This document shows, in pieces, positions 1-64,000 of a DNA stretch of 64,000 nucleotides. The first letter of the stretch is position 1, and the number at the start of each line of letters is the position of its first letter. The stretch comes from Parabacteroides faecis (GTDB lineage: Bacteria; Bacteroidota; Bacteroidia; Bacteroidales; Tannerellaceae), in NCBI RefSeq assembly GCF_014647375.1, contig NZ_BMPB01000005.1, forward strand, positions 1 to 64,000, written 5' to 3'. Under the pieces are notes generated by a model. It made no database searches. It was not told the DNA's origin and saw only the letters and a list, made by a program, of their open reading frames with translations. Made by a program: the position numbers and the translations under genes.

Positions 1-543
1 CATATGTTTCAATAAATATAACCAACGTTCAAAATCTGTTTCACAATCATCAGCTTCTTTCGTGAACCAAGGCAACTCCAGATATACCTGCCGAATCTTG
101 TCGCTAAACATCCGTCCGGTATCACGGTCTGCCAATATAACATCTGTCCGGAATTTGGAGTTCATTCCCATCTTATAGTTTAACAGGAAGATACCGTATA
201 CCGGGCACAGGTTAAACTTCCAGTCTTTACCCTTCTCCCCTTGATTACTGATAGCCCGCGATAAGTAATAAATACCCCGGTCGTAAAAGTAGGGTTGGGC
301 TCCGTTCTGCATTTCCACCACAAACCAACCGCCATTGTCATCCTTACAGTGAATATCGAATATCACTCCCCGATCTTCAATCGTTTCCGGTTGGAGTATC
401 GGATTTTGAAAGGTGATATCGCTGATATGGCGTTCGCCTTCCAGCAGCTGATTTAAGAAATCAATTAATAACTCTTTGTGTACCTCCTGACCGAAAATCC
501 GGTGAAAACCGAAATCGGTGAAGGGATTGATAAACTTTCCCAT
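1..543 (-). CDS. Rpn/PD-(D/E)XK family nuclease (putative transposase), 3' end cut by window
   Basis: The frame is open from ATG at 543 to the window edge (181 codons, no stop), so the C-terminus is missing. The protein starts MGKFINPFTDFGFHRIFGQE, and the stretch around residues 60-75 (VIFDIHCKDD... then WFVVEMQNG) is typical of the Bacteroidales Rpn-like PD-(D/E)XK 'transposase' family. In that fold the D of FDIHC and the E-x-Q of VEMQ are the catalytic core. Family members are recombination-promoting nucleases or anti-phage candidates that often occur in many copies per genome. The start is supported by a TATCTTTG box at 586-593 about 40 bases upstream. Function beyond nuclease is not established from sequence. 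Confidence 0.8.
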   Translation of the reverse strand, partial: MGKFINPFTDFGFHRIFGQEVHKELLIDFLNQLLEGERHISDITFQNPILQPETIEDRGVIFDIHCKDDNGGWFVVEMQNGAQPYFYDRGIYYLSRAISNQGEKGKDWKFNLCPVYGIFLLNYKMGMNSKFRTDVILADRDTGRMFSDKIRQVYLELPWFTKEADDCETDFERWLYLLKHM

Positions 544-585
544 AACTAAAGTATTTTGGTTGCCGCTCAATAACAAGCGGTGTGA

Positions 586-593
586 CAAAGATA
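586..593 (-). promoter_or_regulatory. -7 box of the Rpn-type nuclease gene
   Basis: On the minus strand this reads TATCTTTG, a perfect match to the Bacteroidetes -7 box TAnnTTTG. A short hairpin (CCGCT at 563-567 pairing AGCGG at 576-580) lies in the predicted leader. Confidence 0.55.
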
Positions 594-732
594 TAGAATA
601 TTTCCTTCGGGTAAAAAAGAAAGAAGACTATTTGTTTCAAACATGATAATAATTGAATCTTTTATAAAGCAAAGCTTACAATACAATACAATGCTTTGTT
701 TTGTTTATAGATATAGGATATACTGATACAAT

Positions 733-1304
733 AAAAGTTTTCATAAATAATTCCTTCATTTATTCATTCACTGCATTATATAACTGATTCTCTCGTGTTT
801 ATATATGAATGAAAGTAATTGACATGAAGGAAAGTTCTTTGTTTTTTATTCATCTGTATGATCCTATACTATAAAAAGAGGAAATATCCATTGAGAAATT
901 ATCTGTTAGTTAATCTTGTTCTAACATGCGACCTATGACTATTTAATTCAGTAGTCCTGTCTTCTTTTCTGTTTTCCAGTTGTCGCACGCTTATTTGACA
1001 ACTGGAAAACGCTTGTAGCACATCTGTCGAACAAGCATTCGACAGATGACAAACAATAATAATGTTATAACTTTCGGGATTATAGATAATTAGTTCATCT
1101 CTTACAGGCTTACTATTTGAGCTTTCCTTTGTTCTGGAAAGAGTAAGTCTGAACTCCTGTCTGTTTTAAAAAAGAAGATGAAGGAATTTTTCGAGAATAA
1201 GACTGTTTTCTTCATCCTATAAATAACCTTCATCTATATATTGCATTTAATCAGAGAATTATATTGAATATGAAGGAATGAATGAATTATTTATGAAAAC
1301 TTTT
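733..1304. repeat. 572-bp segment bounded by 34-base inverted repeats
   Basis: Bases 733-766 and 1271-1304 are inverted copies of each other with three mismatches in 34; the outer 21 bases (AAAAGTTTTCATAAATAATT and the next C) are identical. The segment is AT-rich and I see no convincing gene in it. It could be a non-autonomous mobile element (MITE-like) or a relic. I did not find clear target-site duplications. Together with the two repeats below it accounts for most of the gene-free stretch 544-1670. Confidence 0.6.
971..1058. repeat. Four-unit array of 22-base degenerate palindromic words
   Basis: Two palindromes, GTTTTCCAGTTGTC/GACAACTGGAAAAC (971-984 and 997-1010) and ATCTGTCGA/TCGACAGAT (1022-1030 and 1039-1047), have centres exactly 44 bases apart. 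The stretch therefore divides into four 22-base units; units 1 and 2 both end in CGCTT. The words resemble those at 20277-20359. No function is assigned. Confidence 0.55.
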
Positions 1305-1419
1305 GTGAGAAGAATACAATGTCCAATAGGTAATAATCTGCCAATGTACCTATTAAGAAAGATTTGAGCTTATTCGAGCATAAGCCATTAGTCATAAACA
1401 AGGTATGCTTAGTCACAGG

Positions 1420-1577
1420 TTTATTTGCCGTCTGCTTCAGCTGACGGATTAGTAATAGTTTATTTATTAGAACTTTAGTTTCCATTTTAACAGTCTCTAT
1501 CTGTTAAGAGAAATGTGGCTAAAGCCAAAAAAGAGAAACTACTTTTAATCCGTCAGCTGAAGCAGACGGCAAATGAA
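1420..1577. repeat. 32-base inverted repeat pair downstream of the fimbrillin operon
   Basis: Arms 1420-1451 and 1546-1577 are inverted copies with one mismatch in 32, separated by 94 bases. Weaker similarity continues outward to about 1400 and 1600. Each arm is itself a near palindrome (CCGTCTGCTTCAGCTGACGG). It sits 94 bases beyond the stop of the last fimbrillin gene and could end transcription or be the footprint of a small mobile element. Confidence 0.65.
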
Positions 1578-1670
1578 CCTGCAATGGCTAAGTCACCTTG
1601 AAGCCTTGATGAATATAGGCTTTGGATAACTTTTTCTTTAGCAAATTTCTTCATGGATAAGAATAATTAG

Positions 1671-2576
1671 TTAGAAATAAACCGTTTCGTTGCTTGTGCC
1701 GCCATCCTGCCAGGGGTTGATACTGCCTGATATCGTGATATCCTGAGCTTGTATAGTGAATGAGTAGGTTTGTTTTTTCCCTCCTTCAAATGCCTTGGTC
1801 GATTCGATACGATAATTCTTACCACTCATTTGAACAATGAAAACAGGCTTCTCTATTGGGTAAAGAAGATAGTTTGTCACGATTGTTTCTTCGTTCTGTG
1901 TTATTTCTTTACTGATGTTGTCGATCAGTGTATAAGGCGTTGCTGAAGCGGTAGCGTTTAACTTGCCGGTTTGCACATTTAATTGTATGGTTGATGGGTA
2001 GTTCTCCATCGAAATACTCTGTATGATCATATCTTCTTTGATATCATCCGCTTTCTTGAATTTGAGCGTGATGGCGGAAAGAATATGGTTGAAAGATAGA
2101 TTGACGGGGTTGTTTCCTGTTGTTTTGTCTTTGTTTAGTGCGGGGGTCGCCCACATGATGTCATTTTGCTTCGTTAGGTCAAAGGGTATACTTAACGGGG
2201 TGGCAGTAGCTGCTTCGGTGTAAGGGTAGTAAGCGTAAAAGTTTAGTAAAGTGTCAGGGTTGATGGGATAGTGGGCATGGGCATCGCAGGTAAATTCATT
2301 ACTACCAGCAACTTTCGTGTAAAGGGAGTTGTTGAGGTCCTTGCGGAGAGTCATATTTCCTTCCGAATTGTTTTTATTATGTCCCCAACCCCATATACCG
2401 ACCTGGGCATTATCGGGAAAAGCTGTATTGTCGATGATTGCTTTCGTTATAATGATATTACCTCCAAAGCGTATGATACTCCCTTCGTCATTGGTGGATT
2501 TTATAACATCGCCATCATTGTTACAACTGAAAGTCGCTATGAAAAGAGCAGAGAGTAATAGCTTTATATTCTTCAT
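1671..2576 (-). CDS. Fimbrillin family (Mfa-like_1) lipoprotein
   Basis: A 301-residue predicted surface lipoprotein. It has a signal peptide with a lipobox ending at about Cys18 (IATFSC) followed by NNDGD. The body has the fimbrillin pattern: an early 'VGIWGWG' strand, a 'FYAYYPY' motif, 'IMWATPALNKDK', and then 'VNLSFNHILSAITLKFK' (residues about 135-175). Those segments are typical of the Mfa-like_1/FimA type V pilin fold of Bacteroidales. Type V pili assemble from lipoprotein precursors by strand exchange; whether this protein is a shaft or tip subunit cannot be told here. It is the last gene of a four-gene minus-strand operon, 4 bases after the previous gene. Confidence 0.85.
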   Translation of the reverse strand: MKNIKLLLSALFIATFSCNNDGDVIKSTNDEGSIIRFGGNIIITKAIIDNTAFPDNAQVGIWGWGHNKNNSEGNMTLRKDLNNSLYTKVAGSNEFTCDAHAHYPINPDTLLNFYAYYPYTEAATATPLSIPFDLTKQNDIMWATPALNKDKTTGNNPVNLSFNHILSAITLKFKKADDIKEDMIIQSISMENYPSTIQLNVQTGKLNATASATPYTLIDNISKEITQNEETIVTNYLLYPIEKPVFIVQMSGKNYRIESTKAFEGGKKQTYSFTIQAQDITISGSINPWQDGGTSNETVYF

Positions 2577-2580
2577 ATTG

Positions 2581-3516
2581 TTATTTTTTTGTTTGTGTGA
2601 AATTACCTTGAATAAAAGAACCGGATAACGATTCGGCTTTGTCGTCGGATTTAGTGAATGATTTTAAAGTGTTTAATTTCTTGATCGTGATTGTCAACAA
2701 ATAGGAAATACCTTCTTTCCATGCAGGTTGGTTAGTTGTATCTATTTGTATGTTGTAAGATTGATCACCGATCCTTAGTTTGAAAGTATAAGCTAGTTCG
2801 GGGAATAGAAGTAAATTCTCATTTACGGATATTGTATCCTTGCTAGCCAGTGTGTTTGCATTGATATTAGTTGATAATGCGAATGTTGTTATGGAAGTTT
2901 TATCGATTGTTATTGTACCATTAGACAAGTCCAGACTTCCGCTATTGGGTGTATCGGTTGTAATGGATATATATCCGTCAGGCAGAATATTATCTGTCCC
3001 GTTTACCAGATTGAATTTTACATTGGTTAGTTTATGCGTAAAATTCAGATTGACAGCTTCCGGTGCTTTTTTATTTCCGGCATTGATTGAAGCTGCGTAC
3101 ATCAAATCTTCTTCGCCGGTCAGTGTGAATTGTAATGAGTTATTATTGATTGTATAGGCTGTACCTTTTGACTGGCGGGGGTAATATCCTGCTAATGTAA
3201 TTGAATTTCCATCTGCCGGATAAACTAATGATGTATTTGTAAAGATTAGTTCCTGATTGTTTCCTATTTGGCTGGGAGAAATCCCGTTGTAGATAACCTT
3301 TGTATTACTTGTTCCGTAAATACCTATTTCATTGATATTCTCCTTTGTAAACTCATCTACTAATGCCTTAGTTGTAGCATCAATCCCTTTTGGCATAATC
3401 AGAATAGGAACAGGAACTTCGTTTATTGGATGAGGTTCCTCTTCTATCCCGATTTCATTGCTGCATCCGGTGAGGATGAGAATGAAAGCCAAAAGGTATG
3501 AAGTATTAATATTCAT
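2581..3516 (-). CDS. Fimbrillin family (Mfa-like_1) lipoprotein
   Basis: A 311-residue lipoprotein with lipobox LTGC at about residues 15-18, followed by a Glu-rich linker (SNEIGIEEEPHP). The 'EIGIYGTSN', 'TLAGYYPRQSKG', 'EEDLMYAASINAGNKKAPE' and 'VNLNFTHKLTNVKFNL' segments line up in order with those of the neighbouring fimbrillins. That marks a paralogous family produced by duplication and divergence. It probably encodes an accessory or shaft subunit of a type V pilus. The gene is 74 bases downstream of the preceding fimbrillin gene, and that gap holds a strong hairpin. Confidence 0.85.
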   Translation of the reverse strand: MNINTSYLLAFILILTGCSNEIGIEEEPHPINEVPVPILIMPKGIDATTKALVDEFTKENINEIGIYGTSNTKVIYNGISPSQIGNNQELIFTNTSLVYPADGNSITLAGYYPRQSKGTAYTINNNSLQFTLTGEEDLMYAASINAGNKKAPEAVNLNFTHKLTNVKFNLVNGTDNILPDGYISITTDTPNSGSLDLSNGTITIDKTSITTFALSTNINANTLASKDTISVNENLLLFPELAYTFKLRIGDQSYNIQIDTTNQPAWKEGISYLLTITIKKLNTLKSFTKSDDKAESLSGSFIQGNFTQTKK

Positions 3517-3535
3517 ATATTTATTTGTAGAATAT

Positions 3536-3567
3536 GATCACCTATCTTTAGTTGGTGATAGGTGATC
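3536..3567. other. Perfect 11-bp stem-loop between fimbrillin genes
   Basis: GATCACCTATC (3536-3546) and GATAGGTGATC (3557-3567) form a perfect 11-bp stem with a 10-base loop in the gap between two fimbrillin genes. There is no long U-run in the minus-strand transcript, so partial termination or protection of the upstream mRNA from decay (differential subunit dosage) is more likely than full termination. Confidence 0.6.
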
Positions 3568-3590
3568 TTAAACTGTTTTATAAATACGGA

Positions 3591-4529
3591 TTATTGAACG
3601 TCGCCAGATCCAGTTCCTGTTAGCCATTCACCGATCGTAGCAGTTGCACCAATTTCGGTTGCTTTAAAAGTTAATGTAACAATATATGATGTACTTACTA
3701 CAGAAGCAACTGTTAGTGGCACTTCAATGCCTTCTGGGTTCTTTTCTGTAGTAACCTTTACTTTCATATCTGTTTGATTGGGTTGTACCATAATTGGTGA
3801 ACCGAATGCGATGGGATTATTTACAGGATCTGTAGTATCAAAACCCGTTTTATCTGTTCCTACGGTTATTTCTCCATTACTATCTCCGGTAAATGCTAAT
3901 GCTTTTGTATTTAAAGTGAGTGTTGCTGCTGTTTGTTGTCCGATGAGTTTAATGCTTGTAATTTTACCCCATGTTGTTACGGCTTGTTGATCTGCAGCCT
4001 GAATCTTAAAAGTGTATTGTGCCAGTTGGTGATCAAAAGTGAAATCTAGTTTTTTGGTTATGTTATCCTTCTTATTTCCACTTTTTATATCTGTACACAT
4101 TATATCTTCTTGTCCTGTAATAGTGTAAGTTACAACATTATTGTTTCTTGTTCCACCACCTTCTGTTTTAGGGTGATATCCAATCAAATGACTTTGTATA
4201 GTGGCAATTGGATTATAGTATTGAGGGGCTGAGAATTTAAGACCATCTGCACTAGTTATAGTTGCATCTATTGGTGTTAATGTCTCTGTGCTCCAATCAG
4301 TAGGGAGAGTTTCCTTTTCTGTTTTTATGAACTCAATGTTCTCGATATTTGTACCCTCGGTGATTACTCCTGCTGTTTTCGTAATAATTTCTCCAATACC
4401 TGCCGATGCTTTTATCTCCACCGGTTGTCCATTATCAATATTATCTATTGGGTCACCTTCGCTTGTACAAGCGGTCATTGCTGCAACTGTTGCAGCAATT
4501 GAAATCATACTTAATACTAATGTTTTCAT
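3591..4529 (-). CDS. Fimbrillin family (Mfa-like_1) lipoprotein
   Basis: I chose the ATG at 4529, not the upstream in-frame one at 4601. The 4529 start gives a clean lipoprotein signal (MKTLVLSMISIAATVAAMTAC, lipobox MTAC), whereas 4601 lies inside the end of the previous gene. The mature protein (about 290 residues) has the fimbrillin layout: 'LIGYHPKTEGG', 'EDIMCTDIKSGNKKD', 'LDFTFDHQLAQYTFKI', then a Thr/Val-rich strand region ending GEWLTGTGSGDVQ. It is rich in Thr and Ala with almost no Cys, as expected of a pilin-like exported protein. It follows the DUF5119-like gene by 49 bases and is probably the first fimbrillin of the operon. Confidence 0.87.
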   Translation of the reverse strand: MKTLVLSMISIAATVAAMTACTSEGDPIDNIDNGQPVEIKASAGIGEIITKTAGVITEGTNIENIEFIKTEKETLPTDWSTETLTPIDATITSADGLKFSAPQYYNPIATIQSHLIGYHPKTEGGGTRNNNVVTYTITGQEDIMCTDIKSGNKKDNITKKLDFTFDHQLAQYTFKIQAADQQAVTTWGKITSIKLIGQQTAATLTLNTKALAFTGDSNGEITVGTDKTGFDTTDPVNNPIAFGSPIMVQPNQTDMKVKVTTEKNPEGIEVPLTVASVVSTSYIVTLTFKATEIGATATIGEWLTGTGSGDVQ

Positions 4530-4578
4530 AATTATAAAATTAAATTGTTTGAACTCTTTTGATTGTTTATTATTTGGA

Positions 4579-5490
4579 TTATTCAATGACCATGTCGTCA
4601 CCGGCAGAAACTTCCCAGTTGTTGATCTTTACAGTGAAGGAAGCATCTTTTTCTACCGTTACGGATACATTTACATTGATATTATTTCCTTCCGTATTGC
4701 CTATCGATTCTCCTAAATCGAGCGTTGCGGAAGAGGTACTGCCGTCATTGAGGGTGAAATCCAGCTTTACCTCGTTTGTGGGGGTAGGGGGAGGGGTTTC
4801 TCCATGTTTGGGGGCGGTTCCTAATATCATAATGTTTGCTTTAACTCCTTCCTTTGAAGGAGCGGTTTCAAAGTTTACTTTTGTTGTTTTTTCCGGTACG
4901 ATCTCTTGTTTACTCAGGTTGAAAGCGGCAGGTACTCCTGCTAATTCACCCTTACATTCTTTTATGTACTCCATACCGTCGACTTTTATGTCGATCGTTA
5001 CTTCGCGGATCAATGAAGCCATGCTGAACTCACGTGTGTTGCTGATCCCTTCGTTAGCTTCCACCTCCAATTCGTCAATAGCTATTCCATATAAAGGAAT
5101 ACGTCCTGATGTCGTATATCCGGTTGCTTTCGTTGCCGGAATGTATGCTTCTGCCGTTTCGAATGTATTCATATTGCGGAATGCGATATTGTCGGCATCA
5201 CAATTGAAAACCAGTAAGCGGTATTTATCCGGTGGTAAGGTGAATTTCAGTCCGTCGGCATCGCCTTCGATCTGTGTCATCGCACCCTGTTCCAGGGGAT
5301 AGAAGCAATAACGTACTTTCTTTGGACTCTCGTGGCCGCTCAAGGCCTGTTCCCATTTCAGCGAATATGAGATAAAACCGTAGGAGGACTGTTCCGGCTC
5401 TTCCTTTGTACTGCATTTAATGAAACATGTAATGATCATTAATATGCAAGCGGCAATTCCGCATGAGCAACCTATCTCTCCTTTTATCAT
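4579..5490 (-). CDS. DUF5119-like lipoprotein, first gene of the fimbrillin operon
   Basis: A 303-residue protein if started at 5490. The longer in-frame start at 5535 would overlap the -7 box at 5533-5540, so 5490 is preferred. The N-terminus is hydrophobic (CGIAACILMIITCFIKC) with a plausible lipid-anchor Cys. The 'SYSLKWEQALSG...VRYCFYPLEQG' opening, 'PDKYRLLVFNCDADNIAFRNM' and 'REVTIDIKVDGMEYIKECKGELAGVPAAFNLS' match my memory of DUF5119, a Bacteroidales family that accompanies fimbrillins and resembles FimB/Mfa2 anchor proteins. An outer-membrane anchor or base role is inference from position and fold. Confidence 0.75.
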   Translation of the reverse strand: MIKGEIGCSCGIAACILMIITCFIKCSTKEEPEQSSYGFISYSLKWEQALSGHESPKKVRYCFYPLEQGAMTQIEGDADGLKFTLPPDKYRLLVFNCDADNIAFRNMNTFETAEAYIPATKATGYTTSGRIPLYGIAIDELEVEANEGISNTREFSMASLIREVTIDIKVDGMEYIKECKGELAGVPAAFNLSKQEIVPEKTTKVNFETAPSKEGVKANIMILGTAPKHGETPPPTPTNEVKLDFTLNDGSTSSATLDLGESIGNTEGNNINVNVSVTVEKDASFTVKINNWEVSAGDDMVIE

Positions 5491-5532
5491 CACCGAATAT
5501 TCTTTGAAATTCAATTCCTTTTGTTTCTGTCG

Positions 5533-5540
5533 CAAATATA
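5533..5540 (-). promoter_or_regulatory. -7 box of the fimbrillin operon
   Basis: The minus strand reads TATATTTG (TAnnTTTG). The predicted transcript would begin near 5527 and give a leader of about 37 bases before the ATG at 5490. There is no good -33 TTTG upstream, which would fit dependence on an activator such as the adjacent AraC-type protein. Confidence 0.55.
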
Positions 5541-5618
5541 TCGGGAAAAAACATGCAGAAAATTGCTTTTTCTATCCAATAAGTTGTAAAAAGTGCGAAA
5601 GCTGTTGATTTTTGCTGC

Positions 5619-6476
5619 TTATTCTTCTTTATTCGTCCGTAAGGCACGGGGAGACATGCCGAAATTGGCACGGCAGAAATGGGAAAAGTTGGAAAGTGAT
5701 TCGAAACCATACTTATAGCTGATTTCGGAGATCGACATATCGGTAGTGGTAAGATCGTTCTGGATATCTTCACATTTCTTTTTCAGCATCCATTGGTAAG
5801 CGGGTTCGCCGAATGTCTCTTTGAATAGACGGCGGAAAGTCGGCGTGCTGTAGCCACCCATCTGTGCGAAGGTTTCCACATCTTTTGCCTTCATATAATT
5901 CTGCATAATGAAATAACGGAAGCTCTTGCTGTACCGGTAAATCGGAGAGTAGAAAGCAGAGAGTTCTTTTAATGTATAGTAGCAGTTGAGCAGGTACACC
6001 AGTTCTGTCCGTTTGGCATTCAGGAAACCGGAGCACAGCAGGTCGTCGTTCAGATACATTCTGATCCCTTCCACGAAATATTGCAAAGGCGGACACATAT
6101 TCATCACGACCGGTTCGATGCGTGAAGTCTCTGCGATGCTTGCTCCTTTATTAAAACGTTCGTTGCAGACATTCATCGGTCGCTCGAACAGATACAAGAT
6201 ACATTCGGCGGCTTCAAGTATTTTAAATTCGACCTTTGAACCGATCGGTTGCAGGATAAACTGTCCTTCATGGAAGACTGTGTCGGGATGTTCTTCACTG
6301 TTGACCTGTACACTCCCTTTCAGCAGAAAATAGAGTGTATTCTGCAGGCAACGTTCCCGGGGAATGATGATTCCCTTGGGATAAGAACGATATTTAAAGA
6401 TGTGTTTCCTGTATTCAGGACAGGAGCCACAATCCGTGAACTTGCTATATCTCAGGTCGGAAGAGAACATAGACAA
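5619..6476 (-). CDS. AraC-family transcriptional regulator
   Basis: A 285-residue DNA-binding regulator. The N-terminal part (residues about 25-115) has the pattern of a cupin-like sensing domain ('RERCLQNTLYFLLKGSVQVNS', 'GQFILQPIGSKVEF'). The C-terminal part (about 185-283) holds two helix-turn-helix units: 'VETFAQMGGYSTPTFRRLFKETFG' and the AraC signature 'MSISEISYKYGFESLSNFSHFCRANFGMSP'. It lies directly upstream of the fimbrillin operon on the same strand and only 3 bases after the DigH-like gene. It is therefore probably co-transcribed with digH and a good candidate activator of the fimbrillin promoter. The ligand is unknown. Confidence 0.88.
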   Translation of the reverse strand: MSMFSSDLRYSKFTDCGSCPEYRKHIFKYRSYPKGIIIPRERCLQNTLYFLLKGSVQVNSEEHPDTVFHEGQFILQPIGSKVEFKILEAAECILYLFERPMNVCNERFNKGASIAETSRIEPVVMNMCPPLQYFVEGIRMYLNDDLLCSGFLNAKRTELVYLLNCYYTLKELSAFYSPIYRYSKSFRYFIMQNYMKAKDVETFAQMGGYSTPTFRRLFKETFGEPAYQWMLKKKCEDIQNDLTTTDMSISEISYKYGFESLSNFSHFCRANFGMSPRALRTNKEE

Positions 6477-6479
6477 TCA

Positions 6480-8009
6480 TTATAATTTTACCTTGATACT
6501 TTTACCTTCGCTTTCGTTATGGAAACGATCGACAGCGGTCACAATATAGCGATATTTTTTCTTTCCGTTATTATAAGGCATTAAAAATCTTGTGTCTCGG
6601 GTGATTTTTGCTATTTTGGCCGGGTTGCTGAGATCGACCGGTTCTTTATCTTCGAAACAGTAAACGACAAAGTAGGAGGCAAGCTCCGGATTTGTAGGAC
6701 TTTGCTCTGCCTGCCAGTGCAGCATGTAGCCATCCTGGGTCCATTCTTTTTTCAATTTCTTCACCTCCTGCGGAGCCCGGTTGTGCATGTGGGTATAGGC
6801 CGGGATCAATGCCGGATAGCGGTGGTAGTTCCTTTTCAGGCTGTCCGCCACGCCTTTGTTATTCCATAACAGTTCATTGGCCGGCCAGAAGCAGTTACCT
6901 TTTACTTTCGACAGCGAACGTTCGTAGAGCATTTTACGTGTCAGCTGGTCGGCTTTCATCGTGCGTGCCACGTCCTGACCGATATAAAGGTGAGGACCTG
7001 CCGGGGTTGCGTTCTTGTTCCACCATTGGATCAGGGTGATATAGTCGGCTGCCGAATGGCCTATCTCCCAGTATATCTGTGGCATGTTATAGTCGATCCA
7101 GCCTTCTTTTACCCAATGCAGGATATCTGCATAAAGGTCGTCGTAGTTCTGCAAGCCGTTGGTGTTGCTGCCGGAATTGTCGGGTGTGCTTTTCTTGTTC
7201 CGGTAGATGCCGAACGGGCTGATGCCGAAACGTACCCAGGGTTTGGTCAGGAGTATCGTCCGTTTCAGTTCGCTGATCAGGGTGTTCACGTTCTCCCGGC
7301 GCCAGTCGCCGCGCTGTGCTTCCGTATATCCTTTATTCAGACCGTATTTGCGGAAACTGTTATCATCGGGGAAAGGCATTCCGGGGGCGGGATAGGGATA
7401 GAAATAGTCGTCCATGTGGATGGCATCCACGTCGTAACGGCTGACGATATCGCGTACCACCTTGCAGATGAACTCACGGTTCTGGGGGAGTCCCGGGTCG
7501 AACAGGATCTGTTTATTATAGGTAACGAACCATTCCGGATGCTGATTGTAAATATGAGAGTCGGCAAACCGGGTGTTACCTGCCGTGCTGGCACGGTAAG
7601 GGTTCAGCCAGGCATGGAACTCCATGTTCCGTTTGTGGCATTCTTTGATCAGGAATTCCATTACGTCGAAATCACCTGCCGGGGCGACGCCTTGCTGGCC
7701 GGTATAAAAGCGGCTCCAGGGTTCGATGTCCGATTTATAGAAAGCATCCGCTTCGGGACGGACCTGGAAGATGATGGCATTGATACCGCAGGATTGCAGG
7801 TAATTCAACTTGCGCACAAAATCTTTCCGCATCTGCGCCGGGGTCATGTCTTTATATTCTCCCTGAAAGGCTGTCTGTATCCAGGCTCCCCTGAATTCCC
7901 GTTTGTCTTTTCCTTCTGTTTGACGAACAGGCAATTGGCGTGTAGTCGAACAGGAGGTAACTACACAAAGGAACACTGCCAGAAGCAGGCGGATATACTG
8001 ATTGTTCAT
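6480..8009 (-). CDS. DigH-like family 10-type (GHL10) glycoside hydrolase lipoprotein
   Basis: Started at 8009, this is a 509-residue lipoprotein (lipobox VTSC at about residue 19). The earlier in-frame ATG at 8060 lies over the TATCTTTG box at 8058-8065. Residues about 37-350 are the GHL10 barrel: 'EFRGAWIQTAF', 'IIFQVRPEADAFYKS', 'FHAWLNPYR', 'VDAIHMDDYFYPY', 'WVRFGISPFGIYRN', 'IDYNMPQIYWEIGH'. The acidic residues of HMDDYF and QIYWE are the likely active-site positions. Residues about 405-509 look like an FN3-type module. E. coli DigH cleaves denuded peptidoglycan glycans; the substrate here is inferred to be peptidoglycan or a related glycan. Confidence 0.88.
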   Translation of the reverse strand: MNNQYIRLLLAVFLCVVTSCSTTRQLPVRQTEGKDKREFRGAWIQTAFQGEYKDMTPAQMRKDFVRKLNYLQSCGINAIIFQVRPEADAFYKSDIEPWSRFYTGQQGVAPAGDFDVMEFLIKECHKRNMEFHAWLNPYRASTAGNTRFADSHIYNQHPEWFVTYNKQILFDPGLPQNREFICKVVRDIVSRYDVDAIHMDDYFYPYPAPGMPFPDDNSFRKYGLNKGYTEAQRGDWRRENVNTLISELKRTILLTKPWVRFGISPFGIYRNKKSTPDNSGSNTNGLQNYDDLYADILHWVKEGWIDYNMPQIYWEIGHSAADYITLIQWWNKNATPAGPHLYIGQDVARTMKADQLTRKMLYERSLSKVKGNCFWPANELLWNNKGVADSLKRNYHRYPALIPAYTHMHNRAPQEVKKLKKEWTQDGYMLHWQAEQSPTNPELASYFVVYCFEDKEPVDLSNPAKIAKITRDTRFLMPYNNGKKKYRYIVTAVDRFHNESEGKSIKVKL

Positions 8010-8057
8010 GAATCTTGTCTGGTTTGAGATTATTGTAACACTTTCTTCATTTTGGGG

Positions 8058-8065
8058 CAAAGATA
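8058..8065 (-). promoter_or_regulatory. -7 box of the digH-araC unit
   Basis: Minus-strand TATCTTTG (TAnnTTTG), about 48 bases upstream of the ATG at 8009. No well-spaced -33 element is visible. Confidence 0.5.
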
Positions 8066-8125
8066 ATAAATAATAACAAACCCGAATACCTTGATACTAA
8101 GAATCGGGTTCTCGTTTCTTTTTGC

Positions 8126-8133
8126 TATTTTTG
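8126..8133 (+). promoter_or_regulatory. -7 box of uvrA
   Basis: TATTTTTG matches TAnnTTTG 22 bases before the uvrA start codon. An AGGA at 8144-8147 lies at ribosome-binding distance. The -33 element is not evident. Confidence 0.5.
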
Positions 8134-8155
8134 TATCCTTATTAGGAAAAGATTT

Positions 8156-10942
8156 ATGTCTGAAAATAATTCTATATTTATCAAAGGGGCTCGTGTCAAT
8201 AATCTGAAGGACATTGATGTAGAGATCCCACGCGACAAGCTGGTCGTCATAACCGGATTATCCGGCAGCGGGAAATCATCACTTGCTTTCGATACGTTAT
8301 ATGCCGAGGGGCAACGCCGCTATGTGGAAAGCCTTTCTTCTTATGCCCGCCAGTTCCTGGGGCGTATGAGCAAGCCGGAGTGTGATTATATCAAAGGCAT
8401 TCCGCCGGCCATCGCTATCGAACAGAAAGTGAATACCCGTAACCCGCGTTCAACAGTGGGGACATCTACGGAAATTTATGAATACCTGCGGTTGCTTTAT
8501 GCCCGGATCGGCAAGACGATCTCGCCCGTGTCGGGTATGGAGGTGAAGAAGCACCAGGTGAAAGATATCATTACCGAGGTCCTGTCGTATCCGGCGGGAA
8601 CCCGTTTTGCCGTGTTCGCCCCGGTTGTTTTGCCGGAAGGCCGGAGTATGAAGGAACAGTTGGAGATCCTGCAGAAAGAGGGATATACCCGTTTGTCGAT
8701 CGACGATACGGCTTACCGTATTCAGGAAGTAATGGCAGACGAGGCCTTACTCGCTTCCCAAAATATCGAACTGCTGATCGACCGTCTGGCTGTTTCGGAC
8801 GACAAGACCTTGAAGAGCCGCCTTGCCGACTCGGCGGAAACGGCATTCTTCGAAGGGCATGATACCTGCATTATCCGTATTTATGCTACCGAGGGAACGG
8901 TGGTGAAAGAATATTCAAAGAAGTTCGAGGCGGATGGTATTACGTTCATCGAACCGACCGATATGATGTTCAGCTTCAACAACCCGTTGGGTGCCTGTCC
9001 GGTATGCGAAGGATTCGGTAAGGTGCTGGGTATCGACGAGAATCTGGTTGTGCCGGATAAGAGCTTGTCGGTTTTCCAGGGGGCGGTAGTCTGCTGGAAA
9101 GGCGAAGTGATGGGAGAGTGGCTGAAAGAGTTCATTGCCAAGAGTGAGAAATACAACTTCCCGATTCATCGCCCTTATTACGACCTGACGCAGAAGGAAA
9201 AAGATCTGCTGTGGCATGGGGCCCGGGGACTGCATGGGATCGATGACTTCTTCAAATTCGTGGAAGAGAATCTGTATAAAATACAATACCGTGTGATGCA
9301 GGCACGTTACCGTGGAAAGACGACCTGTCCTTCCTGTAAAGGTGCACGTCTGAAGCCGGAAGCGCTTTACGTGAAAGTCGGGGGAAAGAATATCTCCGAA
9401 CTGGTATCGCTGCCTATCACGGAAGCAAAAGCCTTTTTCGATAATCTGGTACTGGACGAAACGGATGCGGCTGTGGCCAAACGTCTGTTGACGGAGATCA
9501 TGAACCGCCTGCAGTTCCTGCTGGATGTAGGATTGGGATATCTGACGCTCGACCGCCTTTCGGCCTCTTTGTCGGGTGGTGAGAGCCAGCGTATCAACCT
9601 GGCAACCTCGTTGGGAAGTAGTCTGGTCGGTTCCTTATATATATTGGATGAGCCGAGTATCGGACTGCATTCGAGGGATACTGATTTGCTTATAAAAGTG
9701 TTGCGTCAGTTGCAGGCGCTGGGTAATACCGTTGTCGTGGTGGAACATGACGAAGATATCATCCGTTCTGCCGATTATATTATCGATATAGGTCCGAAGG
9801 CGGGACGTCTGGGTGGCGAAGTGGTTTATCAGGGGGATGTCAACAACCTGCAGACCAGTAGTAACAGCCATACGGTACGTTATCTGACGGGTGAAGATAA
9901 GATAGAAGTTCCTACTTTCCGTCGTTTGTGGAATAATTATATAGAAGTAAAAGGGGCACGCAAAAATAACCTGAAAGGGATCGATGTGAAGTTTCCGCTG
10001 AATGTGATGACGGTGGTTACCGGTGTCAGCGGTTCGGGAAAGAGTTCATTGGTACGTGACATCTTCTATGAAGGAGTAAAGCATTATCTGGATGAGGCCG
10101 CCCGTCTGATGGTGGACTGTTCGGGTCTGGAAGGTGATATGAAGATGATCGAGGGAATCGAGTTTGTCGATCAGAACTCGATCGGTAAGAGTTCGCGTTC
10201 CAATCCGGTGACTTATATCGGTGCTTACGACGAGATCCGTAAGTTATTCGGCGAACAACCGTTGGCGAAACAATTAGGATATACGGCAGCCTATTTCTCT
10301 TTTAATAAGGAAGGCGGCCGTTGCGAAGAGTGTAAAGGCGACGGGCGTATTACGGTAGAGATGCAGTTTATGGCAGATATTACATTGGTTTGTGAAAGTT
10401 GTCATGGAAAGCGTTTTAAACAGGATGTGCTGGATGTGGAATATTTCGGTGTGAATATTTATGACATGCTGGAAATGACAGTCAATCAGGCTATTGAATT
10501 TTTTGAACAACATACCGGGTCGCAGGAAAAGAAGATCATCAAGAAGCTGAAGCCGTTGCAGGATGTCGGTTTGGGTTATATCAAGCTGGGACAGACTTCT
10601 TCAACCTTGTCCGGTGGTGAGAACCAGCGTGTGAAGCTGGCCTATTATCTGGGACAGGAAAAGCAGCAGCCGACCTTGTTCGTGTTTGACGAACCGACTA
10701 CCGGTCTGCATTTTCATGATATAAAGACCTTGTTAAAGGCATTTAACGCGCTGATCGACAAAGGTCATACGGTCGTGATCATCGAACATAATATGGATGT
10801 GATCAAATGTGCCGATTATCTGGTCGATCTGGGTCCGGAAGGCGGTAACGCAGGTGGTTATCTGGTTTGTGCCGGAACACCGGAAGAGGTGGCTATGTGT
10901 CCGGAATCGTATACAGGTAAATATTTAAAAGAAAAATTATAG
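8156..10942 (+). CDS. uvrA: Excinuclease ABC subunit A
   Basis: A 928-residue damage-recognition ATPase of nucleotide excision repair, acting in the cytoplasm with UvrB and UvrC. Two ABC modules are visible. The first Walker A is GLSGSGKSS near residue 35 with signature [12 protein letters not shown] near 480. The second is GVSGSGKSS near 625 with signature [12 protein letters not shown] near 825. Zinc-finger cysteines appear as [18 protein letters not shown] in the first half and [19 protein letters not shown] in the second. Length is normal for the family. The gene stands alone, divergent from digH, and is followed by a terminator-like hairpin. Confidence 0.97.
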
Positions 10943-10978
10943 AGAAGCAATCCGACAGAGATTATTCCATATAAGAAT

Positions 10979-11026
10979 CCCTTTCCGGTTTAATGTTAAT
11001 TTACATTACGGGAAGGGCTTTTTTAT
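10979..11026 (+). terminator. Rho-independent terminator of uvrA
   Basis: CCCTTTCCGG (10979-10988) pairs imperfectly with CGGGAAGGG (11009-11017) and is followed by CTTTTTTAT, about 40 bases after the uvrA stop. Confidence 0.75.
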
Positions 11027-11159
11027 GTTTGCATATCTGAGATATTTTAAAGAGCTATCAACCGCTACAGCCAGCCGCGATTTAAAAGAGGCGGTTGAAA
11101 GTAATCTGTTGCGGAAGGAAGGTGAGAAAAGTTTAACGCGCTATAAATATATAATGTAG
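11025..11159 (+). pseudogene. C-terminal remnant of a Fic-family protein
   Basis: An open frame of 44 codons reads ...LRYFKELSTATASRDLKEAV and then ESNLLRKEGEKSLTRYKYIM before TAG. The 'STATASRDL..AVE.N.LRKEGE.' pattern is the winged-helix tail found at the C-terminus of many Bacteroidetes Fic (AMP-transferase) proteins. The catalytic HPFxxGNGR core is absent, and the frame begins inside the uvrA terminator, so this is a degraded fragment and not a working gene. The family call rests on one short motif. Confidence 0.5.
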
Positions 11160-11181
11160 AATCTGTCGTCATACTATAAAA

Positions 11182-11218
11182 AAACGGAGAATGCTTTCAA
11201 TGAAACATTCTCCGTTTA
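11182..11218 (-). terminator. Terminator of the DUF4840-like lipoprotein gene
   Basis: AAACGGAGAATG (11182-11193) pairs with CATTCTCCGTTT (11207-11218), a perfect 12-bp stem. The minus-strand transcript continues into TTTTTTTATAG, so this ends the lipoprotein gene; it may also act on the plus strand. Confidence 0.8.
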
Positions 11219-11236
11219 TATTGGATAGAGTTAGTC

Positions 11237-11800
11237 TTATTTTTTCTTCATATCAAATGATAAGTCCATCGGAGTGAAAGGGAAATCGGCTCCGCCGACT
11301 TTTACGCTGGCTGCTTTCAAAGCGAACTTCAAGTTCTTGTCGCTTACTGCATAGGAAGCTGTCTTTTCTGTTTTGATAGTAACTTCAACACCAGCCACAT
11401 CGATTTTTAATGGTTCCGGTTTTAAAGTCATTACAACTGAATCTTTTGCAGCATTCATTGTTGCTGTATAGTTTATTTTGTAATTCAGTGAATCGCCAAT
11501 CGCTTCGATGATGGGCTTTGATGCTTCTTCACCCAGAAGTTCTACTACTAATGCTTGATAAGGGAATTTTTCAAACTGAATTGAGTCATTTGCAACTTTA
11601 AGTTCCAATTCTGTTGCTGTAGGATCTGCTTCTGTTGCTTTAGCTTCTTTTGTATAAGTCATCTTTCCTGTAAATTCGCCATTAACATCTTCTACAGTTC
11701 CTACTGTCGGAGTGTTATCGTCATCATCACTACAAGAAGCAAAAGTTAAACCAACTACTGCTAACATCATCACAAGCGACCATTTCAACGTCTTTTTCAT
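11237..11800 (-). CDS. DUF4840-like lipoprotein
   Basis: A 187-residue exported lipoprotein with a clear signal (MKKTLKWSLVMMLAVVGLTF then ASC, lipobox FASC) followed by an acidic SDDDD linker, the usual surface-export-like start in Bacteroidetes. The body begins 'VEDVNGEFTGKMTYTK' and alternates short beta strands. The overall pattern recalls DUF4840, a family of small Bacteroidales lipoproteins of unknown function. The gene is monocistronic with its own terminator. I can support lipoprotein firmly; the DUF assignment is from memory and less certain. Confidence 0.7.
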   Translation of the reverse strand: MKKTLKWSLVMMLAVVGLTFASCSDDDDNTPTVGTVEDVNGEFTGKMTYTKEAKATEADPTATELELKVANDSIQFEKFPYQALVVELLGEEASKPIIEAIGDSLNYKINYTATMNAAKDSVVMTLKPEPLKIDVAGVEVTIKTEKTASYAVSDKNLKFALKAASVKVGGADFPFTPMDLSFDMKKK

Positions 11801-12018
11801 TTTTCTTTTATTTTAGTGTTAATAAATTATGTACGACTAATAAGATGATAGAAGTTGCAAAAAGGCTGCATCTCTATTGAATAATAAATGAGAAAAATAA
11901 TATATTTAAATGTAAGACATTGATATGTAGCTGCTTTTAAAATGTTTTTATTTGAATTGTTTCAGAACTTTTAGGTTGAAGACCCATTCCGGGGTATAGA
12001 CTTTTCCATCATTTAGTT

Positions 12019-14436
12019 TTAATCGCTTTTTACAACATCTGCCGGATTTCCATTTGCGGCCCGAACCACTTGTCCTAAAACTGTCAGTATGACTAACAGG
12101 ATAGTAACCAGCAGGATACTTATAAACATCCAGAGTTGGATATGAACGCTCTGCGGATATTGATCCAGCCATTTTTTGGCGAACAGATAGCCGACAGGTA
12201 AGGCGATGGCATTGGCTGTCAAAGTGATGATTGTGTATTCTTTCAAGAACATATCAATGATCTCACGAGACGTGGCTCCCATCACTTTGCGGATGGCTAT
12301 TTCCTTCTTTCGCTGCTGCATATTGGACGAAGAAATAGAATAAATACCAAAGATGGAAATTAATGCGCATAAAACGGCCAGTAAGGTGAATAACCGGAGA
12401 CTGGCGTTTTCGGTGCGGGTCAGTATTTCCAACTGATCGTTGACTGTCATTGTCTCGCTCAACGGAAATCCTTCAGGGGTTATACGACTGATCAATTCCT
12501 TTACGGCTTTTAAAGCATCTTTTTCCTTTCCGGGTAAAGTCCGTAAATATAAATAGTAATCATAGAAATTATAATATTCAATGATTGTGGGAGGTATTGG
12601 ATTTCGAAGGCTTAGGCCGTGGAAATCTTTTACGACTCCTACTATCTCAAAATAAAGCGGAGGTGTATCGTCCGTCCCTCTTAGGATATAGTCTTTTCTG
12701 CTAATCATTTTTCCGATCGGATCGGTGGTGCCAAGCAGATGGGCCATTTGTTCGTTGATAAGTATTTTATGGCATCCGATACCGGACGGATCATCCGATT
12801 GCATGTCTGTATCTTCCAGATAACGTCCTTTCTGTAATGTTATTTTCATCTTTTGTGCGAAGTCTATGCCTGCCTGGATCATCTGGATCTCATAAGAAGT
12901 ATTGGCCGGTTTGTTTTCCCATCCTATTTCTTTTTCGGTGTGCCAGTTATCATGACTTAGCCGGAAATTTCCTCCGCGTATGCAATCGGTAATACTTGGT
13001 ATTTGTTTTATCTCATCAATGAATTGTGAGTAGATTTGTGAGGATATATTAACCTGTATAAGGTTGTCGGTATCAAATCCCATCGCTGTATTTTTCATCC
13101 GGTTGATTTGCAGGAATAATATTTGTGCGGTAAACATGAAGCCGACACAAATACCTAACTGTAGTCCGATACTGGTTTTACGGATCCATTCATTGTTGGC
13201 CGTATGGAATAATTGGGGACCTGCTTTGAAATCGTTTGATTGCTTATGGATAAAGCGACTGATGATAAGCAGGACGATTGATGACAGAAGAGTCCAGCCG
13301 AATATTCCCGTTTGTAATAAGTCTATGAATAATTCCTGTTTTTGAATAGACGTATCCAATAGTTGTTCGATATAAGGAGTTGTCAGCTCTATCAGGGAGA
13401 CCCCGACTAACAAGGCTAACAGCACCTGGATAGAAATTTCAATGATGATCTGGCAGAACAAATTCTTTTTTACTGCTCCCAGAGAGGTTCGTAGCTTAAA
13501 TTCGCGGGAACGTTCAAAGATGCGGTTGACCTGTAAGTTGATAAAATTGAACAGGGAACAGAATAGCAATAATAATCCGGAAATAACAAAGGTCCGGATA
13601 TAGTTTAGATTGAAGGACATCTCCGCCCCCAATTGGTATCTTGTTTTTGTGATAGGGGTTATTTCGATATATAAATTGGGGTTTAACTGATTTTTTATCG
13701 AATAGGTGCGTAGCTTCCGACTGAATGCTTTTACATCTGTATTTTCATGGAGGCATACATACATTTCATTAGGTGGATAATTCCAGTAATATTCCGGCGA
13801 ACGGCTGGTATAATGGCTTTTATCGACTTGGATACTATAGTATCCATCTGCCTGAAAGATGCTGTTTGAGGGAGGATTTTCAATAACGGCTGTTATTGTC
13901 TGTGTAAATTTATTCTGGTCGGTGAGTGTTTTACCAATTGCCTCTTCCGGGGTTTTCCAGTATTTCAAGGCAAATCTGCGGGTTACCATCAGATTCGTTT
14001 TTGTTCCATCTTCGGTTGTCGGGATGGGATCTGTTATGTTTCCGGCTATAACTTTGGGAGGAAAAAGCCGGGTATAGCTCTGATTCACCCATTTAAATAA
14101 GGGAGTACCGATTGTTTTATTATCGGAAGTGTATATGCCCCCGGCATTAGATAAAGTAGCGGCATATTTGACTTCGGGGAAGTTTTCATTTAATTCAGCG
14201 CATAAAATGACTGGGGCACCCGGCAGCATTTTTCCTGTTTGTTTGTCGATCGTATATATATTATAGATATGTTCCGATTCCGGGTAAAAGCTGTCGTAAG
14301 ATGTTTCATATCTATACCAATAGTATCCAACGGTGAAAAAGGTCAATCCGATTGCTAATCCTAATATGCTGATGCAGGATTGCGTTTTGTATTTTAGTAG
14401 GTTTCTGAAACCTATTTTGAAGTAGTGTTTGATCAT
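12019..14436 (-). CDS. ABC transporter permease of the MacB/FtsX type
   Basis: An 805-residue inner-membrane protein with the duplicated MacB_PCD-FtsX architecture common in Bacteroidetes. It has an N-terminal membrane segment (CISILGLAIGLTFFTVGYYWY, about 22-42) followed by a periplasmic region. A first FtsX cluster lies at about 285-400 and a fifth membrane helix at about 425-445. A second periplasmic domain follows, then three C-terminal helices (about 680-795). The 'QQRKKEIAIRKVMGAT' motif before the last helices is diagnostic of FtsX permeases. Neither an ATPase nor a membrane-fusion protein gene lies next to it, so its partner is elsewhere. Such orphan permeases often serve lipoprotein or antimicrobial export or stress response; the substrate is unknown. 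Confidence 0.88.
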   Translation of the reverse strand: MIKHYFKIGFRNLLKYKTQSCISILGLAIGLTFFTVGYYWYRYETSYDSFYPESEHIYNIYTIDKQTGKMLPGAPVILCAELNENFPEVKYAATLSNAGGIYTSDNKTIGTPLFKWVNQSYTRLFPPKVIAGNITDPIPTTEDGTKTNLMVTRRFALKYWKTPEEAIGKTLTDQNKFTQTITAVIENPPSNSIFQADGYYSIQVDKSHYTSRSPEYYWNYPPNEMYVCLHENTDVKAFSRKLRTYSIKNQLNPNLYIEITPITKTRYQLGAEMSFNLNYIRTFVISGLLLLFCSLFNFINLQVNRIFERSREFKLRTSLGAVKKNLFCQIIIEISIQVLLALLVGVSLIELTTPYIEQLLDTSIQKQELFIDLLQTGIFGWTLLSSIVLLIISRFIHKQSNDFKAGPQLFHTANNEWIRKTSIGLQLGICVGFMFTAQILFLQINRMKNTAMGFDTDNLIQVNISSQIYSQFIDEIKQIPSITDCIRGGNFRLSHDNWHTEKEIGWENKPANTSYEIQMIQAGIDFAQKMKITLQKGRYLEDTDMQSDDPSGIGCHKILINEQMAHLLGTTDPIGKMISRKDYILRGTDDTPPLYFEIVGVVKDFHGLSLRNPIPPTIIEYYNFYDYYLYLRTLPGKEKDALKAVKELISRITPEGFPLSETMTVNDQLEILTRTENASLRLFTLLAVLCALISIFGIYSISSSNMQQRKKEIAIRKVMGATSREIIDMFLKEYTIITLTANAIALPVGYLFAKKWLDQYPQSVHIQLWMFISILLVTILLVILTVLGQVVRAANGNPADVVKSD

Positions 14437-14650
14437 GATGATAATATATTAAATGATAATAACCAAAAAGTGTGCCATGTGTTAATTGTGTGTAGTATAG
14501 TGGTTTATCTTAGATGCGTATCTCTCTTGTAAGTGCTTTATCGCACGTTTTACGTTCAAAAACGCACGATTCTGTCTTTTTGTTTTACAGATTGCTACCC
14601 GACATAACGAAAATATGCCTACTTTTATCTGTTCAAAAAAATCTGACGAA

Positions 14651-15862
14651 ATGAATTCTACCAACCATGCTGTTTATCCGAAAGAGCGCATACGTTTCGC
14701 CGTTCTTTCTTTTTTTCTGGCCCAGGGACTTTGTTTTTCGAGCTGGGCGAGTCGTATTCCTGATATCAAGGAGATCTTTACTGTAAATGATGCCTTATAC
14801 TGGGGGATTGTATTATTTATGATCCCGGTAGGGAAATTTGTTGCGATTCCGCTGGCGGGTTATCTGGTGTCGAAACTGGGGAGCCGAATCATGGTGCAGA
14901 TCAGTATTATGGGGTACGCTTTGTCATTGTTTGCGATAGGGACGGCTTTGAATATTTATATGCTTGGTGTGTTCCTGTTCTGTTTCGGGGTGTTCTGGAA
15001 CTTATGCGATATATCATTGAATACGCAGGGAATAGGTATCGAGCGGCTTTACGGGCGGACAATCATGGCTTCTTTTCACGGAGGATGGAGTCTGGCTGCC
15101 TGTATGGGGGCTTTGATCGGTTTTATTATGATCGTTTCAGATGTCACTCCGTTCTGGCATTTTACGTTGATTGCTGTATTGATCCTGTTGCTGACCATGG
15201 TAAGCCGTAAATATTTGCAGGAAGATGTTGCCTCTGCGGAGGTGCAGGAAGAGCCGGTTGCCGACAAGTCGGAGAAATGGCAATATATCAGGAAGCCGGA
15301 GATGCTGCTGATCAAATTAGGACTCGTCGGCTTGTTTGCATTGGTGGTGGAGAGTGCGATGTTCGACTGGAGCGGCGTTTATTTTGAATCGGTATTGCAG
15401 GTACCTAAGTCTTTACAGATCGGGTTCCTGGTGTTTATGGTGATGATGACTGTAGGGCGTTTTCTGGCTAATTATGCATACCGGATATACGGAAAGCAAC
15501 GGGTGTTGCAATTGTCGGGAGCTTTTATTTTTATAGGTTTCTTTATTTCGGCATTATTGGGTAGTACGTTTGATTCTATGGCAATGAAAGTAATCGTGAA
15601 CTCTTTCGGATTTATGTTGGTCGGACTGGGAATATCCAGCATGGTTCCTACTATTTATAGTTTGGTCGGTGCCAAGTCGAAAACACCTGTGGGAATAGCT
15701 CTTACTATTCTTTCCAGTATCAGTTTTATCGGTTCGCTCATTGCGCCGTTGCTGATCGGAGCTATTTCACAGGCATTCAATATGGAATATGCTTATATGG
15801 TTGTCGGCCTGCTGGGGCTTTGCATTCTGTTGATGACGACATTCAGCAAGGCGTTTAAATGA
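14651..15862 (+). CDS. MFS transporter (YbjJ-like)
   Basis: A 403-residue major facilitator protein with about 12 membrane helices. I prefer the ATG at 14651 (MNSTNHAVYPKERIRFAVLS) because the charged cytoplasmic N-terminus directly precedes helix 1; the earlier in-frame ATG is at 14615. Helix 1 carries 'FFLAQGLCFSSWASRIPDIK', and 'LNTQGIGIERLYGRTIMASFHG' after helix 4 is typical of the YbjJ/fucose-permease-like subgroup. The central loop (about residues 185-215) is rich in Glu. The substrate cannot be read from the sequence. Upstream, CGCACG occurs twice 21 bases apart (14542 and 14563), a possible operator. Confidence 0.85.
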   Translation: MNSTNHAVYPKERIRFAVLSFFLAQGLCFSSWASRIPDIKEIFTVNDALYWGIVLFMIPVGKFVAIPLAGYLVSKLGSRIMVQISIMGYALSLFAIGTALNIYMLGVFLFCFGVFWNLCDISLNTQGIGIERLYGRTIMASFHGGWSLAACMGALIGFIMIVSDVTPFWHFTLIAVLILLLTMVSRKYLQEDVASAEVQEEPVADKSEKWQYIRKPEMLLIKLGLVGLFALVVESAMFDWSGVYFESVLQVPKSLQIGFLVFMVMMTVGRFLANYAYRIYGKQRVLQLSGAFIFIGFFISALLGSTFDSMAMKVIVNSFGFMLVGLGISSMVPTIYSLVGAKSKTPVGIALTILSSISFIGSLIAPLLIGAISQAFNMEYAYMVVGLLGLCILLMTTFSKAFK

Positions 15863-15871
15863 TCCGGAGAT

Positions 15872-16765
15872 TTAAATCTCCGGAAATCGTTGTTCTGCCG
15901 TTTCCATACAATGGATTACTGCCTCTTTTGTGCCACTGAAAGGGCCGGAAGCCTCTATCTTGAGGGTCGACATTGCAGCAGCAAAACGACCGGCCTCTTC
16001 TATGGATGCTCCTTTGGCGCGCTGATACAGGTAACCGGTCATATAGGTATCGCCGCAGCCGGTAGCATCTACTACTTCCCTGGGTTTGTAAGCCGGTATC
16101 TTATGGAACGTTTTCCCGTCATATATAACGGAGCCGAGACTCCCCAATGTGATCAATACCTCTTTCACTCCCCAGTCGTACATTATCCGGGCGGCACCTG
16201 CCACATCATCATGCCCTGTCAGAACCTCCATCTCATGCTCGTTCGCTTTCAGGAAATGGATATATTTTAAAGCCTCTTCTTTTTCAGTCCAGTCGACGGC
16301 ATATACTTTCTTATCACGGACTTCGCGCAGATATCCTTGTGAGTCGGCGGACACAAGTCCTTTTTCAGCCATGAATCTTACAACATCTAAAGAGAAGTCG
16401 TCAGCCAGCAGACTCCCCAGGTGAATGATCCGTGCCTGTATATCTTTCAGATAATCGACCGTGAACGGATCCGCTTTTGCCAGAACCCGTTGCGTACGGT
16501 TATCCTGATTCTCGCCGTAGATATTTTCGAAATAGACAGAATGCTTACTGGGCATAACAGAAACGTCGATCCCCTCGGACCTTAATCTGTCTACTTCTTT
16601 CATTTCTGTTTCAGCCAAAGCTGTGACCAACGAATAATCGATATCGTTGAAATGTTTGATTGCATGCGAGAAGTAAAATGCGGTTCCTCCCGCCATGTGT
16701 ACTGTGTTTTTAGGGGTCACTATTTTATCTAGTGTGATGTGACCTATACAACAAAGATCGTGCAT
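15872..16765 (-). CDS. PfkB-family carbohydrate kinase
   Basis: A 297-residue sugar or nucleoside kinase. The start at 16765 (MHDLCCIGHITLDKI) is chosen because the in-frame ATG at 16792 overlaps the TACTTTTG promoter box. PfkB features are the N-terminal 'GHITLDKI', 'AGGTAFYFSHAIKHF' (substrate loop) and 'WTEKEEALKYIHFLKANEHEMEVLTG'. The C-terminal signature DATGCGDTYMTGY carries the catalytic base at about Asp239. Its length and spacing fit the ribokinase fold. The actual substrate (for example a ribo-sugar or inositol-type compound) is not determinable. It converges on the MFS gene with 9 bases between stops. Confidence 0.88.
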   Translation of the reverse strand: MHDLCCIGHITLDKIVTPKNTVHMAGGTAFYFSHAIKHFNDIDYSLVTALAETEMKEVDRLRSEGIDVSVMPSKHSVYFENIYGENQDNRTQRVLAKADPFTVDYLKDIQARIIHLGSLLADDFSLDVVRFMAEKGLVSADSQGYLREVRDKKVYAVDWTEKEEALKYIHFLKANEHEMEVLTGHDDVAGAARIMYDWGVKEVLITLGSLGSVIYDGKTFHKIPAYKPREVVDATGCGDTYMTGYLYQRAKGASIEEAGRFAAAMSTLKIEASGPFSGTKEAVIHCMETAEQRFPEI

Positions 16766-16789
16766 ATTATAATATTGTTGATAACTGTA

Positions 16790-16797
16790 CAAAAGTA
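16790..16797 (-). promoter_or_regulatory. -7 box of the PfkB kinase gene
   Basis: Minus-strand TACTTTTG (TAnnTTTG), 24 bases before the chosen ATG at 16765; it decides the start. Confidence 0.6.
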
Positions 16798-16838
16798 GTC
16801 AAAAATGAGCATAGGTAGGAAAGCTTCTTTATTTTTAT

Positions 16839-16846
16839 TATTTTTG
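16839..16846 (+). promoter_or_regulatory. -7 box of the HTH regulator gene
   Basis: TATTTTTG (TAnnTTTG) 27 bases before ATG 16874. It lies inside the longer open frame that begins at 16805, so translation most likely starts at 16874. Confidence 0.55.
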
Positions 16847-16873
16847 TCTACTGCAATTCTTAAAATTGATGTT

Positions 16874-17839
16874 ATGAGTAAAGACCTGATTTACGAAACG
16901 TTAATCAGCGCGATCAGAGAGAAGATACCCCACAAAGCGACCTTAACCAATGCACTTGTTGAATTACTGTGCATAGAACGAGAAGCCGTATATCGCCGTA
17001 TGAGGGGCGATGTCGCTTTTTCTTTTACGGAGATAGCAGCCATCTCCAATAAGTTCGGGATCTCGTTGGATAGTCTGGTCGGAGGATGGGCGACAAAGAG
17101 CCGTCCTTATCAGCTGAGCCTGGTGGAGTACGTAGATCCTATAGAGGATGATTTTAAAATGTGGGGAATGTATAATGAACGTTTGTGGGGTGCACGCAAC
17201 GATCCATCTTCAAACAGTGTGGAGTGTATGAATGTACTTCCTGCTACCTTTTTGTTGGATTATGAATATATAATCCGTTTCTATTTGTGTAAATGGTATA
17301 ATCAATATGGACATTCGGATAAGGCAGTTCATTTCAGAGAGATAGAACCTTCGGAGAAATTATTGAAAGTGCAGCGGGAGACTGCCACTGCAGCGAAATA
17401 TCTCAGGAAAACATCTTACGTAATGGATCCTTTAATTTTCCAGTATATTGTGAATGATATTCTTTATTGCCGCAGCATCCATCTGATAGATGAAGAAAGT
17501 GTCCGTCTTTTAAAGCAGGATTTGCTTTGTTTTCTGGATAATATGGAAGTTCTGGCTGCCCGTGGCATGTATCGTGAAACGGGTAATCCGGTACTGTTTT
17601 ATATTTCAAATATCAATTTTGATGCCAGTTACAGTTATCTGGAGGCGCAAAACTACCGGCTCAGTATTATTCGTGCGTTTATATTGAATACGGTTGTATC
17701 ATTGGATCTGAAAGCCTACGAAATTGTCCGTCATTGGTTGCAATCTTTGCTGAAATCATCTACTATGATATCTGTCAGCGGAGAGCAACAGCGTATTTTG
17801 TTCTTTGAGAAGCAAAGGAAGATCATAGATAGCCTGTAA
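16874..17839 (+). CDS. BetR/XRE-like helix-turn-helix protein
   Basis: A 321-residue cytoplasmic protein starting MSKDLIYETLISAIREKIP. Residues about 15-70 form an HTH: 'KATLTNALVELLCIEREAVYRRMRGDVAFSFTEIAAISNKFGISLDSLVG' reads as helix-turn-helix with a BetR-like pattern. The remaining 250 residues are helical and lack a recognisable enzyme motif; they probably sense a ligand or dimerise. Proteins of this layout are common and uncharacterised in Bacteroidales. It is divergent from the PfkB kinase gene (promoter boxes 41 bases apart) and 46 bases upstream of the DUF2339 gene, so it might regulate either. Confidence 0.7.
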   Translation: MSKDLIYETLISAIREKIPHKATLTNALVELLCIEREAVYRRMRGDVAFSFTEIAAISNKFGISLDSLVGGWATKSRPYQLSLVEYVDPIEDDFKMWGMYNERLWGARNDPSSNSVECMNVLPATFLLDYEYIIRFYLCKWYNQYGHSDKAVHFREIEPSEKLLKVQRETATAAKYLRKTSYVMDPLIFQYIVNDILYCRSIHLIDEESVRLLKQDLLCFLDNMEVLAARGMYRETGNPVLFYISNINFDASYSYLEAQNYRLSIIRAFILNTVVSLDLKAYEIVRHWLQSLLKSSTMISVSGEQQRILFFEKQRKIIDSL

Positions 17840-17885
17840 TCATAAATAAATCTGTATATTAGTAGCGTCCTTTAAATGTAAGCCC

Positions 17886-20261
17886 ATGGAAATTCTACTC
17901 ATTATACTGATCGTGGTTGTGTGGATCAGCCTCTATTCTCATATAAGTAAGATGAATACTCATACGGATTCCTTACGGAAAGATCTGTATAGTTTGCGGA
18001 AGCATATCGAAGCTCAGTTGGATGAACTCCGGAAGCAGCAGGCGGTGTCTCTGGCCGGAGAAAGGTCTGTAGAGGATATTCCTAAAGAAAAAATTCAAGA
18101 AACTATTGAAAAAACGGTAGAGATATCTGTCGGAAAAGCAAAGGAAGTGATCGTTCAGGAACCTTTGGTCGAAAAGATCATTCCTCCTGTTATGCAGAAG
18201 GTAGAGAAGCCTGTTGAAAGTCGGCCGGAAGAACCGGGTTCTTCTGTGAATGTTAAAGAGAAAAAGGTAGTACCTGAGCCTGTTATCAAGCCTTTTGGAA
18301 TTGTCAAAGAGAAGAAGAAGGTCGATTATGAAAAGTATATCGGAGAGAATCTGTTCGGAAAGATCGGCATTCTGGTGCTGGTTGTCGGCATGGGATTGTT
18401 TGTCAAATATGCGATCGACAAGAACTGGATCAACGAGGTGTTCCGTACGGTACTCGGATTTGCAGTCGGCGGTGGATTACTGCTTTTATCCCAGAAGCTT
18501 AAAAAGACGTATCGAACGTTCAGTTCCCTCCTGGCAGGAGGTGCCTTTGCGATTTTCTATGTGACGGTAGGAATGGCTTATCATTATTATGGCTTGTTCA
18601 GTCAGACGGCAGCTTTTATCATACTGGTGGCATTGACGGCTTTCATGTCGCTTCTCTCTGTTTTGTACGACCGGCGTGAGTTGGCAGTTATTGCATTGGC
18701 AGGAGGTTTTATAGCTCCATTCCTGGTCAGTAACGGGATGGGTAATTATCTGGTGCTGTTCACTTATATGACGATATTGAATATGGGGATGTTCGGCTTG
18801 GCATTGTATAAGAAATGGGGAGAATTGCCACTTATCTGTTTTGTCGCTACCTATGTGATCATGCTCGGATATTCGCTGGTGGCGGATCTGGATATTGCCC
18901 GGAGCGCACAACTGTTTCACCTGTTGCTTTTCTCAACGTTGTACTACCTGATATTCCTGTTGCCTGTCGTATCGGTGCTGCGTACGGATAATAAGAAGGT
19001 AAATCAATTACTGGTAATGACGGTCGTGTTGAATAACTTCCTGTATCTCTTTTTTACTCTATGGTTTTTGCATGAATTGCAGTTACCTTATAATATCAAA
19101 GGAGCGTTCACTATATTTATAGCGTTTGTCAATGGCGGTATCGCTTTTGCCGTGCGTAAACGGGCGGCAGACAAAGGATTGTTACTTGCTCTTCTGACCG
19201 GAATGTTTTTTACTTTTATCTCGATCAGCATTCCGATTCAGCTGGAAGGTACTTTTATAACCTTGCTGTGGGCAACGGAAATGGTGGTGATCCTTTGGCT
19301 TTTCAGTCGGTTCCGGCAACCGGTATATGCTTGTTTTACATATATATTGTTCTGTCTGACAATCATCTCGTATCTGATGGATCTGGAGAATGCGTTATCT
19401 GATGGTCTCGTTTCTTCGTTGTTCCTGAATGGAACGTTTGCTACCGGGATTTTTACCGGTCTGGCGTTCGGTGTTTTTGCCTGGTTAATGGAACGGAAGA
19501 AAGCCTTATTCACGGACTTATCGAAGATACCATATACTCCGTTTAGTGCGATTGCCTGGTTGGTAGGATGCGGTATTATCTATCTTTCGTTTATTGTAGA
19601 CTTTTATTTGCATATTACATATGCACCTTTAGCCGAGTGTGCTTGCCTGGCATTTACTTGTCTGGCATTGTTGTTGCTGCTGGCTGGATTGAGATTGCGT
19701 TTTGCGATCGGTTATTATACGATTGTTTATGCGATAGCAGCCGGACTTTCCGTCTGTTTATTCGTGCTATTGTCGTCGATTGTCAATGAGTATAGCAATA
19801 CTTTGTTGTTTATATTGCAGTGGGGGGCATTGGTGGTTGTGATTGTACATCTGTTTTTGCTGGCCGGGTATTATTATCGTTTATATAATTTCCGGCAAAA
19901 AAGTGCGGATTGGATGACCTCGTTCATTGCGATCGCTTCTACTGTCCTGTTTACTGTTGCCGTTAATAATATGTTGCGTCTGACCGGTTGGGAGGAAGAA
20001 GCGAGTGCGGCTTTATCCATTTCCCTGAGTATTGCCGGATTTATCCAGATGTCATTAGGCATGCGTTTGCATCTGCGGATACTGCGTATGATAAGCCTGG
20101 CTGTTTTCGGAATAGTTCTGTTGAAGCTGGTCATTGTCGACCTTTGGCTGTTGCCGACGGTAGGGAAGATTATTGTCTTTATTATGTTAGGAGTTATCTT
20201 GCTTGTCTTGTCTTTCCTCTATCAGAAGCTAAAGAAGGCATTGTTTATTGATAACGAATAG
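17886..20261 (+). CDS. DUF2339 polytopic membrane protein
   Basis: A 791-residue inner-membrane protein. An N-terminal helix (MEILLIILIVVVWISLYSHI) is followed by a coiled-coil, Lys/Glu-rich linker to about residue 145. Then comes 'DYEKYIGENLFGKIGILVLVVGMGLFVKYAIDKNWINE', the hallmark of DUF2339, and more than 20 further hydrophobic segments to the C-terminus. The family is widespread in Gram-negative bacteria and has no agreed function; transport or envelope roles have been suggested only by topology. It ends convergently with murF, with a palindromic array between the two stops. Confidence 0.88.
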   Translation: MEILLIILIVVVWISLYSHISKMNTHTDSLRKDLYSLRKHIEAQLDELRKQQAVSLAGERSVEDIPKEKIQETIEKTVEISVGKAKEVIVQEPLVEKIIPPVMQKVEKPVESRPEEPGSSVNVKEKKVVPEPVIKPFGIVKEKKKVDYEKYIGENLFGKIGILVLVVGMGLFVKYAIDKNWINEVFRTVLGFAVGGGLLLLSQKLKKTYRTFSSLLAGGAFAIFYVTVGMAYHYYGLFSQTAAFIILVALTAFMSLLSVLYDRRELAVIALAGGFIAPFLVSNGMGNYLVLFTYMTILNMGMFGLALYKKWGELPLICFVATYVIMLGYSLVADLDIARSAQLFHLLLFSTLYYLIFLLPVVSVLRTDNKKVNQLLVMTVVLNNFLYLFFTLWFLHELQLPYNIKGAFTIFIAFVNGGIAFAVRKRAADKGLLLALLTGMFFTFISISIPIQLEGTFITLLWATEMVVILWLFSRFRQPVYACFTYILFCLTIISYLMDLENALSDGLVSSLFLNGTFATGIFTGLAFGVFAWLMERKKALFTDLSKIPYTPFSAIAWLVGCGIIYLSFIVDFYLHITYAPLAECACLAFTCLALLLLLAGLRLRFAIGYYTIVYAIAAGLSVCLFVLLSSIVNEYSNTLLFILQWGALVVVIVHLFLLAGYYYRLYNFRQKSADWMTSFIAIASTVLFTVAVNNMLRLTGWEEEASAALSISLSIAGFIQMSLGMRLHLRILRMISLAVFGIVLLKLVIVDLWLLPTVGKIIVFIMLGVILLVLSFLYQKLKKALFIDNE

Positions 20262-20276
20262 GAACTGTTTGCTTGC

Positions 20277-20359
20277 CGATAATTATGGTAAGACCTGGCG
20301 ATAATTGTCGACAAGTTTACTCACAATTATCGACAAGCTTGTTGACAATTGTCGGCAAG
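20277..20359. repeat. Four-unit array of 22-base degenerate words between convergent genes
   Basis: Related words begin at 20277, 20299, 20321 and 20343, an exact 22-base period. Examples are CGATAATTATGGTAAG, CGATAATTGTCGACAAG and GACAATTGTCGGCAAG. The outer ends form an inverted repeat (GCTTGCC at 20271 against GGCAAGC at 20354). There is no U-run on either strand, so a simple terminator is not supported. Confidence 0.75.
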
Positions 20360-20396
20360 CAGATAGAATGGTTACGATCAAGTTGAAAAAACTGGT

Positions 20397-21680
20397 TTAT
20401 AAAAATTCAATAGTTTTTTCCAGTGCCATTCCATGAGAACCTTTGATCAGGATATGATATCCTTTCAACGGGCCTGCTTTTAATGCTTCGATTAATTCTT
20501 CTGTTGTCGAGTAAGTGGCAAATTCTTTTCCGGCTTTTACGAAATGTTCTCCGCAGAGAAAAACTTTGTCGAATTTACCGGCTTTGATCTCTGCTACAGC
20601 TTCGGCATGCAGTTCGTCACTGGAAGGGCCCAGTTCACGCATATCTCCCAGGATCACGGCTTTGGGTGATACCGGCATGGCGGCGAAGTTCTCCAGTGCA
20701 ACTTTCATGCTGCTGGGGTTTGCATTGTAAGCATCGATAAGTAACGTGTTATTAGCCGTCTCTTTTAGTTGTGAGCGGTTGTTTGTCGGTTCGTATGCGG
20801 CAATGGCGCGACTGATTCGTTCTGCCGGGATCTTAAAATAGCGGCCTACGGCAACAGTTACCAGCACATTGTCCAAATTATATGCACCTATCAGGTGCGT
20901 ATCTACTGTATGGATTTTGCCTTGTTGTTTCCAGTCGAAAGTAAGGTACGGGTTACAACTGATCACGTGACCCGAAGCAAATGAAGTATCGTCAGCCCCG
21001 TAGGTGATCTGTTCGATCCCTTTGGCTATTCCCTGCAGATCTTTATTCTCTTTTTTGATGAATATCTTCCCTTTTGTACGGCGGATATAATCATAAAGCT
21101 CTCCTTTTGTTTTTACCACTCCTTCAAAAGATCCGAAACCTTCCAGGTGTGCACGGCCGACATTTGTGATGATACCGTAGTTGGGGAGGGCTATTTCTAC
21201 CAGTTCCTTGATATCTCCCGGATGGCTTGCACCCATTTCGATGACGGCCATTTCATGATCGTGCGTTAACCGGAGCAAAGTAAGAGGAACTCCGATATGA
21301 TTGTTCAGGTTCCCTTCCGTATAGAGTAGGTTGAATTTGGTGGACAGGACGGCTGCCAGCAATTCTTTGGTAGTAGTTTTTCCGTTGGTTCCGGTAATCC
21401 CGATAATGGGAATGCCCAATATCTTACGATGGCGGTGAGCTAATTGCTGTAAGGCCTTTAATACATCGTCTACCAGGATGGTGCGTTCTCCTGTGACATA
21501 ATCCGGATTATCGATGACAGCATAAGCGCAACCCGTATCGAGTGCTTTTGCTGCATATTGGTTGCCGTCGAATCTTTCTCCTTTCAAGGCAAAGAAGATC
21601 GAACCACGCGGACAATTACGGCTGTCTGTCGTTATTTGCGGATGGTGTATAAATAATTCGTACAGTTCTGAAATACCCAT
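20397..21680 (-). CDS. murF: UDP-N-acetylmuramoyl-tripeptide--D-alanyl-D-alanine ligase
   Basis: A 427-residue Mur ligase that adds D-Ala-D-Ala to the UDP-MurNAc-tripeptide in cytoplasmic peptidoglycan synthesis. The N-terminal MurF domain shows 'TTDSRNCPRGSIFFALKGERFDGNQYA' (residues 17-44). The ATP-binding loop is GITGTNGKTTTK (94-105). The middle domain has 'YTEGNLNNHIGVPLTLLRL' and 'EMGASHPGDIKELVEIALPNYGIITNVGRAHLEGFGS'. The C-terminal domain has 'DAYNANPSSMKVALENF' and 'ILGDMRELG'. Length is normal. Its promoter box at 21713-21720 is divergent from that of folP. Confidence 0.96.
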   Translation of the reverse strand: MGISELYELFIHHPQITTDSRNCPRGSIFFALKGERFDGNQYAAKALDTGCAYAVIDNPDYVTGERTILVDDVLKALQQLAHRHRKILGIPIIGITGTNGKTTTKELLAAVLSTKFNLLYTEGNLNNHIGVPLTLLRLTHDHEMAVIEMGASHPGDIKELVEIALPNYGIITNVGRAHLEGFGSFEGVVKTKGELYDYIRRTKGKIFIKKENKDLQGIAKGIEQITYGADDTSFASGHVISCNPYLTFDWKQQGKIHTVDTHLIGAYNLDNVLVTVAVGRYFKIPAERISRAIAAYEPTNNRSQLKETANNTLLIDAYNANPSSMKVALENFAAMPVSPKAVILGDMRELGPSSDELHAEAVAEIKAGKFDKVFLCGEHFVKAGKEFATYSTTEELIEALKAGPLKGYHILIKGSHGMALEKTIEFL

Positions 21681-21712
21681 AGCTTTTTTTCGTTTGGTGA
21701 TTATTTGGTGAG

Positions 21713-21720
21713 CAAAAGTA
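21713..21720 (-). promoter_or_regulatory. -7 box of murF
   Basis: Minus-strand TACTTTTG (TAnnTTTG), 32 bases upstream of the murF ATG. Confidence 0.55.
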
Positions 21721-21773
21721 GTAATTAAATGAAGAATGAGGAATGAAGAATGAAGATTTAAGTGATAATCGTG

Positions 21774-21781
21774 TATCTTTG
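21774..21781 (+). promoter_or_regulatory. -7 box of folP-cdaA
   Basis: TATCTTTG (TAnnTTTG), 18 bases before the folP ATG. Just upstream, 21730-21757 contains a short imperfect tandem run of GAATGAAGAAT-type words. Confidence 0.55.
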
Positions 21782-21799
21782 CTGGAAATATAAGTTGGA

Positions 21800-22660
21800 A
21801 TGTTAGATAAAACGCTCAATATGAAGGGAACACTGGTGTCTCTGTCCACACCGGTGGTGATGGGAATTTTAAATGTTACCCCAGATTCTTTTTATGCCGA
21901 TAGCCGGAAACAGACGGAGGCTGCTATTGAAGAACGGATACGGACCATTTTATCGGAAGGGGCACAGATCATCGATATAGGCGGCTATTCATCTCGCCCG
22001 GATGCGGCTGAAGTCTCACTGGAAGAGGAGATGGAGCGACTGGCTTTCGCATTGGATATATTGAATGCACATTATCCGGAAGCAATCGTTTCCGTAGATA
22101 CTTTCCGTGCCGGTGTTGCCCGGGAATGCGTGGAGGAGTACGGGGTGGCTATGATCAACGATATATCCGGCGGTGAATTGGATGCCGGAATGTTTGCTAC
22201 GGTAGCAAATCTGAAAGTTCCTTATATTATGATGCATATGCGTGGAACTCCCCAAACGATGCAGCAGTATACCGGTTATACGGATATGATGGAAGAGATC
22301 ATGCTCTATTTTGCCTCGAAAGTCCGTGAACTTCGTTTGTTGGGAGTCAATGATATTATTCTTGATCCCGGTTTCGGATTTAGTAAAAACGTCGATCAGA
22401 ATTATCAGCTGATGAATCATCTGCAGGAATTCGGTGTATTCGGTCTGCCATTGCTCGTCGGTATATCCCGTAAAAGCATGATATATAAATATCTGGGAGG
22501 TTCTCCGGCAGAAAGTCTGAATGGTACGACGGTCCTGAATACGATCGCTTTGATGAACGGGGCGGATATCCTCCGTGTTCATGATGTAAAAGCGGCTGTC
22601 GAGGCTGTAAAGCTGGTTACTAAAACTGTCAATTGTCAATTGTCAACTATCAACTCATAA
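21800..22660 (+). CDS. folP: Dihydropteroate synthase
   Basis: A 286-residue folate-pathway enzyme condensing pterin pyrophosphate with p-aminobenzoate, the sulfonamide target. TIM-barrel motifs are present: 'MGILNVTPDSFYAD' (21-34), 'IDIGGYSSRPDA' in the position usually holding GGESTRPG, 'SVDTFRAGVA', 'MINDISGG', 'MHMRGTPQTMQ', 'LDPGFGFSKN' and 'VGISRKSMI'. The last dozen codons (TVNCQLSTINS) are encoded by the dispersed TTGACAGTTGACA-type repeat. The natural C-terminus has therefore probably been extended by a repeat copy. The downstream gene cdaA begins 4 bases after the stop. Confidence 0.95.
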   Translation: MLDKTLNMKGTLVSLSTPVVMGILNVTPDSFYADSRKQTEAAIEERIRTILSEGAQIIDIGGYSSRPDAAEVSLEEEMERLAFALDILNAHYPEAIVSVDTFRAGVARECVEEYGVAMINDISGGELDAGMFATVANLKVPYIMMHMRGTPQTMQQYTGYTDMMEEIMLYFASKVRELRLLGVNDIILDPGFGFSKNVDQNYQLMNHLQEFGVFGLPLLVGISRKSMIYKYLGGSPAESLNGTTVLNTIALMNGADILRVHDVKAAVEAVKLVTKTVNCQLSTINS

Positions 22661-22664
22661 TATT

Positions 22665-23450
22665 ATGTGGATGCATTTCGGAGTAAAAGACCTGATCGAT
22701 GTATTGCTGGTAGCCTTTTTCCTGTATCAGACTTACAAACTGATGAAGAGTTCGGGTACATTGGCTATCTTTAGCGGGGTCGTTTCATTTATTATTGTGT
22801 GGATCCTGGTTTCCCAGGTATTGGAAATGCGTTTGATGGGCGCCATACTGGATAAGTTTATCAGTGTCGGTTTTGTCGTGCTGGTGATCCTGTTTCAGGA
22901 TGAGATCCGGCGTTTCCTGATGGCGTTGGGGTCTCATCGGGGATGGAAATTTCTGGGGAAACTTTTCTCCAAACGTAATGTGAATAACGAGCAGGAAGGA
23001 AAATATGTCGCTCCGGTAGTTTTGGCTTGTATGAATATGGCCCGTAAAAAAACCGGTGCCCTGATCGTGATCCAGCAGGAAGTCAACCTGTCGGTGTATG
23101 AACATACCGGTGAGATGTTCAATGCAGATGTGAATGCCCGTCTGATAGAAAATATCTTCTTTAAAAATAGTCCTTTGCATGATGGTGCCATGATCATTGC
23201 CGACGGACGTATCAAGGCTGCCGGTTGTATTTTACCGGTTGCACAGAATGCCAGTTTGCCGAAAGACCTGGGATTACGTCACCGTTCCGCATTGGGGATG
23301 TCTCTTGAGACCGATGCGTTGATTATTATAGTTTCGGAAGAGCGGGGTAAAATATCTGTGGCCCACAATGGCAAACTGGAGATTAATATTTCAGCCGAAG
23401 ACCTGCAACAAATCTTGTCCGGTGAGCGTGAAGTCGTGAATTACTGTTAA
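22665..23450 (+). CDS. cdaA: Diadenylate cyclase
   Basis: A 261-residue membrane-anchored enzyme that makes cyclic di-AMP from two ATP. Three N-terminal hydrophobic segments (about residues 10-80) are followed by a DAC (DisA_N) domain. The conserved DGA is at residues 173-175 ('SPLHDGAMII') and RHR at 205-207 ('LGLRHRSALGMS'). The TIGR00159/CdaA architecture and length are normal. It is translationally close to folP (4-base gap), the arrangement commonly seen in Bacteroidetes. The regulators CdaR and GlmM known from Firmicutes are not adjacent. Confidence 0.94.
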   Translation: MWMHFGVKDLIDVLLVAFFLYQTYKLMKSSGTLAIFSGVVSFIIVWILVSQVLEMRLMGAILDKFISVGFVVLVILFQDEIRRFLMALGSHRGWKFLGKLFSKRNVNNEQEGKYVAPVVLACMNMARKKTGALIVIQQEVNLSVYEHTGEMFNADVNARLIENIFFKNSPLHDGAMIIADGRIKAAGCILPVAQNASLPKDLGLRHRSALGMSLETDALIIIVSEERGKISVAHNGKLEINISAEDLQQILSGEREVVNYC

Positions 23451-23493
23451 ATCTTCTGAAAGTGGCAGCTCCGGTTGCAAATCTTTTGTGCTT

Positions 23494-23528
23494 TTTGCAA
23501 ACTCTATGTTGCATTTTGCCTACTTTTG
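23494..23528 (+). promoter_or_regulatory. Promoter of pta-ackA
   Basis: TTTG at 23494-23497 and TACTTTTG at 23521-23528 are separated by 23 bases, slightly long for the Bacteroidetes promoter. The region also repeats TTGCAA/TTGCAT words (23475, 23495, 23509), which may be operator copies. Confidence 0.5.
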
Positions 23529-23578
23529 TACCCGCAAACAGTAGCAATTACTAAATTCTATAAAAAATATCTTCCGCT

Positions 23579-24595
23579 ATGGACTTAATGCAAGAGATTA
23601 TTGCACGCGCTAAAGCTGACAAGCAGCGCATCGTTCTTCCTGAAGGAACAGAAGAAAGAACACTGAAAGCCGCCGACCGTTTATTGGCCGATGGAGTTGC
23701 TGACATTATTCTGATCGGAAATCCGGCTGAGATTTCTTCCCTGGCAGCAAACTACGGTCTGAACCACATCGGACAGGCTACTATTGTTGACCCTAAAAAT
23801 CATGAAAAGAAAGTTGCTTATGCTGACCTGCTTTTCCAGCTGCGTCAGAAAAAAGGTATGACTCCTGAAAAGGCTGCCGTTCTGGTAGAAGATCCTTTAT
23901 TCCTTGCTTGCCTGATGATCAAGGCAGGTGATGCTGACGGTGAAATTGCCGGAGCCCAGAATACAACAGGTAATGTGCTTCGTCCTGCCTTGCAGATCGT
24001 TAAGACTGCTCCGGGCATGAGTTGCGTATCCGGTGCTTTCCTTATGTTCACAAAGAAACCGGAATATGGCAAAGAGGGTTTGCTCGTATTTGCCGACTGC
24101 GCTGTGATGCCGAATCCTACAGCTTCGGAATTGGCTAGCATTGCTATTGCTACAGCCGCTACGGCTCGTGATATCGTTGGTGTGGAACCACGTGTTGCTA
24201 TGTTGAGCTTTTCAACAAAAGGGAGTGCATCTCATGAAATGGTAGACAAAGTCGTTGAGGCTACACGTCTGGCAAAAGAAATGGCACCTGAACTGAAGAT
24301 CGACGGCGAATTGCAGTCTGATGCCGCTTTGGTAGAATCGGTTGCTTCATTGAAAGCTCCGGGTAGCGAAGTGGCCGGTAAGGCTAACGTATTGGTATTC
24401 CCGACACTGGAAGTTGGTAATATCGCTTATAAACTGGTTCAACGTCTGGGTGACGCAGAAGCAGTAGGTCCGATCCTTCAGGGTATGGCTGCTCCTGTCA
24501 ACGACCTGTCACGCGGTTGTTCAGTAGATGATATCTATAAGATGGTTGCTATCGCCAGCAATCAGTCTATCGGCTTAAAGGCTGCTAAAAAGTAA
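23579..24595 (+). CDS. pta: Phosphate acetyltransferase
   Basis: A 338-residue short-form Pta converting acetyl-CoA and phosphate to acetyl phosphate, for ATP-yielding acetate formation. It consists of a single PTA_PTB domain with 'RIVLPEGTEERTLKAADRLL' (18-37), 'GAQNTTGNVLRPALQIVKT', 'DCAVMPNPTASELASIAIATA', 'MLSFSTKGSA', 'DGELQSDAALV' and 'NVLVFPTLEVGNIAYKLVQRL'. It lacks the N-terminal DRTGG regulatory part of enterobacterial Pta, which is normal for this form. ackA follows after 22 bases in the same operon. Codon use looks highly adapted, as expected of an abundant protein. Confidence 0.97.
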   Translation: MDLMQEIIARAKADKQRIVLPEGTEERTLKAADRLLADGVADIILIGNPAEISSLAANYGLNHIGQATIVDPKNHEKKVAYADLLFQLRQKKGMTPEKAAVLVEDPLFLACLMIKAGDADGEIAGAQNTTGNVLRPALQIVKTAPGMSCVSGAFLMFTKKPEYGKEGLLVFADCAVMPNPTASELASIAIATAATARDIVGVEPRVAMLSFSTKGSASHEMVDKVVEATRLAKEMAPELKIDGELQSDAALVESVASLKAPGSEVAGKANVLVFPTLEVGNIAYKLVQRLGDAEAVGPILQGMAAPVNDLSRGCSVDDIYKMVAIASNQSIGLKAAKK

Positions 24596-24617
24596 AAAAA
24601 GACACAACAAGAAAGAT

Positions 24618-25817
24618 ATGAAGATATTAGTATTAAATTGCGGAAGTTCGTCTGTTAAGTACAAGTTGTTCAATATGGACACACATGAGGTACTGGCACA
24701 GGGCGGCGTAGAGAAACTGGGTTTGCCGGGTTCTTTCCTGAAATTCACTCAGCCGGATGGCACAAAAGTGATTCTGGAGAAAGAATTGCCTGAGCATAAT
24801 GCAGCTATCGAGTTTATCCTGAGCGTACTGACTGACGATCAATACGGCTGTATCAAGTCGTTTAACGAAATTGATGCTGTAGGTCATCGTGTGGTACACG
24901 GTGGTGAAGCATTCAGCAGTAGTGTGGAGATTACTTCGGAAGTGATCGGTAAAATGGTTGAGTGTATCGACCTGGCACCGCTTCACAACCCACCAAACCT
25001 GAAAGGTATCCGTGCCATGAGCGCATTGATCCCGGGAATCCGCCAGGTGGGTGTATTCGATACTGCTTTCCACCAGACAATGCCTGATTATGCTTATATG
25101 TACGGTCTGCCTTATTCTCTGTATAAGAAATACGGTATCCGTCGTTATGGCTTCCACGGAACCAGTCACCGTTACGTTTCAAAACGTGCTTGTGAAATCC
25201 TGGGTGTTCCTTATGAAGAACAGAAGATCATCACGGCTCACGTTGGCAACGGCGGTTCAATCGCTGCTGTAAAGAACGGTAAGAGTGTCGATACTTCTAT
25301 GGGGCTGACTCCGGTAGAAGGTCTGTTGATGGGAACACGTTGCGGTGATGTGGATGCGGGTGCACTTACATTCATCATGGACAAGGAAAAGCTGGATGCT
25401 AAAGGTTTGTCTGACCTGATCAACAAACAGAGTGGTGTGCAGGGACTTTCCGGCATTTCTTCCGATATGCGTGAGATCGAAGCTGCTGTTGCCGAAGGCG
25501 ACAAACGGGCTATCATGGCATTGAACATTTACAACTATCGCATCAAGAAATATATCGGTGCTTATGCTGCTGCTATGGGTGGTTGCGATATCCTGGTATG
25601 GACTGGCGGCGTAGGTGAAAACCAATGGGCTACCCGTCGTGTTGTATGCGAAAATATGGAATTCATGGGCATGAAGATCGATGTTCAGAAGAACGACGGT
25701 ATGCGTGGTGAAGAAATGGTGATCAGTACTCCGGACAGTAAGGTAACAATTATCGTTGTACCGACTGACGAAGAATATATGATCGCTTCCGATACAATGG
25801 ATATATTAGGTAAATAA
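24618..25817 (+). CDS. ackA: Acetate kinase
   Basis: A 399-residue enzyme making ATP and acetate from acetyl phosphate. Family signatures are 'LVLNCGSSSVKYKLF' (residues 4-18), 'GHRVVHGGEAFSSSV' with the substrate Arg, 'FDTAFHQTMPDYAYMYGLPY' with the catalytic Asp, 'RYGFHGTSHRYV' and 'HVGNGGSIAAVKNGKSVDTSMG'. The C-terminal nucleotide-binding part is 'WTGGVGENQWATRR'. Length is normal. It is the second gene of the pta-ackA operon and is followed by a strong terminator at 25841-25880. Confidence 0.98.
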   Translation: MKILVLNCGSSSVKYKLFNMDTHEVLAQGGVEKLGLPGSFLKFTQPDGTKVILEKELPEHNAAIEFILSVLTDDQYGCIKSFNEIDAVGHRVVHGGEAFSSSVEITSEVIGKMVECIDLAPLHNPPNLKGIRAMSALIPGIRQVGVFDTAFHQTMPDYAYMYGLPYSLYKKYGIRRYGFHGTSHRYVSKRACEILGVPYEEQKIITAHVGNGGSIAAVKNGKSVDTSMGLTPVEGLLMGTRCGDVDAGALTFIMDKEKLDAKGLSDLINKQSGVQGLSGISSDMREIEAAVAEGDKRAIMALNIYNYRIKKYIGAYAAAMGGCDILVWTGGVGENQWATRRVVCENMEFMGMKIDVQKNDGMRGEEMVISTPDSKVTIIVVPTDEEYMIASDTMDILGK

Positions 25818-25840
25818 ATAGATACCGGATATGAATCAGG

Positions 25841-25880
25841 AGACCGAAGGAATGGTGTATAACTATCCTCCGGTCTTTTT
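25841..25880 (+). terminator. Terminator of pta-ackA
   Basis: AGACCGAAGGA (25841-25851) pairs with TCCTCCGGTCT (25865-25875), followed by TTTTT, 24 bases after the ackA stop. Confidence 0.88.
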
Positions 25881-25894
25881 ATACCATAAATACT

Positions 25895-27058
25895 ATGTTG
25901 AAGATCCTCCCTGTTTTACAATCTCTATTCAGGAATAAAAAGTTCCTGGCCTTGTTGATCCTGGCAGGCTTGCTGATCAAATTATTGATGCTACCCTTTT
26001 TTCCTGAGCCGGGTGATTATACATTCTTTTTGAAACCGTGGGTCGAATTTATCCGGTCGCATGGTTATTGGCAGGCATTTCGTTTTGAATTTGCTAATTA
26101 TTCACCGGCTTATTTATATTTTTTGTTGGGAATAGCCAAACTGGGAGGAGAACCGCTTATTCCGATCAAGCTGGTATCGATTTGTTTTGAATATGTTGCA
26201 GCTTGGTTTATAGGGGGAATTGCCTATCAGAAGTATAAGGAAGATTGGGTGAGATGGTGTGCTTTAGCAGTAGTTCCGCTGTTGCCGACGGTTCTGATCA
26301 ATAGCTCTTACTGGGGGCAATGCGATTCGGTGTATGCCTCATTTCTGGTGGGGAGTATTTATTTTGTATTAAGAAAGCGGTCATTCCTTTCCATTCTGTT
26401 TTTGGGAATTTCGTTCTCTTTTAAGCTTCAGGCTATCCTTCTTTTCCCGTTTTATTTTGTATTGTTGTTGAGAAACAGGGTCAAATGGTATTATTTTCTG
26501 TTGGTACCGGCTGTTTATTTGATTTCATTGTTACCGGCATACTGTGCAGGGCGACCGCTGACGGAGCTATTGTCTGTTTTCATCTCCCAGTCCGAATATT
26601 ATGATTCACTTTCGTTACAGTTCCCGAATCTGTATATGTGGATCAGTGACAATCATTATGAGACGGTTAAATGGATCGGCATTCTCCTTACATGCCTGTT
26701 TGCTCTCCTGACAGGGGGATTGCTGGCTAAAAAGTACAGGGCGCAGTTAACGAATGATTATCTGGTTCGTCTGGCTCTTCTTTCTGCAGTGATTTTTCCT
26801 TTTTTGTTGCCGGGTATGCACGAACGGTATATGTATGTGGGTGATCTGTTGGCAGTTGCTTATATTATGTATTTCCCCCGTAAGTTCTACAATGCTTTAG
26901 GAATTCCCCTTATCTCTTTATTTTCATATGCTCTTTGTACTTCATTGAATGAGTCTTTGATCCGTTATTTGGGTGTTCCCGTAACTATCTTTTATATATG
27001 CGTTATAGGCCTGCTGATACGGGACTTTTATTTGTCTTCCCTGAAAGAAGGTAAATAA
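25895..27058 (+). CDS. GT-C type polytopic membrane glycosyltransferase (putative)
   Basis: A 387-residue protein with about 9-11 hydrophobic segments. An early loop carries 'PFFPEPGDYTFFLKPWVEFI', with an acidic residue where GT-C enzymes place their catalytic Asp. Later loops hold 'LINSSYWGQCDSVYASFLVG' and 'PFLLPGMHERYMYVGDLLAV'. The S-x-W-G-Q and H-E-R-Y motifs recur in bacterial polyprenyl-phosphate-sugar dependent mannosyltransferase-like proteins (GT39/GT87-like). It probably adds a sugar to an envelope acceptor on the periplasmic side. Acceptor and donor are unknown. It is monocistronic, set off by terminators on both sides. Confidence 0.65.
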   Translation: MLKILPVLQSLFRNKKFLALLILAGLLIKLLMLPFFPEPGDYTFFLKPWVEFIRSHGYWQAFRFEFANYSPAYLYFLLGIAKLGGEPLIPIKLVSICFEYVAAWFIGGIAYQKYKEDWVRWCALAVVPLLPTVLINSSYWGQCDSVYASFLVGSIYFVLRKRSFLSILFLGISFSFKLQAILLFPFYFVLLLRNRVKWYYFLLVPAVYLISLLPAYCAGRPLTELLSVFISQSEYYDSLSLQFPNLYMWISDNHYETVKWIGILLTCLFALLTGGLLAKKYRAQLTNDYLVRLALLSAVIFPFLLPGMHERYMYVGDLLAVAYIMYFPRKFYNALGIPLISLFSYALCTSLNESLIRYLGVPVTIFYICVIGLLIRDFYLSSLKEGK

Positions 27059-27120
27059 ATTACTTCCTTTTTTAGGTAAATCCCGAGAAAACTATGTAAA
27101 TTGCAGGCGAAAAAATAATT

Positions 27121-27193
27121 ACTAATCCTCACAGCTTACAAAACACAGGATTAGTGTTTAGACTGCTCCGACACCGGTTGGAGCAGTTTTTTT
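27121..27193 (+). terminator. Two-hairpin 3' region ending in a terminator
   Basis: A first hairpin, ACTAATCCT (27121-27129) with AGGATTAGT (27147-27155), is followed by ACTGCTCC (27162-27169) with GGAGCAGT (27180-27187) and TTTTTTT. The second is a convincing Rho-independent terminator on the plus strand. The pair could also be the body of a small RNA released from the 3' untranslated region. Confidence 0.75.
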
Positions 27194-27210
27194 ATGGTCT
27201 CATGTGAGGA

Positions 27211-27978
27211 TTATTCTGTTTCGAACTGTTCCAGGAAGAGATTTTCCCCGTCCCAAACGATATAGGAGAAAAGAGTCATCCAGTCGCCGGCTATCAGCAG
27301 GCGGGAAGTGCGGGAGAGCATCAGGTCGAGCATGATATGGCGATGCCCGAAAATGAAGAAGTTGATATCCGGATGCGTTTTCAGGTAGTCTTTAGCGAAT
27401 AGAACCAGATATTCAGCTGACTCACCTTTATATTCGAGTGCATTTTCTTTTTCCAGTCCGCTTTTACGGCTGCTCAATGACCAACCGAGGGCAAAGCCGA
27501 AGGTCCAGCGGGGATGAATGCCTCCGTAAAGCCACTGGCAGAATTTATTACGGAAAAGGGCACGGATAAAACGGAAGGCTTTGCTGCGATAGTCTACTTC
27601 GTCGCCGTGACCCAGAAAGAAACGTTTGCCTAGCAGGTCGGTGGTCAGTACGTCGCGGTGGATAATTGCACCGATCTCATTCGGCAGGTAGTCGAACATC
27701 CAGATATCGTGATTACCGATGAATATATGGATTTCTATCCCGCTGTCCGAAAGTTCGGCCAGTTTACCGAGGAAGCGGGTGAATCCTTTGGGTACGACAT
27801 ATTTATATTCGTACCAATAGTCGAACATATCCCCCAGAAAATAGATGGCCATAGCCTCGTCTTTGATGCTGTCGAGCCAACGTACCAGCTTTTTCTCGAC
27901 TGCCAGCGGGTCTTTATGAAACCGAGCGCCCAGATGGGCGTCCGATGCAAAAAATATTTTCTTTCGGGATGAATTCAT
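27211..27978 (-). CDS. lpxH: UDP-2,3-diacylglucosamine diphosphatase
   Basis: A 255-residue metallophosphoesterase of lipid A synthesis, hydrolysing UDP-diacylglucosamine to lipid X at the inner membrane. Calcineurin-like metal motifs are in order: 'FFASDAHLGAR' (residues 9-19), 'YFLGDMFDYWYEY' (near 46), 'FIGNHDIWMFDYLP' (near 90), 'FFLGHGDEVDY' (near 125) and 'FIFGHRHIMLDL' (near 215). In Bacteroidetes this protein is the usual LpxH. Its start overlaps the stop of the MIP18-type gene (ATGA, 4 bases), so the two are translationally coupled. Confidence 0.92.
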   Translation of the reverse strand: MNSSRKKIFFASDAHLGARFHKDPLAVEKKLVRWLDSIKDEAMAIYFLGDMFDYWYEYKYVVPKGFTRFLGKLAELSDSGIEIHIFIGNHDIWMFDYLPNEIGAIIHRDVLTTDLLGKRFFLGHGDEVDYRSKAFRFIRALFRNKFCQWLYGGIHPRWTFGFALGWSLSSRKSGLEKENALEYKGESAEYLVLFAKDYLKTHPDINFFIFGHRHIMLDLMLSRTSRLLIAGDWMTLFSYIVWDGENLFLEQFETE

Positions 27979-28292
27979 AAGAAGCCGAGTTCCAGTTTTG
28001 CCTCTTCCGACATCATATCCTTATCCCATTCCGGTTCGAAAACGAGATTGACTTCCACATTATTTACACCGTCTACCGATTCTACTTTCATGCGGACATC
28101 TTCCAGGATAAAATCGGCTGCCGGACAATTCGGGGCAGTCAGGGTCATATCTATACGGACGTTTTTTTCGTCGTCTATGTCTACTTTATATATCAGGCCG
28201 AGATCGAATACGTTGACCGGAATTTCCGGGTCGTACACTGTTTTCAGCATGGCGACAATTGCTTCTTCTGTTTGGAGGAATTCGTTGTTCAT
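27975..28292 (-). CDS. MIP18/DUF59-type metal-sulfur cluster assembly factor
   Basis: A 105-residue protein of the DUF59 (PaaD/SufT/MIP18) family, linked to Fe-S cluster assembly or transfer. Family features are 'AIVAMLKTVYDPEIPVNVFDLGLIYKVDID' (residues 11-40) with DPEIP and DLGLIY, 'MTLTAPNCPAADFILEDVR' carrying the conserved Cys, and 'VNLVFEPEWDKDMMSEEAKLELG'. No suf operon is adjacent; it shares an operon with lpxH. Length is typical for the stand-alone domain. Confidence 0.93.
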   Translation of the reverse strand: MNNEFLQTEEAIVAMLKTVYDPEIPVNVFDLGLIYKVDIDDEKNVRIDMTLTAPNCPAADFILEDVRMKVESVDGVNNVEVNLVFEPEWDKDMMSEEAKLELGFL

Positions 28293-28310
28293 CTTCTTTT
28301 AATTTGAATG

Positions 28311-28318
28311 CAAATATA
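28311..28318 (-). promoter_or_regulatory. -7 box of the DUF59-lpxH operon
   Basis: Minus-strand TATATTTG (TAnnTTTG), with a TTTA 20 bases further upstream as a weak -33 match. Confidence 0.5.
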
Positions 28319-28363
28319 CATTAATATCTTCTATATACTAAACCATAGAAAAGAGAAAATGTT

Positions 28364-29050
28364 CTACAGGGCCAGTCGACCCTCGTCTGCATAGCTGAAG
28401 TAACTTTCCTCGCAGAGGATTATGTGATCCAGTAAATTAATTTCTAACAGTTCGGCTGCTTTATGCAGGCGTTTGGTCAGGGAGTCATCCTGTGAACTTG
28501 GACGGGTGTTACCGGACGGGTGGTTATGGCATAGGATAATGCCTGTTGCCAGTGCGGTGATAGCCATTTTCAGAATGATGCGCAGGTCGGCGGAAGTTTC
28601 TCCGATGCCACCCTGGCTGATCCTGTTTTTTCCGATTACTTTTCCGGCACGATTGGTCAGTGCGATCCATAACTCTTCGTATGGCAGATCGCAGAGTAAC
28701 GGATGGAATAAGGCATAGGCATCATGGCTGCTCCGGATCGATTGGCGGAAGATAGGATCTGCAAGATTACGCCGTTTGCCTAATTCGAGAGCTGCACAGA
28801 TCGTGATAGCTTTAGCTTCGCCGATACCTTTGAAACCTGATATAAGTTCCTGTATGGTCAGTTTTGCCAACGCGTTCAGATTGTTGTCTACTGTGTTGAG
28901 GATACGTTGTGAAAGTTGTACGGCTGTTTCGTTACTGTTGCCCGAGCTGATCAGGATGGCTAAAAGCTCTGCTTCACTAAGGGAGGAAACGCCTTTGAGT
29001 AACATTTTTTCGCGTGGGCGGTCTTCTTCTGCCCATTCTTTTATTTTCAT
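28364..29050 (-). CDS. radC: RadC family JAB-domain protein
   Basis: A 228-residue protein. The N-terminal half carries helix-hairpin-helix-like segments ('VSSLSEAELLAILISSG', 'LISGFKGIGEAKAITICAALELGKRR'). The C-terminal half is a JAB1/MPN metal-binding domain with 'ILCHNHPSGNTRPSSQD', the HxHPSG...D metal site near residues 172-186. Despite its name, a DNA-repair role for RadC has not held up; its activity is unresolved. Length is normal. It lies downstream of efp, separated by a terminator, so it may have its own promoter that I cannot identify. Confidence 0.93.
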   Translation of the reverse strand: MKIKEWAEEDRPREKMLLKGVSSLSEAELLAILISSGNSNETAVQLSQRILNTVDNNLNALAKLTIQELISGFKGIGEAKAITICAALELGKRRNLADPIFRQSIRSSHDAYALFHPLLCDLPYEELWIALTNRAGKVIGKNRISQGGIGETSADLRIILKMAITALATGIILCHNHPSGNTRPSSQDDSLTKRLHKAAELLEINLLDHIILCEESYFSYADEGRLAL

Positions 29051-29069
29051 AGTTATACATTGTTTTGGT

Positions 29070-29105
29070 GAAGAAAAACAGAGGGACGGCTTTTTGACCG
29101 TCCCT
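29070..29105 (-). terminator. Terminator of efp
   Basis: AGGGACGG and CCGTCCCT (29082-29089 and 29098-29105) form the stem. The minus-strand transcript then runs into CTGTTTTTCTT. Confidence 0.82.
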
Positions 29106-29118
29106 GCATTATATCATA

Positions 29119-29685
29119 TTATTCACGGATACGTCCTACGTAAGAACCGTCTGTCGTGTTGATTTCGATAATTTCGCCTTCGTTGATGAACAGCGGAACA
29201 CGAACTTCAGCACCGGATTCAACTGTAGCCGGTTTTAATGTGTTAGTTGCAGTATCGCCTTTTACACCCGGTTCGGTATAAGTGATCTTCAACTGAACTT
29301 TTGTAGGCATATCTGCGAAAAGAACAGTTTCTGTCGATGCATCGGAAACAACTTCAACGATCTGGCCTTCTATCATATAGTCAACGCCATTGATCAGTTC
29401 CTTGTCGATGATTACATCTTCGTAAGTTTCCTGGTTCATGAAGTGGAAATGATCGCCTTCGCGATATGTATATTGATAAGGACGACGTTCTACACGTACG
29501 TCTTCCAGTTTTTCACCAATATTGAAACGGCGTTCGATCTGGCCTCCTTTTACTACATCTTTTAATGTAGTACGCATAATTGTGTTTCCTTTTCCCGGTT
29601 TTACGTGAAGGAAGTCAACACAGAAATACAGTTTGCCATCCAAACGAATACAAGTTCCTTTTTTAATGTCTTGTGAATTAATCAT
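29119..29685 (-). CDS. efp: Elongation factor P
   Basis: A 188-residue translation factor that relieves ribosome stalling at polyproline. It has three OB/KOW-like domains: 'DIKKGTCIRLDGKLYFCVDFLHVKPGKGN' at the N-terminus with the tip Lys at residue 32, a central 'FMNQETYEDVIIDKE', and a C-terminal 'GDTATNTLKPATVESGAEVRVPLFINEGEIIEINT', which matches the family signature. No EpmA/B-type modification genes are adjacent, so the modification state is unknown. Confidence 0.97.
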   Translation of the reverse strand: MINSQDIKKGTCIRLDGKLYFCVDFLHVKPGKGNTIMRTTLKDVVKGGQIERRFNIGEKLEDVRVERRPYQYTYREGDHFHFMNQETYEDVIIDKELINGVDYMIEGQIVEVVSDASTETVLFADMPTKVQLKITYTEPGVKGDTATNTLKPATVESGAEVRVPLFINEGEIIEINTTDGSYVGRIRE

Positions 29686-29741
29686 ACGAAATATTTTTAT
29701 TTATAATGTTTTTTTGAATTGTCTTCGGTCATTTTCGGGTA

Positions 29742-29772
29742 CAAAAGTAGTGTTTTCCTCTTAAAGTACCAA
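29742..29772 (-). promoter_or_regulatory. Promoter of efp
   Basis: The minus strand carries TTG (29770-29772), 20 bases, then TACTTTTG (29742-29749), a good Bacteroidetes promoter about 57 bases upstream of the efp ATG. Confidence 0.6.
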
Positions 29773-29852
29773 TAAGCGGCAATCTTTTTCTTTAGAAATG
29801 AGTTGCAAATCAGTCTGATATGATTTGCAGGGGGATAAAAGGAGGATTTATT

Positions 29853-30551
29853 CTAAAACAAGGAAATGATAAAACTGATAACAGGGACCAGAATCGCAGT
29901 CATGATTCCCATCAGCCCGATCGCTAATCCGCTCAAAGCGCCTTCAATGGCACCGATCTGAATGGCTACTGAAGTACCCAGTCCGTGTGAAGAGGCTCCG
30001 AGGGCCAATCCCTTGGCAATCCGGCTTTCTATTCCGAGTACTTTCATGACAAACGGACCGACAATACTGCCGAATATACCTACTGCTACAACGATCACTG
30101 CTGTCAGTGAAGGGATTCCTCCAGCCTTTTCTGCGATCCCCATGGCGATAGGAGTTGTGACCGACTTCGGTTGGAGCGAGGCGATCAATGCCTGGTCGGC
30201 CCCCATCAGATCGCCGATTACGATGACACTGACGATACCTACGATTGCTCCGACGAATACGGAAGTGAGAATGGAAATTACATTCCCTTTCAAGTACCGT
30301 ACCTGGTCATAGAGGACGAAACCCAATGCTACGACCGAAGGCCCCAGCATGAAATGGATCAGATGGCTCCCTTTCTGAAAAGATTCGTATTCTATGCCCA
30401 TTGTTTTCAGAACAAGTATGATTACGAATATGGAAGTCAACAACGGATTCAGCAGGCTGATACGTGTCTTTTTGTATAAAGCGAGTGCTGCCAGGTAAGT
30501 ACCGATCACTAAAGTGAGTGCAAATACTTCGGAATGTACCAGATTATTCAT
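29853..30551 (-). CDS. lrgB: LrgB/CidB family membrane protein
   Basis: A 232-residue membrane protein starting MNNLVHSEVFALTLVIGTYL. I prefer 30551 over the in-frame ATG at 30602 because the latter lies well inside lrgA. Several hydrophobic helices are present; 'LIASLQPKSVTTPIAMGIAEKAGGIPSLTAV' and 'GLALGASSHGLGTSVAIQIG' are the LrgB family core. The family is tied to autolysis modulation in Gram-positives and to glycolate or pyruvate transport in plants and some bacteria. A carboxylate exporter role is possible here. The gene overlaps the end of lrgA by 8 bases. Confidence 0.92.
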   Translation of the reverse strand: MNNLVHSEVFALTLVIGTYLAALALYKKTRISLLNPLLTSIFVIILVLKTMGIEYESFQKGSHLIHFMLGPSVVALGFVLYDQVRYLKGNVISILTSVFVGAIVGIVSVIVIGDLMGADQALIASLQPKSVTTPIAMGIAEKAGGIPSLTAVIVVAVGIFGSIVGPFVMKVLGIESRIAKGLALGASSHGLGTSVAIQIGAIEGALSGLAIGLMGIMTAILVPVISFIISLF

Positions 30552-30894
30552 TGCTTTCACCCTCCTTTCCGAGTTTTTGCTGAATAAGGGCAACACTGGC
30601 AATCACCAGAATGGTGCTGACAACGGAAGCAGTCAAGATTACTGCCCAATATTGTGAGATAATGCCGAGAGAACTCATCAGTCCGACACCGGCAGGCAGG
30701 AAGAACAACCCCATATTCTCAGTCAGGATCGTCGATAACTTCTTTACATTTGCCGGCTTTACCAATTTGAATGCCAGTGCCAGGAATAACAATACCATAC
30801 CGATGACACTTCCCGGGATAAAGCCATCGATGAAAGAACTGATAAATTCTCCGGTAAAATAGAAGAACAGAATGTAAAATGCCTGTTTTAGCAT
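30544..30894 (-). CDS. lrgA: LrgA/CidA family membrane protein
   Basis: A 116-residue protein with four predicted membrane helices, the small holin-like partner of LrgB. 'FIPGSVIGMVLLFLALAFKLVKPANVKKLS' contains the conserved PGS(V/L)IGM motif, and 'NMGLFFLPAGVGLM' is the second family signature. The C-terminus is charged (LGKEGESNE). It is the first gene of the lrgAB operon, with a promoter box at 30922-30929. The regulators LytSR or CidR seen in other organisms are not adjacent. Confidence 0.93.
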   Translation of the reverse strand: MLKQAFYILFFYFTGEFISSFIDGFIPGSVIGMVLLFLALAFKLVKPANVKKLSTILTENMGLFFLPAGVGLMSSLGIISQYWAVILTASVVSTILVIASVALIQQKLGKEGESNE

Positions 30895-30921
30895 ATTTCT
30901 TTGCTGTTTTATTAGTCACTG

Positions 30922-30929
30922 CAAAGATA
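30922..30929 (-). promoter_or_regulatory. -7 box of lrgAB
   Basis: Minus-strand TATCTTTG (TAnnTTTG), 27 bases upstream of the lrgA ATG. Confidence 0.55.
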
Positions 30930-31047
30930 ACAGCTTTACAGGAAATATGTTCTATAACATATTAATTTAACATATCCAATCCTCTACAAGGCTGCTGTAA
31001 TCTTCCTCATGTTTATAGTTCAATTATTTCTAAATATGAGCGTTAAC

Positions 31048-31136
31048 TCTGTCCTCCCGGGCTTGACCCGGGATCGCATCCTATACTGATAATCAACACT
31101 CAGTATGAGATGGCGGGTCAAGGCCGCCAGGACAGA
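31048..31136. repeat. 89-bp imperfect inverted-repeat element
   Basis: TCTGTCCT (31048) and AGGACAGA (31129-31136) bound the element. Inside lie CCCGGGCTTGACCCGGG and, near the other end, GGCGGGTCAAGGCCGCC. The CTTGAC-centred GC hairpin is a widespread intergenic repeat type; a second copy is at 55436-55456. The rest of 30930-31404 shows no gene. A lone TAATTTTG at 31176 on the plus strand is more than 500 bases from the next gene. Confidence 0.6.
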
Positions 31137-31404
31137 AAGAGAGCCGCCATGATAGGATAAAGGTTCACCTTTTCCTAATTTTGTAGCAGATTAATTCCGC
31201 CAACGGGTTCTTATCATTCTTTCTTTATTTCCCCCGAAAAACAGGCTAAATTCCATCTTTTAACAATCCCTTGCGGAAAGTTGAAAAAACAGGTATTGAA
31301 ACACAGCGTATTATGAAATGCGTACGGGTATATATCTATATATGTAATAATAGTTGAAAATACAGTATGAAAGGTTGAATATTATAGGATAGAATATAAA
31401 AATC

Positions 31405-31615
31405 AAATGACGAAATTAAACGTTCCTTTTTTCTCGCCAGCAAAGTTAGACATAAGTTTTAAACCTACAATTCTTTCCCATAATTTTTTTTCAATTCTAT
31501 CCTCTTTCTTATCAATTGAATAGCAATTAGAGTACAAAAATCGTACTTCTTATTACCAAGGCAAGATACTACCTAAAAAATGGCGAGAAAAAAGGAACGT
31601 TTAATCTAGTCATTT
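31405..31615. promoter_or_regulatory. Putative invertible (phase-variable) promoter segment, OFF orientation
   Basis: Arms 31405-31439 and 31581-31615 are 35-base inverted repeats, 33/35 identical, with the inner 25 bases identical; the only mismatches are the 8th and 10th positions. They enclose 141 bases. Each arm carries AAACGTTCCT, close to the ARACGTTCGT motif I recall from the B. fragilis Mpi-controlled invertible promoters. On the minus strand the enclosed DNA holds ATTG-N19-TAACTTTG, an almost ideal promoter directed away from the gene at 31692. No perfect TAnnTTTG occurs on the plus strand between 31440 and 31691. Inversion would place the promoter at about 31550-31579, facing the gene, with a leader of roughly 105 bases. 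No recombinase gene is nearby; it would act in trans. Confidence 0.82.
31441..31471 (-). promoter_or_regulatory. Promoter inside the invertible segment
   Basis: Minus strand: ATTG (31468-31471), 19 bases, TAACTTTG (31441-31448). Both spacing and -7 box are canonical. In the present orientation transcription would run left into gene-free DNA toward the lrgA promoter region. Confidence 0.72.
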
Positions 31616-31691
31616 ACTCTCAGAGACGTTCCAAATCCAAGGTTAAAAGGCTTTTTAAGTAACACTATTATTAATATTAAATTAAACGATT

Positions 31692-34600
31692 ATGAACAAA
31701 AAGTTTTCTACGCTTTTGATGGCGGGTATGCTGGTCGCAGGCTCGTCATTTAATGTTAATGCGGCAGACGTTAAAGTGAATGGGGCACCGCTGAAGGTAG
31801 AACCTTTCGGAGGCACCAAAAGCGGTGTCTTTATTGTCAAAGATGCTGACAACGACGGTAAGATTAGTGCTGCGGACTACCTTCTTAAAGCAACTAAGAC
31901 TAAGGCCGGACAGTTGACTTACTCTGTGGTTGATTTAGGTACGGAAGATCTCAGCACTCTGACAGATAAAGAACTGGATGCACTTCTTTGGAATTTTAAA
32001 GAAGATATCATTACTGAAGGTGGTAGTGGTACACCGGGTGCTGCTGCAGGAACTAAACACTACTACTATTCTTTGGAAAGCAAAGCAACCGCAGTTCCTT
32101 TGGCTTTTAAAGTTAATGTTAATCCTTTTGTTTGTGTAGATAAGGCAGAGGAGTCAAAATTTGACAATGGCAAGACCCAGATTTGGTTCATGTCAAAAGT
32201 TGGTGATGGCAAGACTCAGATTAAAGCAGCTGATAAAAACGCTCAGTTGTTTTTGTATTATACCGGTGCCGCTACTTCCGGTGGCAACCAATTATTGACA
32301 GGTAGTTCAACGGCTGGTGCAGATGGGTTCACATTGGGTGGTCCGAGTTCTTCAGATAACTTCCTTCTTGCAACCTTAGGTGAAAGGGAGATTCTAGGAG
32401 AGAATGTCGCTGAAGAACTGAATGATATGAAGGGTGGTAGAGGTTTCATGTTCTCGTTTGCTAATAGCACATATAATAGCAAAGAAGTCTATGACAATAT
32501 CTTCAAGGATCTGGATTTGAGAGCGTTCTATGTGGATGAGGATCTGGATCCGAATGGCGCTGCTGATGAAACTGAAGATTTCATGCCGACGGATTCTCTC
32601 GCTTGGCAAGCCAATGGTGCACATTATGCTATCCCTGCCGGTATCTATTTGGCTTCAGACTGGAGCGCATTGGATAGAAAAGATGCCGAAGATAAAGAAA
32701 CGTTGAACACTTTCCGTATCACAAGTAAAGAACAGTTCAGCAAGATGACTTTCGTGGCTATTCATCCGCAAAGCTATACCAAGCTGACAGACGCTGGCCG
32801 CACTAATGGTGGCGGTTTCTTGCTGAAAACCGTAAAAGGTAGCGACATGAACTTCTATGATAAGAAGGGTGTGGATAAACTGGAAGTAACAAACAATACA
32901 GACATCCATAATGCAGCTTTGATGTCTAAAAAAGATGAAGTGTTCGTAGGTAACGCTTGTTTCACTGCCACGGTGAAGAATCCGCTGACAGAAAATGAAC
33001 AATATGAGTTGACTGTCGCTGACGCTCGTTTGGATGTTGCTAAAAACGGTACTCATGCTAATAAATCTGTAACTGTTACAGTACGTACCAGCACTAACAA
33101 TGTGAATGATCCTGCCGGAGATCCTTATCTGATGTCTGGTGTGGGAACTGATGTCGTAGCATTGAAAGCCGTTCCTTCAACAACATTGGCCGACGCTACA
33201 AGCCTGTTACACAACGATGCTACTCCGGCTATCTATGCAATCAAATTTGTCAGCGGTGCAGAAGAAGCCGCCAATGAAGAGGTTTCTGAATATGGACAGT
33301 ATTTGACATTGGAGTCAGATAATACAAATCCTAGTTCGCCGAACGACTTTACATTTGCTGCTATGCCGAGTGTAAATGACGGAGCTAATGAAAACGACCC
33401 ATTGTATCAGTTCGTAATCACAGGTGTTAAAGACAATGATAACGATCCGGATCACAAAAGAGAAACTGTCCGGATTACAAACCGTCTGACCGGTGCATCA
33501 GTTTGGGCAGTATTGTATGCCGAAAAGAAATTGGGTGACGATATCTATACGGTATATCCGTCTGTTAAAGATGGTATGCCACGTGACCAAAAGTTAAGAA
33601 TTGCTCATACTGCTGTTAACGGAGATTTTGTTTGGAATAATTCTTTGGAATTCAGAGGTATGCAAGTTCAGCTGATTGAAAAGAAAGATGTAAAGAAATT
33701 TGATACTTTCGAAACAGTTGAAAGCGAAGAAGGTTTGTTTACTTTCGAATTTGCCAAGACTGCTGAAGCAAACGACAGATTGTATGCAGCAGCAGCAAGG
33801 GATAAGAAGACCGGTAAGATTGAAATCTTTAATAATGGAAGCAGAGATGAGGTTGTAACATCTAAGACTGCTGACCAGTTCGAACTGATCCGTGTAAAAG
33901 AAGCTGGTAATGATAAGAAAGATAAAGTTTCTTACATCCTGAACGATTTCGTTTATATCCAGAATAATAACGTTGTTACTTCTCCGATTGAAAAGGATAC
34001 GGTTGCTTTCTATACTTATAATGTAAGATTCTTTGCTCCGGATGAAGATGATGTATATTACCTGAATGGAGGAAATTTATCACTGACCGAGAAAGAGTAC
34101 ATTATCAAATACAATCTGGATGGTTCTGTATCTCTGGTAGAAAAAAAGACTGGAACTACTTCAAATGTTGACTTCAGAAGCGCTATAAACTATTTGGCAG
34201 TAGCTGATGCTGTACAGGATGAAGAGACAGAAGAAACAGAAAGAGTTGATGTAGCAGCATGGGAAAATGCTCTGTATTATGATTATAAGAACGATTACAA
34301 CGAACTACCGGTTAAGACCTTCTTGGTACCTGAAAAGGTATATGGTTCATTAGAAGCTCTTCCGCAGACAACAGAATTCAAGAATACAGACAACTATGGT
34401 GGTTACCTGTTCATGAAGGATGAATTTGCAGCTGTGGTCAATCCGTTTGAAACTATGATATTCTGTTTGGATACAGTAGATACAGACAAGAATATACCTT
34501 CATTCTACATTCGCACGGAAGATAAGGCGAAGTTCTTGTATTTCGCTACAGACTCAGCTGACAGTAAACGAGTAGCTGACTGGAGAAAATATACATTTGC

Positions 34601-35141
34601 AAAAGATAATGAAGACTATGCTACACGCTTAATCTTTAAAGATGCAAGCATCGTCAGCCTGCAGGATGCTGATACATTGCAGACAATGGTTGACGGCAAG
34701 CTGACTAAGGTAGCTGTAAAAGAAAACAAAGTGACAGGTGTTAAGGGTGGCTTGAATAACTTCAAGTTCCAGGTAATCGAATCCGGTGACGGAGACGGTA
34801 CTTATGTAATCCGTAACGCAGCAGAAAGAGCTTATGTAATTTCCGTCAACGGTAATCTGACATTAGGTGCTGAAATAAAAGCCGCTGCTCGTTTCGAAGT
34901 AGATCCTACCATAACAGTAGCTAACGAAAGCATCGATGCTTCCAGTATCCAGGTTATTGCCGCTAACGGTGCCGTAATCGTTAAGGGTGCTGCCGGTAAG
35001 ACTGTTACAATCAGCAACGTATTGGGTCAGAAAGTTGCTAGCACAGTTGTTACTTCAGATGAAGCTACCATCGCTGCTCCTGCCGGTGTAGTTGTAGTAG
35101 CAGTAGAAGGCGAAGCTGCTATAAAAGCAATCGTAAAATAA
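31692..35141 (+). CDS. Large secreted surface (S-layer-like) protein with DUF6383-like C-terminus
   Basis: A 1149-residue exported protein with a Sec signal (MNKKFSTLLMAGMLVAGSSF, cut near NVNA-AD). The long body is Asp/Glu/Lys/Asn-rich with no Cys-rich or enzyme motif, and has many 'LTDAGR', 'YLTLES' and 'FLYFATDS'-type beta-strand segments. The last about 70 residues ('IQVIAANGAVIVKGAAGKTV', then 'TISNVLGQKVAS' and 'IAAPAGVVVVAVEG') resemble a type IX sorting domain and match my memory of DUF6383, a Parabacteroides-type domain. This fits the phase-variable S-layer glycoprotein family described for P. distasonis. D-S/T-A/I/L/V/M glycosylation-type triplets such as DSL and DTV occur. Expression is probably controlled by the invertible segment just upstream. 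The exact function is unknown. Confidence 0.75.
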   Translation: MNKKFSTLLMAGMLVAGSSFNVNAADVKVNGAPLKVEPFGGTKSGVFIVKDADNDGKISAADYLLKATKTKAGQLTYSVVDLGTEDLSTLTDKELDALLWNFKEDIITEGGSGTPGAAAGTKHYYYSLESKATAVPLAFKVNVNPFVCVDKAEESKFDNGKTQIWFMSKVGDGKTQIKAADKNAQLFLYYTGAATSGGNQLLTGSSTAGADGFTLGGPSSSDNFLLATLGEREILGENVAEELNDMKGGRGFMFSFANSTYNSKEVYDNIFKDLDLRAFYVDEDLDPNGAADETEDFMPTDSLAWQANGAHYAIPAGIYLASDWSALDRKDAEDKETLNTFRITSKEQFSKMTFVAIHPQSYTKLTDAGRTNGGGFLLKTVKGSDMNFYDKKGVDKLEVTNNTDIHNAALMSKKDEVFVGNACFTATVKNPLTENEQYELTVADARLDVAKNGTHANKSVTVTVRTSTNNVNDPAGDPYLMSGVGTDVVALKAVPSTTLADATSLLHNDATPAIYAIKFVSGAEEAANEEVSEYGQYLTLESDNTNPSSPNDFTFAAMPSVNDGANENDPLYQFVITGVKDNDNDPDHKRETVRITNRLTGASVWAVLYAEKKLGDDIYTVYPSVKDGMPRDQKLRIAHTAVNGDFVWNNSLEFRGMQVQLIEKKDVKKFDTFETVESEEGLFTFEFAKTAEANDRLYAAAARDKKTGKIEIFNNGSRDEVVTSKTADQFELIRVKEAGNDKKDKVSYILNDFVYIQNNNVVTSPIEKDTVAFYTYNVRFFAPDEDDVYYLNGGNLSLTEKEYIIKYNLDGSVSLVEKKTGTTSNVDFRSAINYLAVADAVQDEETEETERVDVAAWENALYYDYKNDYNELPVKTFLVPEKVYGSLEALPQTTEFKNTDNYGGYLFMKDEFAAVVNPFETMIFCLDTVDTDKNIPSFYIRTEDKAKFLYFATDSADSKRVADWRKYTFAKDNEDYATRLIFKDASIVSLQDADTLQTMVDGKLTKVAVKENKVTGVKGGLNNFKFQVIESGDGDGTYVIRNAAERAYVISVNGNLTLGAEIKAAARFEVDPTITVANESIDASSIQVIAANGAVIVKGAAGKTVTISNVLGQKVASTVVTSDEATIAAPAGVVVVAVEGEAAIKAIVK

Positions 35142-35178
35142 GAAATTATTTATAATCAATAAATTTAAATTGACTGCG

Positions 35179-35226
35179 TGTCGTAGGGGTGGGTTCACCC
35201 ACCTCCATGGCAAGTATCCTGCGACA
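35179..35226. repeat. GC-rich intergenic hairpin
   Basis: TGTCGTAGG (35179-35187) pairs imperfectly with CCTGCGACA (35218-35226), enclosing GGTGGGTTCACCCACC. A GTAGGGG-type sequence recurs at 35477. It looks like a dispersed intergenic element; it lacks a U-run. Confidence 0.5.
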
Positions 35227-35310
35227 GGCGAACAAGCGGTCAGCATTAATACTAAAGTAATGAAATAAAGTTCTTCTGTTCTAACTCTGTGAAGAGCGAA
35301 AAACAGACAA

Positions 35311-35345
35311 AAAAAGCCCCGGGGGATTTCCTCCGGGGCTTTATT
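35311..35345 (+). terminator. Terminator downstream of the surface-protein gene
   Basis: AAAGCCCCGG and CCGGGGCTTT form a strong stem (35313-35342) with an A-run before and TTTATT after, so it may work on both strands. Confidence 0.82.
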
Positions 35346-35371
35346 GGTTAGAAAAAGGTGAAATATTTTTT

Positions 35372-35400
35372 AGATGACAGTTGACAAGTGACAGTTGATA
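35372..35400. repeat. Dispersed TGACAGTTGACAAG-type repeat
   Basis: Two tandem words, TGACAGTTGACAAG and TGACAGTTGATAG, lie 14 bases apart. The same family occurs at 22627-22655, 42708-42785 and 53582-53637. Confidence 0.65.
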
Positions 35401-35490
35401 GTAAGGCTTCGCGATCGAATGTAGAAAGATATGAGTCAACGTTAATAGAAAATATTGAACCCAAATGACAGGTATTGTAGGGGGGCGCCC

Positions 35491-36837
35491 TTATGTCAAT
35501 GCCGAAGAAATGAACATATAAATCATCATTCCTATAATGTCGTTGGTGATTGTGATAAATGGTCCTGTAGCCAGAGCCGGATCGATTTTCAACCGGTCGA
35601 GCGTCATCGGCACAAGCGTCCCGAAGATACTGGCAAACATAACGACAGAAAACAAGCTTAATGAAACCGAGGCCGTGATCCCTTTATCCCCCAGCATAAA
35701 GAAATTGTAAATGAATACGACCAGACTGATAATACTGGCATTGATGAGCGCAACGATGCCTTCTTTCAGTATCTGCGGAAGAATATTGTCCTGTTTCAAC
35801 GAATTATTAGCCAAACCCTGTACCACGATGGCAGAAGACTGTATCCCGACATTACCCCCCGTACCACCGATCAGCGGGATGAACAACGCCATCTTTGGGT
35901 TACTTGCCAGGTTCCCTTCGAAACCGCCGAGAATGACCGAATTCGCCAGTCCGCCAATCATGCCGATCAACAACCAGGGGAGACGTGCCGCTGTTTGAGT
36001 AAATACGTTGTCCGAAGTTTCCACGTCTTGCGAGATACCGGAAGCCAACTGGTAGTCACGTTCATGTTGTTCACGTACTTCATCCATTACGTCATCGATC
36101 GTGATTCGTCCGACCAGGCGTCCGATGCTATCGACAACCGGAAGTGCTACAAGGTCGTACTTCTCAATCGTTTCGGCAACCTCCTCGATGCTGTCGCTGT
36201 CGCGGACAGAGATCGGCTCCTTTTTCATCACATGTTTGATCTTTGAAACGGAAGGGTTAGTGATCAGCCGTTGCAGGGGGAGGACGCCTTTCAGACGTTC
36301 ATCGTCGTCTATTACATATACATAATAGATTTCGTCCATATCTTCCGCCTGCTTACGCATTTCGTCGATACATTGCGGCATGCTCCAGTTCTCGTTGACC
36401 ACGATCATTTCCGTACCCATCAAACCACCGGCGGTGTCTTCATCATATTTCAACAGGTCGACAATATCGCCCGCTTGTTCGACGTCTTCGATGTGCGAGA
36501 GGATCTCTTCCTGTGTATCTTCGTCCAACTCACGCATCAGGTCTACCGCATCGTCGGTCTCCATGTTGTCGACGAAGCGTTTGGCGATCAGTTCGTTGGG
36601 TAGCTCTTTCAGTAATTTATGGCGGTCTTCTTCGTCCAGTTCCATCAAGACGTCGGCGGCCTTGTCGCCATCCATCAGCAGATACAGATAGATCGCTTCC
36701 TGAAGGTTCAGCTCCTGGTATAACTCGGCGATATCCGCCGGATATAAATCGTGGAGCAACGCTTGTGCTTTAGCATCGTTTTTTTCAGTAATGATGCTTT
36801 TCAGGTTGTCGATATAGTCTCTCGTCAGTTCGATCAT
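35491..36837 (-). CDS. mgtE: MgtE-type magnesium transporter
   Basis: A 448-residue Mg2+ channel of the inner membrane. The N-domain (residues about 20-125) is acidic, with 'LLHDLYPADIAELYQELNLQEAIYLYLLM'. Two CBS domains follow (about 135-255; 'GLMGTEMIVVNENWSMPQCIDEMRKQAED' and 'PISVRDSDSIEEVAETIEKYDLVALPVVD'). Five helices start near 285, including 'FIPLIGGTGGNVGIQSSAIVVQGLA', where the GGTGGNVGxQ pore motif lies. Cytoplasmic Mg2+ binding to the N-CBS region gates the pore. The gene follows rsmA by 12 bases in one operon. Confidence 0.95.
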   Translation of the reverse strand: MIELTRDYIDNLKSIITEKNDAKAQALLHDLYPADIAELYQELNLQEAIYLYLLMDGDKAADVLMELDEEDRHKLLKELPNELIAKRFVDNMETDDAVDLMRELDEDTQEEILSHIEDVEQAGDIVDLLKYDEDTAGGLMGTEMIVVNENWSMPQCIDEMRKQAEDMDEIYYVYVIDDDERLKGVLPLQRLITNPSVSKIKHVMKKEPISVRDSDSIEEVAETIEKYDLVALPVVDSIGRLVGRITIDDVMDEVREQHERDYQLASGISQDVETSDNVFTQTAARLPWLLIGMIGGLANSVILGGFEGNLASNPKMALFIPLIGGTGGNVGIQSSAIVVQGLANNSLKQDNILPQILKEGIVALINASIISLVVFIYNFFMLGDKGITASVSLSLFSVVMFASIFGTLVPMTLDRLKIDPALATGPFITITNDIIGMMIYMFISSALT

Positions 36838-36849
36838 GCCTGTTTTCTT

Positions 36850-37635
36850 TTAGATGTTTTTCAGATGGCGGTCTGCAATCAATGTCAGTTCGACAAATTG
36901 TTCCACCGAAAGCTGTTCGGGGCGTTTGTCGAAAATCGGGAGCGCATAGTCCGGACAGTCTTTCCCTAATAGCGGCTTCATTGAATTCCGGAGTGTCTTA
37001 CGGCGCTGATTGAAAGATGTCTTGACCACCGTCTTGAATAATTTCTCGTCACATCCCAGTTCTTTCCGGTCGTTCCGTACCATCCGGATAACCGCACTTT
37101 TTACTTTTGGGGGTGGGTCGAAGACAAATTCACTGACCGTAAATAGATATTCCACTGTGTACCAGGCTTGCAGAAGAACACTGAGAATACCGTAGGTCTT
37201 ACTGCCCGGTCCGGCGGCCAGGCGTTCGGCTACCTCTTTCTGGATCATACCCGAACAACAGGGAACGTGATCCTTATAATCGAGCACTTTGAAAAATATC
37301 TGACTGGATATATTATAAGGATAATTTCCGATCACACAGAACTGGCCGGGGAAAAGTTTCGACAGGTCCAACCGGAGGAAATCTTCTGCCAGGATACGCC
37401 CTTCGAGTGCCGGAAAGTTCTGCTCCAGATAATCGACCGACTCCATATCCAGTTCTACCACTGTCAGGTCGTGACCCGCTTCCAGCAGATATTGGGTAAG
37501 CACACCCATGCCGGGACCGATCTCCAGAACCGGTAAATCTTTGTAGTCCGACAACGTATCGGCAATACGCTGTGCGATCTGTAAATCCTTCAGGAAGTGC
37601 TGTCCTAATGCTTTCTTTGGCTTAACTAATCTCAT
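36850..37635 (-). CDS. rsmA: 16S rRNA dimethyladenosine transferase
   Basis: A 261-residue SAM-dependent enzyme (KsgA) that dimethylates two adjacent adenines in the 3' helix of 16S rRNA during 30S assembly. Motifs are 'KPKKALGQHFLKDLQIAQRI' (5-24), the SAM-binding 'VLEIGPGMGVLTQYLL', 'VVELDMESVDYL', and the catalytic 'VIGNYPYNISSQIFFKVL' (NxPY type). The C-terminal helical domain is 'TSFNQRRKTLRNSMKP'. Length is normal. It starts the rsmA-mgtE unit, divergent from the LPG-synthase-like gene. Confidence 0.97.
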   Translation of the reverse strand: MRLVKPKKALGQHFLKDLQIAQRIADTLSDYKDLPVLEIGPGMGVLTQYLLEAGHDLTVVELDMESVDYLEQNFPALEGRILAEDFLRLDLSKLFPGQFCVIGNYPYNISSQIFFKVLDYKDHVPCCSGMIQKEVAERLAAGPGSKTYGILSVLLQAWYTVEYLFTVSEFVFDPPPKVKSAVIRMVRNDRKELGCDEKLFKTVVKTSFNQRRKTLRNSMKPLLGKDCPDYALPIFDKRPEQLSVEQFVELTLIADRHLKNI

Positions 37636-37656
37636 CCGGTTATTTGATGTAAAATG

Positions 37657-37685
37657 TTTGTATTAAAATATAATGCTTATCTTTG
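37657..37685 (+). promoter_or_regulatory. Promoter of the LPG-synthase-TM gene
   Basis: TTTG (37657-37660), 17 bases, TATCTTTG (37678-37685), about 46 bases before the ATG at 37732. Confidence 0.62.
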
Positions 37686-37693
37686 CGGGTGCA

Positions 37694-37701
37694 CAAAAAT
37701 A
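37694..37701 (-). promoter_or_regulatory. -7 box of rsmA-mgtE
   Basis: Minus-strand TATTTTTG (TAnnTTTG), 59 bases upstream of the rsmA ATG and immediately next to the divergent promoter. Confidence 0.5.
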
Positions 37702-37731
37702 CAACAAATAATTTAAAGTATCCTACGTAGA

Positions 37732-38751
37732 ATGAATTTTAAGAGTATCCTACAAACGTTTGTCAAGATATTTTTACCCTTAGCTTTTGGCTGTTTGCTG
37801 CTTTGGTTTTTGTATAGCAACATGGATGTTACCGAGATATGGCGCGTCATCCGTGAAGGGGTAAGATATGATATCATCCTGGTTTCTTTACTGTTCGGTT
37901 TGTTTGCCAATGTGGTTCGCGGATTGCGTTGGGGACTGTTGATCTCATCGCTGGGTGATCGTTTCAAGATGAGCAATATCATTTATGCCGTATTGGGAAA
38001 CTATGCCGTAAATATGGTGTTGCCGCGTGTCGGGGAAGTCTGGCGCTGCGGAATTATCACTAAATATGACAAGATACCTTTTACCAAGCTGTTCGGAACC
38101 TTGCTGATCGACCGTGTGAGTGATACGATCGTTGTCGGATCGATCACTTTGCTGATCTTTATTTTCAATTTCGACTTCTTTATCAGCTTCTTTGCCAGGA
38201 ACCCGGCCTTGCTGGAAGGCTTTCAGAAAATGTTCGATTCGATATGGATTTACGTGGGTGCAGTAATTTTAGTCGCCGGAATTTGGTTTGTTTTCAAATA
38301 TATGAGTAACTTTACGCTGGTACAAAAAGCAAAAGCGTTGTTACTGAATGTATGGGACGGAATGAAGAGTATCTGGCTGTTGAAGCAGAAAGGTCGTTTC
38401 CTGATTCAGACATTGATGATCTGGGGAGGTTATTTCTGTTATTTCTATATCACTTTCTACGCTTTTGACTTTACCCGTGATCTGGGGATAACGGTCGGGC
38501 TGATCGCTTTTACGATGAGTAGTATCGGTGTTGCAGTCCCGGTACAGGCCGGTATCGGAGCCTGGCATTTTATGGTGATCGCTACCTTGGTCTGTTTTGG
38601 TGTCAATGAAAATGATGCTGCAGCTTTTGCCCTGGTGGTACATACGGTGCAGACTGCCTGGACGGTGATATGCGGTCTGTTCGGTATCGTGGCTTTGCCG
38701 CTCACCAACAGAGATAACAGCAAAGAAGAGCTGGCAGTCGAAAAGCAATAG
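37732..38751 (+). CDS. Lysylphosphatidylglycerol synthase TM region-like membrane protein
   Basis: A 339-residue inner-membrane protein (UPF0104/LPG_synthase_TM) with seven to eight hydrophobic segments. Typical family stretches are 'VSLLFGLFANVVRGLRWGLLISSLG' near residue 45, 'VLGNYAVNMVLPRVGEVWRCGIITKYDKIPFTKLFGTLLIDRVSD' near 85-130, and 'GVAVPVQAGIGAWHFMVIATLVCFGV' near 265. It lacks the C-terminal aminoacyl-transferase domain of MprF, so it is a stand-alone flippase-like domain, possibly for lipid-linked molecules. The substrate is unknown. It stands in a single-gene unit. Confidence 0.87.
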   Translation: MNFKSILQTFVKIFLPLAFGCLLLWFLYSNMDVTEIWRVIREGVRYDIILVSLLFGLFANVVRGLRWGLLISSLGDRFKMSNIIYAVLGNYAVNMVLPRVGEVWRCGIITKYDKIPFTKLFGTLLIDRVSDTIVVGSITLLIFIFNFDFFISFFARNPALLEGFQKMFDSIWIYVGAVILVAGIWFVFKYMSNFTLVQKAKALLLNVWDGMKSIWLLKQKGRFLIQTLMIWGGYFCYFYITFYAFDFTRDLGITVGLIAFTMSSIGVAVPVQAGIGAWHFMVIATLVCFGVNENDAAAFALVVHTVQTAWTVICGLFGIVALPLTNRDNSKEELAVEKQ

Positions 38752-38892
38752 TAGGCTGTTAACTGTTAAAATTTTCCGTTTGTTATCCTTTTGTAGAATA
38801 AGTTTGTTACTAATATATTATTAATCATGTTGACAACAGGCAGTTGCAGTTTTATCTGTCAGCAGTCATTGCCAACTTTCAACTTAGAAATT

Positions 38893-40347
38893 ATGTCAGC
38901 AGAAATCAAGAATCTTTCCCCACAGCATGTATGGGGTTATTTCTATGACCTTACACAGATCCCACGTCCTACCGGACACATGGAAGCAGTAACCCGTTTT
39001 GTGGAAGCTTTCGGAAAAGGATTGGGATTGGAAACCCTACGGGATGGAGTTGGAAACGTTTTGATCCGTAAACCGGCTACTCCCGGAATGGAAGGCCGCA
39101 AAACAGTTATCCTACAGTCCCATCTGGATATGGTACCCCAAAAAAACGCCTCTGTAAAACACGATTTTCTGACTGATCCTATTGATGCTTATATAGACGG
39201 TGATTGGGTAACTGCCCGTGAAACGACATTGGGAGCCGATAATGGTATCGGTGCGTCACTGGCAATGGCGGTGCTTTCCGATACGACTATCAAGCACGGA
39301 CCGATAGAAGCCCTTTTCACTATCGATGAAGAAGAAGGGATGGATGGCGCTTTCGGTTTGAAACCCGGTTTCCTGAAAGGTGAAACATTGATCAACTGTG
39401 ACTCGGAAGAGGAAGGTGAGCTGTTTGTCGGTTGTGCCGGCGGTGCGGACCTGAATATTTCGATCCAGTTTAAAGAAGATACTTATATTCCGGAAGGCGA
39501 TGTGGCTGTAAAGTTGAGCTTGACGGGGTTGAAAGGCGGCCATTCCGGTGTGGATATTCATTTGGGACGCGCCAATGCGAATAAACTGATCTTCCGTTTT
39601 CTGAAAGAAGCTGTTTGTGATTATGGTGCCCGGCTGTCGTCTATTGAAGGCGGTTCGTTGCGTAACGCGATTCCGCGGGAGGCTTTTGCCGTGATCACGA
39701 TTCCGGGGGATAATGTGGAAGCTTTGTGGGAACTGGTAGCTGACTACCGGGATATGTTCCGTGAAGAATATGCCGGTATCGAAAATAATATCGACTTTGT
39801 TGCTGATATGACCGACCTGCCTGCTACATTGATTCCGGAAGAAATTCAGGATGATATTATCAATGCGATCGAAGGTTGCCAGAATGGTGTGATCAGTATG
39901 TTGAGAGATTTCCCCGGAACGGTGGAATCTTCTTCCAACCTGGCAATTGTCAAATCGTCGAATGAGTTGATTGAAATAAAGATATTGGTGCGTAGTTCTT
40001 CCGAAAGTCGTAAGGCTTCCGTATGTTCCAGTCTTGAAAGTGTTTTCTCTTTGGCTGGCGCTAAGGTGGAATATGGTGGTGCTTATGGCGGATGGCAACC
40101 GAATATCAATTCTCCGATTCTGAATGTGATGCAGAAAATATATGAAGAGATGTTCGGTAAGAAGCCGTCGGTAAAGGTAATGCATGCCGGTTTGGAATGT
40201 GGTATCATTCAGGAATCTTATCCTGCGATGGATATGATCTCTATCGGACCGGATCTGGAACATCCGCATTCGCCGGATGAAAGGGTGAGTATCCCGTCTG
40301 TGCAGAAGGTGTGGGATTTCATTGTTGCTACGCTGGAAAGGATTTAA
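38893..40347 (+). CDS. pepD: Aminoacyl-histidine dipeptidase (cytosol nonspecific dipeptidase)
   Basis: A 484-residue M20 metallopeptidase cleaving dipeptides such as Xaa-His in the cytoplasm. The start at 38893 (MSAEIKNLSPQHVWGYFYDL) gives the family length; the in-frame ATG at 38827 would prepend 22 unrelated residues. Metal-site motifs are 'QSHLDMVPQK' (HxD), 'TLGADNGIGASLAMAVL', 'ALFTIDEEEGMDGAFGL' (EE) and 'LINCDSEEEGELFVGCAGG'. The dimerisation region has 'GLKGGHSGVDIHLGRANANK', and a late 'SIGPDLEHPHSPDERVSI' supplies the final His. Possible promoter: TTTG 38779 with TAAGTTTG 38799-38806 (16-base spacing). Confidence 0.95.
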   Translation: MSAEIKNLSPQHVWGYFYDLTQIPRPTGHMEAVTRFVEAFGKGLGLETLRDGVGNVLIRKPATPGMEGRKTVILQSHLDMVPQKNASVKHDFLTDPIDAYIDGDWVTARETTLGADNGIGASLAMAVLSDTTIKHGPIEALFTIDEEEGMDGAFGLKPGFLKGETLINCDSEEEGELFVGCAGGADLNISIQFKEDTYIPEGDVAVKLSLTGLKGGHSGVDIHLGRANANKLIFRFLKEAVCDYGARLSSIEGGSLRNAIPREAFAVITIPGDNVEALWELVADYRDMFREEYAGIENNIDFVADMTDLPATLIPEEIQDDIINAIEGCQNGVISMLRDFPGTVESSSNLAIVKSSNELIEIKILVRSSSESRKASVCSSLESVFSLAGAKVEYGGAYGGWQPNINSPILNVMQKIYEEMFGKKPSVKVMHAGLECGIIQESYPAMDMISIGPDLEHPHSPDERVSIPSVQKVWDFIVATLERI

Positions 40348-40391
40348 AGATAGTTTATATATCTTCTCTGGAAAATAAGAGGAGAGATGTC

Positions 40392-40452
40392 AAGACAGGA
40401 CTTCCGGATAGGAAAGGTAGAACTTTCATATTTGGGAGTCCTGTCTTTTTTA
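40392..40452 (+). terminator. Terminator of pepD
   Basis: AAGACAGGACT (40392-40402) pairs with AGTCCTGTCTT (40437-40447) followed by TTT. A smaller hairpin, ATCTTCTC with GAGAGAT, precedes it at 40361-40388. Confidence 0.8.
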
Positions 40453-40472
40453 TAGGAAAGAACTTCTCCTTG

Positions 40473-40561
40473 TTTGCCTATGTTTTGGTGCAAAATACGT
40501 TTTGTTTTGCCTATATTTTAGAACAAAAACGGGTGTGTTTTGCCTATGTTTTAAAACAAAT
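40473..40561. repeat. Three direct repeats at a 33-base period
   Basis: TTTGCCTATGTTTTGGTGCA... (40473), TTTGCCTATATTTTAGAACA... (40506) and TTTGCCTATGTTTTAAAACA... (40539) are 23-base words exactly 33 bases apart. Because 33 is a multiple of three, they read as FAYVL/FAYIL/FAYVL in the long open frame. That frame is unlikely to be translated here, since it begins inside pepD and passes through a terminator. Confidence 0.8.
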
Positions 40562-40565
40562 AGCC

Positions 40566-41384
40566 TTGTTTAATATTTATACATTGATAGGAGGGATGCC
40601 GGAAGTTGTAAGTAATTATGCCTTTGATGGTGATATTGTTTCTTTAAATAGAGTTTATGAAACCATGTTGGAAGGATACCGTGATGATGTGGAGAAATAT
40701 GCAAAAGGAGGAGTGCTGTCTGACGTGATTCGTTATATATTGACAGAAGGATGGGCTTTTGCCGGACAAAGTATCACGTTAGGAAGTTTTGCCGGATCTC
40801 CTTATAAAGCGCGTGAGGTAGGGGAGGCTTTTCGGACATTGGCAAAAACGCTTTTGTTAGAGTTGGTTTATCCTACTACTTCAGCCTCGGTCCCGCTTGT
40901 CTCCGATTTGAAACGGTCGCCGAAGCTGCTCTGGCTGGATACGGGACTGGTGAATTATGCAGCAGGTTTGCAGAAAGAGATTTTTGGGGCCTCTGATATT
41001 ACGGATGCGTGGAGAGGGATGATTGCCGAGCAGGTGGTAGGGCAGGAATTGCTGGCCCTGTCGAACAAGGTTTCCCAACGGCGGCATTTTTGGATGAGAG
41101 GGAAAGTCGGTTCTTCTGCCGAAGTTGACTTTGTTTATTTGTATGATTCGAAAATTATTCCTGTGGAAGTAAAATCCGGTCATAATGCGAAATTAAGATC
41201 TATCCATTCTTTTATGGATGAAGCACCGCATGAGTGGGCGGTTCGCGTTTGGAGTGGTAATTATTCTGTAGATGAAGTAAAGACATCGAAAGGAAAGTCT
41301 TTTCATTTAATTAATATTCCTTTTTATTATGTGGGTTCACTGGAGATCATATTATCTAAACATATAAAATCTTCAGCAAACTAG
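40566..41384 (+). pseudogene. 5'-truncated DUF4143-type AAA ATPase gene
   Basis: From 40566 the frame reads IYTLIGGMPEVVSNYAFDGD and then VYETMLEGYRDDVEKYAKG, the C-terminal half of the AAA_14/DUF4143 ATPase family. This is followed by 'KLLWLDTGLVNYAAGLQKEIFG', 'EQVVGQELLALS' and 'AEVDFVYLYDSKIIPVEVKSG', the DUF4143 PD-(D/E)XK-like part ending in VEVKSG. The N-terminal ATPase with Walker A and B is missing: upstream there is only a terminator and a repeat array. The remaining 270 codons are open with no frameshift, so decay is recent, or the fragment may still be translated from an unseen start. The native function of the family is unclear. Confidence 0.75.
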
Positions 41385-41403
41385 TATACAAAGAAAAAAG
41401 TTG

Positions 41404-41411
41404 TACTTTTG
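41404..41411 (+). promoter_or_regulatory. -7 box of rex
   Basis: TACTTTTG (TAnnTTTG), 28 bases before the rex ATG at 41440. Confidence 0.55.
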
Positions 41412-41439
41412 TGTGCTACATTAATTATGAATAAGAATA

Positions 41440-42090
41440 ATGGCTAATGATGAATTGAAACAAGCCTGGAAAATACCTGAGCCAACGCTTCGGAGACTAC
41501 CTTGGTATCTTGCTTTTCTGAAACTGATGAAAGGCAAGGGAGAGACGTTTGTATCATCTACCCAGATTGCTAAAGAAATTAATGTAGATCCCAGCCAGGT
41601 GGCGAAGGATCTTTCGTTTGTCAATATTTCGGGAAAAACCAGGGTCGGCTATGATATCTGCGCCCTTGTAGATGTGTTGGAAGATTTTTTGGGTTTTACT
41701 GCGCAGCATAAAGCTTTTTTATTCGGTGTCGGTAGCCTGGGCGCTGCCTTGTTGCAGGATACCGGGTTAAATCAGTATGGACTGGAGATTGTTGCCGGGT
41801 TTGATGTCCGCAAAGAACTGGCCGGGACGGTCGTGAATGGTATACCTGTTTTTCATCTGGATGATTTTCCTGCCAAGCAGAAAGAGTTCGGAGCAACGAT
41901 CGGTGTTATCACGGTACCCGTAGATAAGGCACAGGAGGTAACCGAGCAGATCATTGCCGGAGGTATCAAGGCTTTGTGGAACTTTACCCCGTTCCGTATC
42001 CGTGTTCCTGAACATATTGTGGTACAGAACACTTCCATGTATGCCCATCTGGCTGTCATGTTTAATCGTTTGAACTCAATTAATCACTGA
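41440..42090 (+). CDS. rex: Redox-sensing transcriptional repressor Rex
   Basis: A 216-residue repressor that reads the NADH/NAD+ ratio and controls fermentation and respiration genes. The N-terminal winged helix (residues 1-80) has 'IPEPTLRRLPWYLAFLKLM', 'STQIAKEINVDPSQVAKDLSF' and 'GKTRVGYDICALVDVLEDFLG', all family-typical. The C-terminal Rossmann domain begins 'KAFLFGVGSLGAALLQD', with later 'IGVITVPVDKAQEVTEQIIAGGIKALWNFTPFRI'. Length is normal. One base separates its TGA from the ATG of the next gene. Confidence 0.96.
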   Translation: MANDELKQAWKIPEPTLRRLPWYLAFLKLMKGKGETFVSSTQIAKEINVDPSQVAKDLSFVNISGKTRVGYDICALVDVLEDFLGFTAQHKAFLFGVGSLGAALLQDTGLNQYGLEIVAGFDVRKELAGTVVNGIPVFHLDDFPAKQKEFGATIGVITVPVDKAQEVTEQIIAGGIKALWNFTPFRIRVPEHIVVQNTSMYAHLAVMFNRLNSINH

Positions 42091-42091
42091 A

Positions 42092-42706
42092 ATGAAGATT
42101 ATAGCAGTAGGAATGAATTATGCAGAACACAATAAAGAGCTGCATCATTCGTTAGAGTTATCGGAGCCTACTATCTTTATGAAATCCGATTCCTCCCTGT
42201 TGAAAGATGGGAAACCGTTTTTTATTCCCGATTTTTCTTCGGAGATACATTACGAAACGGAGATCGTTGTAAAGATAGATCGGCTGGGTAAGAACATCGC
42301 CGAACGTTTTGCACATCGTTACTATAATGAAGTAACTGTCGGTATTGATTTTACGGCCCGTGATCTGCAAAGAGAACTGCGTGCGAAAGGATTACCCTGG
42401 GAGATCAGTAAAGCTTTTGATAATTCGGCTGTTATCGGGACGTTTGTGTCTTTGGACAGAGTAGGGGATATCAACCGTATTCCGTTCTATCTGGATATAA
42501 ACGGTCGGAAGGTGCAGGAGGGAAATACCTCGGATATGCTTTTCCCGGTTGACAAGATTATCGCTTATGTGAGCCGTTTTTTTACTCTGAAGATAGGAGA
42601 TTTGATTTTTACAGGAACACCGGTCGGTGTAGGGCCTGTTAAGATCGATGATCATCTGCAGGGATATATCGGTGAGCAGAAGTTACTTGATTTCCACGTT
42701 AAATAG
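42092..42706 (+). CDS. Fumarylacetoacetate hydrolase (FAHD1-like) family protein
   Basis: A 204-residue single-domain FAH-fold enzyme. 'MKIIAVGMNYAEHNKELHHS' opens the protein. The metal site is formed by 'SSEIHYETEIVVKID' (ExE) and a later Asp ('TVGIDFTARDLQRELRAKGLPWEISKAFDNSA'), and 'IAYVSRFFTLKIGDLIFTGTPVGVGPV' is the C-terminal signature. Relatives act as oxaloacetate decarboxylases or acylpyruvate hydrolases; which one applies here is not decided by sequence. It is co-transcribed with rex. Its stop is followed within 2 bases by a repeat array. Confidence 0.92.
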   Translation: MKIIAVGMNYAEHNKELHHSLELSEPTIFMKSDSSLLKDGKPFFIPDFSSEIHYETEIVVKIDRLGKNIAERFAHRYYNEVTVGIDFTARDLQRELRAKGLPWEISKAFDNSAVIGTFVSLDRVGDINRIPFYLDINGRKVQEGNTSDMLFPVDKIIAYVSRFFTLKIGDLIFTGTPVGVGPVKIDDHLQGYIGEQKLLDFHVK

Positions 42707-42707
42707 T

Positions 42708-42785
42708 TGACAGTTGACAAGTGACAGTTGATAGTTATTTGTCCTTGATTTTATCTGTCAACTGTCACTTATCAACTATCAACTG
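42708..42785. repeat. Inverted pair of TGACAGTTGACAAG-type repeats
   Basis: Words TTGACAGTTGACAAG and TGACAGTTGATAG (42710-42736) are answered in reverse by CTGTCAACTGTCACTTATCA and ACTATCAACTG (42755-42785), able to form a long imperfect hairpin between the FAH-family gene and porU. Confidence 0.7.
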
Positions 42786-42794
42786 AAAAAAGAT

Positions 42795-45700
42795 ATGTTA
42801 CGATTATTATATACATTCATAATAAGTATCTCCTTTTTCTCTTTCGCCTGGGCGGATGGTAGTAAGTATGCAACCAGCTCTGCATTGGCATCCGGGAAAT
42901 GGGTAAAGATACAGATTGAAGACAGAGGAATTTATAAACTGACATATGCCGACCTGCGGGGGATGGGATTTTCTGACCCGGCGAAGGTTTCCGTACATGG
43001 TTACGGTGGTTGTATGCTGGATGAAGATTTCTCAAATCCTTATATAGACGATATACCTGCCGTTCCGGTCTGGCGCGGTGACGATTACCTTTTATTTTAT
43101 GGCTGCGGAGTTATCAACTGGACGTATGACAAGAGTACGGAAAGTTTTGTCCATACCAATAATCCTTACTCCAATTACGGTTATTATTTCCTGACGGATG
43201 CTACTGGTACGAAAGAGATGGAATCGGTGGCTTCTGCTGCCGGTGCTTCTTTGAAAGTGACGACCTTTGATGATTATCGTTTGCATGAGAAGGATCTTGT
43301 ATCCGTGAATAATTCGGGACGGGAGCTTTTTGGCGAAGCGATGGATATGACCCTTTCAAGAGATTTCTCATTTACCGGAATAACCGGCATTACCAATGAT
43401 GACGGTAAAATAGCGTTACGCTTTATCGCCAAACCGACTACCGGTAACGGAAGCGTGAGTATGAGTGTGGATGGCGAGAAGTTATTGGAAAAAACGATTG
43501 CTCAAAGTGGTTCGAGTGGTAGTGAAACGTATACTATGGCGCGTTTGGTTTATGAGGTTGTGGACTGGAAAGGGGATAAAGGTACGAATGTAAAAGTAAA
43601 TGTAAGATACGGACAGCTGGGACATAAGAATGTCCATTTGGATTATATCCGTTTGCAGATGAAGCGGGAGCTACAACCGTATGGCGTCTGTACGTTTTTC
43701 CGTAGTCTGGCCTCTGTTGGAAATGCTTCCCGGTTTGTCATCCAGAATGCCAATACAAACACAATGGTTTTTGATGTAACGGATAAGTTAAATCCGAAAC
43801 AGATGGAAACGGAATTGAGTGGAGATGAATTGTCTTTCTCTATCCCGGCAGGGACGTTGAGAGAGTTTGCATTGGTGCAAAGAAATCAGGCGTTCCCTAC
43901 TCCGGAAGTCGTAGGTGATGTAACGAACCAGGATTTACATGCTTTGCCGCAGACCGATATGATCATTATAGCCCAACCCGGGCTGACTGCACAGGCAGAA
44001 CGACTGGCCGAGGCGCATCGTACCCGTGACGGCCTGACGGTTCAGGTGGTCACTCCGGATGCTATTTATAACGAGTTTTCGAGCGGTACTCCGGATGCTA
44101 CGGCTTACCGTCGTTTTATGAAGATGTTTTACGATCGTCAGACTTCGGAAGAGGATGCTCCCAAGTATCTGCTTCTTTTCGGTGACGGGGCGTTTGATAA
44201 CCGTTTCATCACGTCCGGCTGGCAGAATGTGACGACAAGTAATATGCTGTTGACCTACCAGACGGAAGAATCGTTGAATGAACGATCGTTTGTTATAGAC
44301 GATTATTTCGGTTTTCTGGATGATAGCAATAATGGAAAAGAACTGATGTCTGCCAGAGTCGATATCGGGATAGGCCGTTTCCCGGTCAGAACACTGGCTG
44401 AGGCAACCAATATGGTGAATAAGGTCATCGGTTATATGGATAATAAAGATACCGGATCGTGGAAAAACAATGTCTGTTTTGTGGCGGATGACGGGAGCAG
44501 TGCGGACGGCTATATGATAAATCATGCAGACCAGGCTGACCGGTTGGGTGAATATATCAATACAAGCCATCCCGAATTTCTGGTGAATAAGATTTATTTT
44601 GATGCTTATAAGAAAGATGTTTCAGGAGGTCTGGCTACTTATCCTGATGTAAAAACGAATATTCAGAAGCAACTCAAAAACGGATTGTTACTGATAAATT
44701 ATACCGGACATGGGAGCACTACAGCCTGGAGTGATGAAAGGGTGTTGACTGAAAGTGATATAACTCAATCGACTTATACACGTTTGCCTATCTGGATTAC
44801 GGCAACTTGTGATTTTTGCCGTTTTGATGCTTCGGTCACTTCCGCCGGCGAGCAGGTTTTCCTTAATAAGGTGAGTGGCGGTATCGGTTTGTTCACGACG
44901 ACCCGCGTGGCCTATTCCACTCCGAACTTCGAAATCAATGACAATCTGATCCGTAATCTGTTCGAGAAAAAGAACGGACGTCGTCTGACATTGGGGGAAG
45001 TTATGAAAGCAACGAAGAGGGCATTAGGTTCGAGCCGGTATAAACTGGGATTTGCTCTGATCGGTGACCCGGCATTGAAGTTGGCTTATCCGGAATATCG
45101 TATGCAGGTAACGGCCGTAAACGGGAACCCGGTGACGGATGATCCGGTAGATTTCAAAGCGTTGCAAAAAATAACAGTAGAAGGGGAAGTGTTGAATGCA
45201 GATGGGAATGTAGCAACGGACTTTTCCGGTTTGTTGAACCCGACTGTCTTGGATAGCCGTGTCTCTTATGAAACGCTGGATAATAACAAGACCGGCAATA
45301 CATTTAAGTATACTGATTATTCGAATATACTTTTTATTGGTAACGATTCGGTCCGTGCCGGAAAATTTAGTTTTACCTTTACCGTACCGAAGGATATATC
45401 CTATTCAAACGAATTCGGAAAGATGAATCTATACGCTTCGGATGAAACGAATAATCTGGAAGCACAGGGTGCTTACCTGAATTATCGTGTCGGAGGAACG
45501 GATGATAATGCGGAAGACGATCATGACGGTCCGGAGATTCGTGTCCTGTATATGAACGATTCTACATTTGTCAATGGTGGTCAGGTCAATACGACGCCGT
45601 TCTTTGTGGCACGTCTTTGGGATAAAAGTGGTGTGAATATCACCGGTAGCAGTATCGGGCATGATATGATGCTGATCATTGATGGCGATCCGTCACTCAG

Positions 45701-46187
45701 TTTCAACCTGAACAGTTATTATGAATTGATCCCGGGAAAAGATGGGGAAGGTATTGTGAAGTATTTACTTCCGGCGTTGACTCCGGGAATCCATACCGCT
45801 GAGTTTAAAGTTTGGGATATACAGAATAATTCGACTACGTATGAATTTGAGTTTGAAGTGGTGGAAGGGTTGAAGCCTTATCTGCTGGAACTGACCGCAA
45901 CACCTAGTCCGGCACGCGAGCAGGTAGAATTCCACTTGTTCCACAACCGTCCGGAAAGCCAGTTGACGGTTGGTATTATGGTATATGATATGATGGGGCG
46001 CCTGCAATGGAAACATCAGGAAACCGGAGCATCCGAGCTATTCAAATCGTATACGGTAACCTGGGATCTGACGAATAACAGAGGCGGACGTCTCCGTCCC
46101 GGCATATATATATATCGTGCGGCAATCAGTTCCGGAGGCTCTAAGGAGGCTACGGATGCAAAGAAATTAATAATCCTCGCACAATAA
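42795..46187 (+). CDS. porU: Type IX secretion system sortase PorU
   Basis: A 1130-residue gingipain-like (C25) cysteine peptidase. It cleaves the C-terminal sorting domain from type IX cargo at the cell surface and joins the cargo to lipopolysaccharide. A signal peptide is visible (MLRLLYTFIISISFFSFAWA). The peptidase core (residues about 390-780) includes 'YLLLFGDGAFDNR', 'INYTGHGSTTAWSDE' with catalytic His639, and 'WITATCDFCRFD' with catalytic Cys672. A beta-sandwich follows. The C-terminal about 85 residues ('TATPSPAREQVEFHLFHN', 'VYDMMGRLQWKH', 'NRGGRLRPGIYIYRA') are themselves a sorting-type domain. Length and order before porV match the Porphyromonas arrangement. Confidence 0.95.
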   Translation: MLRLLYTFIISISFFSFAWADGSKYATSSALASGKWVKIQIEDRGIYKLTYADLRGMGFSDPAKVSVHGYGGCMLDEDFSNPYIDDIPAVPVWRGDDYLLFYGCGVINWTYDKSTESFVHTNNPYSNYGYYFLTDATGTKEMESVASAAGASLKVTTFDDYRLHEKDLVSVNNSGRELFGEAMDMTLSRDFSFTGITGITNDDGKIALRFIAKPTTGNGSVSMSVDGEKLLEKTIAQSGSSGSETYTMARLVYEVVDWKGDKGTNVKVNVRYGQLGHKNVHLDYIRLQMKRELQPYGVCTFFRSLASVGNASRFVIQNANTNTMVFDVTDKLNPKQMETELSGDELSFSIPAGTLREFALVQRNQAFPTPEVVGDVTNQDLHALPQTDMIIIAQPGLTAQAERLAEAHRTRDGLTVQVVTPDAIYNEFSSGTPDATAYRRFMKMFYDRQTSEEDAPKYLLLFGDGAFDNRFITSGWQNVTTSNMLLTYQTEESLNERSFVIDDYFGFLDDSNNGKELMSARVDIGIGRFPVRTLAEATNMVNKVIGYMDNKDTGSWKNNVCFVADDGSSADGYMINHADQADRLGEYINTSHPEFLVNKIYFDAYKKDVSGGLATYPDVKTNIQKQLKNGLLLINYTGHGSTTAWSDERVLTESDITQSTYTRLPIWITATCDFCRFDASVTSAGEQVFLNKVSGGIGLFTTTRVAYSTPNFEINDNLIRNLFEKKNGRRLTLGEVMKATKRALGSSRYKLGFALIGDPALKLAYPEYRMQVTAVNGNPVTDDPVDFKALQKITVEGEVLNADGNVATDFSGLLNPTVLDSRVSYETLDNNKTGNTFKYTDYSNILFIGNDSVRAGKFSFTFTVPKDISYSNEFGKMNLYASDETNNLEAQGAYLNYRVGGTDDNAEDDHDGPEIRVLYMNDSTFVNGGQVNTTPFFVARLWDKSGVNITGSSIGHDMMLIIDGDPSLSFNLNSYYELIPGKDGEGIVKYLLPALTPGIHTAEFKVWDIQNNSTTYEFEFEVVEGLKPYLLELTATPSPAREQVEFHLFHNRPESQLTVGIMVYDMMGRLQWKHQETGASELFKSYTVTWDLTNNRGGRLRPGIYIYRAAISSGGSKEATDAKKLIILAQ

Positions 46188-46256
46188 AGTAAAGTAAAAT
46201 CAGTTTATATGTTCGTAAGGTAAATTTTTATTTACCACGTTTTTAACAGATATAGT

Positions 46257-47456
46257 ATGATAAAAGAATTAAGAATCAGTACACTTATAGTTGCAATCAG
46301 CCTTTTGGCTACTTTCACGGTGTTGCACGCCGAGGGTGATAAGGCTAAATTTGCTCCGGTTAATACGGCGGTACCTTCACTGTCTATTGCTCCTGATGCC
46401 CGTGGCGGTGCAATGGGTGACAACGGAGCTTCAACTACTCCCGATATAAACTCTCAATATTGGAATCCGGCAAAGTATGCGTTTATGTATAGTAAAGCGG
46501 GTGTTTCTTTGTCATATACTCCCTGGTTGCGTAAATTGGTAAATGATGTGGCTTTGGCGAATTTGGCTGGTTATTACAAGATCGGCGATAGTGATTTACA
46601 GGCGGTCGGTGCTTCTTTACGTTATTTTTCGTTAGGAGATGTGCCTTATAATCCTATTAACGGGGAATCGACCGGTGGTTACTCGGTGAGCCCCTATGAA
46701 ATGGCTTTCGATGTAAGTTACAGCCGTAAATTGTCTGAGTCTTATTCGATGGCTGTTGCTATGCGTTATATCCGTTCGGATATGGGAACGGATCCTTCCG
46801 ATGAAAGCCGTGTACCCGGTAATGCATTTGCTGCGGATATTGCGGGTTATCTGGAAAAATATGTGATCCTGGGTAACAGTGAATGTTTGTGGAGTTTTGG
46901 TTTCAATGTATCCAATATCGGTACGAAGATTTCTTATGACGGCGGGGAACATAATGAGTTCATTCCGACGACTCTTCGTCTGGGAACCGGTTTGCTTTAT
47001 CCGATCGACGACTATAACCGGATCGGTCTGTATCTTGACTTGAGTAAATATCTGGTGCCGAGTTTGCCTTATCTGCGTGAAGGTTATACTCAAGAAGAGA
47101 AAGATGAATACGATAAGAAAAAAGAAGAATATAATGATGTATCTGGTATTTCCGGTATTTTCAAGTCTTTTGGCGATTCACCCGACGGTTTCAAAGGCGA
47201 ATTGCAGGAAGTGATGGTTTCTATTGGTGCAGAATATAGTTATAACGACCAGTTTTTCCTTCGCGGAGGTTATTTCTATGAAAATGCAAATAAAGGTAAC
47301 CGTCAGTATTTCTCTGTCGGAGCAGGTTTCCGTATGAGTGTATTCCAGTTGGATGCAGCTTATCTGGTAAGTACGGTTCAGAGTAACCCGTTGGACCAGA
47401 CGCTTCGTTTTTCTCTGTCGTTCGATATGGACGGTATCAAGAACCTGTTCAGATAA
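46257..47456 (+). CDS. porV: Type IX secretion outer-membrane protein PorV
   Basis: A 399-residue FadL-like outer-membrane beta-barrel (LptO/PorV). It captures cargo at the Sov translocon and delivers it to PorU. After the signal peptide ending LHAEG (about residue 27) comes the family hallmark 'LSIAPDARGGAMGDNGASTTPDINSQYWNPAKYAF' (about 44-78). Repeated amphipathic strands follow, and the chain ends in an aromatic residue pattern (SFDMDGIKNLFR). A charged insertion (YTQEEKDEYDKKKEEYND, about 280-297) is probably a surface loop. It lies 69 bases after porU in the same direction. Confidence 0.94.
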   Translation: MIKELRISTLIVAISLLATFTVLHAEGDKAKFAPVNTAVPSLSIAPDARGGAMGDNGASTTPDINSQYWNPAKYAFMYSKAGVSLSYTPWLRKLVNDVALANLAGYYKIGDSDLQAVGASLRYFSLGDVPYNPINGESTGGYSVSPYEMAFDVSYSRKLSESYSMAVAMRYIRSDMGTDPSDESRVPGNAFAADIAGYLEKYVILGNSECLWSFGFNVSNIGTKISYDGGEHNEFIPTTLRLGTGLLYPIDDYNRIGLYLDLSKYLVPSLPYLREGYTQEEKDEYDKKKEEYNDVSGISGIFKSFGDSPDGFKGELQEVMVSIGAEYSYNDQFFLRGGYFYENANKGNRQYFSVGAGFRMSVFQLDAAYLVSTVQSNPLDQTLRFSLSFDMDGIKNLFR

Positions 47457-47468
47457 TCAGTTGAAGGT

Positions 47469-47945
47469 ATGAAGATACGTGTAGGTTTTGGTTATGATGT
47501 GCATGCCCTGGTCCCTGACCGGGAGTTATGGATGGGCGGTATCCGGATAGAGCATACATTAGGACTGCTGGGACACAGTGATGCCGATGTGTTGATCCAT
47601 GCCATTTGCGATGCTTTGCTCGGAGCGGCGAATATGCGCGATATCGGCTATCATTTTCCCGATACGGCAGGTGAATACAAGAATATAGACAGCAAGATAT
47701 TATTACGCGACACAATGAAATTGCTGCGTGAGGCCGGTTATGAGTTGGGCAATATCGATGCAACCGTTGCTGCTGAACGTCCGAAGCTGAATCCGCATAT
47801 TCCTGCGATGAAGCAGACTCTGGCAGAAGTGATGCAGGTAGACGAAGATGATATTTCCATCAAGGCGACAACAACTGAAAAGCTGGGTTTTACCGGACGC
47901 CAGGAAGGTATTGCAGCTTATGCTACTGTGCTGATCCAGAAATAA
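47469..47945 (+). CDS. ispF: 2-C-methyl-D-erythritol 2,4-cyclodiphosphate synthase
   Basis: A 158-residue zinc enzyme of the MEP isoprenoid pathway forming the cyclic diphosphate. Motifs are 'RVGFGYDVHALVPDRELWMGG' with DVH metal residues (residues 3-23), 'LGLLGHSDADVLIHAICDALLGA' with the second His, 'IGYHFPDTAGEYKNIDS', 'NIDATVAAERPKLNPH' and 'ISIKATTTEKLGFTGRQEGIAAYA'. Length is exact for the family. It is 12 bases after porV. Its last 23 bases overlap the 3' end of the convergent sensor-kinase gene. Confidence 0.97.
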   Translation: MKIRVGFGYDVHALVPDRELWMGGIRIEHTLGLLGHSDADVLIHAICDALLGAANMRDIGYHFPDTAGEYKNIDSKILLRDTMKLLREAGYELGNIDATVAAERPKLNPHIPAMKQTLAEVMQVDEDDISIKATTTEKLGFTGRQEGIAAYATVLIQK

Positions 47946-49836
47946 CTATATTTTCGTGATGAACTTCGCAGGGGATTGTGAACCAGAATGTACTTCCTTT
48001 CCCCTCTTTTGATTCTACGCCGATCTCTCCGTTCAGACGCTTTACGATGGTCTGGCAAATAGATAATCCCAATCCTGTTCCCTGTATAAAGTTGTCGAAT
48101 TTGGCAAACCGTTCGAAAACATGCGGTACGTTTTCTCTGGTAATGCCTTTGCCGGTATCGGAAACATAGAAGCGCAATCCGTTCCCTGTTTCTTCATATC
48201 CCATTTTTATACAGCCTTCGAAAGTGAACTTGCAGGCATTTGTCAGGAAGTTGGTTATGACTTGTGTCAGGCGCGTCTTCTCCGAATAGATATAACAAGG
48301 TCGTTCCGGAATTGAATATTCCAGTGTCACTCCCTCTTTGGGCCGGCTTTTGAAAGTTTGTGCTAATGTGATGAACAAAGTGGACACATCGATATTGGAG
48401 AACGTGAATTCCAGTTGATCGGCTTCTATCTTTGACAGGTCCAGGATATCGTTGACCAATTGTAACAAGAGTTCATTATTGGTTTCTATGATATTGCAGA
48501 ATTCGATCGTGTCTTCCGGGCTTTCCGAATGGGCTATCAGGTTGGAAAAGCCTACGATTGCGTTTAATGGTGTCCGTATTTCGTGGCTCATATTTGCCAG
48601 GAAGGCACTTTTTAAGCGGTTAGCTTCTTCTGCTTTTTCTTTTTCACGCCGTTCTTCCTCTTGTTTGAGCTTTTGGAAATAAAGACGGAAACGTAGCACT
48701 GCTATTGTTGCCAGCAGGCAGATGATCGCAAATGCACTAAATATGTGTATCTTATATTTCTGGAAAAAGGTTGGAGGCTGCTGATAATAAATGGCATTCA
48801 ACGGAAAACGGGATGGTTCGATGCCGTGGTTGAAAAGATGTTGGTAGTTAAGGTGCGTATGTGGTTCTCCTCCGATATGAGTTGAGATATCCCGTGCCTC
48901 TGTTCCTCCCAGTATCAATCGGATAGTGGAGATTACGGATTTGCTGAAATCGTTTTCTGAGATGTAATGTCCTCCTGCAAAGTTGCCGGTTTCGATGTTC
49001 AGGTCTGCCAAAAGATATACCGGGGGTTGCGAAAAGCTGTTGGTCATTTTTTGCACATTATCTATCAGATAATGATTTTCTTGAGTTTGTTTGAATACAA
49101 ACCAGGAATAATAGATAATTCCGGTTTCTTTGCCGTAAAGGCTTAAACTATCCAGCAGATTTTCGGTAGAAAGGTCCGGAGTCGACAAGACCTTCAGTTT
49201 TAATTCGGGAAAGTCTGCCTGCATTGTTTTCGACAGTTCTTGCTCGGTATATAAGCTGATATACCGGTTATCGCGGATAAAGACTATCTTATTCAGTTCG
49301 GGTTGTAATTTCTTTATTGTTTCGATGGTTTCTTTTACAAAAAGAGGCTGGATTAATCTGGTTACATTGTATCCTTTTACCTGATCTTCTGTGAGAGCCA
49401 TGTGTTGAATGGTTTGCAAGTCCCTGCCCAGCAGATACTCTATTTTGGTAGGGATCAACTCCTGGGAATGGCAGATGATAGTAGGAACACCTTTCCATTC
49501 CTTTTCGAAAAGAGATCGGCAGACCAGCCAGGAGGGGTCTCCTATACAAACAATCACTTTTGGAGGAACTGTATATTTTTTTCGTAATATCCCGACTTTC
49601 TCATTTACGTCTGTCGTATCTTTCATGGCAGGTATTGAGAGTTCTTCTCCGACTACAGACATATTTTCTTTGGCGAAAGTGTTGTTGATCGCTTCGTAAA
49701 TACCTTGTGTCCATACTTCGCTGAAGTTTATGGAATGCACAACTAATATGTAATCGTCTTTATCGTGTGGGAGGGCTAAAGAACGACAGGTTAGTAGTAT
49801 AAAGGATAATATGAAAAAAAGTCTTTTCATACGCAC
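47923..49836 (-). CDS. Sensor histidine kinase with periplasmic binding-protein-like domain
   Basis: A 637-residue (or 635 from the second ATG) inner-membrane kinase. It has a signal or anchor (RLFFILSFILLTCRSLA), then a periplasmic domain (about 25-345) with an ABC-type substrate-binding look ('YILVVHSINFSEVWTQGIYEA', 'VIVCIGDPSWLVCRSLF', 'VYLLADLNIETGNFAGGHYIS'). A membrane helix (about 366-386) and a short coiled coil follow. HisKA has 'LANMSHEIRTPLNAIVGFSN' with the phospho-accepting His418. HATPase_c has 'LTNACKFTFEG', 'DTGKGI' and 'GTGLGLSIC'. No receiver domain or response regulator is adjacent, so the output partner is elsewhere. Ligand unknown. Confidence 0.88.
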   Translation of the reverse strand: MRMKRLFFILSFILLTCRSLALPHDKDDYILVVHSINFSEVWTQGIYEAINNTFAKENMSVVGEELSIPAMKDTTDVNEKVGILRKKYTVPPKVIVCIGDPSWLVCRSLFEKEWKGVPTIICHSQELIPTKIEYLLGRDLQTIQHMALTEDQVKGYNVTRLIQPLFVKETIETIKKLQPELNKIVFIRDNRYISLYTEQELSKTMQADFPELKLKVLSTPDLSTENLLDSLSLYGKETGIIYYSWFVFKQTQENHYLIDNVQKMTNSFSQPPVYLLADLNIETGNFAGGHYISENDFSKSVISTIRLILGGTEARDISTHIGGEPHTHLNYQHLFNHGIEPSRFPLNAIYYQQPPTFFQKYKIHIFSAFAIICLLATIAVLRFRLYFQKLKQEEERREKEKAEEANRLKSAFLANMSHEIRTPLNAIVGFSNLIAHSESPEDTIEFCNIIETNNELLLQLVNDILDLSKIEADQLEFTFSNIDVSTLFITLAQTFKSRPKEGVTLEYSIPERPCYIYSEKTRLTQVITNFLTNACKFTFEGCIKMGYEETGNGLRFYVSDTGKGITRENVPHVFERFAKFDNFIQGTGLGLSICQTIVKRLNGEIGVESKEGKGSTFWFTIPCEVHHENIVISGSAQ

Positions 49837-49880
49837 AATTATGAATTTTACGACGCTATGAAATTCAGTCTATTTCGAGC

Positions 49881-49888
49881 AAAGATAT
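49881..49888 (-). promoter_or_regulatory. -7 box of the sensor-kinase gene
   Basis: Minus-strand TATCTTTG (TAnnTTTG), 44 bases upstream of 49836. Confidence 0.5.
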
Positions 49889-49906
49889 GTATTATTCTTT
49901 GTAATT

Positions 49907-49937
49907 TTGCTTATCCCGTCGTTAATTTGTAGTTTTG
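49907..49937 (+). promoter_or_regulatory. Promoter of the SUI1-addA-like unit
   Basis: TTTG (49907-49910), 19 bases, TAGTTTTG (49930-49937): a textbook Bacteroidetes promoter, 23 bases before the ATG at 49961. Confidence 0.7.
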
Positions 49938-49960
49938 AACCGAATAAAATTGAATGAGTT

Positions 49961-50305
49961 ATGAAGAGTAATGACTGGAAAGACCGTTTGGGAGTAATGT
50001 ACTCCACTAATCCGGATTTTCAATATAATACAGGGGGAGAGGAAGAAGAGGATACACTTCCTAAAGAAAAGCAGCTATTGCGTATTTCACTGGACAAACG
50101 TAACCGGGGAGGTAAAGCCGTTACATTGATTACCGGATTCCGTGGAACGACGGACGATCTGGAGGCATTAGGCAAGTTCCTGAAGGTAAAATGCGGTGTG
50201 GGTGGTTCTGCCAAAGACGGCGAGATCATCGTGCAGGGAGATTTGCGCCAGAAGGTGCTCGAGATATTGCAAAAGGAAGGCTATACAAAAAGTCGGGTCA
50301 TATAA
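49961..50305 (+). CDS. SUI1/YciH-family translation initiation factor
   Basis: A 114-residue protein related to eukaryotic eIF1. The C-terminal about 75 residues form the SUI1 domain: 'RISLDKRNRGGKAVTLITGF', '[35 protein letters not shown]'. The N-terminal about 35 residues are acidic and probably flexible. In E. coli, YciH can influence start-site discrimination, but the physiological role in Bacteroidetes is not settled. It precedes the helicase-nuclease gene by 21 bases under one promoter. Confidence 0.93.
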   Translation: MKSNDWKDRLGVMYSTNPDFQYNTGGEEEEDTLPKEKQLLRISLDKRNRGGKAVTLITGFRGTTDDLEALGKFLKVKCGVGGSAKDGEIIVQGDLRQKVLEILQKEGYTKSRVI

Positions 50306-50326
50306 GGTCTAATTAATTGAGATAAT

Positions 50327-53300
50327 ATGCTAACTGTTTACAGAGCTTCGGCCGGAGCGGGTAAGACTCATAAGCTGACCGGTGAATACCTGACCTTATT
50401 GTTTGCCGGGTCGGGGGCTTATCGCCGTATCCTGGCGGTAACGTTTACCAACAAGGCTACCGATGAGATGAAAGGTCGTATTGTAGAGGAACTTTACAAT
50501 CTCTCATCCGGTCGTAAATCCGATTATGTGGAGTCGTTGTGCTCGACTTACTCTCTGACTGAAGAACAAGTCCGTAAACAGGCTACTAAGATATTGATCG
50601 ATATCCTTCACGATTATTCGGCATTCAATATAAGCACAATCGACCGCTTTTTCCAGCAAACCATGAGGGCCTTTACCCGTGAGATCGGTTTACAGGGTGG
50701 TTATGGCATTGAAATGGATCAGGAACTGGTGCTGACTACAGCTGTCGATAATCTATTGGCTGATCTGGAAAAACCGGAAAGTAAGGAATTATTAGGCTGG
50801 TTGCTCCGTTTTGCAGAAGATAAAATCGAGAATGGAGGAGAATGGAATCTCCGTAAAGATATCATGTCCCTGAGCCGTGAAGTTTTTAAGGAAAGCTATA
50901 AGGCTTCCAGTGAAGAAGTCGCTAAGGATATCCGGAACAAGGAAGCACTTGAAAACTATAAGAATGAATTATTCGGCATTATCCGTTCGGTAGAGGCGGA
51001 AGCGAAACGGTTAGGAGAGAGTGGACTGGCATTGCTTAATAAATATGCTATCCGTACGACTGATTTTAAAGGAGGAAGCCGTTCGCCGCTCACTTTGCTG
51101 GATCGTCTGGCTAAAGGCGAAATGAAAGAGCCGACCGCTACTTTTATCGGTTTGGCTGATAACCTGGAGGGTTGCTTTACGAAAACAACTTCTCTCGGGA
51201 CGCGTCAGATTATCGGTTGCATATTTGAGGAAGGACTGAATGACTGCATCAAGAAGATCATAGCCCTGTTCTCAAATCTGACTGCTTATAATACGGCCCG
51301 TGAGATTGTCCGTTATTACTATACTTTGGGGATTCTGACAGATGTTTCCCGGCAGATTGCTTCTTACCGCGAAGATAAGAATGTCATGCTGATCGCCGAT
51401 ACAACGGAGCTGCTGAATAAGGTGATCGGCGGAAGCGATGCTCCGTTCATCTACGAGAAAACAGGAACGCATGTGGATCATTATATGATCGACGAGTTTC
51501 AGGATACCAGTGGTATGCAATGGAATAATTTCCGTCCGCTGATAGAAGAAAGCCTGGCTCACGATCGTGCCAACCTGATCGTAGGAGATGTGAAACAAAG
51601 TATCTATCGTTTCCGCAACTCCGACTGGAAATTACTGGACGAACAGGTACAGGCTGATTTTTCGTCCGGGGAGGTAAAAGAAGAAACATTAAAAGAGAAT
51701 TGGCGTAGTTGCCGGAATATCGTAGAATTCAATAACACCTTTTTTACTGCTCTTCCGGGTGTTTTGCAAACCGTCTATAACGAAACTTTGCTGACTTCTT
51801 CGTTAAGTGAAGAGCAGCGTGCTGCTTATCTGACAAAGATCATGTCGGCTTATACTAAAAGTTATCAGCTGGTACCTCCGCCTTTTCAACAGAAAGACGG
51901 TCATGTGAAGATCGAATTCCTGACCGGTGATGAAGAGAAAGACTGGAAAGAGGAGGCGCTGGATCGTTTGCCCGGTGTGGTCGAACAGTTACAGGATAAC
52001 GGTTATGACTTGAAAGATATTGCTGTTCTGGTCCGGACCAATATGGAAGGGGCGATGGTGGCAGATAAGTTGCTTTCCTATAAAGAATCAAACCCGTCCG
52101 ATCGTTATCATTACGATATAATCTCTGATGATGCTCTGTTCGTTAGCGGGTCGCCGGCAGTCCGTTTTATGATCGCCCTGTTGCGTTATCTGAGAAATCC
52201 GGAAGATAAGATCAACGAACAGACCGCATTGTATTCCTACCGGATCCTGCAGGGAGCGATAGAAGATGAAGAACATTCGAATCTCTATTCAGTGGTTACT
52301 TCCGCTAATGTCTTTCCGCCGGAGATAGCCGCAGAGTTACAAGCCCTCTCCCGTCAGTCGTTGTATGAAATATCGGAAGGGATCTTCCGTCTCTTCTCCG
52401 GAGATTTTCAGGAGAATGAACAAGTCTTTGTCCAGGCATTCCTGGATATGGTATCGGAATATACTCAGAAAGAAAGTGCTGACCTGAGTCGTTTCCTTAA
52501 ATGGTGGGATGAAACGGGATATCGTAAAACGATCGCAACTCCGGATGCACAGAATGCGATCCGTATCCTGACCGTTCATAAGTCAAAGGGGTTAGGTTTC
52601 AAAGTTGTTGTTATTCCTTTTGGAGACTGGGAAATAGATCATAAACCCAGTAAGCCGGTTATCCTGTGGTGTAAGCCTGAAACGAAGCCTTTCAACCGGT
52701 TGCATCTGGTGCCTGTGCGTTACAGCCAGTCCTTGGGCAATACCATTTTTGCGGAAGATTATTTCCGTGAACGGCTACATGCCTTTATCGATAACCTGAA
52801 TACGCTGTATGTCGCTTTCACCCGTTCCAAAGACGAATTGATCGTGTTTGCTCCTCGTCCGAAGAAGATTAAGGAGGAAACGGGAGAAGTTGAAAAAATA
52901 TCTTCCATAGCCGATGCTTTGTGGGCAGCCTTATATGTGGAGGTACACGATACCCGTGAAGGAGATACGCTGGTCTCTTTGCCATCTTCTTTTGATACGA
53001 AAGCCGGTATTTTTGAGTTGGGCAATTGGTGGTATCCTTCGGCTGCAAAGTCGGATGAACACAGTCCGGAGGAGATAACGATGGCCCGTATCAGTTCGAT
53101 CTCTCCCGACGATCGTTTGCAACTACGTTTGCATGGAAAAGGCTTTTTCTTTGATAATGCCCGCCGTAAGCACGGAGCTTTGATGCATGAGGTACTGAGC
53201 CAGGTACGGACCCGCAAAGATATTCCTTCTGCTGTTGAAAGCTATCGTCTGTCGGGTGTCATAAACAAGGAAGAAGCAGAGTTGCTGATCGTTCGTTTGG

Positions 53301-53590
53301 AAGAGTTGTTGGATACACCGGAGGTTCTTCCCTGGTACGACGGTACGGCACGTGTGCTGAATGAGGTCGATATCCTTTTTGGAAAAGGATTATCCAAACG
53401 TCCTGACCGGGTAATGATTTCGGATGAAAAAGTGACCGTGATAGACTATAAATTCGGTGAAATACAGGACAAACGGCATCATAACCAGGTAAAGAATTAT
53501 ATGAAACTGATCAACCAGATGGGATACGAGAGGGTAGAAGGTTATCTCTGGTACGTGGAGTTGGGGAATATAGTATCAGTTGATAGTTGA
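50327..53590 (+). CDS. AddA/RecB-like UvrD-family helicase-nuclease
   Basis: A 1087-residue protein of double-strand-break repair. SF1A helicase motifs are present: Walker A 'ASAGAGKTHKL' (7-17), motif Ia 'LAVTFTNKATDEMKGRI', Walker B 'YMIDEFQDTSGMQW' (near 385), 'LIVGDVKQSIYRFR', and late motifs 'ILTVHKSKGLGFKVVVIPFGD' and 'TLYVAFTRSKDELIVFAP'. The C-terminus (about 950-1080) is a RecB-type PD-(D/E)XK nuclease: a conserved His in 'KHGALMHEVLS', then 'VTVIDYKFGE', then 'HHNQVKNYM'. An AddB-like partner would be expected next door, but the following genes are psd and pssA. The final codons run into the dispersed repeat. Confidence 0.9.
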   Translation: MLTVYRASAGAGKTHKLTGEYLTLLFAGSGAYRRILAVTFTNKATDEMKGRIVEELYNLSSGRKSDYVESLCSTYSLTEEQVRKQATKILIDILHDYSAFNISTIDRFFQQTMRAFTREIGLQGGYGIEMDQELVLTTAVDNLLADLEKPESKELLGWLLRFAEDKIENGGEWNLRKDIMSLSREVFKESYKASSEEVAKDIRNKEALENYKNELFGIIRSVEAEAKRLGESGLALLNKYAIRTTDFKGGSRSPLTLLDRLAKGEMKEPTATFIGLADNLEGCFTKTTSLGTRQIIGCIFEEGLNDCIKKIIALFSNLTAYNTAREIVRYYYTLGILTDVSRQIASYREDKNVMLIADTTELLNKVIGGSDAPFIYEKTGTHVDHYMIDEFQDTSGMQWNNFRPLIEESLAHDRANLIVGDVKQSIYRFRNSDWKLLDEQVQADFSSGEVKEETLKENWRSCRNIVEFNNTFFTALPGVLQTVYNETLLTSSLSEEQRAAYLTKIMSAYTKSYQLVPPPFQQKDGHVKIEFLTGDEEKDWKEEALDRLPGVVEQLQDNGYDLKDIAVLVRTNMEGAMVADKLLSYKESNPSDRYHYDIISDDALFVSGSPAVRFMIALLRYLRNPEDKINEQTALYSYRILQGAIEDEEHSNLYSVVTSANVFPPEIAAELQALSRQSLYEISEGIFRLFSGDFQENEQVFVQAFLDMVSEYTQKESADLSRFLKWWDETGYRKTIATPDAQNAIRILTVHKSKGLGFKVVVIPFGDWEIDHKPSKPVILWCKPETKPFNRLHLVPVRYSQSLGNTIFAEDYFRERLHAFIDNLNTLYVAFTRSKDELIVFAPRPKKIKEETGEVEKISSIADALWAALYVEVHDTREGDTLVSLPSSFDTKAGIFELGNWWYPSAAKSDEHSPEEITMARISSISPDDRLQLRLHGKGFFFDNARRKHGALMHEVLSQVRTRKDIPSAVESYRLSGVINKEEAELLIVRLEELLDTPEVLPWYDGTARVLNEVDILFGKGLSKRPDRVMISDEKVTVIDYKFGEIQDKRHHNQVKNYMKLINQMGYERVEGYLWYVELGNIVSVDS

Positions 53591-53637
53591 CAGTTAAGTA
53601 CTCAAACAAACAACTGTCATCTGTCAATTGTCAACTG
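53582..53637. repeat. TTGACAGTT-type repeats at the end of the helicase gene
   Basis: GTTGATAGTTGACAGTT (53579-53595) is answered by AACTGTCATCTGTCAATTGT and CAACTG (53612-53637) in reverse. The stop codon of the helicase-nuclease gene lies within the repeat. Confidence 0.65.
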
Positions 53638-53643
53638 AATTGT

Positions 53644-53673
53644 TTTGTTATTCCGTAAAAATGAATACTTTTG
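53644..53673 (+). promoter_or_regulatory. Promoter of psd-pssA
   Basis: TTTG (53644-53647), 18 bases, TACTTTTG (53666-53673), 34 bases before the psd ATG. Confidence 0.65.
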
Positions 53674-53707
53674 CAAATTGAAATAAAAACGCAGCTTTAA
53701 AGGAAGA

Positions 53708-54382
53708 ATGAAAGTACATAAAGAAGGGACTGGCCTGTTACTTACGTTATTTACGGTTTTATTTGTCGTAAATGTCGCATTATACCATACCGTGGGTAAG
53801 GGGATACTGTTCTATACCGTTGCTACTATTTCAACGATTCTTTTTTTGCTGATACTGAATTTCTTTCGTAGTCCGTTCCGCCGTTTCCCCTACGATTCGG
53901 AAGGATTGGTGATCGCACCTGCCGACGGTACGATTGTGGCGATCGAAGAAGTGATGGAGAACGAGATCCTTCATAGGCAATGTTTGCAGATATCTATCTT
54001 TATGTCCGTATTCAATGTGCATGCCAACTGGTTCCCGGTAAACGGAACAGTGAAACATGTTTCCCATAATAACGGACGATTCATGGCGGCATATTTACCG
54101 AAAAGCAGCACCGAAAACGAACGTTCGGCTGTTGTCATTACTACCAAGAACGGAGTGGATGTGCTGGCACGTCAGATAGCCGGCGCACTTGCCCGGCGTA
54201 TTGTCACCTATGCCAAGGTTGGAGAAAAATGTCATGTTGACGAACAGATGGGTTTTATCAAGTTCGGGTCGCGTGTAGATGTTTATTTGCCGGTAGGGAC
54301 AGAAGTGCTGATCGAAATGGATCAGAAGGTAACCGGTAACCAGACGCCGATCGCGCGGTTAAGTAAATGCCCGTGTGAATAG
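53708..54382 (+). CDS. psd: Phosphatidylserine decarboxylase
   Basis: A 224-residue short-form Psd making phosphatidylethanolamine at the inner membrane. It has two N-terminal hydrophobic segments (residues about 12-55). The core contains 'EGLVIAPADGTIVAIEEV', 'ISIFMSVFNVHANWFPVNGTVKHVSHNNGRF' and the self-cleavage site region 'MGFIKFGSRVDVYLP'. Cleavage between Gly187 and Ser188 would create the pyruvoyl cofactor. FGSR replaces the LGST of the enterobacterial type, as is usual for the short form. pssA, which makes its substrate, follows 21 bases downstream. Confidence 0.95.
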   Translation: MKVHKEGTGLLLTLFTVLFVVNVALYHTVGKGILFYTVATISTILFLLILNFFRSPFRRFPYDSEGLVIAPADGTIVAIEEVMENEILHRQCLQISIFMSVFNVHANWFPVNGTVKHVSHNNGRFMAAYLPKSSTENERSAVVITTKNGVDVLARQIAGALARRIVTYAKVGEKCHVDEQMGFIKFGSRVDVYLPVGTEVLIEMDQKVTGNQTPIARLSKCPCE

Positions 54383-54403
54383 AATCCGGAAAATATACAA
54401 AAG

Positions 54404-55099
54404 ATGAATATTAGAAAGCATATACCCAATACAATCACTTGCATGAGTCTTGTATCAGGTTGCATCGCTACTGTAGTCGCTTTGCAGGGTAATTTGTTGT
54501 GGGCAGCCATATGGATCATTATTGCTGCTGTTTTTGATTTCATGGATGGGTTTGCTGCCCGTTTGCTGAAAGCCTATTCCCCGATGGGGAAGGAATTGGA
54601 TTCATTGTCGGATATGGTTAGTTTCGGAGTAGCACCCGGTATGATTGTATTCTGGATGCTCAGCCAGGCAAGTCTTTCGTTGGGAGAGATCGGCCGTTAT
54701 ATTCCTTATCTGGCTTTCGTGATCCCAGCTTTTTCCGGTTTGCGTCTTGCCAAGTTCAATATCGATGAACGGCAGACAACATCGTTTATCGGTATGCCGG
54801 TTCCGGCAAATGCCCTGTTCTGGGCTTCTGCCGGATACTCTCTGGCTCCGTTGGCACAGGCAAATCCTGTGTTGTTCATTGTGGTTACGCTGGCGGTGGC
54901 CTTGGCTACCTCTTTATTACTTGTATCAGAAATTCCGATGTTCTCGTTGAAGATCAAATCGGTTGCATGGAAAGGTAATGAAAGACGCTATATATTAGTA
55001 GGTTGTGCAGTCTTGTTCGTTGCCCTGTTCGGTATGCTGGGTATAGCCGGGACCATTCTTCTCTATCTCCTCTTGTCTATTTTTAACAAAAGACAATAA
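54404..55099 (+). CDS. pssA: CDP-diacylglycerol--serine O-phosphatidyltransferase
   Basis: A 231-residue membrane enzyme making phosphatidylserine from CDP-diacylglycerol and serine. The CDP-alcohol phosphatidyltransferase motif D-G-x2-A-R-x8-G-x3-D-x3-D is read as 'DGFAARLLKAYSPMGKELDSLSD' split around residues 47-69. About eight hydrophobic segments follow, with 'FSGLRLAKFNIDERQ' also family-typical. Together with psd immediately upstream it completes the two-step route to phosphatidylethanolamine. Confidence 0.95.
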   Translation: MNIRKHIPNTITCMSLVSGCIATVVALQGNLLWAAIWIIIAAVFDFMDGFAARLLKAYSPMGKELDSLSDMVSFGVAPGMIVFWMLSQASLSLGEIGRYIPYLAFVIPAFSGLRLAKFNIDERQTTSFIGMPVPANALFWASAGYSLAPLAQANPVLFIVVTLAVALATSLLLVSEIPMFSLKIKSVAWKGNERRYILVGCAVLFVALFGMLGIAGTILLYLLLSIFNKRQ

Positions 55100-55154
55100 A
55101 CAAGAGGTCTGTTCTATATGTTTCTCTTATAAACCAACTAAGTAACGAAGTATT

Positions 55155-55421
55155 ATGTTTAAGTTTTTGTTTGTAATGTTTTTCTTCTTCATCCTGTTAG
55201 TGTTCCTGATGGGATTCTCTATCCTGCGTACATTTAAGAATATGTTATTCGGTAGTGGAAGCAGCAATACAAAGAAGGGAGAACAGCGTCGTCAGACAAG
55301 CAGTTACTCTAGCGGGCAACATCAGTCGCATACTACCGAGGACGATTATGCCTCGGCTAACCGTAAGAAGATCTTTGCTAAAGATGAAGGCGAATATGTT
55401 GACTTCGAGGAAGTGAAGTAA
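55155..55421 (+). CDS. DUF4834 small membrane protein
   Basis: An 88-residue protein with one N-terminal membrane helix (FLFVMFFFFILLVFLMGFSIL) and then a basic/Ser-rich, probably disordered cytoplasmic tail ending 'KIFAKDEGEYVDFEEVK'. The C-terminal 'DEGEYVDFEEV' motif is characteristic of DUF4834, a family found next to pssA in Bacteroidetes. Function unknown; co-occurrence suggests a link to phospholipid synthesis or the membrane. It is 55 bases after pssA. Confidence 0.85.
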   Translation: MFKFLFVMFFFFILLVFLMGFSILRTFKNMLFGSGSSNTKKGEQRRQTSSYSSGQHQSHTTEDDYASANRKKIFAKDEGEYVDFEEVK

Positions 55422-55435
55422 TTACAGTAACGATC

Positions 55436-55456
55436 ATCCCGTGCTTGACGCGGGAT
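55436..55456. repeat. CTTGAC-centred GC hairpin between convergent genes
   Basis: ATCCCG and CGGGAT enclose TGCTTGACG, with TTT following on the plus strand. It is the same hairpin type as in the 31048-31136 element and may end transcription of both flanking genes. Confidence 0.55.
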
Positions 55457-55467
55457 TTCTCATTCTC

Positions 55468-55908
55468 TTATCTTCTCTGCCGGAAGAATTTCTGCATCTC
55501 TTCCGCGCATTCTTTCTCCATCACACCTTTTTTTACGATAGCTTTCGGATGAAATGCTTTCGGCGCATATTCCTGATACCCTCTTTTCTCATCGCTCGCA
55601 CCGTACACGATCGTACTTAATTGTGCCCAGCCGATGGCACCTGCACACATAATGCAGGGTTCTACCGTTACATAAAGGCTGCATCCGGTTAGATATTTAG
55701 CCCCTAATACGCTGACAGCTGCCGTAATTGCCAGCATTTCCGCATGGGCGGTCGGATCGTTCAGGCGTTCTGTCTGATTGTGGGCACGGGCAATGATCTG
55801 GTTATTACATACAACCACGGCACCTACGGGTACTTCTCCCTCGGCAGCAGCAGCACGCGCTTCCACCAGTGCCTGTTTCATAAAATATTCGTCGTTAAAT
55901 GGATTCAT
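55468..55908 (-). CDS. tadA: tRNA-specific adenosine deaminase
   Basis: A 146-residue zinc deaminase converting wobble A34 to inosine in tRNA-Arg. The ATG at 55908 (MNPFNDEYFMKQALVEARAA) gives the family length and overlaps the TGA of the upstream gene (ATGA). The longer frame to 55995 adds residues that do not match the family. Zinc and catalytic residues are 'PTAHAEMLAI' (HAE) and 'VTVEPCIMCAGAIGWAQL' (PCxxC). 'EGEVPVGAVVVCNNQII' is the family start signature. Confidence 0.93.
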   Translation of the reverse strand: MNPFNDEYFMKQALVEARAAAAEGEVPVGAVVVCNNQIIARAHNQTERLNDPTAHAEMLAITAAVSVLGAKYLTGCSLYVTVEPCIMCAGAIGWAQLSTIVYGASDEKRGYQEYAPKAFHPKAIVKKGVMEKECAEEMQKFFRQRR

Positions 55909-56132
55909 CGTCTCATTTCCGTTTCTTTGAAGAGGGTAGGATAATCCTCTTCCAGCGTTTTGAGTATATGTGAAAGGATTGTTTCCCGATACCAACGGGA
56001 TTTATTTTCGATATTATATCTGGCAAGATAGCGGTCGACGGCCTTTTGCTCTTCTTCGTTGAGCATAAAAGTAACCTTATGCACCCTCGGGCGATTCGGC
56101 TGTGCTTGCGAGTATTTCCGATTTGTTGCCAT
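55905..56132 (-). CDS. Small conserved protein, possibly DNA-binding, coupled to tadA
   Basis: A 75-residue basic protein starting MATNRKYSQAQPNRPRVHKV. The middle 'VTFMLNEEEQKAVDRYLARYNIENKSRWYRETILSHILKTLEED' looks like a short strand and two helices, as in ribbon-helix-helix-like Bacteroidales proteins. The TGA stop overlaps the tadA start (4 bases), so translation is coupled. The ATG at 56132 is favoured: the in-frame ATG at 56141 would fall inside the -7 box at 56139-56146. No target is known. Confidence 0.65.
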   Translation of the reverse strand: MATNRKYSQAQPNRPRVHKVTFMLNEEEQKAVDRYLARYNIENKSRWYRETILSHILKTLEEDYPTLFKETEMRR

Positions 56133-56138
56133 ATTGTG

Positions 56139-56146
56139 CAAATGTA
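56139..56146 (-). promoter_or_regulatory. -7 box of the small protein-tadA unit
   Basis: Minus-strand TACATTTG (TAnnTTTG). If used, the transcript would begin only one or two bases before ATG 56132, that is, nearly leaderless. Confidence 0.45.
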
Positions 56147-56178
56147 CAAGTGAAAGGCCAAATAAAAAAGAAAAACAG

Positions 56179-56186
56179 TATATTTG
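56179..56186 (+). promoter_or_regulatory. -7 box of yraN
   Basis: TATATTTG (TAnnTTTG), 14 bases before ATG 56201. It supports 56201 over the upstream in-frame ATG at 56102. Confidence 0.55.
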
Positions 56187-56200
56187 TGCAAATTAATGAG

Positions 56201-56566
56201 ATGGCTGAACAAAACGATTTAGGCAGGGATGGTGAAGCGAAAGCACGTGACTATTTGATCCGGCAGGGCTACACGATTTTGCATACCAACTGGAGGTGGC
56301 ATCATTATGAACTGGATATTGTTGCGACGAAAGATGAGGAACTGATTGTCGTTGAGGTGAAAACCCGTTCGGAAGATTATCTCTTGTCGCCGGAGGAAGC
56401 TGTCGATAATAAAAAGATCAGGCGTATCGTGGCTGCGGCGGATGCCTATGTCCGTTATTTCAATCTGGAACTGCCGGTCCGTTTCGATATCATCACCCTG
56501 ATTAAAGGAAAAGAAGGATTTCAGATCGAACATATCGATGATGCTTTTTACGCCCCTTGCCGATAA
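56201..56566 (+). CDS. yraN: YraN (UPF0102) family nuclease-fold protein
   Basis: A 121-residue protein with a Holliday-junction-resolvase-like PD-(D/E)XK fold. Features are 'LGRDGEAKARDYLIRQGYTILHTNWRW' (7-33), then the catalytic core 'HHYELDIVATKDEELIVVEVKTR' split as E/D...EVK (about 35-57), and 'SPEEAVDNKKIRRIVAAADAYV'. The family is nearly universal in bacteria and its role is poorly defined; nuclease activity is inferred from fold. It is the first gene of a yraN-mmcQ-birA run. Confidence 0.92.
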   Translation: MAEQNDLGRDGEAKARDYLIRQGYTILHTNWRWHHYELDIVATKDEELIVVEVKTRSEDYLLSPEEAVDNKKIRRIVAAADAYVRYFNLELPVRFDIITLIKGKEGFQIEHIDDAFYAPCR

Positions 56567-56585
56567 ATAAAAACAAAGAAAACGT

Positions 56586-56939
56586 ATGAATATAGAAGAA
56601 GCCCGTGAATATTGTCTGTCGTTGAAGAATGTAACAGAATGCTTTCCGTTCGACGATGTCTCCCTGGTCTTTAAGGTGGAAAATAAGATGTTTGCCCTTT
56701 TACCGCTGGATGTTGAAGAACCTACGATCTCGGTGAAATGTAATCCGGATTATACGGAAGAATTGCGCGACCGTTATAAGGCTGTCGAGCCGGCTTACCA
56801 TTTCAATAAAAAATACTGGAACGGTATTTTTCTGGAACGTGATATGCCTGATGATGAGATCCGTTATTGGATTCAGCATTCTTACCGTGAAGTGATAGCC
56901 AAGCTACCGAAAAAAATAAGGGAGATATACAATGAGTGA
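56586..56939 (+). CDS. MmcQ/YjbR family protein
   Basis: A 117-residue protein of the MmcQ/YjbR (CyaY-like fold) family, often described as DNA-binding. Family motifs are 'AREYCLSLKNVTECFPFDDVSLVFKV', 'KMFALLPLD', 'ISVKCNPDYTEELRDRYKAVEPAYHFNKKYWNGIFLE' and 'DDEIRYWIQHSYREVIAKLPKK'. Length is normal. Its last 8 bases overlap the start of birA, implying translational coupling. The physiological role is unknown. Confidence 0.93.
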   Translation: MNIEEAREYCLSLKNVTECFPFDDVSLVFKVENKMFALLPLDVEEPTISVKCNPDYTEELRDRYKAVEPAYHFNKKYWNGIFLERDMPDDEIRYWIQHSYREVIAKLPKKIREIYNE

Positions 56940-57693
56940 CGGAAATGAAATACCACGGATCATCCGTTTAGAGGAGACGACCTCCACCAATAGTTATCTA
57001 CGGGGATTGGTCGGGAAAGAGCCGTTGCCGGAGGGTAGTGTCGTCGTTACCGAATACCAGACGGCAGGGCGTGGACAGGTTGGTAATACCTGGGAATCGG
57101 AAATAGGGAAGAATCTGATGTTTAGTGTGATCCTTTATCCCGACTTTCTTCCTGCCAATCGTCAGTTCCTGATTTCCCAGATAGCTGCATTGAGCGTAAA
57201 AGAAACGCTCGACGAATATGTAGACGATGTAAAGGTGAAATGGCCGAACGATATCTACTGGCGTGACCGGAAGATATGCGGCATGTTGATCGAGAATGAC
57301 CTGTCGGGGCGTGAACTGTATTGTTCCGTACTTGGTATCGGTATCAATATAAACCAACAGGAATTCCTGAGTGATGCACCGAATCCGGTTTCACTGGCTC
57401 AGATAACGGGACAGGAATACGACCGGGCAGAAGTTTTGAATAAATTCCAGAAACATCTTTACGAACGTTACATCGACCTGATCAGAGAGAAGGAGGACGA
57501 TATCCGGAATGATTATATGGCAGCATTGTACCGGGGGAATGGCTTTTATCCGTACCGGGATGAAAAAGGACTGTTTGAGGCCTGTATTAAAGGGATAGAG
57601 CTGACGGGACATCTTATCCTCGAATTGCCTGACGGGGAGTTGAGACGTTATGCATTCAAGGAAGTATCTATGGTACAGAGCGGAATGCATTGA
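56932..57693 (+). CDS. birA: Biotin--[acetyl-CoA-carboxylase] ligase
   Basis: A 253-residue single-function biotin protein ligase lacking the N-terminal DNA-binding domain of E. coli BirA. It attaches biotin to carboxylase carrier domains through biotinyl-AMP. Motifs are 'TTSTNSYLRGLVG', 'VVTEYQTAGRGQVGNTWES' (the GRGxxx adenylate loop), 'VKWPNDIYWRDRKICGMLIEN' and 'VLGIGININQQEF'. A short C-terminal beta domain follows. Because the HTH is absent it cannot act as a direct repressor. Confidence 0.95.
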   Translation: MSDGNEIPRIIRLEETTSTNSYLRGLVGKEPLPEGSVVVTEYQTAGRGQVGNTWESEIGKNLMFSVILYPDFLPANRQFLISQIAALSVKETLDEYVDDVKVKWPNDIYWRDRKICGMLIENDLSGRELYCSVLGIGININQQEFLSDAPNPVSLAQITGQEYDRAEVLNKFQKHLYERYIDLIREKEDDIRNDYMAALYRGNGFYPYRDEKGLFEACIKGIELTGHLILELPDGELRRYAFKEVSMVQSGMH

Positions 57694-57737
57694 ACCATTT
57701 TGAATAATTATACTATTGAACCTAATAAAAGAACACC

Positions 57738-58598
57738 ATGAAACTAGTATCAATCGGCAAAGTAATTCTATTTTTATTTATTTTATTTGTTTGTTCCGGT
57801 ATAACGGCACAGTCTTATGAACGTGACTGGCGTACGGATCGTCAGAAGATCAAGATCATCTCTTATAACATCATGGATGGTTTCAGTAATGGTGCGGACA
57901 AAGACCGTATCGCACGCTTTACCGCCTGGGTTAAAGAGCAGTCGCCCGATGTCCTGGCTTTGAACGAACTTTGTGGTTTCACCGAGGCGAAACTGAAAGA
58001 ATTGGCTGCCGGTTACGGCCATCCTTATGTCGCTATTGTAAAGGAGAACGGTTATCCGGTTGGTCTCACTTCCAGAACTCCGCTCAAAGTGATCGATAGA
58101 AAGATAGATGGCTACGGTCACGGGCTGTTACACTGTAAAGTGTTGGATATGGATTTCCTGGTGACACATCTGAATCCTTCCGACCGTCTGAAACGTAAGA
58201 AAGAAGCCGATAATATCGTCGACTATATAAACAGTAACCAATTAACCAACTGTCTGTTGATGGGAGATATGAATGCCCATTCTCCTTTTGATGCCTCCTG
58301 GACAGACGAACATCTGGAAGATTATGCTGTTATCTCCACATTTATGGCTGCATCTTTACATGATATCTGTTATATGTTCACCCCTGACAGCCAGCGTTAT
58401 TCTTTTCCTTCCCGGATATTGGCAGGTTCACCGAAGGGGGATGCTTTACGCCGTCAGCAAGAACGGATCGATTTTATCTTTGTAACCGACAGTCTGCGTC
58501 CGGATTGTGTAGATGCACAAATTTATAATGGTCCGGAAAATGATTATCTGTCTGACCATTATCCGGTCGGGATCAGTATGTTCATACCTAAAAAGTAA
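57738..58598 (+). CDS. Exported endonuclease/exonuclease/phosphatase family protein
   Basis: A 286-residue secreted or periplasmic enzyme of the EEP superfamily. The signal peptide is MKLVSIGKVILFLFILFVCS with cleavage near ITAQ. Metal and catalytic motifs appear in order: 'IKIISYNIMDGF' (Asn), 'DVLALNELCGF' (Glu), 'FLVTHLNPSDR', 'LLMGDMNAHSPFDA' (GDxN), 'RIDFIFV' and 'LSDHYPVGISM' (SDHxP). The fold covers nucleases, sphingomyelinases and phosphoinositide phosphatases; the exported location favours a nuclease or lipid or phosphoester hydrolase, but the substrate is open. It is followed by a strong terminator. Confidence 0.9.
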   Translation: MKLVSIGKVILFLFILFVCSGITAQSYERDWRTDRQKIKIISYNIMDGFSNGADKDRIARFTAWVKEQSPDVLALNELCGFTEAKLKELAAGYGHPYVAIVKENGYPVGLTSRTPLKVIDRKIDGYGHGLLHCKVLDMDFLVTHLNPSDRLKRKKEADNIVDYINSNQLTNCLLMGDMNAHSPFDASWTDEHLEDYAVISTFMAASLHDICYMFTPDSQRYSFPSRILAGSPKGDALRRQQERIDFIFVTDSLRPDCVDAQIYNGPENDYLSDHYPVGISMFIPKK

Positions 58599-58610
58599 CA
58601 AGATAAAAAT

Positions 58611-58637
58611 ACCCCCGGCGGAAATTCCGTCGGGGGT
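58611..58637. terminator. Bidirectional terminator between the EEP gene and hsp20
   Basis: ACCCCCGGCGG (58611-58621) pairs with CCGTCGGGGGT (58627-58637), with an A-run before and TTATT after. It serves the two convergent genes. Confidence 0.82.
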
Positions 58638-58659
58638 TATTCATCTGTTGGCTCCGAGA

Positions 58660-59088
58660 TTATTTAATCTCAATGTTTCTATGCAATTTAGCTGCTTCTA
58701 CAGGTGCTTTTTTAGGAACATCTACTGTTAATACACCATGTTCCACTTTTGCACTGACCTGATCTTTATCAACATTATCCGGCAATATCATTGTCTGCTG
58801 GAATCTTGAATATGAGAATTCGCGGCGCAGATAACGTCCGTTGTGCTTTTCGTCTTTATTCTCACTTTTCTTTTCCATCGAAATAACCAGGCAATTGTCG
58901 TCGTCGATACGAACGTTGAAATCGTCCTTTGTCATTCCGGGAGCAGCCAATTCTATTCTATAATCTTTTTCGCTTTCAATCACATTGATGGCAGGGGCTG
59001 TAGAATTAGCTTTTTCCATCCAGTCGTTATCGAAGAAATCATTGAAGATACTCGGTAACCAATTTTGATTTTTTCTGATCGGCATCAT
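58660..59088 (-). CDS. Small heat-shock protein, Hsp20/alpha-crystallin family
   Basis: A 142-residue holdase chaperone. The start at 59088 has AGGAGA about 11 bases upstream; a second ATG follows at once at 59085. The N-terminus 'NWLPSIFNDFFDNDWM' is typical. The alpha-crystallin domain (about 35-130) has 'VIESEKDYRIELAAPGMTKDDFNVRID' and ends 'VSAKVEHGVLTVDVPKK', with the A-x-x-x-n-G-v-L signature. A TTTTGTCA/TGACAAAA inverted repeat lies upstream (59216-59223 and 59252-59259) and could be an operator. The gap 59089-59294 otherwise shows nothing. Confidence 0.93.
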   Translation of the reverse strand: MMPIRKNQNWLPSIFNDFFDNDWMEKANSTAPAINVIESEKDYRIELAAPGMTKDDFNVRIDDDNCLVISMEKKSENKDEKHNGRYLRREFSYSRFQQTMILPDNVDKDQVSAKVEHGVLTVDVPKKAPVEAAKLHRNIEIK

Positions 59089-59294
59089 AATTAAATCTCC
59101 TATATTTAAGTTACACATTCAATAATTTATTGAACTCCGGGCTTTTTCCGAACCCTTCGTTCATCTATCAATATACAAACTGTGTGCCAGAGTGCATAGA
59201 AGAAGTACAGTGTCTTTTTGTCATGTATTTAAGTCTATATTACTTATTTCTGTGACAAAATGCTTCTATACTCTTCTATTTACTTCTAATATGA

Positions 59295-59516
59295 TTAATT
59301 CTTTTTGGCCTTTTCCGTAACATGCTCTACACGGTCGGCGATGTATTCAGCCTGATTGACACCTTTGTCGACAACATCTTTGAATTTCTTTTTTGTTCTG
59401 TCTGCCAACTCACTCATGTCGTCGTGGATACATTTGAATTTACCATCGTCTTCCATTTTACGGAGTACATAACCAATTGCGATACCGGCTGCAATGCCAA
59501 TTAATACATTTTTCAT
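59295..59516 (-). CDS. YtxH-like small membrane protein
   Basis: A 73-residue protein with a Gly-rich N-terminal membrane helix (VLIGIAAGIAIGYVL) and a charged amphipathic helical tail ('MSELADRTKKKFKDVVDKGVNQAEYIADRVEHVTEKAKK'), the layout of YtxH stress-related proteins. Placement beside hsp20 on the same strand suggests stress-linked expression. Function unknown. Confidence 0.83.
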   Translation of the reverse strand: MKNVLIGIAAGIAIGYVLRKMEDDGKFKCIHDDMSELADRTKKKFKDVVDKGVNQAEYIADRVEHVTEKAKKN

Positions 59517-59967
59517 AACTATTTTATTTTAAATGATTCTGTCTGGTTTATTTATATATGAAACAGAACCCCGGGTCATATTGTTCCCGGCTTAAAGAGA
59601 AAAAATATGAAATATAAAAACAACGTTTCCCCATCTCTTTCCGCTGAAAGTAGTGGGGAAACATAAAGTTAGGAAGAAGGTTTGGTTGTTTTCTTAGTGT
59701 CTTCAAAATAAGGAATAAAGTGTGTTTCATTTCGATAACAAAAGTAGAGTGGCGGTATTACAAACCTGTTACATGCACTATACAGTTTTATTAAATAATA
59801 CCGGAATAATTACCTTCTGATATTGTTTGCTGATTGAAATACTGTATTTTTGCCTTAAAGCAGAGATAAGCTGCGCCTCAGTATAAAAAATGAACGAGTT
59901 CATTTTATTCTGCTCCCGACTTGCATTATCTTTGCAGAAGAACATTTAGAAATTAAAATAGATAGAG
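59517..59967. other. Gene-free interval with one hairpin and the pyrH promoter
   Basis: GTTTCCCCA (59625-59633) and TGGGGAAAC (59654-59662) form a stem whose inner part can also pair (CTTT with AAAG). A 60-codon minus-strand frame at 59548-59730 lies across it and looks accidental. The rest is AT-rich without a recognisable gene. Confidence 0.5.
59927..59934 (+). promoter_or_regulatory. -7 box of pyrH
   Basis: TATCTTTG (TAnnTTTG), 33 bases before the pyrH ATG. Confidence 0.55.
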
Positions 59968-60678
59968 ATGGCACAGTACAAACGAATTCTCCTGAAACTC
60001 AGTGGTGAATCGCTGATGGGAGGAAAACAATATGGTATCGACGAAGTTCGTCTGAACGAATACGCAGCACAGATCAAAGAAATTGCCGAAATGGGCGTAC
60101 AGATCGGGATCGTGATCGGCGGAGGAAATATTTTCCGTGGCCTGAGCGGGGCTTCCAAAGGTTTCGACCGGGTGAAAGGCGATCAGATGGGGATGCTGGC
60201 AACGGTGATCAATAGTCTGGCATTAAGTTCTGCCCTTGTCGCACAAGGTGTAAAGGCAAAGGTTCTGACAGCTATCCGCATGGAGCCGATCGGTGAATTT
60301 TATAATAAATGGCGTGCCATCGAATTGTTGGAACAGGGGAATGTCGTGATCATGTCAGGCGGTACGGGTAACCCGTTCTTCACAACCGACACCGGTTCAT
60401 CCTTGAGAGGTATCGAGATCGAAGCTGATGTGATGCTGAAAGGAACTCGTGTGGATGGTATCTATACGGCTGATCCTGAAAAAGATCCGACGGCAACCAA
60501 ATTCTCGGATATCACTTATGACGAAATCTATACACGTGGCTTGAAAGTAATGGACCTGACGGCAACCACGATGTGTAAGGAGAATAACTTGCCTATCATT
60601 GTCTTCGATATGGATACGAACGGTAATCTGAAGAAGGTAATGAGCGGAGAGAATATCGGGACATTGGTACACAACTAG
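59968..60678 (+). CDS. pyrH: UMP kinase
   Basis: A 236-residue hexameric bacterial UMP kinase (amino-acid-kinase fold) converting UMP to UDP. Motifs are 'RILLKLSGESLMGGKQYGID' (5-24), 'IGIVIGGGNIFRGLSGAS', 'DQMGMLATVINSLALSSALV', 'VVIMSGGTGNPFFTTDTGSSLRGIEIEADVMLKGTRVDGIYTADPEKD' and 'IIVFDMDTNGNLKKVMSGENIGTLV'. Length is normal. frr, often next to pyrH in other phyla, is not here. Confidence 0.98.
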   Translation: MAQYKRILLKLSGESLMGGKQYGIDEVRLNEYAAQIKEIAEMGVQIGIVIGGGNIFRGLSGASKGFDRVKGDQMGMLATVINSLALSSALVAQGVKAKVLTAIRMEPIGEFYNKWRAIELLEQGNVVIMSGGTGNPFFTTDTGSSLRGIEIEADVMLKGTRVDGIYTADPEKDPTATKFSDITYDEIYTRGLKVMDLTATTMCKENNLPIIVFDMDTNGNLKKVMSGENIGTLVHN

Positions 60679-60724
60679 ACAGAAGACCCTGTCTCTTCTA
60701 TTTTTCATAGTAGTGACAGGGTAG

Positions 60725-60807
60725 TGCCACAGTTATGGCACAAGACTGCCACAGTTATGGCACAAGACTGCCACAGTTATGGCACAAGACTGCCACAGTT
60801 ATGGCAC
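60725..60807. repeat. Four near-perfect tandem copies of a 22-base palindromic word
   Basis: TGCCACAGTTATGGCAC followed by AAGAC repeats from 60725, 60747, 60769 and 60791; the last copy ends after 17 bases. GTGCCA and TGGCAC form a 6-bp stem around CAGTTA in the first copy. It lies between pyrH and the hybrid regulator gene. The rest of 60679-60877 shows no gene. Confidence 0.92.
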
Positions 60808-60877
60808 AGCATTCAGGTAAGGATAAAACAGATCCCGTTATAGGGTCAAAATATGATAAAAACCATAATTGTAAGCC

Positions 60878-63580
60878 ATGAGGCATATCTTATCCATACT
60901 ACTTCTTTTAAGTCTTCTTGTCGGTTGCAACCATACCGATAAGGAGAAGAAGTATGTGATAGGAATTTCCCAATGTATGTTGGATGATGCCTGGCGGCAG
61001 GAGATGATCCGGGAAGTGGAGATCGAAGCATCCAATTATGATAATATCCAATTGGTGATAAAAGACGCCGACAGCAACAACGATCGTCAGATTAAACAGA
61101 TTCGTGAGCTGATCGCTCAAAAAGTGGATATACTGATCATCTCTCCTTTCCAGTCCGACCCGATTACGGGAGTGGCGGAAGAGGCCTACCGGGCAGGTAT
61201 TCCGACTATTATTACCGACCGGAAAGTCAATACGGACCAATATACCACTTTTGTCGGTGCCGATAATTATGAACTTGGTTTTACTGCGGGCAGGTATGCT
61301 GCCAGATATTTGCCGCCACATGCTACTATACTTGAAATATGGGGTATGATGGCTTCTTCTCCGGCTCAGGAACGTCATAAAGGTTTTCAGGCTGCATTGA
61401 AAGACCGGACAGACCTGGCTTTTCGTCCGATAGAAGGAGACTGGCGGTATGATGTGGCGGTAAAATGTCTGAAAGATATCGATTTTTCCCAGCCGGTAGA
61501 TTTTGTGTATTCCCATAACGACATGATGGCGATTGCCGCACGTGAACGTTTCCTGGCTTTGGACTCCGTTCGCGGCCGGGAGTTGCATATCATCGGGATG
61601 GATGCCGTTGCACATGCCGGGCTGGAGGCTGTGGCAGACGGGCGGATCAATGCTTCTTTCCTTTACCCGACCGGAGGGGAACAGGTTATACGGACCGCCA
61701 TGCAGTTGATAAGAGGGGAACAGGTGGATAAATATATCCCTTTGCTTAGCGGCCAGGTAGATCAGGCGGCTGCTCAAACCCTTCTGCTCCAATCCGAGCG
61801 GCTGAGCAATTATCAGCAGCGCATAGAGACGCAAAGGAATCGTATGCTCGAACTCCTGAACCGCTTTTATTTTTTGCAGGATTCGCTGGGGATTATCATG
61901 CTTTTGATGATCGGGCTTATTTCTTTATCTGTCTATGTCTTCTTTATCAACCGGAAGGTGCGTATTAAGAACCATGAATTGCATGAGATCAATAAAAAAG
62001 AAGAGGAGCAACGGCGTAAACTGATTTCGCTGAATGCAGAGATAGAACAGGTGACAGCCTCTAAATTGCAGTTCTTTACGAATATCTCCCATGAAGTACG
62101 TACTCCGTTGACTCTGATACTCGGCCCGCTGGACAAGCTGCTTAATTTGTTGCATGATTCGCCCTATATATCCGATCTGGAACTGATCCATAAGAATGCA
62201 GGCCGTTTGCTCAGGGTGATCAATCAGATCCTGGATTTCCGGAAAGTGGAGAATAAACAGGAGACACTAAAAATCCGCGAAGTCGAGATCGTCTCTTTTG
62301 TCAGCGAGCTGAAGTCTTATTTCAACAGTATGGCGAAGGTACGTTCCATCGATTATACATTTTTCCCGGAGATGAAAGAGTGTACTGTCTGGATGGATGC
62401 CGACCTGATGGAGAAAGTTCTGGTTAATCTGCTGTCCAATGCCTTCAAATTCACTCCCGAAGGAGGAAAGATTCGTGTGTCCCTTTACGATAAAGGAGAA
62501 TGGGTAGAGATTGGTGTCGAAGATAGCGGCTGTGGTATAAAAGAGGAAAATATACCTTATTTATTCAACCGCTTTTATTCGGAGAATGGCCGGGTTGGTA
62601 CCGGTATCGGCCTTCATTTGGTGGATGAATATGTCCGGATGCACAATGGTAAGGTGTCTGTCGATAGTACATTGGGTAAAGGGTCCTTATTTACCGTCAG
62701 TCTCAGAAAAGATAAAAAAGAACTGAAAGGGGATTACATAACGGAAACGCCTGTCTCGCTGCTGGCTTATGATGCCTCCCAGTTGGATGATTCGGAAGAA
62801 AGAGCGTTGGTAAGCAAGGAGTATCCTTATACGGTTCTTATTGTGGAGGACGACGATGAGGTGCGGAGTTTCCTGGAAAAAGAGCTGTCCGCTAACTTCC
62901 GTGTTCTGACAGTTACCAATGGAAAAGTCGCTTTGGCAATTTTGCAGGATGAGGAAGTCTCGTTGGTGTTAAGCGATGTAATGATGCCGGAGATGAATGG
63001 TTTTGAGTTATGCCGGTCGATAAAGACGGATTTGCTGACAAGCCATATACCGGTGATTCTCCTGACGGCTTTGTCTGACGAACGTCAGCGGATGTACGGT
63101 ATCTCAGGCGGTGCGGACGGTTATATCCAGAAACCGTTCCGGATCAACTATGTGAAGATCCGCATTGTCCGTATCCTGGAGGAACGCAGACGCTTGCGGG
63201 AACAACTGTTGCATAAATTGCAGGATAGCAACCTACTGATGTCAGAGCCGGAGAAAGTGGAAAATATGGATGACCTTTTCCTTCGTAAATTTGTGACACG
63301 TATAGAAGAAATTTATACGGACCCGGAATTTAACGTCGAAAAACTAAGTGACACCCTGGGCCTGTCACGCGGGCATTTACACCGTAAGATAAAAGAACTG
63401 ACCGGAACGACTCCTGTCGACTTTCTTCGTAATTACCGCCTGGGAAAAGCGGCACAGTTACTTAAACAAAAACAATATTCAGTCAGCGAGATAGCCTATC
63501 AGACAGGTTTCTCTTCTCCCGCTTATTTCTCGAAATGTTTTAAAGCGGTGTATAATATGACTCCTTCCGAATTCCAGTAA
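60878..63580 (+). CDS. Hybrid two-component regulator (HTCS) with sugar-binding sensor
   Basis: A 900-residue one-protein signalling system. The N-terminus (LLLLSLLVGCNHTDKEK) is signal/lipobox-like. Residues about 25-300 form a periplasmic-binding-protein domain of the ribose type (Peripla_BP_4: 'YVIGISQCMLDDAWRQEM', 'IIISPFQSDPITGVAEEAY', 'VYSHNDMMAIAARE', 'IIGMDAVAHAGLEAVADGRI'). A membrane helix lies near 325-347. HisKA has 'FTNISHEVRTPLTLI' (His405); HATPase_c has 'NLLSNAFKFTPEGG' and 'GTGIGLHLV'. The receiver domain has 'LVLSDVMMPEMNG' (Asp700), and the AraC-type HTH covers about 800-898. Such proteins detect oligosaccharides and activate neighbouring utilisation genes; the susC-like gene downstream is the likely target. 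Confidence 0.94.
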   Translation: MRHILSILLLLSLLVGCNHTDKEKKYVIGISQCMLDDAWRQEMIREVEIEASNYDNIQLVIKDADSNNDRQIKQIRELIAQKVDILIISPFQSDPITGVAEEAYRAGIPTIITDRKVNTDQYTTFVGADNYELGFTAGRYAARYLPPHATILEIWGMMASSPAQERHKGFQAALKDRTDLAFRPIEGDWRYDVAVKCLKDIDFSQPVDFVYSHNDMMAIAARERFLALDSVRGRELHIIGMDAVAHAGLEAVADGRINASFLYPTGGEQVIRTAMQLIRGEQVDKYIPLLSGQVDQAAAQTLLLQSERLSNYQQRIETQRNRMLELLNRFYFLQDSLGIIMLLMIGLISLSVYVFFINRKVRIKNHELHEINKKEEEQRRKLISLNAEIEQVTASKLQFFTNISHEVRTPLTLILGPLDKLLNLLHDSPYISDLELIHKNAGRLLRVINQILDFRKVENKQETLKIREVEIVSFVSELKSYFNSMAKVRSIDYTFFPEMKECTVWMDADLMEKVLVNLLSNAFKFTPEGGKIRVSLYDKGEWVEIGVEDSGCGIKEENIPYLFNRFYSENGRVGTGIGLHLVDEYVRMHNGKVSVDSTLGKGSLFTVSLRKDKKELKGDYITETPVSLLAYDASQLDDSEERALVSKEYPYTVLIVEDDDEVRSFLEKELSANFRVLTVTNGKVALAILQDEEVSLVLSDVMMPEMNGFELCRSIKTDLLTSHIPVILLTALSDERQRMYGISGGADGYIQKPFRINYVKIRIVRILEERRRLREQLLHKLQDSNLLMSEPEKVENMDDLFLRKFVTRIEEIYTDPEFNVEKLSDTLGLSRGHLHRKIKELTGTTPVDFLRNYRLGKAAQLLKQKQYSVSEIAYQTGFSSPAYFSKCFKAVYNMTPSEFQ

Positions 63581-63590
63581 GATTGAAAAT

Positions 63591-63660
63591 ATAACAAATG
63601 TCATCTGATTATGACAAATGTCGCATGCTGTAGGCTTTTTCTTACAGATGTTACATTTAT
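63591..63660. repeat. Repeated ACAAATGTC words upstream of the susC-like gene
   Basis: ACAAATGTC occurs at 63594 and 63614 (20 bases apart), and a reverse-oriented relative (CAGATGTTACATTT) ends near 63658. The words could be binding sites for the hybrid regulator, but they also resemble the palindromic arrays elsewhere in the window. Confidence 0.5.
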
Positions 63661-63706
63661 TATCGACTTGAGCAGGATTGTGATCGTCGGCTATTCAGGC
63701 GGGTGG

Positions 63707-63714
63707 TATTTTTG
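63707..63714 (+). promoter_or_regulatory. -7 box of the susC-like gene
   Basis: TATTTTTG (TAnnTTTG), 36 bases before ATG 63750. No proper -33 box is seen, as expected for an activator-dependent promoter. Confidence 0.55.
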
Positions 63715-63749
63715 TCGAAAATAATTGTTCAACAAATAAATTTAAACAC

Positions 63750-64000
63750 ATGAAAACATCACTCACTAAATGGTGCCTCTGTGTCTGCCTGTTATTCTTT
63801 ATACAGACAGTTTGCGCACAACAAGTGTCTGTAAAAGGTGTTATCACAGCCAAATCAGACGGATATCCTGTTATCGGTGCCTCTATTGTGCAGACAGGAA
63901 CCACAAATGGGATCGTATCCGACCTGGATGGTAAATTTACACTGGATGTGCCGGCCGGCTCATCATTGACCATATCTTATATAGGTTATAAGACAATCAC
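63750..64000 (+). CDS. SusC-like TonB-dependent receptor, N-terminal part only
   Basis: The frame is open from ATG 63750 to the window end (83 codons). It shows a signal peptide (MKTSLTKWCLCVCLLFFIQT, cut near VCAQQ) and a carboxypeptidase-regulatory-like domain: 'VSVKGVITAKSDGYPVIGAS', 'GTTNGIVSDLDGKFTLDVP', 'SSLTISYIGYKT'. That opening is diagnostic of SusC/RagA outer-membrane transporters that import glycans or peptides with TonB energy. The plug and barrel lie outside the window. Its position after an HTCS gene suggests the first gene of a utilisation locus. Confidence 0.9.
   Translation, partial: MKTSLTKWCLCVCLLFFIQTVCAQQVSVKGVITAKSDGYPVIGASIVQTGTTNGIVSDLDGKFTLDVPAGSSLTISYIGYKTI

Follow-up and report, generated by a model that had tools for sequence, protein, structure and literature searches.

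A very probably invertible promoter, assembled OFF, upstream of a putative DUF6383-family surface protein gene of Parabacteroides faecis

Phase-variable S-layer glycoproteins of Parabacteroides distasonis, controlled by DNA inversion, were reportedly described by Fletcher et al. in 2007. The repeats at these loci and at the capsule loci of Bacteroides fragilis contain ARACGTTCGT, and Bacteroidales promoters follow the consensus -33 / TAnnTTTG. Inversion sites have been reported in P. distasonis (PMC5903667), and one serine invertase of B. fragilis, Mpi, inverts capsule promoters at many sites (PMC5903667, PMC12632263). The S-layer switch of Bacteroides thetaiotaomicron, BT1927, is mostly OFF, with about 1 in 1,000 cells expressing in vitro (PMC12548429), and is locked by mutation of one repeat (PMC12548429; PMC12578637). 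The BT1927 repeat is given as CCGTTACCTABVRAGTAAC, with neighbouring site-specific integrase genes (PMC12118408).

The window analysed here is a stretch of 64,000 nucleotides, positions 1-64000 of contig C5 in a Parabacteroides genome of 6.66 Mb and 33 contigs (G000), a near relative of P. gordonii and P. goldsteinii. Positions 31405-31615 had been read in an initial annotation as an invertible promoter, captured OFF, upstream of a giant surface protein. We conclude that this segment is very probably an invertible promoter, assembled in the OFF orientation, and probably a target of an Mpi-family serine invertase. The features of the locus are as follows.

29853..30602, minus strand: LrgB-family gene (family search)
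30544..30894, minus strand: LrgA-family gene, the upstream neighbour, transcribed away (family search)
31405..31439, plus strand: left arm (recombination site), with the central dinucleotide TT at 31423-31424
31424..31596, strand not applicable: stretch predicted to invert, bounded by the two crossover points, as judged from inversion at sister loci
31441..31471, minus strand: promoter ATTG-N19-TAACTTTG, read from 31471 down to 31441 and pointing away from the gene (OFF)
31504..31513, minus strand: GATAAGAAAG, a conserved upstream element that also points away from the gene (sequence and family orientation counts)
31581..31615, minus strand: right arm, with the matching central dinucleotide, AA on the plus strand, at 31596-31597
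31616..31691, plus strand: untranslated leader, sharing 0.94 identity with the leader of the copy at C1:205k (compared from 31611 on)
31692..35141, plus strand: putative surface protein gene of the DUF6383 family, 1,149 aa (open reading frame and profile match)
34917..35135, plus strand: DUF6383 C-terminal domain, with a weak, sub-threshold match to the T9SS type A sorting domain
35491..36837, minus strand: MgtE-type transporter gene, the downstream neighbour (family search)

The coordinates and spacing of the repeats were confirmed: the arms are 35 nt each, identical at 33 of 35 positions (94% complementary), and 141 nt apart. In 100 mononucleotide shuffles of 30901-32200, not even a pair of 20-nt arms appeared when up to three mismatches and a loop of 20-500 nt were allowed. 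When arms of 33 nt were required, with no more than 2 mismatches and the same range of loops, only two places in the 64-kb window qualified, 31405-31615 and 1415-1582. A large palindromic element lies at the second place (1416-1581), its 63-nt arms 83% complementary and 40 nt apart. An imperfect long hairpin was also noticed by eye at 31050-31140, between lrgA and the left arm; we considered the hairpin (31035-31150) as a repeat family and dropped this idea on finding a single copy in the genome.

The inverted repeats at 31405-31615 flank a promoter of the Bacteroidales type (-33 / TAnnTTTG). The only perfect TAnnTTTG in the 141-bp inner segment points away from the 31692 gene, and a motif scan of 31181-31700 found none facing it, in agreement with the initial annotation. 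When 31405-31615 was reversed in silico, the end of TAACTTTG fell 112 nt before the ATG; the position of about 105 nt upstream of the ATG, proposed for the promoter after flipping, is therefore right.

The product of the 31692 gene ends in DUF6383 (PF19910, 97.1 bits). Its description as a surface protein is supported by this C-terminus and by an N-terminus read by eye as a signal peptide; the S-layer label is a putative one, taken from homology. In 13 of 14 family members the tail gave a weak match to the T9SS type A sorting domain (best E 0.00076), the 31692 protein itself scoring 16.8 bits against a cut-off of 23. Since this weak likeness is accompanied by the T9SS component SprA in G000, secretion of DUF6383 proteins by T9SS is plausible.

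DUF6383 matches in G000 numbered 16, of which the 14 scoring above 85 bits formed the family set, with two weak matches (40.1 and 33.7 bits) left out. A search for other arm copies near similar genes, as the initial annotation had proposed, found arms with a promoter inside before 11 of these 14 genes; the test accepted arms within 6 mismatches of 22 with a promoter between them, and the gene strand was that of the database match. All 11 segments were OFF, and no ON copy was found among them. By the same test three genes were arm-less. One of them, C4:142.7k, has ATTG-N19-TACTTTTG directed toward its gene; the other two, C4:309k and C22:22.7k, have sites of the TATCTTTG type in that direction. 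A twelfth complete segment precedes a start codon at C5:163.6k (L016:5100-5400); the family search reported no DUF6383 gene behind it, and it is possibly the promoter of a decayed family member. Four further segments, with nearly palindromic TGACTAGAAAAAACGATCGTTTTTTCTAGTCA-like arms, were seen in G000 on contigs C8, C13, C15 and C18 (L018, L020, L021, L023), and those on C8 and C13 adjoin genes read from their sequences as polysaccharide-related.

These copies bear on another reading of the promoter direction, in which the promoter works as it stands and drives lrgAB to the left. The promoter does point left, and the distance from it to the start of lrgA, a minus-strand gene, is about 510 bp. 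However, the leader and the family gene lie on the same side in the 11 copies while the far-side genes differ, and three of these copies (L010, the second segment of L011, and L022) have a far-side gene that is oriented toward the segment. We regard an lrgAB promoter as highly improbable, and the promoter is best read as that of the 31692 gene in the OFF orientation.

Four serine-recombinase genes were found in G000. The profile NF009949 (master DNA invertase Mpi family, cut-off 272) matched the gene at C13:214216-214812 with 319.8 bits, so that the Mpi-type invertase gene sought on the basis of the initial annotation is present. The other three scored 188, 185 and 41 bits, all below the cut-off; the first two are Mpi-like paralogues at C2:147k and C7:327k (L047:5146-5745 and L048:4951-5589). 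Close relatives of the C13 invertase were found widely in the genus, the best matches being 95-96% identical in G019, G022 and G024 and 78% identical in G016.

The central dinucleotide was equal in both arms in 60 of 60 segments from G000 (11), G019 (18), G022 (16) and G024 (15), in which arms were placed by similarity to two reference cores. Five kinds occurred: TT in 34 segments, AT in 16, GT in 4, AC in 4 and TC in 2. When arms of different loci were paired at random, matches averaged 24.1 with a maximum of 35 (2,000 shuffles, with the kinship of loci retained). Three variable inner arm positions also agreed far better than when shuffled, and outer half-arm positions agreed at or slightly above the shuffled rate. 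The arms of L097, which fell below the placement threshold, read AT/AT by eye. Because serine recombinases require an identical 2-bp overlap at the crossover, matched central dinucleotides are the pattern expected of working sites.

The segment might instead be inverted by one of the Mpi-like paralogues (C2:147k, C7:327k) or by a tyrosine recombinase. Two further Mpi-like genes do exist, and the enzyme search covered serine recombinases; but the C13 gene alone passes the Mpi cut-off, close relatives of it are widespread in the genus, and the identity of the central 2 bp is a serine-recombinase pattern. Such an alternative enzyme is unlikely in our judgement. We infer that the Mpi-family invertase from C13:214216-214812 is the enzyme, and that it would bring the arms together, break both at their central dinucleotide (TT/AA) and rejoin the ends so that the core with its promoter is reversed. 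Transcription would run away from the 31692 gene in the assembled orientation (OFF); in the reversed one (ON) its start would fall within the right arm, some 105 nt upstream of the ATG. The orientation of the segment would then set expression of a protein that presumably forms a surface coat.

Inversion was observed between species at two sister loci. The locus beside surE, lpxB and parAB (names read from sequence) was ON in G022 and OFF in G024, G019 and G000. Between G022 and G024 the inner segment was 0.64 identical directly and 0.95 identical when reverse-complemented, with flanks at 0.90 and 0.98. At the second locus, G013 (ON) and G014 (OFF) had inner identities of 0.52 directly and 0.87 reverse-complemented, with flanks at 0.78 and 1.00. 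The flipped orientation, the lack of which in related genomes was to have counted against an invertible promoter, was found at these two sister loci but not at the window locus: no ON form of 31405-31615 was found among the genomes compared, and both orientations are known from the sister loci. The strong family gene nearest to MgtE is about 5 kb off in G019, 10 kb in G022 and roughly 20 kb in G024, and the best match of the 31692 protein lies elsewhere, so the window locus has no clean orthologue. Together with the 11 genome copies, the matched dinucleotides and the Mpi invertase gene, inversion at the two sister loci upheld the reading of the segment as an invertible promoter.

The state of the family was scored over ten genomes. 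For seven of them, the upstream regions of 114 genes (14 of G000 and 100 others) were used, leaving out four genes with short open frames and matches below 60 bits; 80 were scored OFF and 2 ON directly. L102 and L109, flagged both ways, were taken as OFF from the main promoter and GATAAGAAAG, which face away, and L100 and L145, with arms and only a -7 element facing away, were also taken as OFF. This gave 84 OFF and 2 ON, the other 28 of 114 being without an invertible promoter by the arm test. The direction of GATAAGAAAG agreed with that of the promoter motif in every scored locus having both among these 114 genes; three OFF loci were without GATAAGAAAG.

Three more genomes were sampled in part (9 places in G004, 7 genes above 60 bits in G021 and 4 of 8 such genes in G012) and gave 11 OFF and 2 ON, the latter being L231 and L229. 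L229 was scored ON though its contig ends inside the segment. L231, L229 and L240 were judged by eye, and L223 and L230 stand outside the ON/OFF count. Named loci of P. gordonii, P. goldsteinii and a metagenome assembly are those of G019, G024 and G004 and entered the count once; the counts are without the DUF6383 genes of G002, G006, G011 and G033. In the metagenome assembly G004, the contigs of L229, L223 and L230 break off within the invertible segment or next to it, perhaps because both orientations were present among the cells sampled.

Of the orientable family members, 95 of 99 were OFF and 4 were ON, although these are not 99 independent throws, because the loci are related by descent and one assembly shows one orientation. 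OFF is the usual state of the family and not a peculiarity of this clone. The statement that this clone is OFF was borne out by the promoter motif and by GATAAGAAAG across the family; as a snapshot specific to the clone, it gave way to the family-wide excess. The literature searched, with most subscription papers, Fletcher et al. 2007 included, outside its coverage, held no description of an OFF excess or of a fixed copy in Parabacteroides, and part of the family-wide pattern may already be known from Fletcher et al. 2007.

The excess of OFF copies and the lack of an ON form at the window locus would also suit a frozen relic, with arms that have ceased to recombine and a gene that either is silent or has a fixed promoter which escaped recognition. 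Against this, the arms retain 33 of 35 positions and a matched crossover dinucleotide, sister loci have inverted, three sister genomes retain the invertase gene with 95-96% identity, and 31181-31700 holds no perfect forward TAnnTTTG. A relic is accordingly improbable, and we continue to regard the segment as very probably an invertible promoter that was assembled OFF.

In each of nine genomes there was one arm-less copy with TTG-N19-TAnnTTTG facing the gene. These fixed copies are L013, L110, L125, L156, L165, L179 and L185 in the seven genomes, where the promoter begins 130-137 nt upstream of the start codon and GATAAGAAAG is oriented likewise, and L233 in G021 and L239 in G012 (4 of 8 genes read) among the further genomes. 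The fixed copy occupies the same site in G000, G019, G022 and G024, where it is preceded by genes for 267 and 384 aa and followed by a 426-aa gene on the other strand. The gene at this site is alike in start and length in G000 and G024 and different in G019 and G022. The G022 allele matches G019 L100 (C1:1703874-1707761) with 76% identity over the full length, the next best being 43%, and L100 has arms and an OFF-facing -7 element. Directly after the fixed promoter, ACGATCGT, which is like the arm centre, is present in G000, G019, G022 and G024. This likeness suggests that the fixed copy may derive from an invertible segment that was locked ON when its arms decayed.

In G022, G013 and G021 the fixed copy is accompanied by an invertible one that is ON. 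The idea of exactly one constitutive copy was dropped, since other arm-less family genes exist: a second forward one with GATAAGAAAG and TATCTTTG occurs in the clade of G000 (its own L043, and L118, L140 and L161), and L044, L119, L120 and the like are other arm-less members. In four more family genes, L094, L098 and L112 of G019 and L133 of G022, a forward promoter lies 406-411 nt upstream, and the leader is long. By eye, these leaders contain hairpins and a T run resembling a terminator, and no Rfam family was found in that of L094; attenuation in the four leaders is possible.

Compared with the copy at C1:181k, the inner segment of the window locus showed an identity of 0.96, with the likeness falling off in both arms. 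Compared with C1:205k the identity was 0.97; here the likeness fell off in the left arm but on the other side extended, at 0.94, across the leader as far as the start codon. The best match of the 31692 protein in the four other genomes searched was 53% identical, at G019 C1:3660k, away from the G019 MgtE gene at C1:1772k. Alleles, promoters and sites have thus been reassorted by recombination. Either homologous recombination or invertase-mediated exchange at the arm centres would fit this movement of modules.

The family pattern suggests, as far as the genomes' sequences can tell, a default coat and a silent, shuffling archive. A fuller form of this proposal is a two-level antigen system: an arm-less, frozen-ON default coat would stand beside 7 to 19 mostly-OFF invertible alternatives per genome, alleles and modules would move between sites partly via arm-centre crossovers, and the default would change between species. 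We offer it tentatively and think it somewhat more likely to be wrong than right. Its testable and less expected parts are the 95 of 99 OFF, the arm-less copy in each of nine genomes, and the unlike alleles at one site in sister species. If expression agrees, the gut symbiont would show mainly one coat while keeping many others in reserve against phages or immunity, and the expressed coat could be predicted from an assembly simply by whether arms are present and which way the promoter points.

Compared with the known systems, the locus differs from the B. fragilis capsule loci, which control polysaccharide operons with UpxY/UpxZ, whereas the window segment precedes a single surface-protein gene; upxY/upxZ and polysaccharide genes were absent downstream, where one DUF6383 gene is followed by MgtE and then rRNA adenine dimethylase, both on the opposite strand. 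The BT1927 switch is a close precedent, as an invertible S-layer promoter that is mostly OFF like the DUF6383 family; its repeat was absent, by eye, from the window arms. The P. distasonis S-layer system belongs to the same genus and reportedly has large surface glycoproteins under inversion control. G016, which we take to be P. distasonis ATCC 8503 and its genes the published S-layer genes, shares the layout and the DUF6383 tail with G000, and 9 of its 9 orientable copies were OFF; the arm sequences differ between the two clades, with 9 arm-bearing copies against 11. These comparisons support the view that the switch is of a known sort, like the P. distasonis S-layer glycoprotein promoters, and that the family-wide state is the less expected part.
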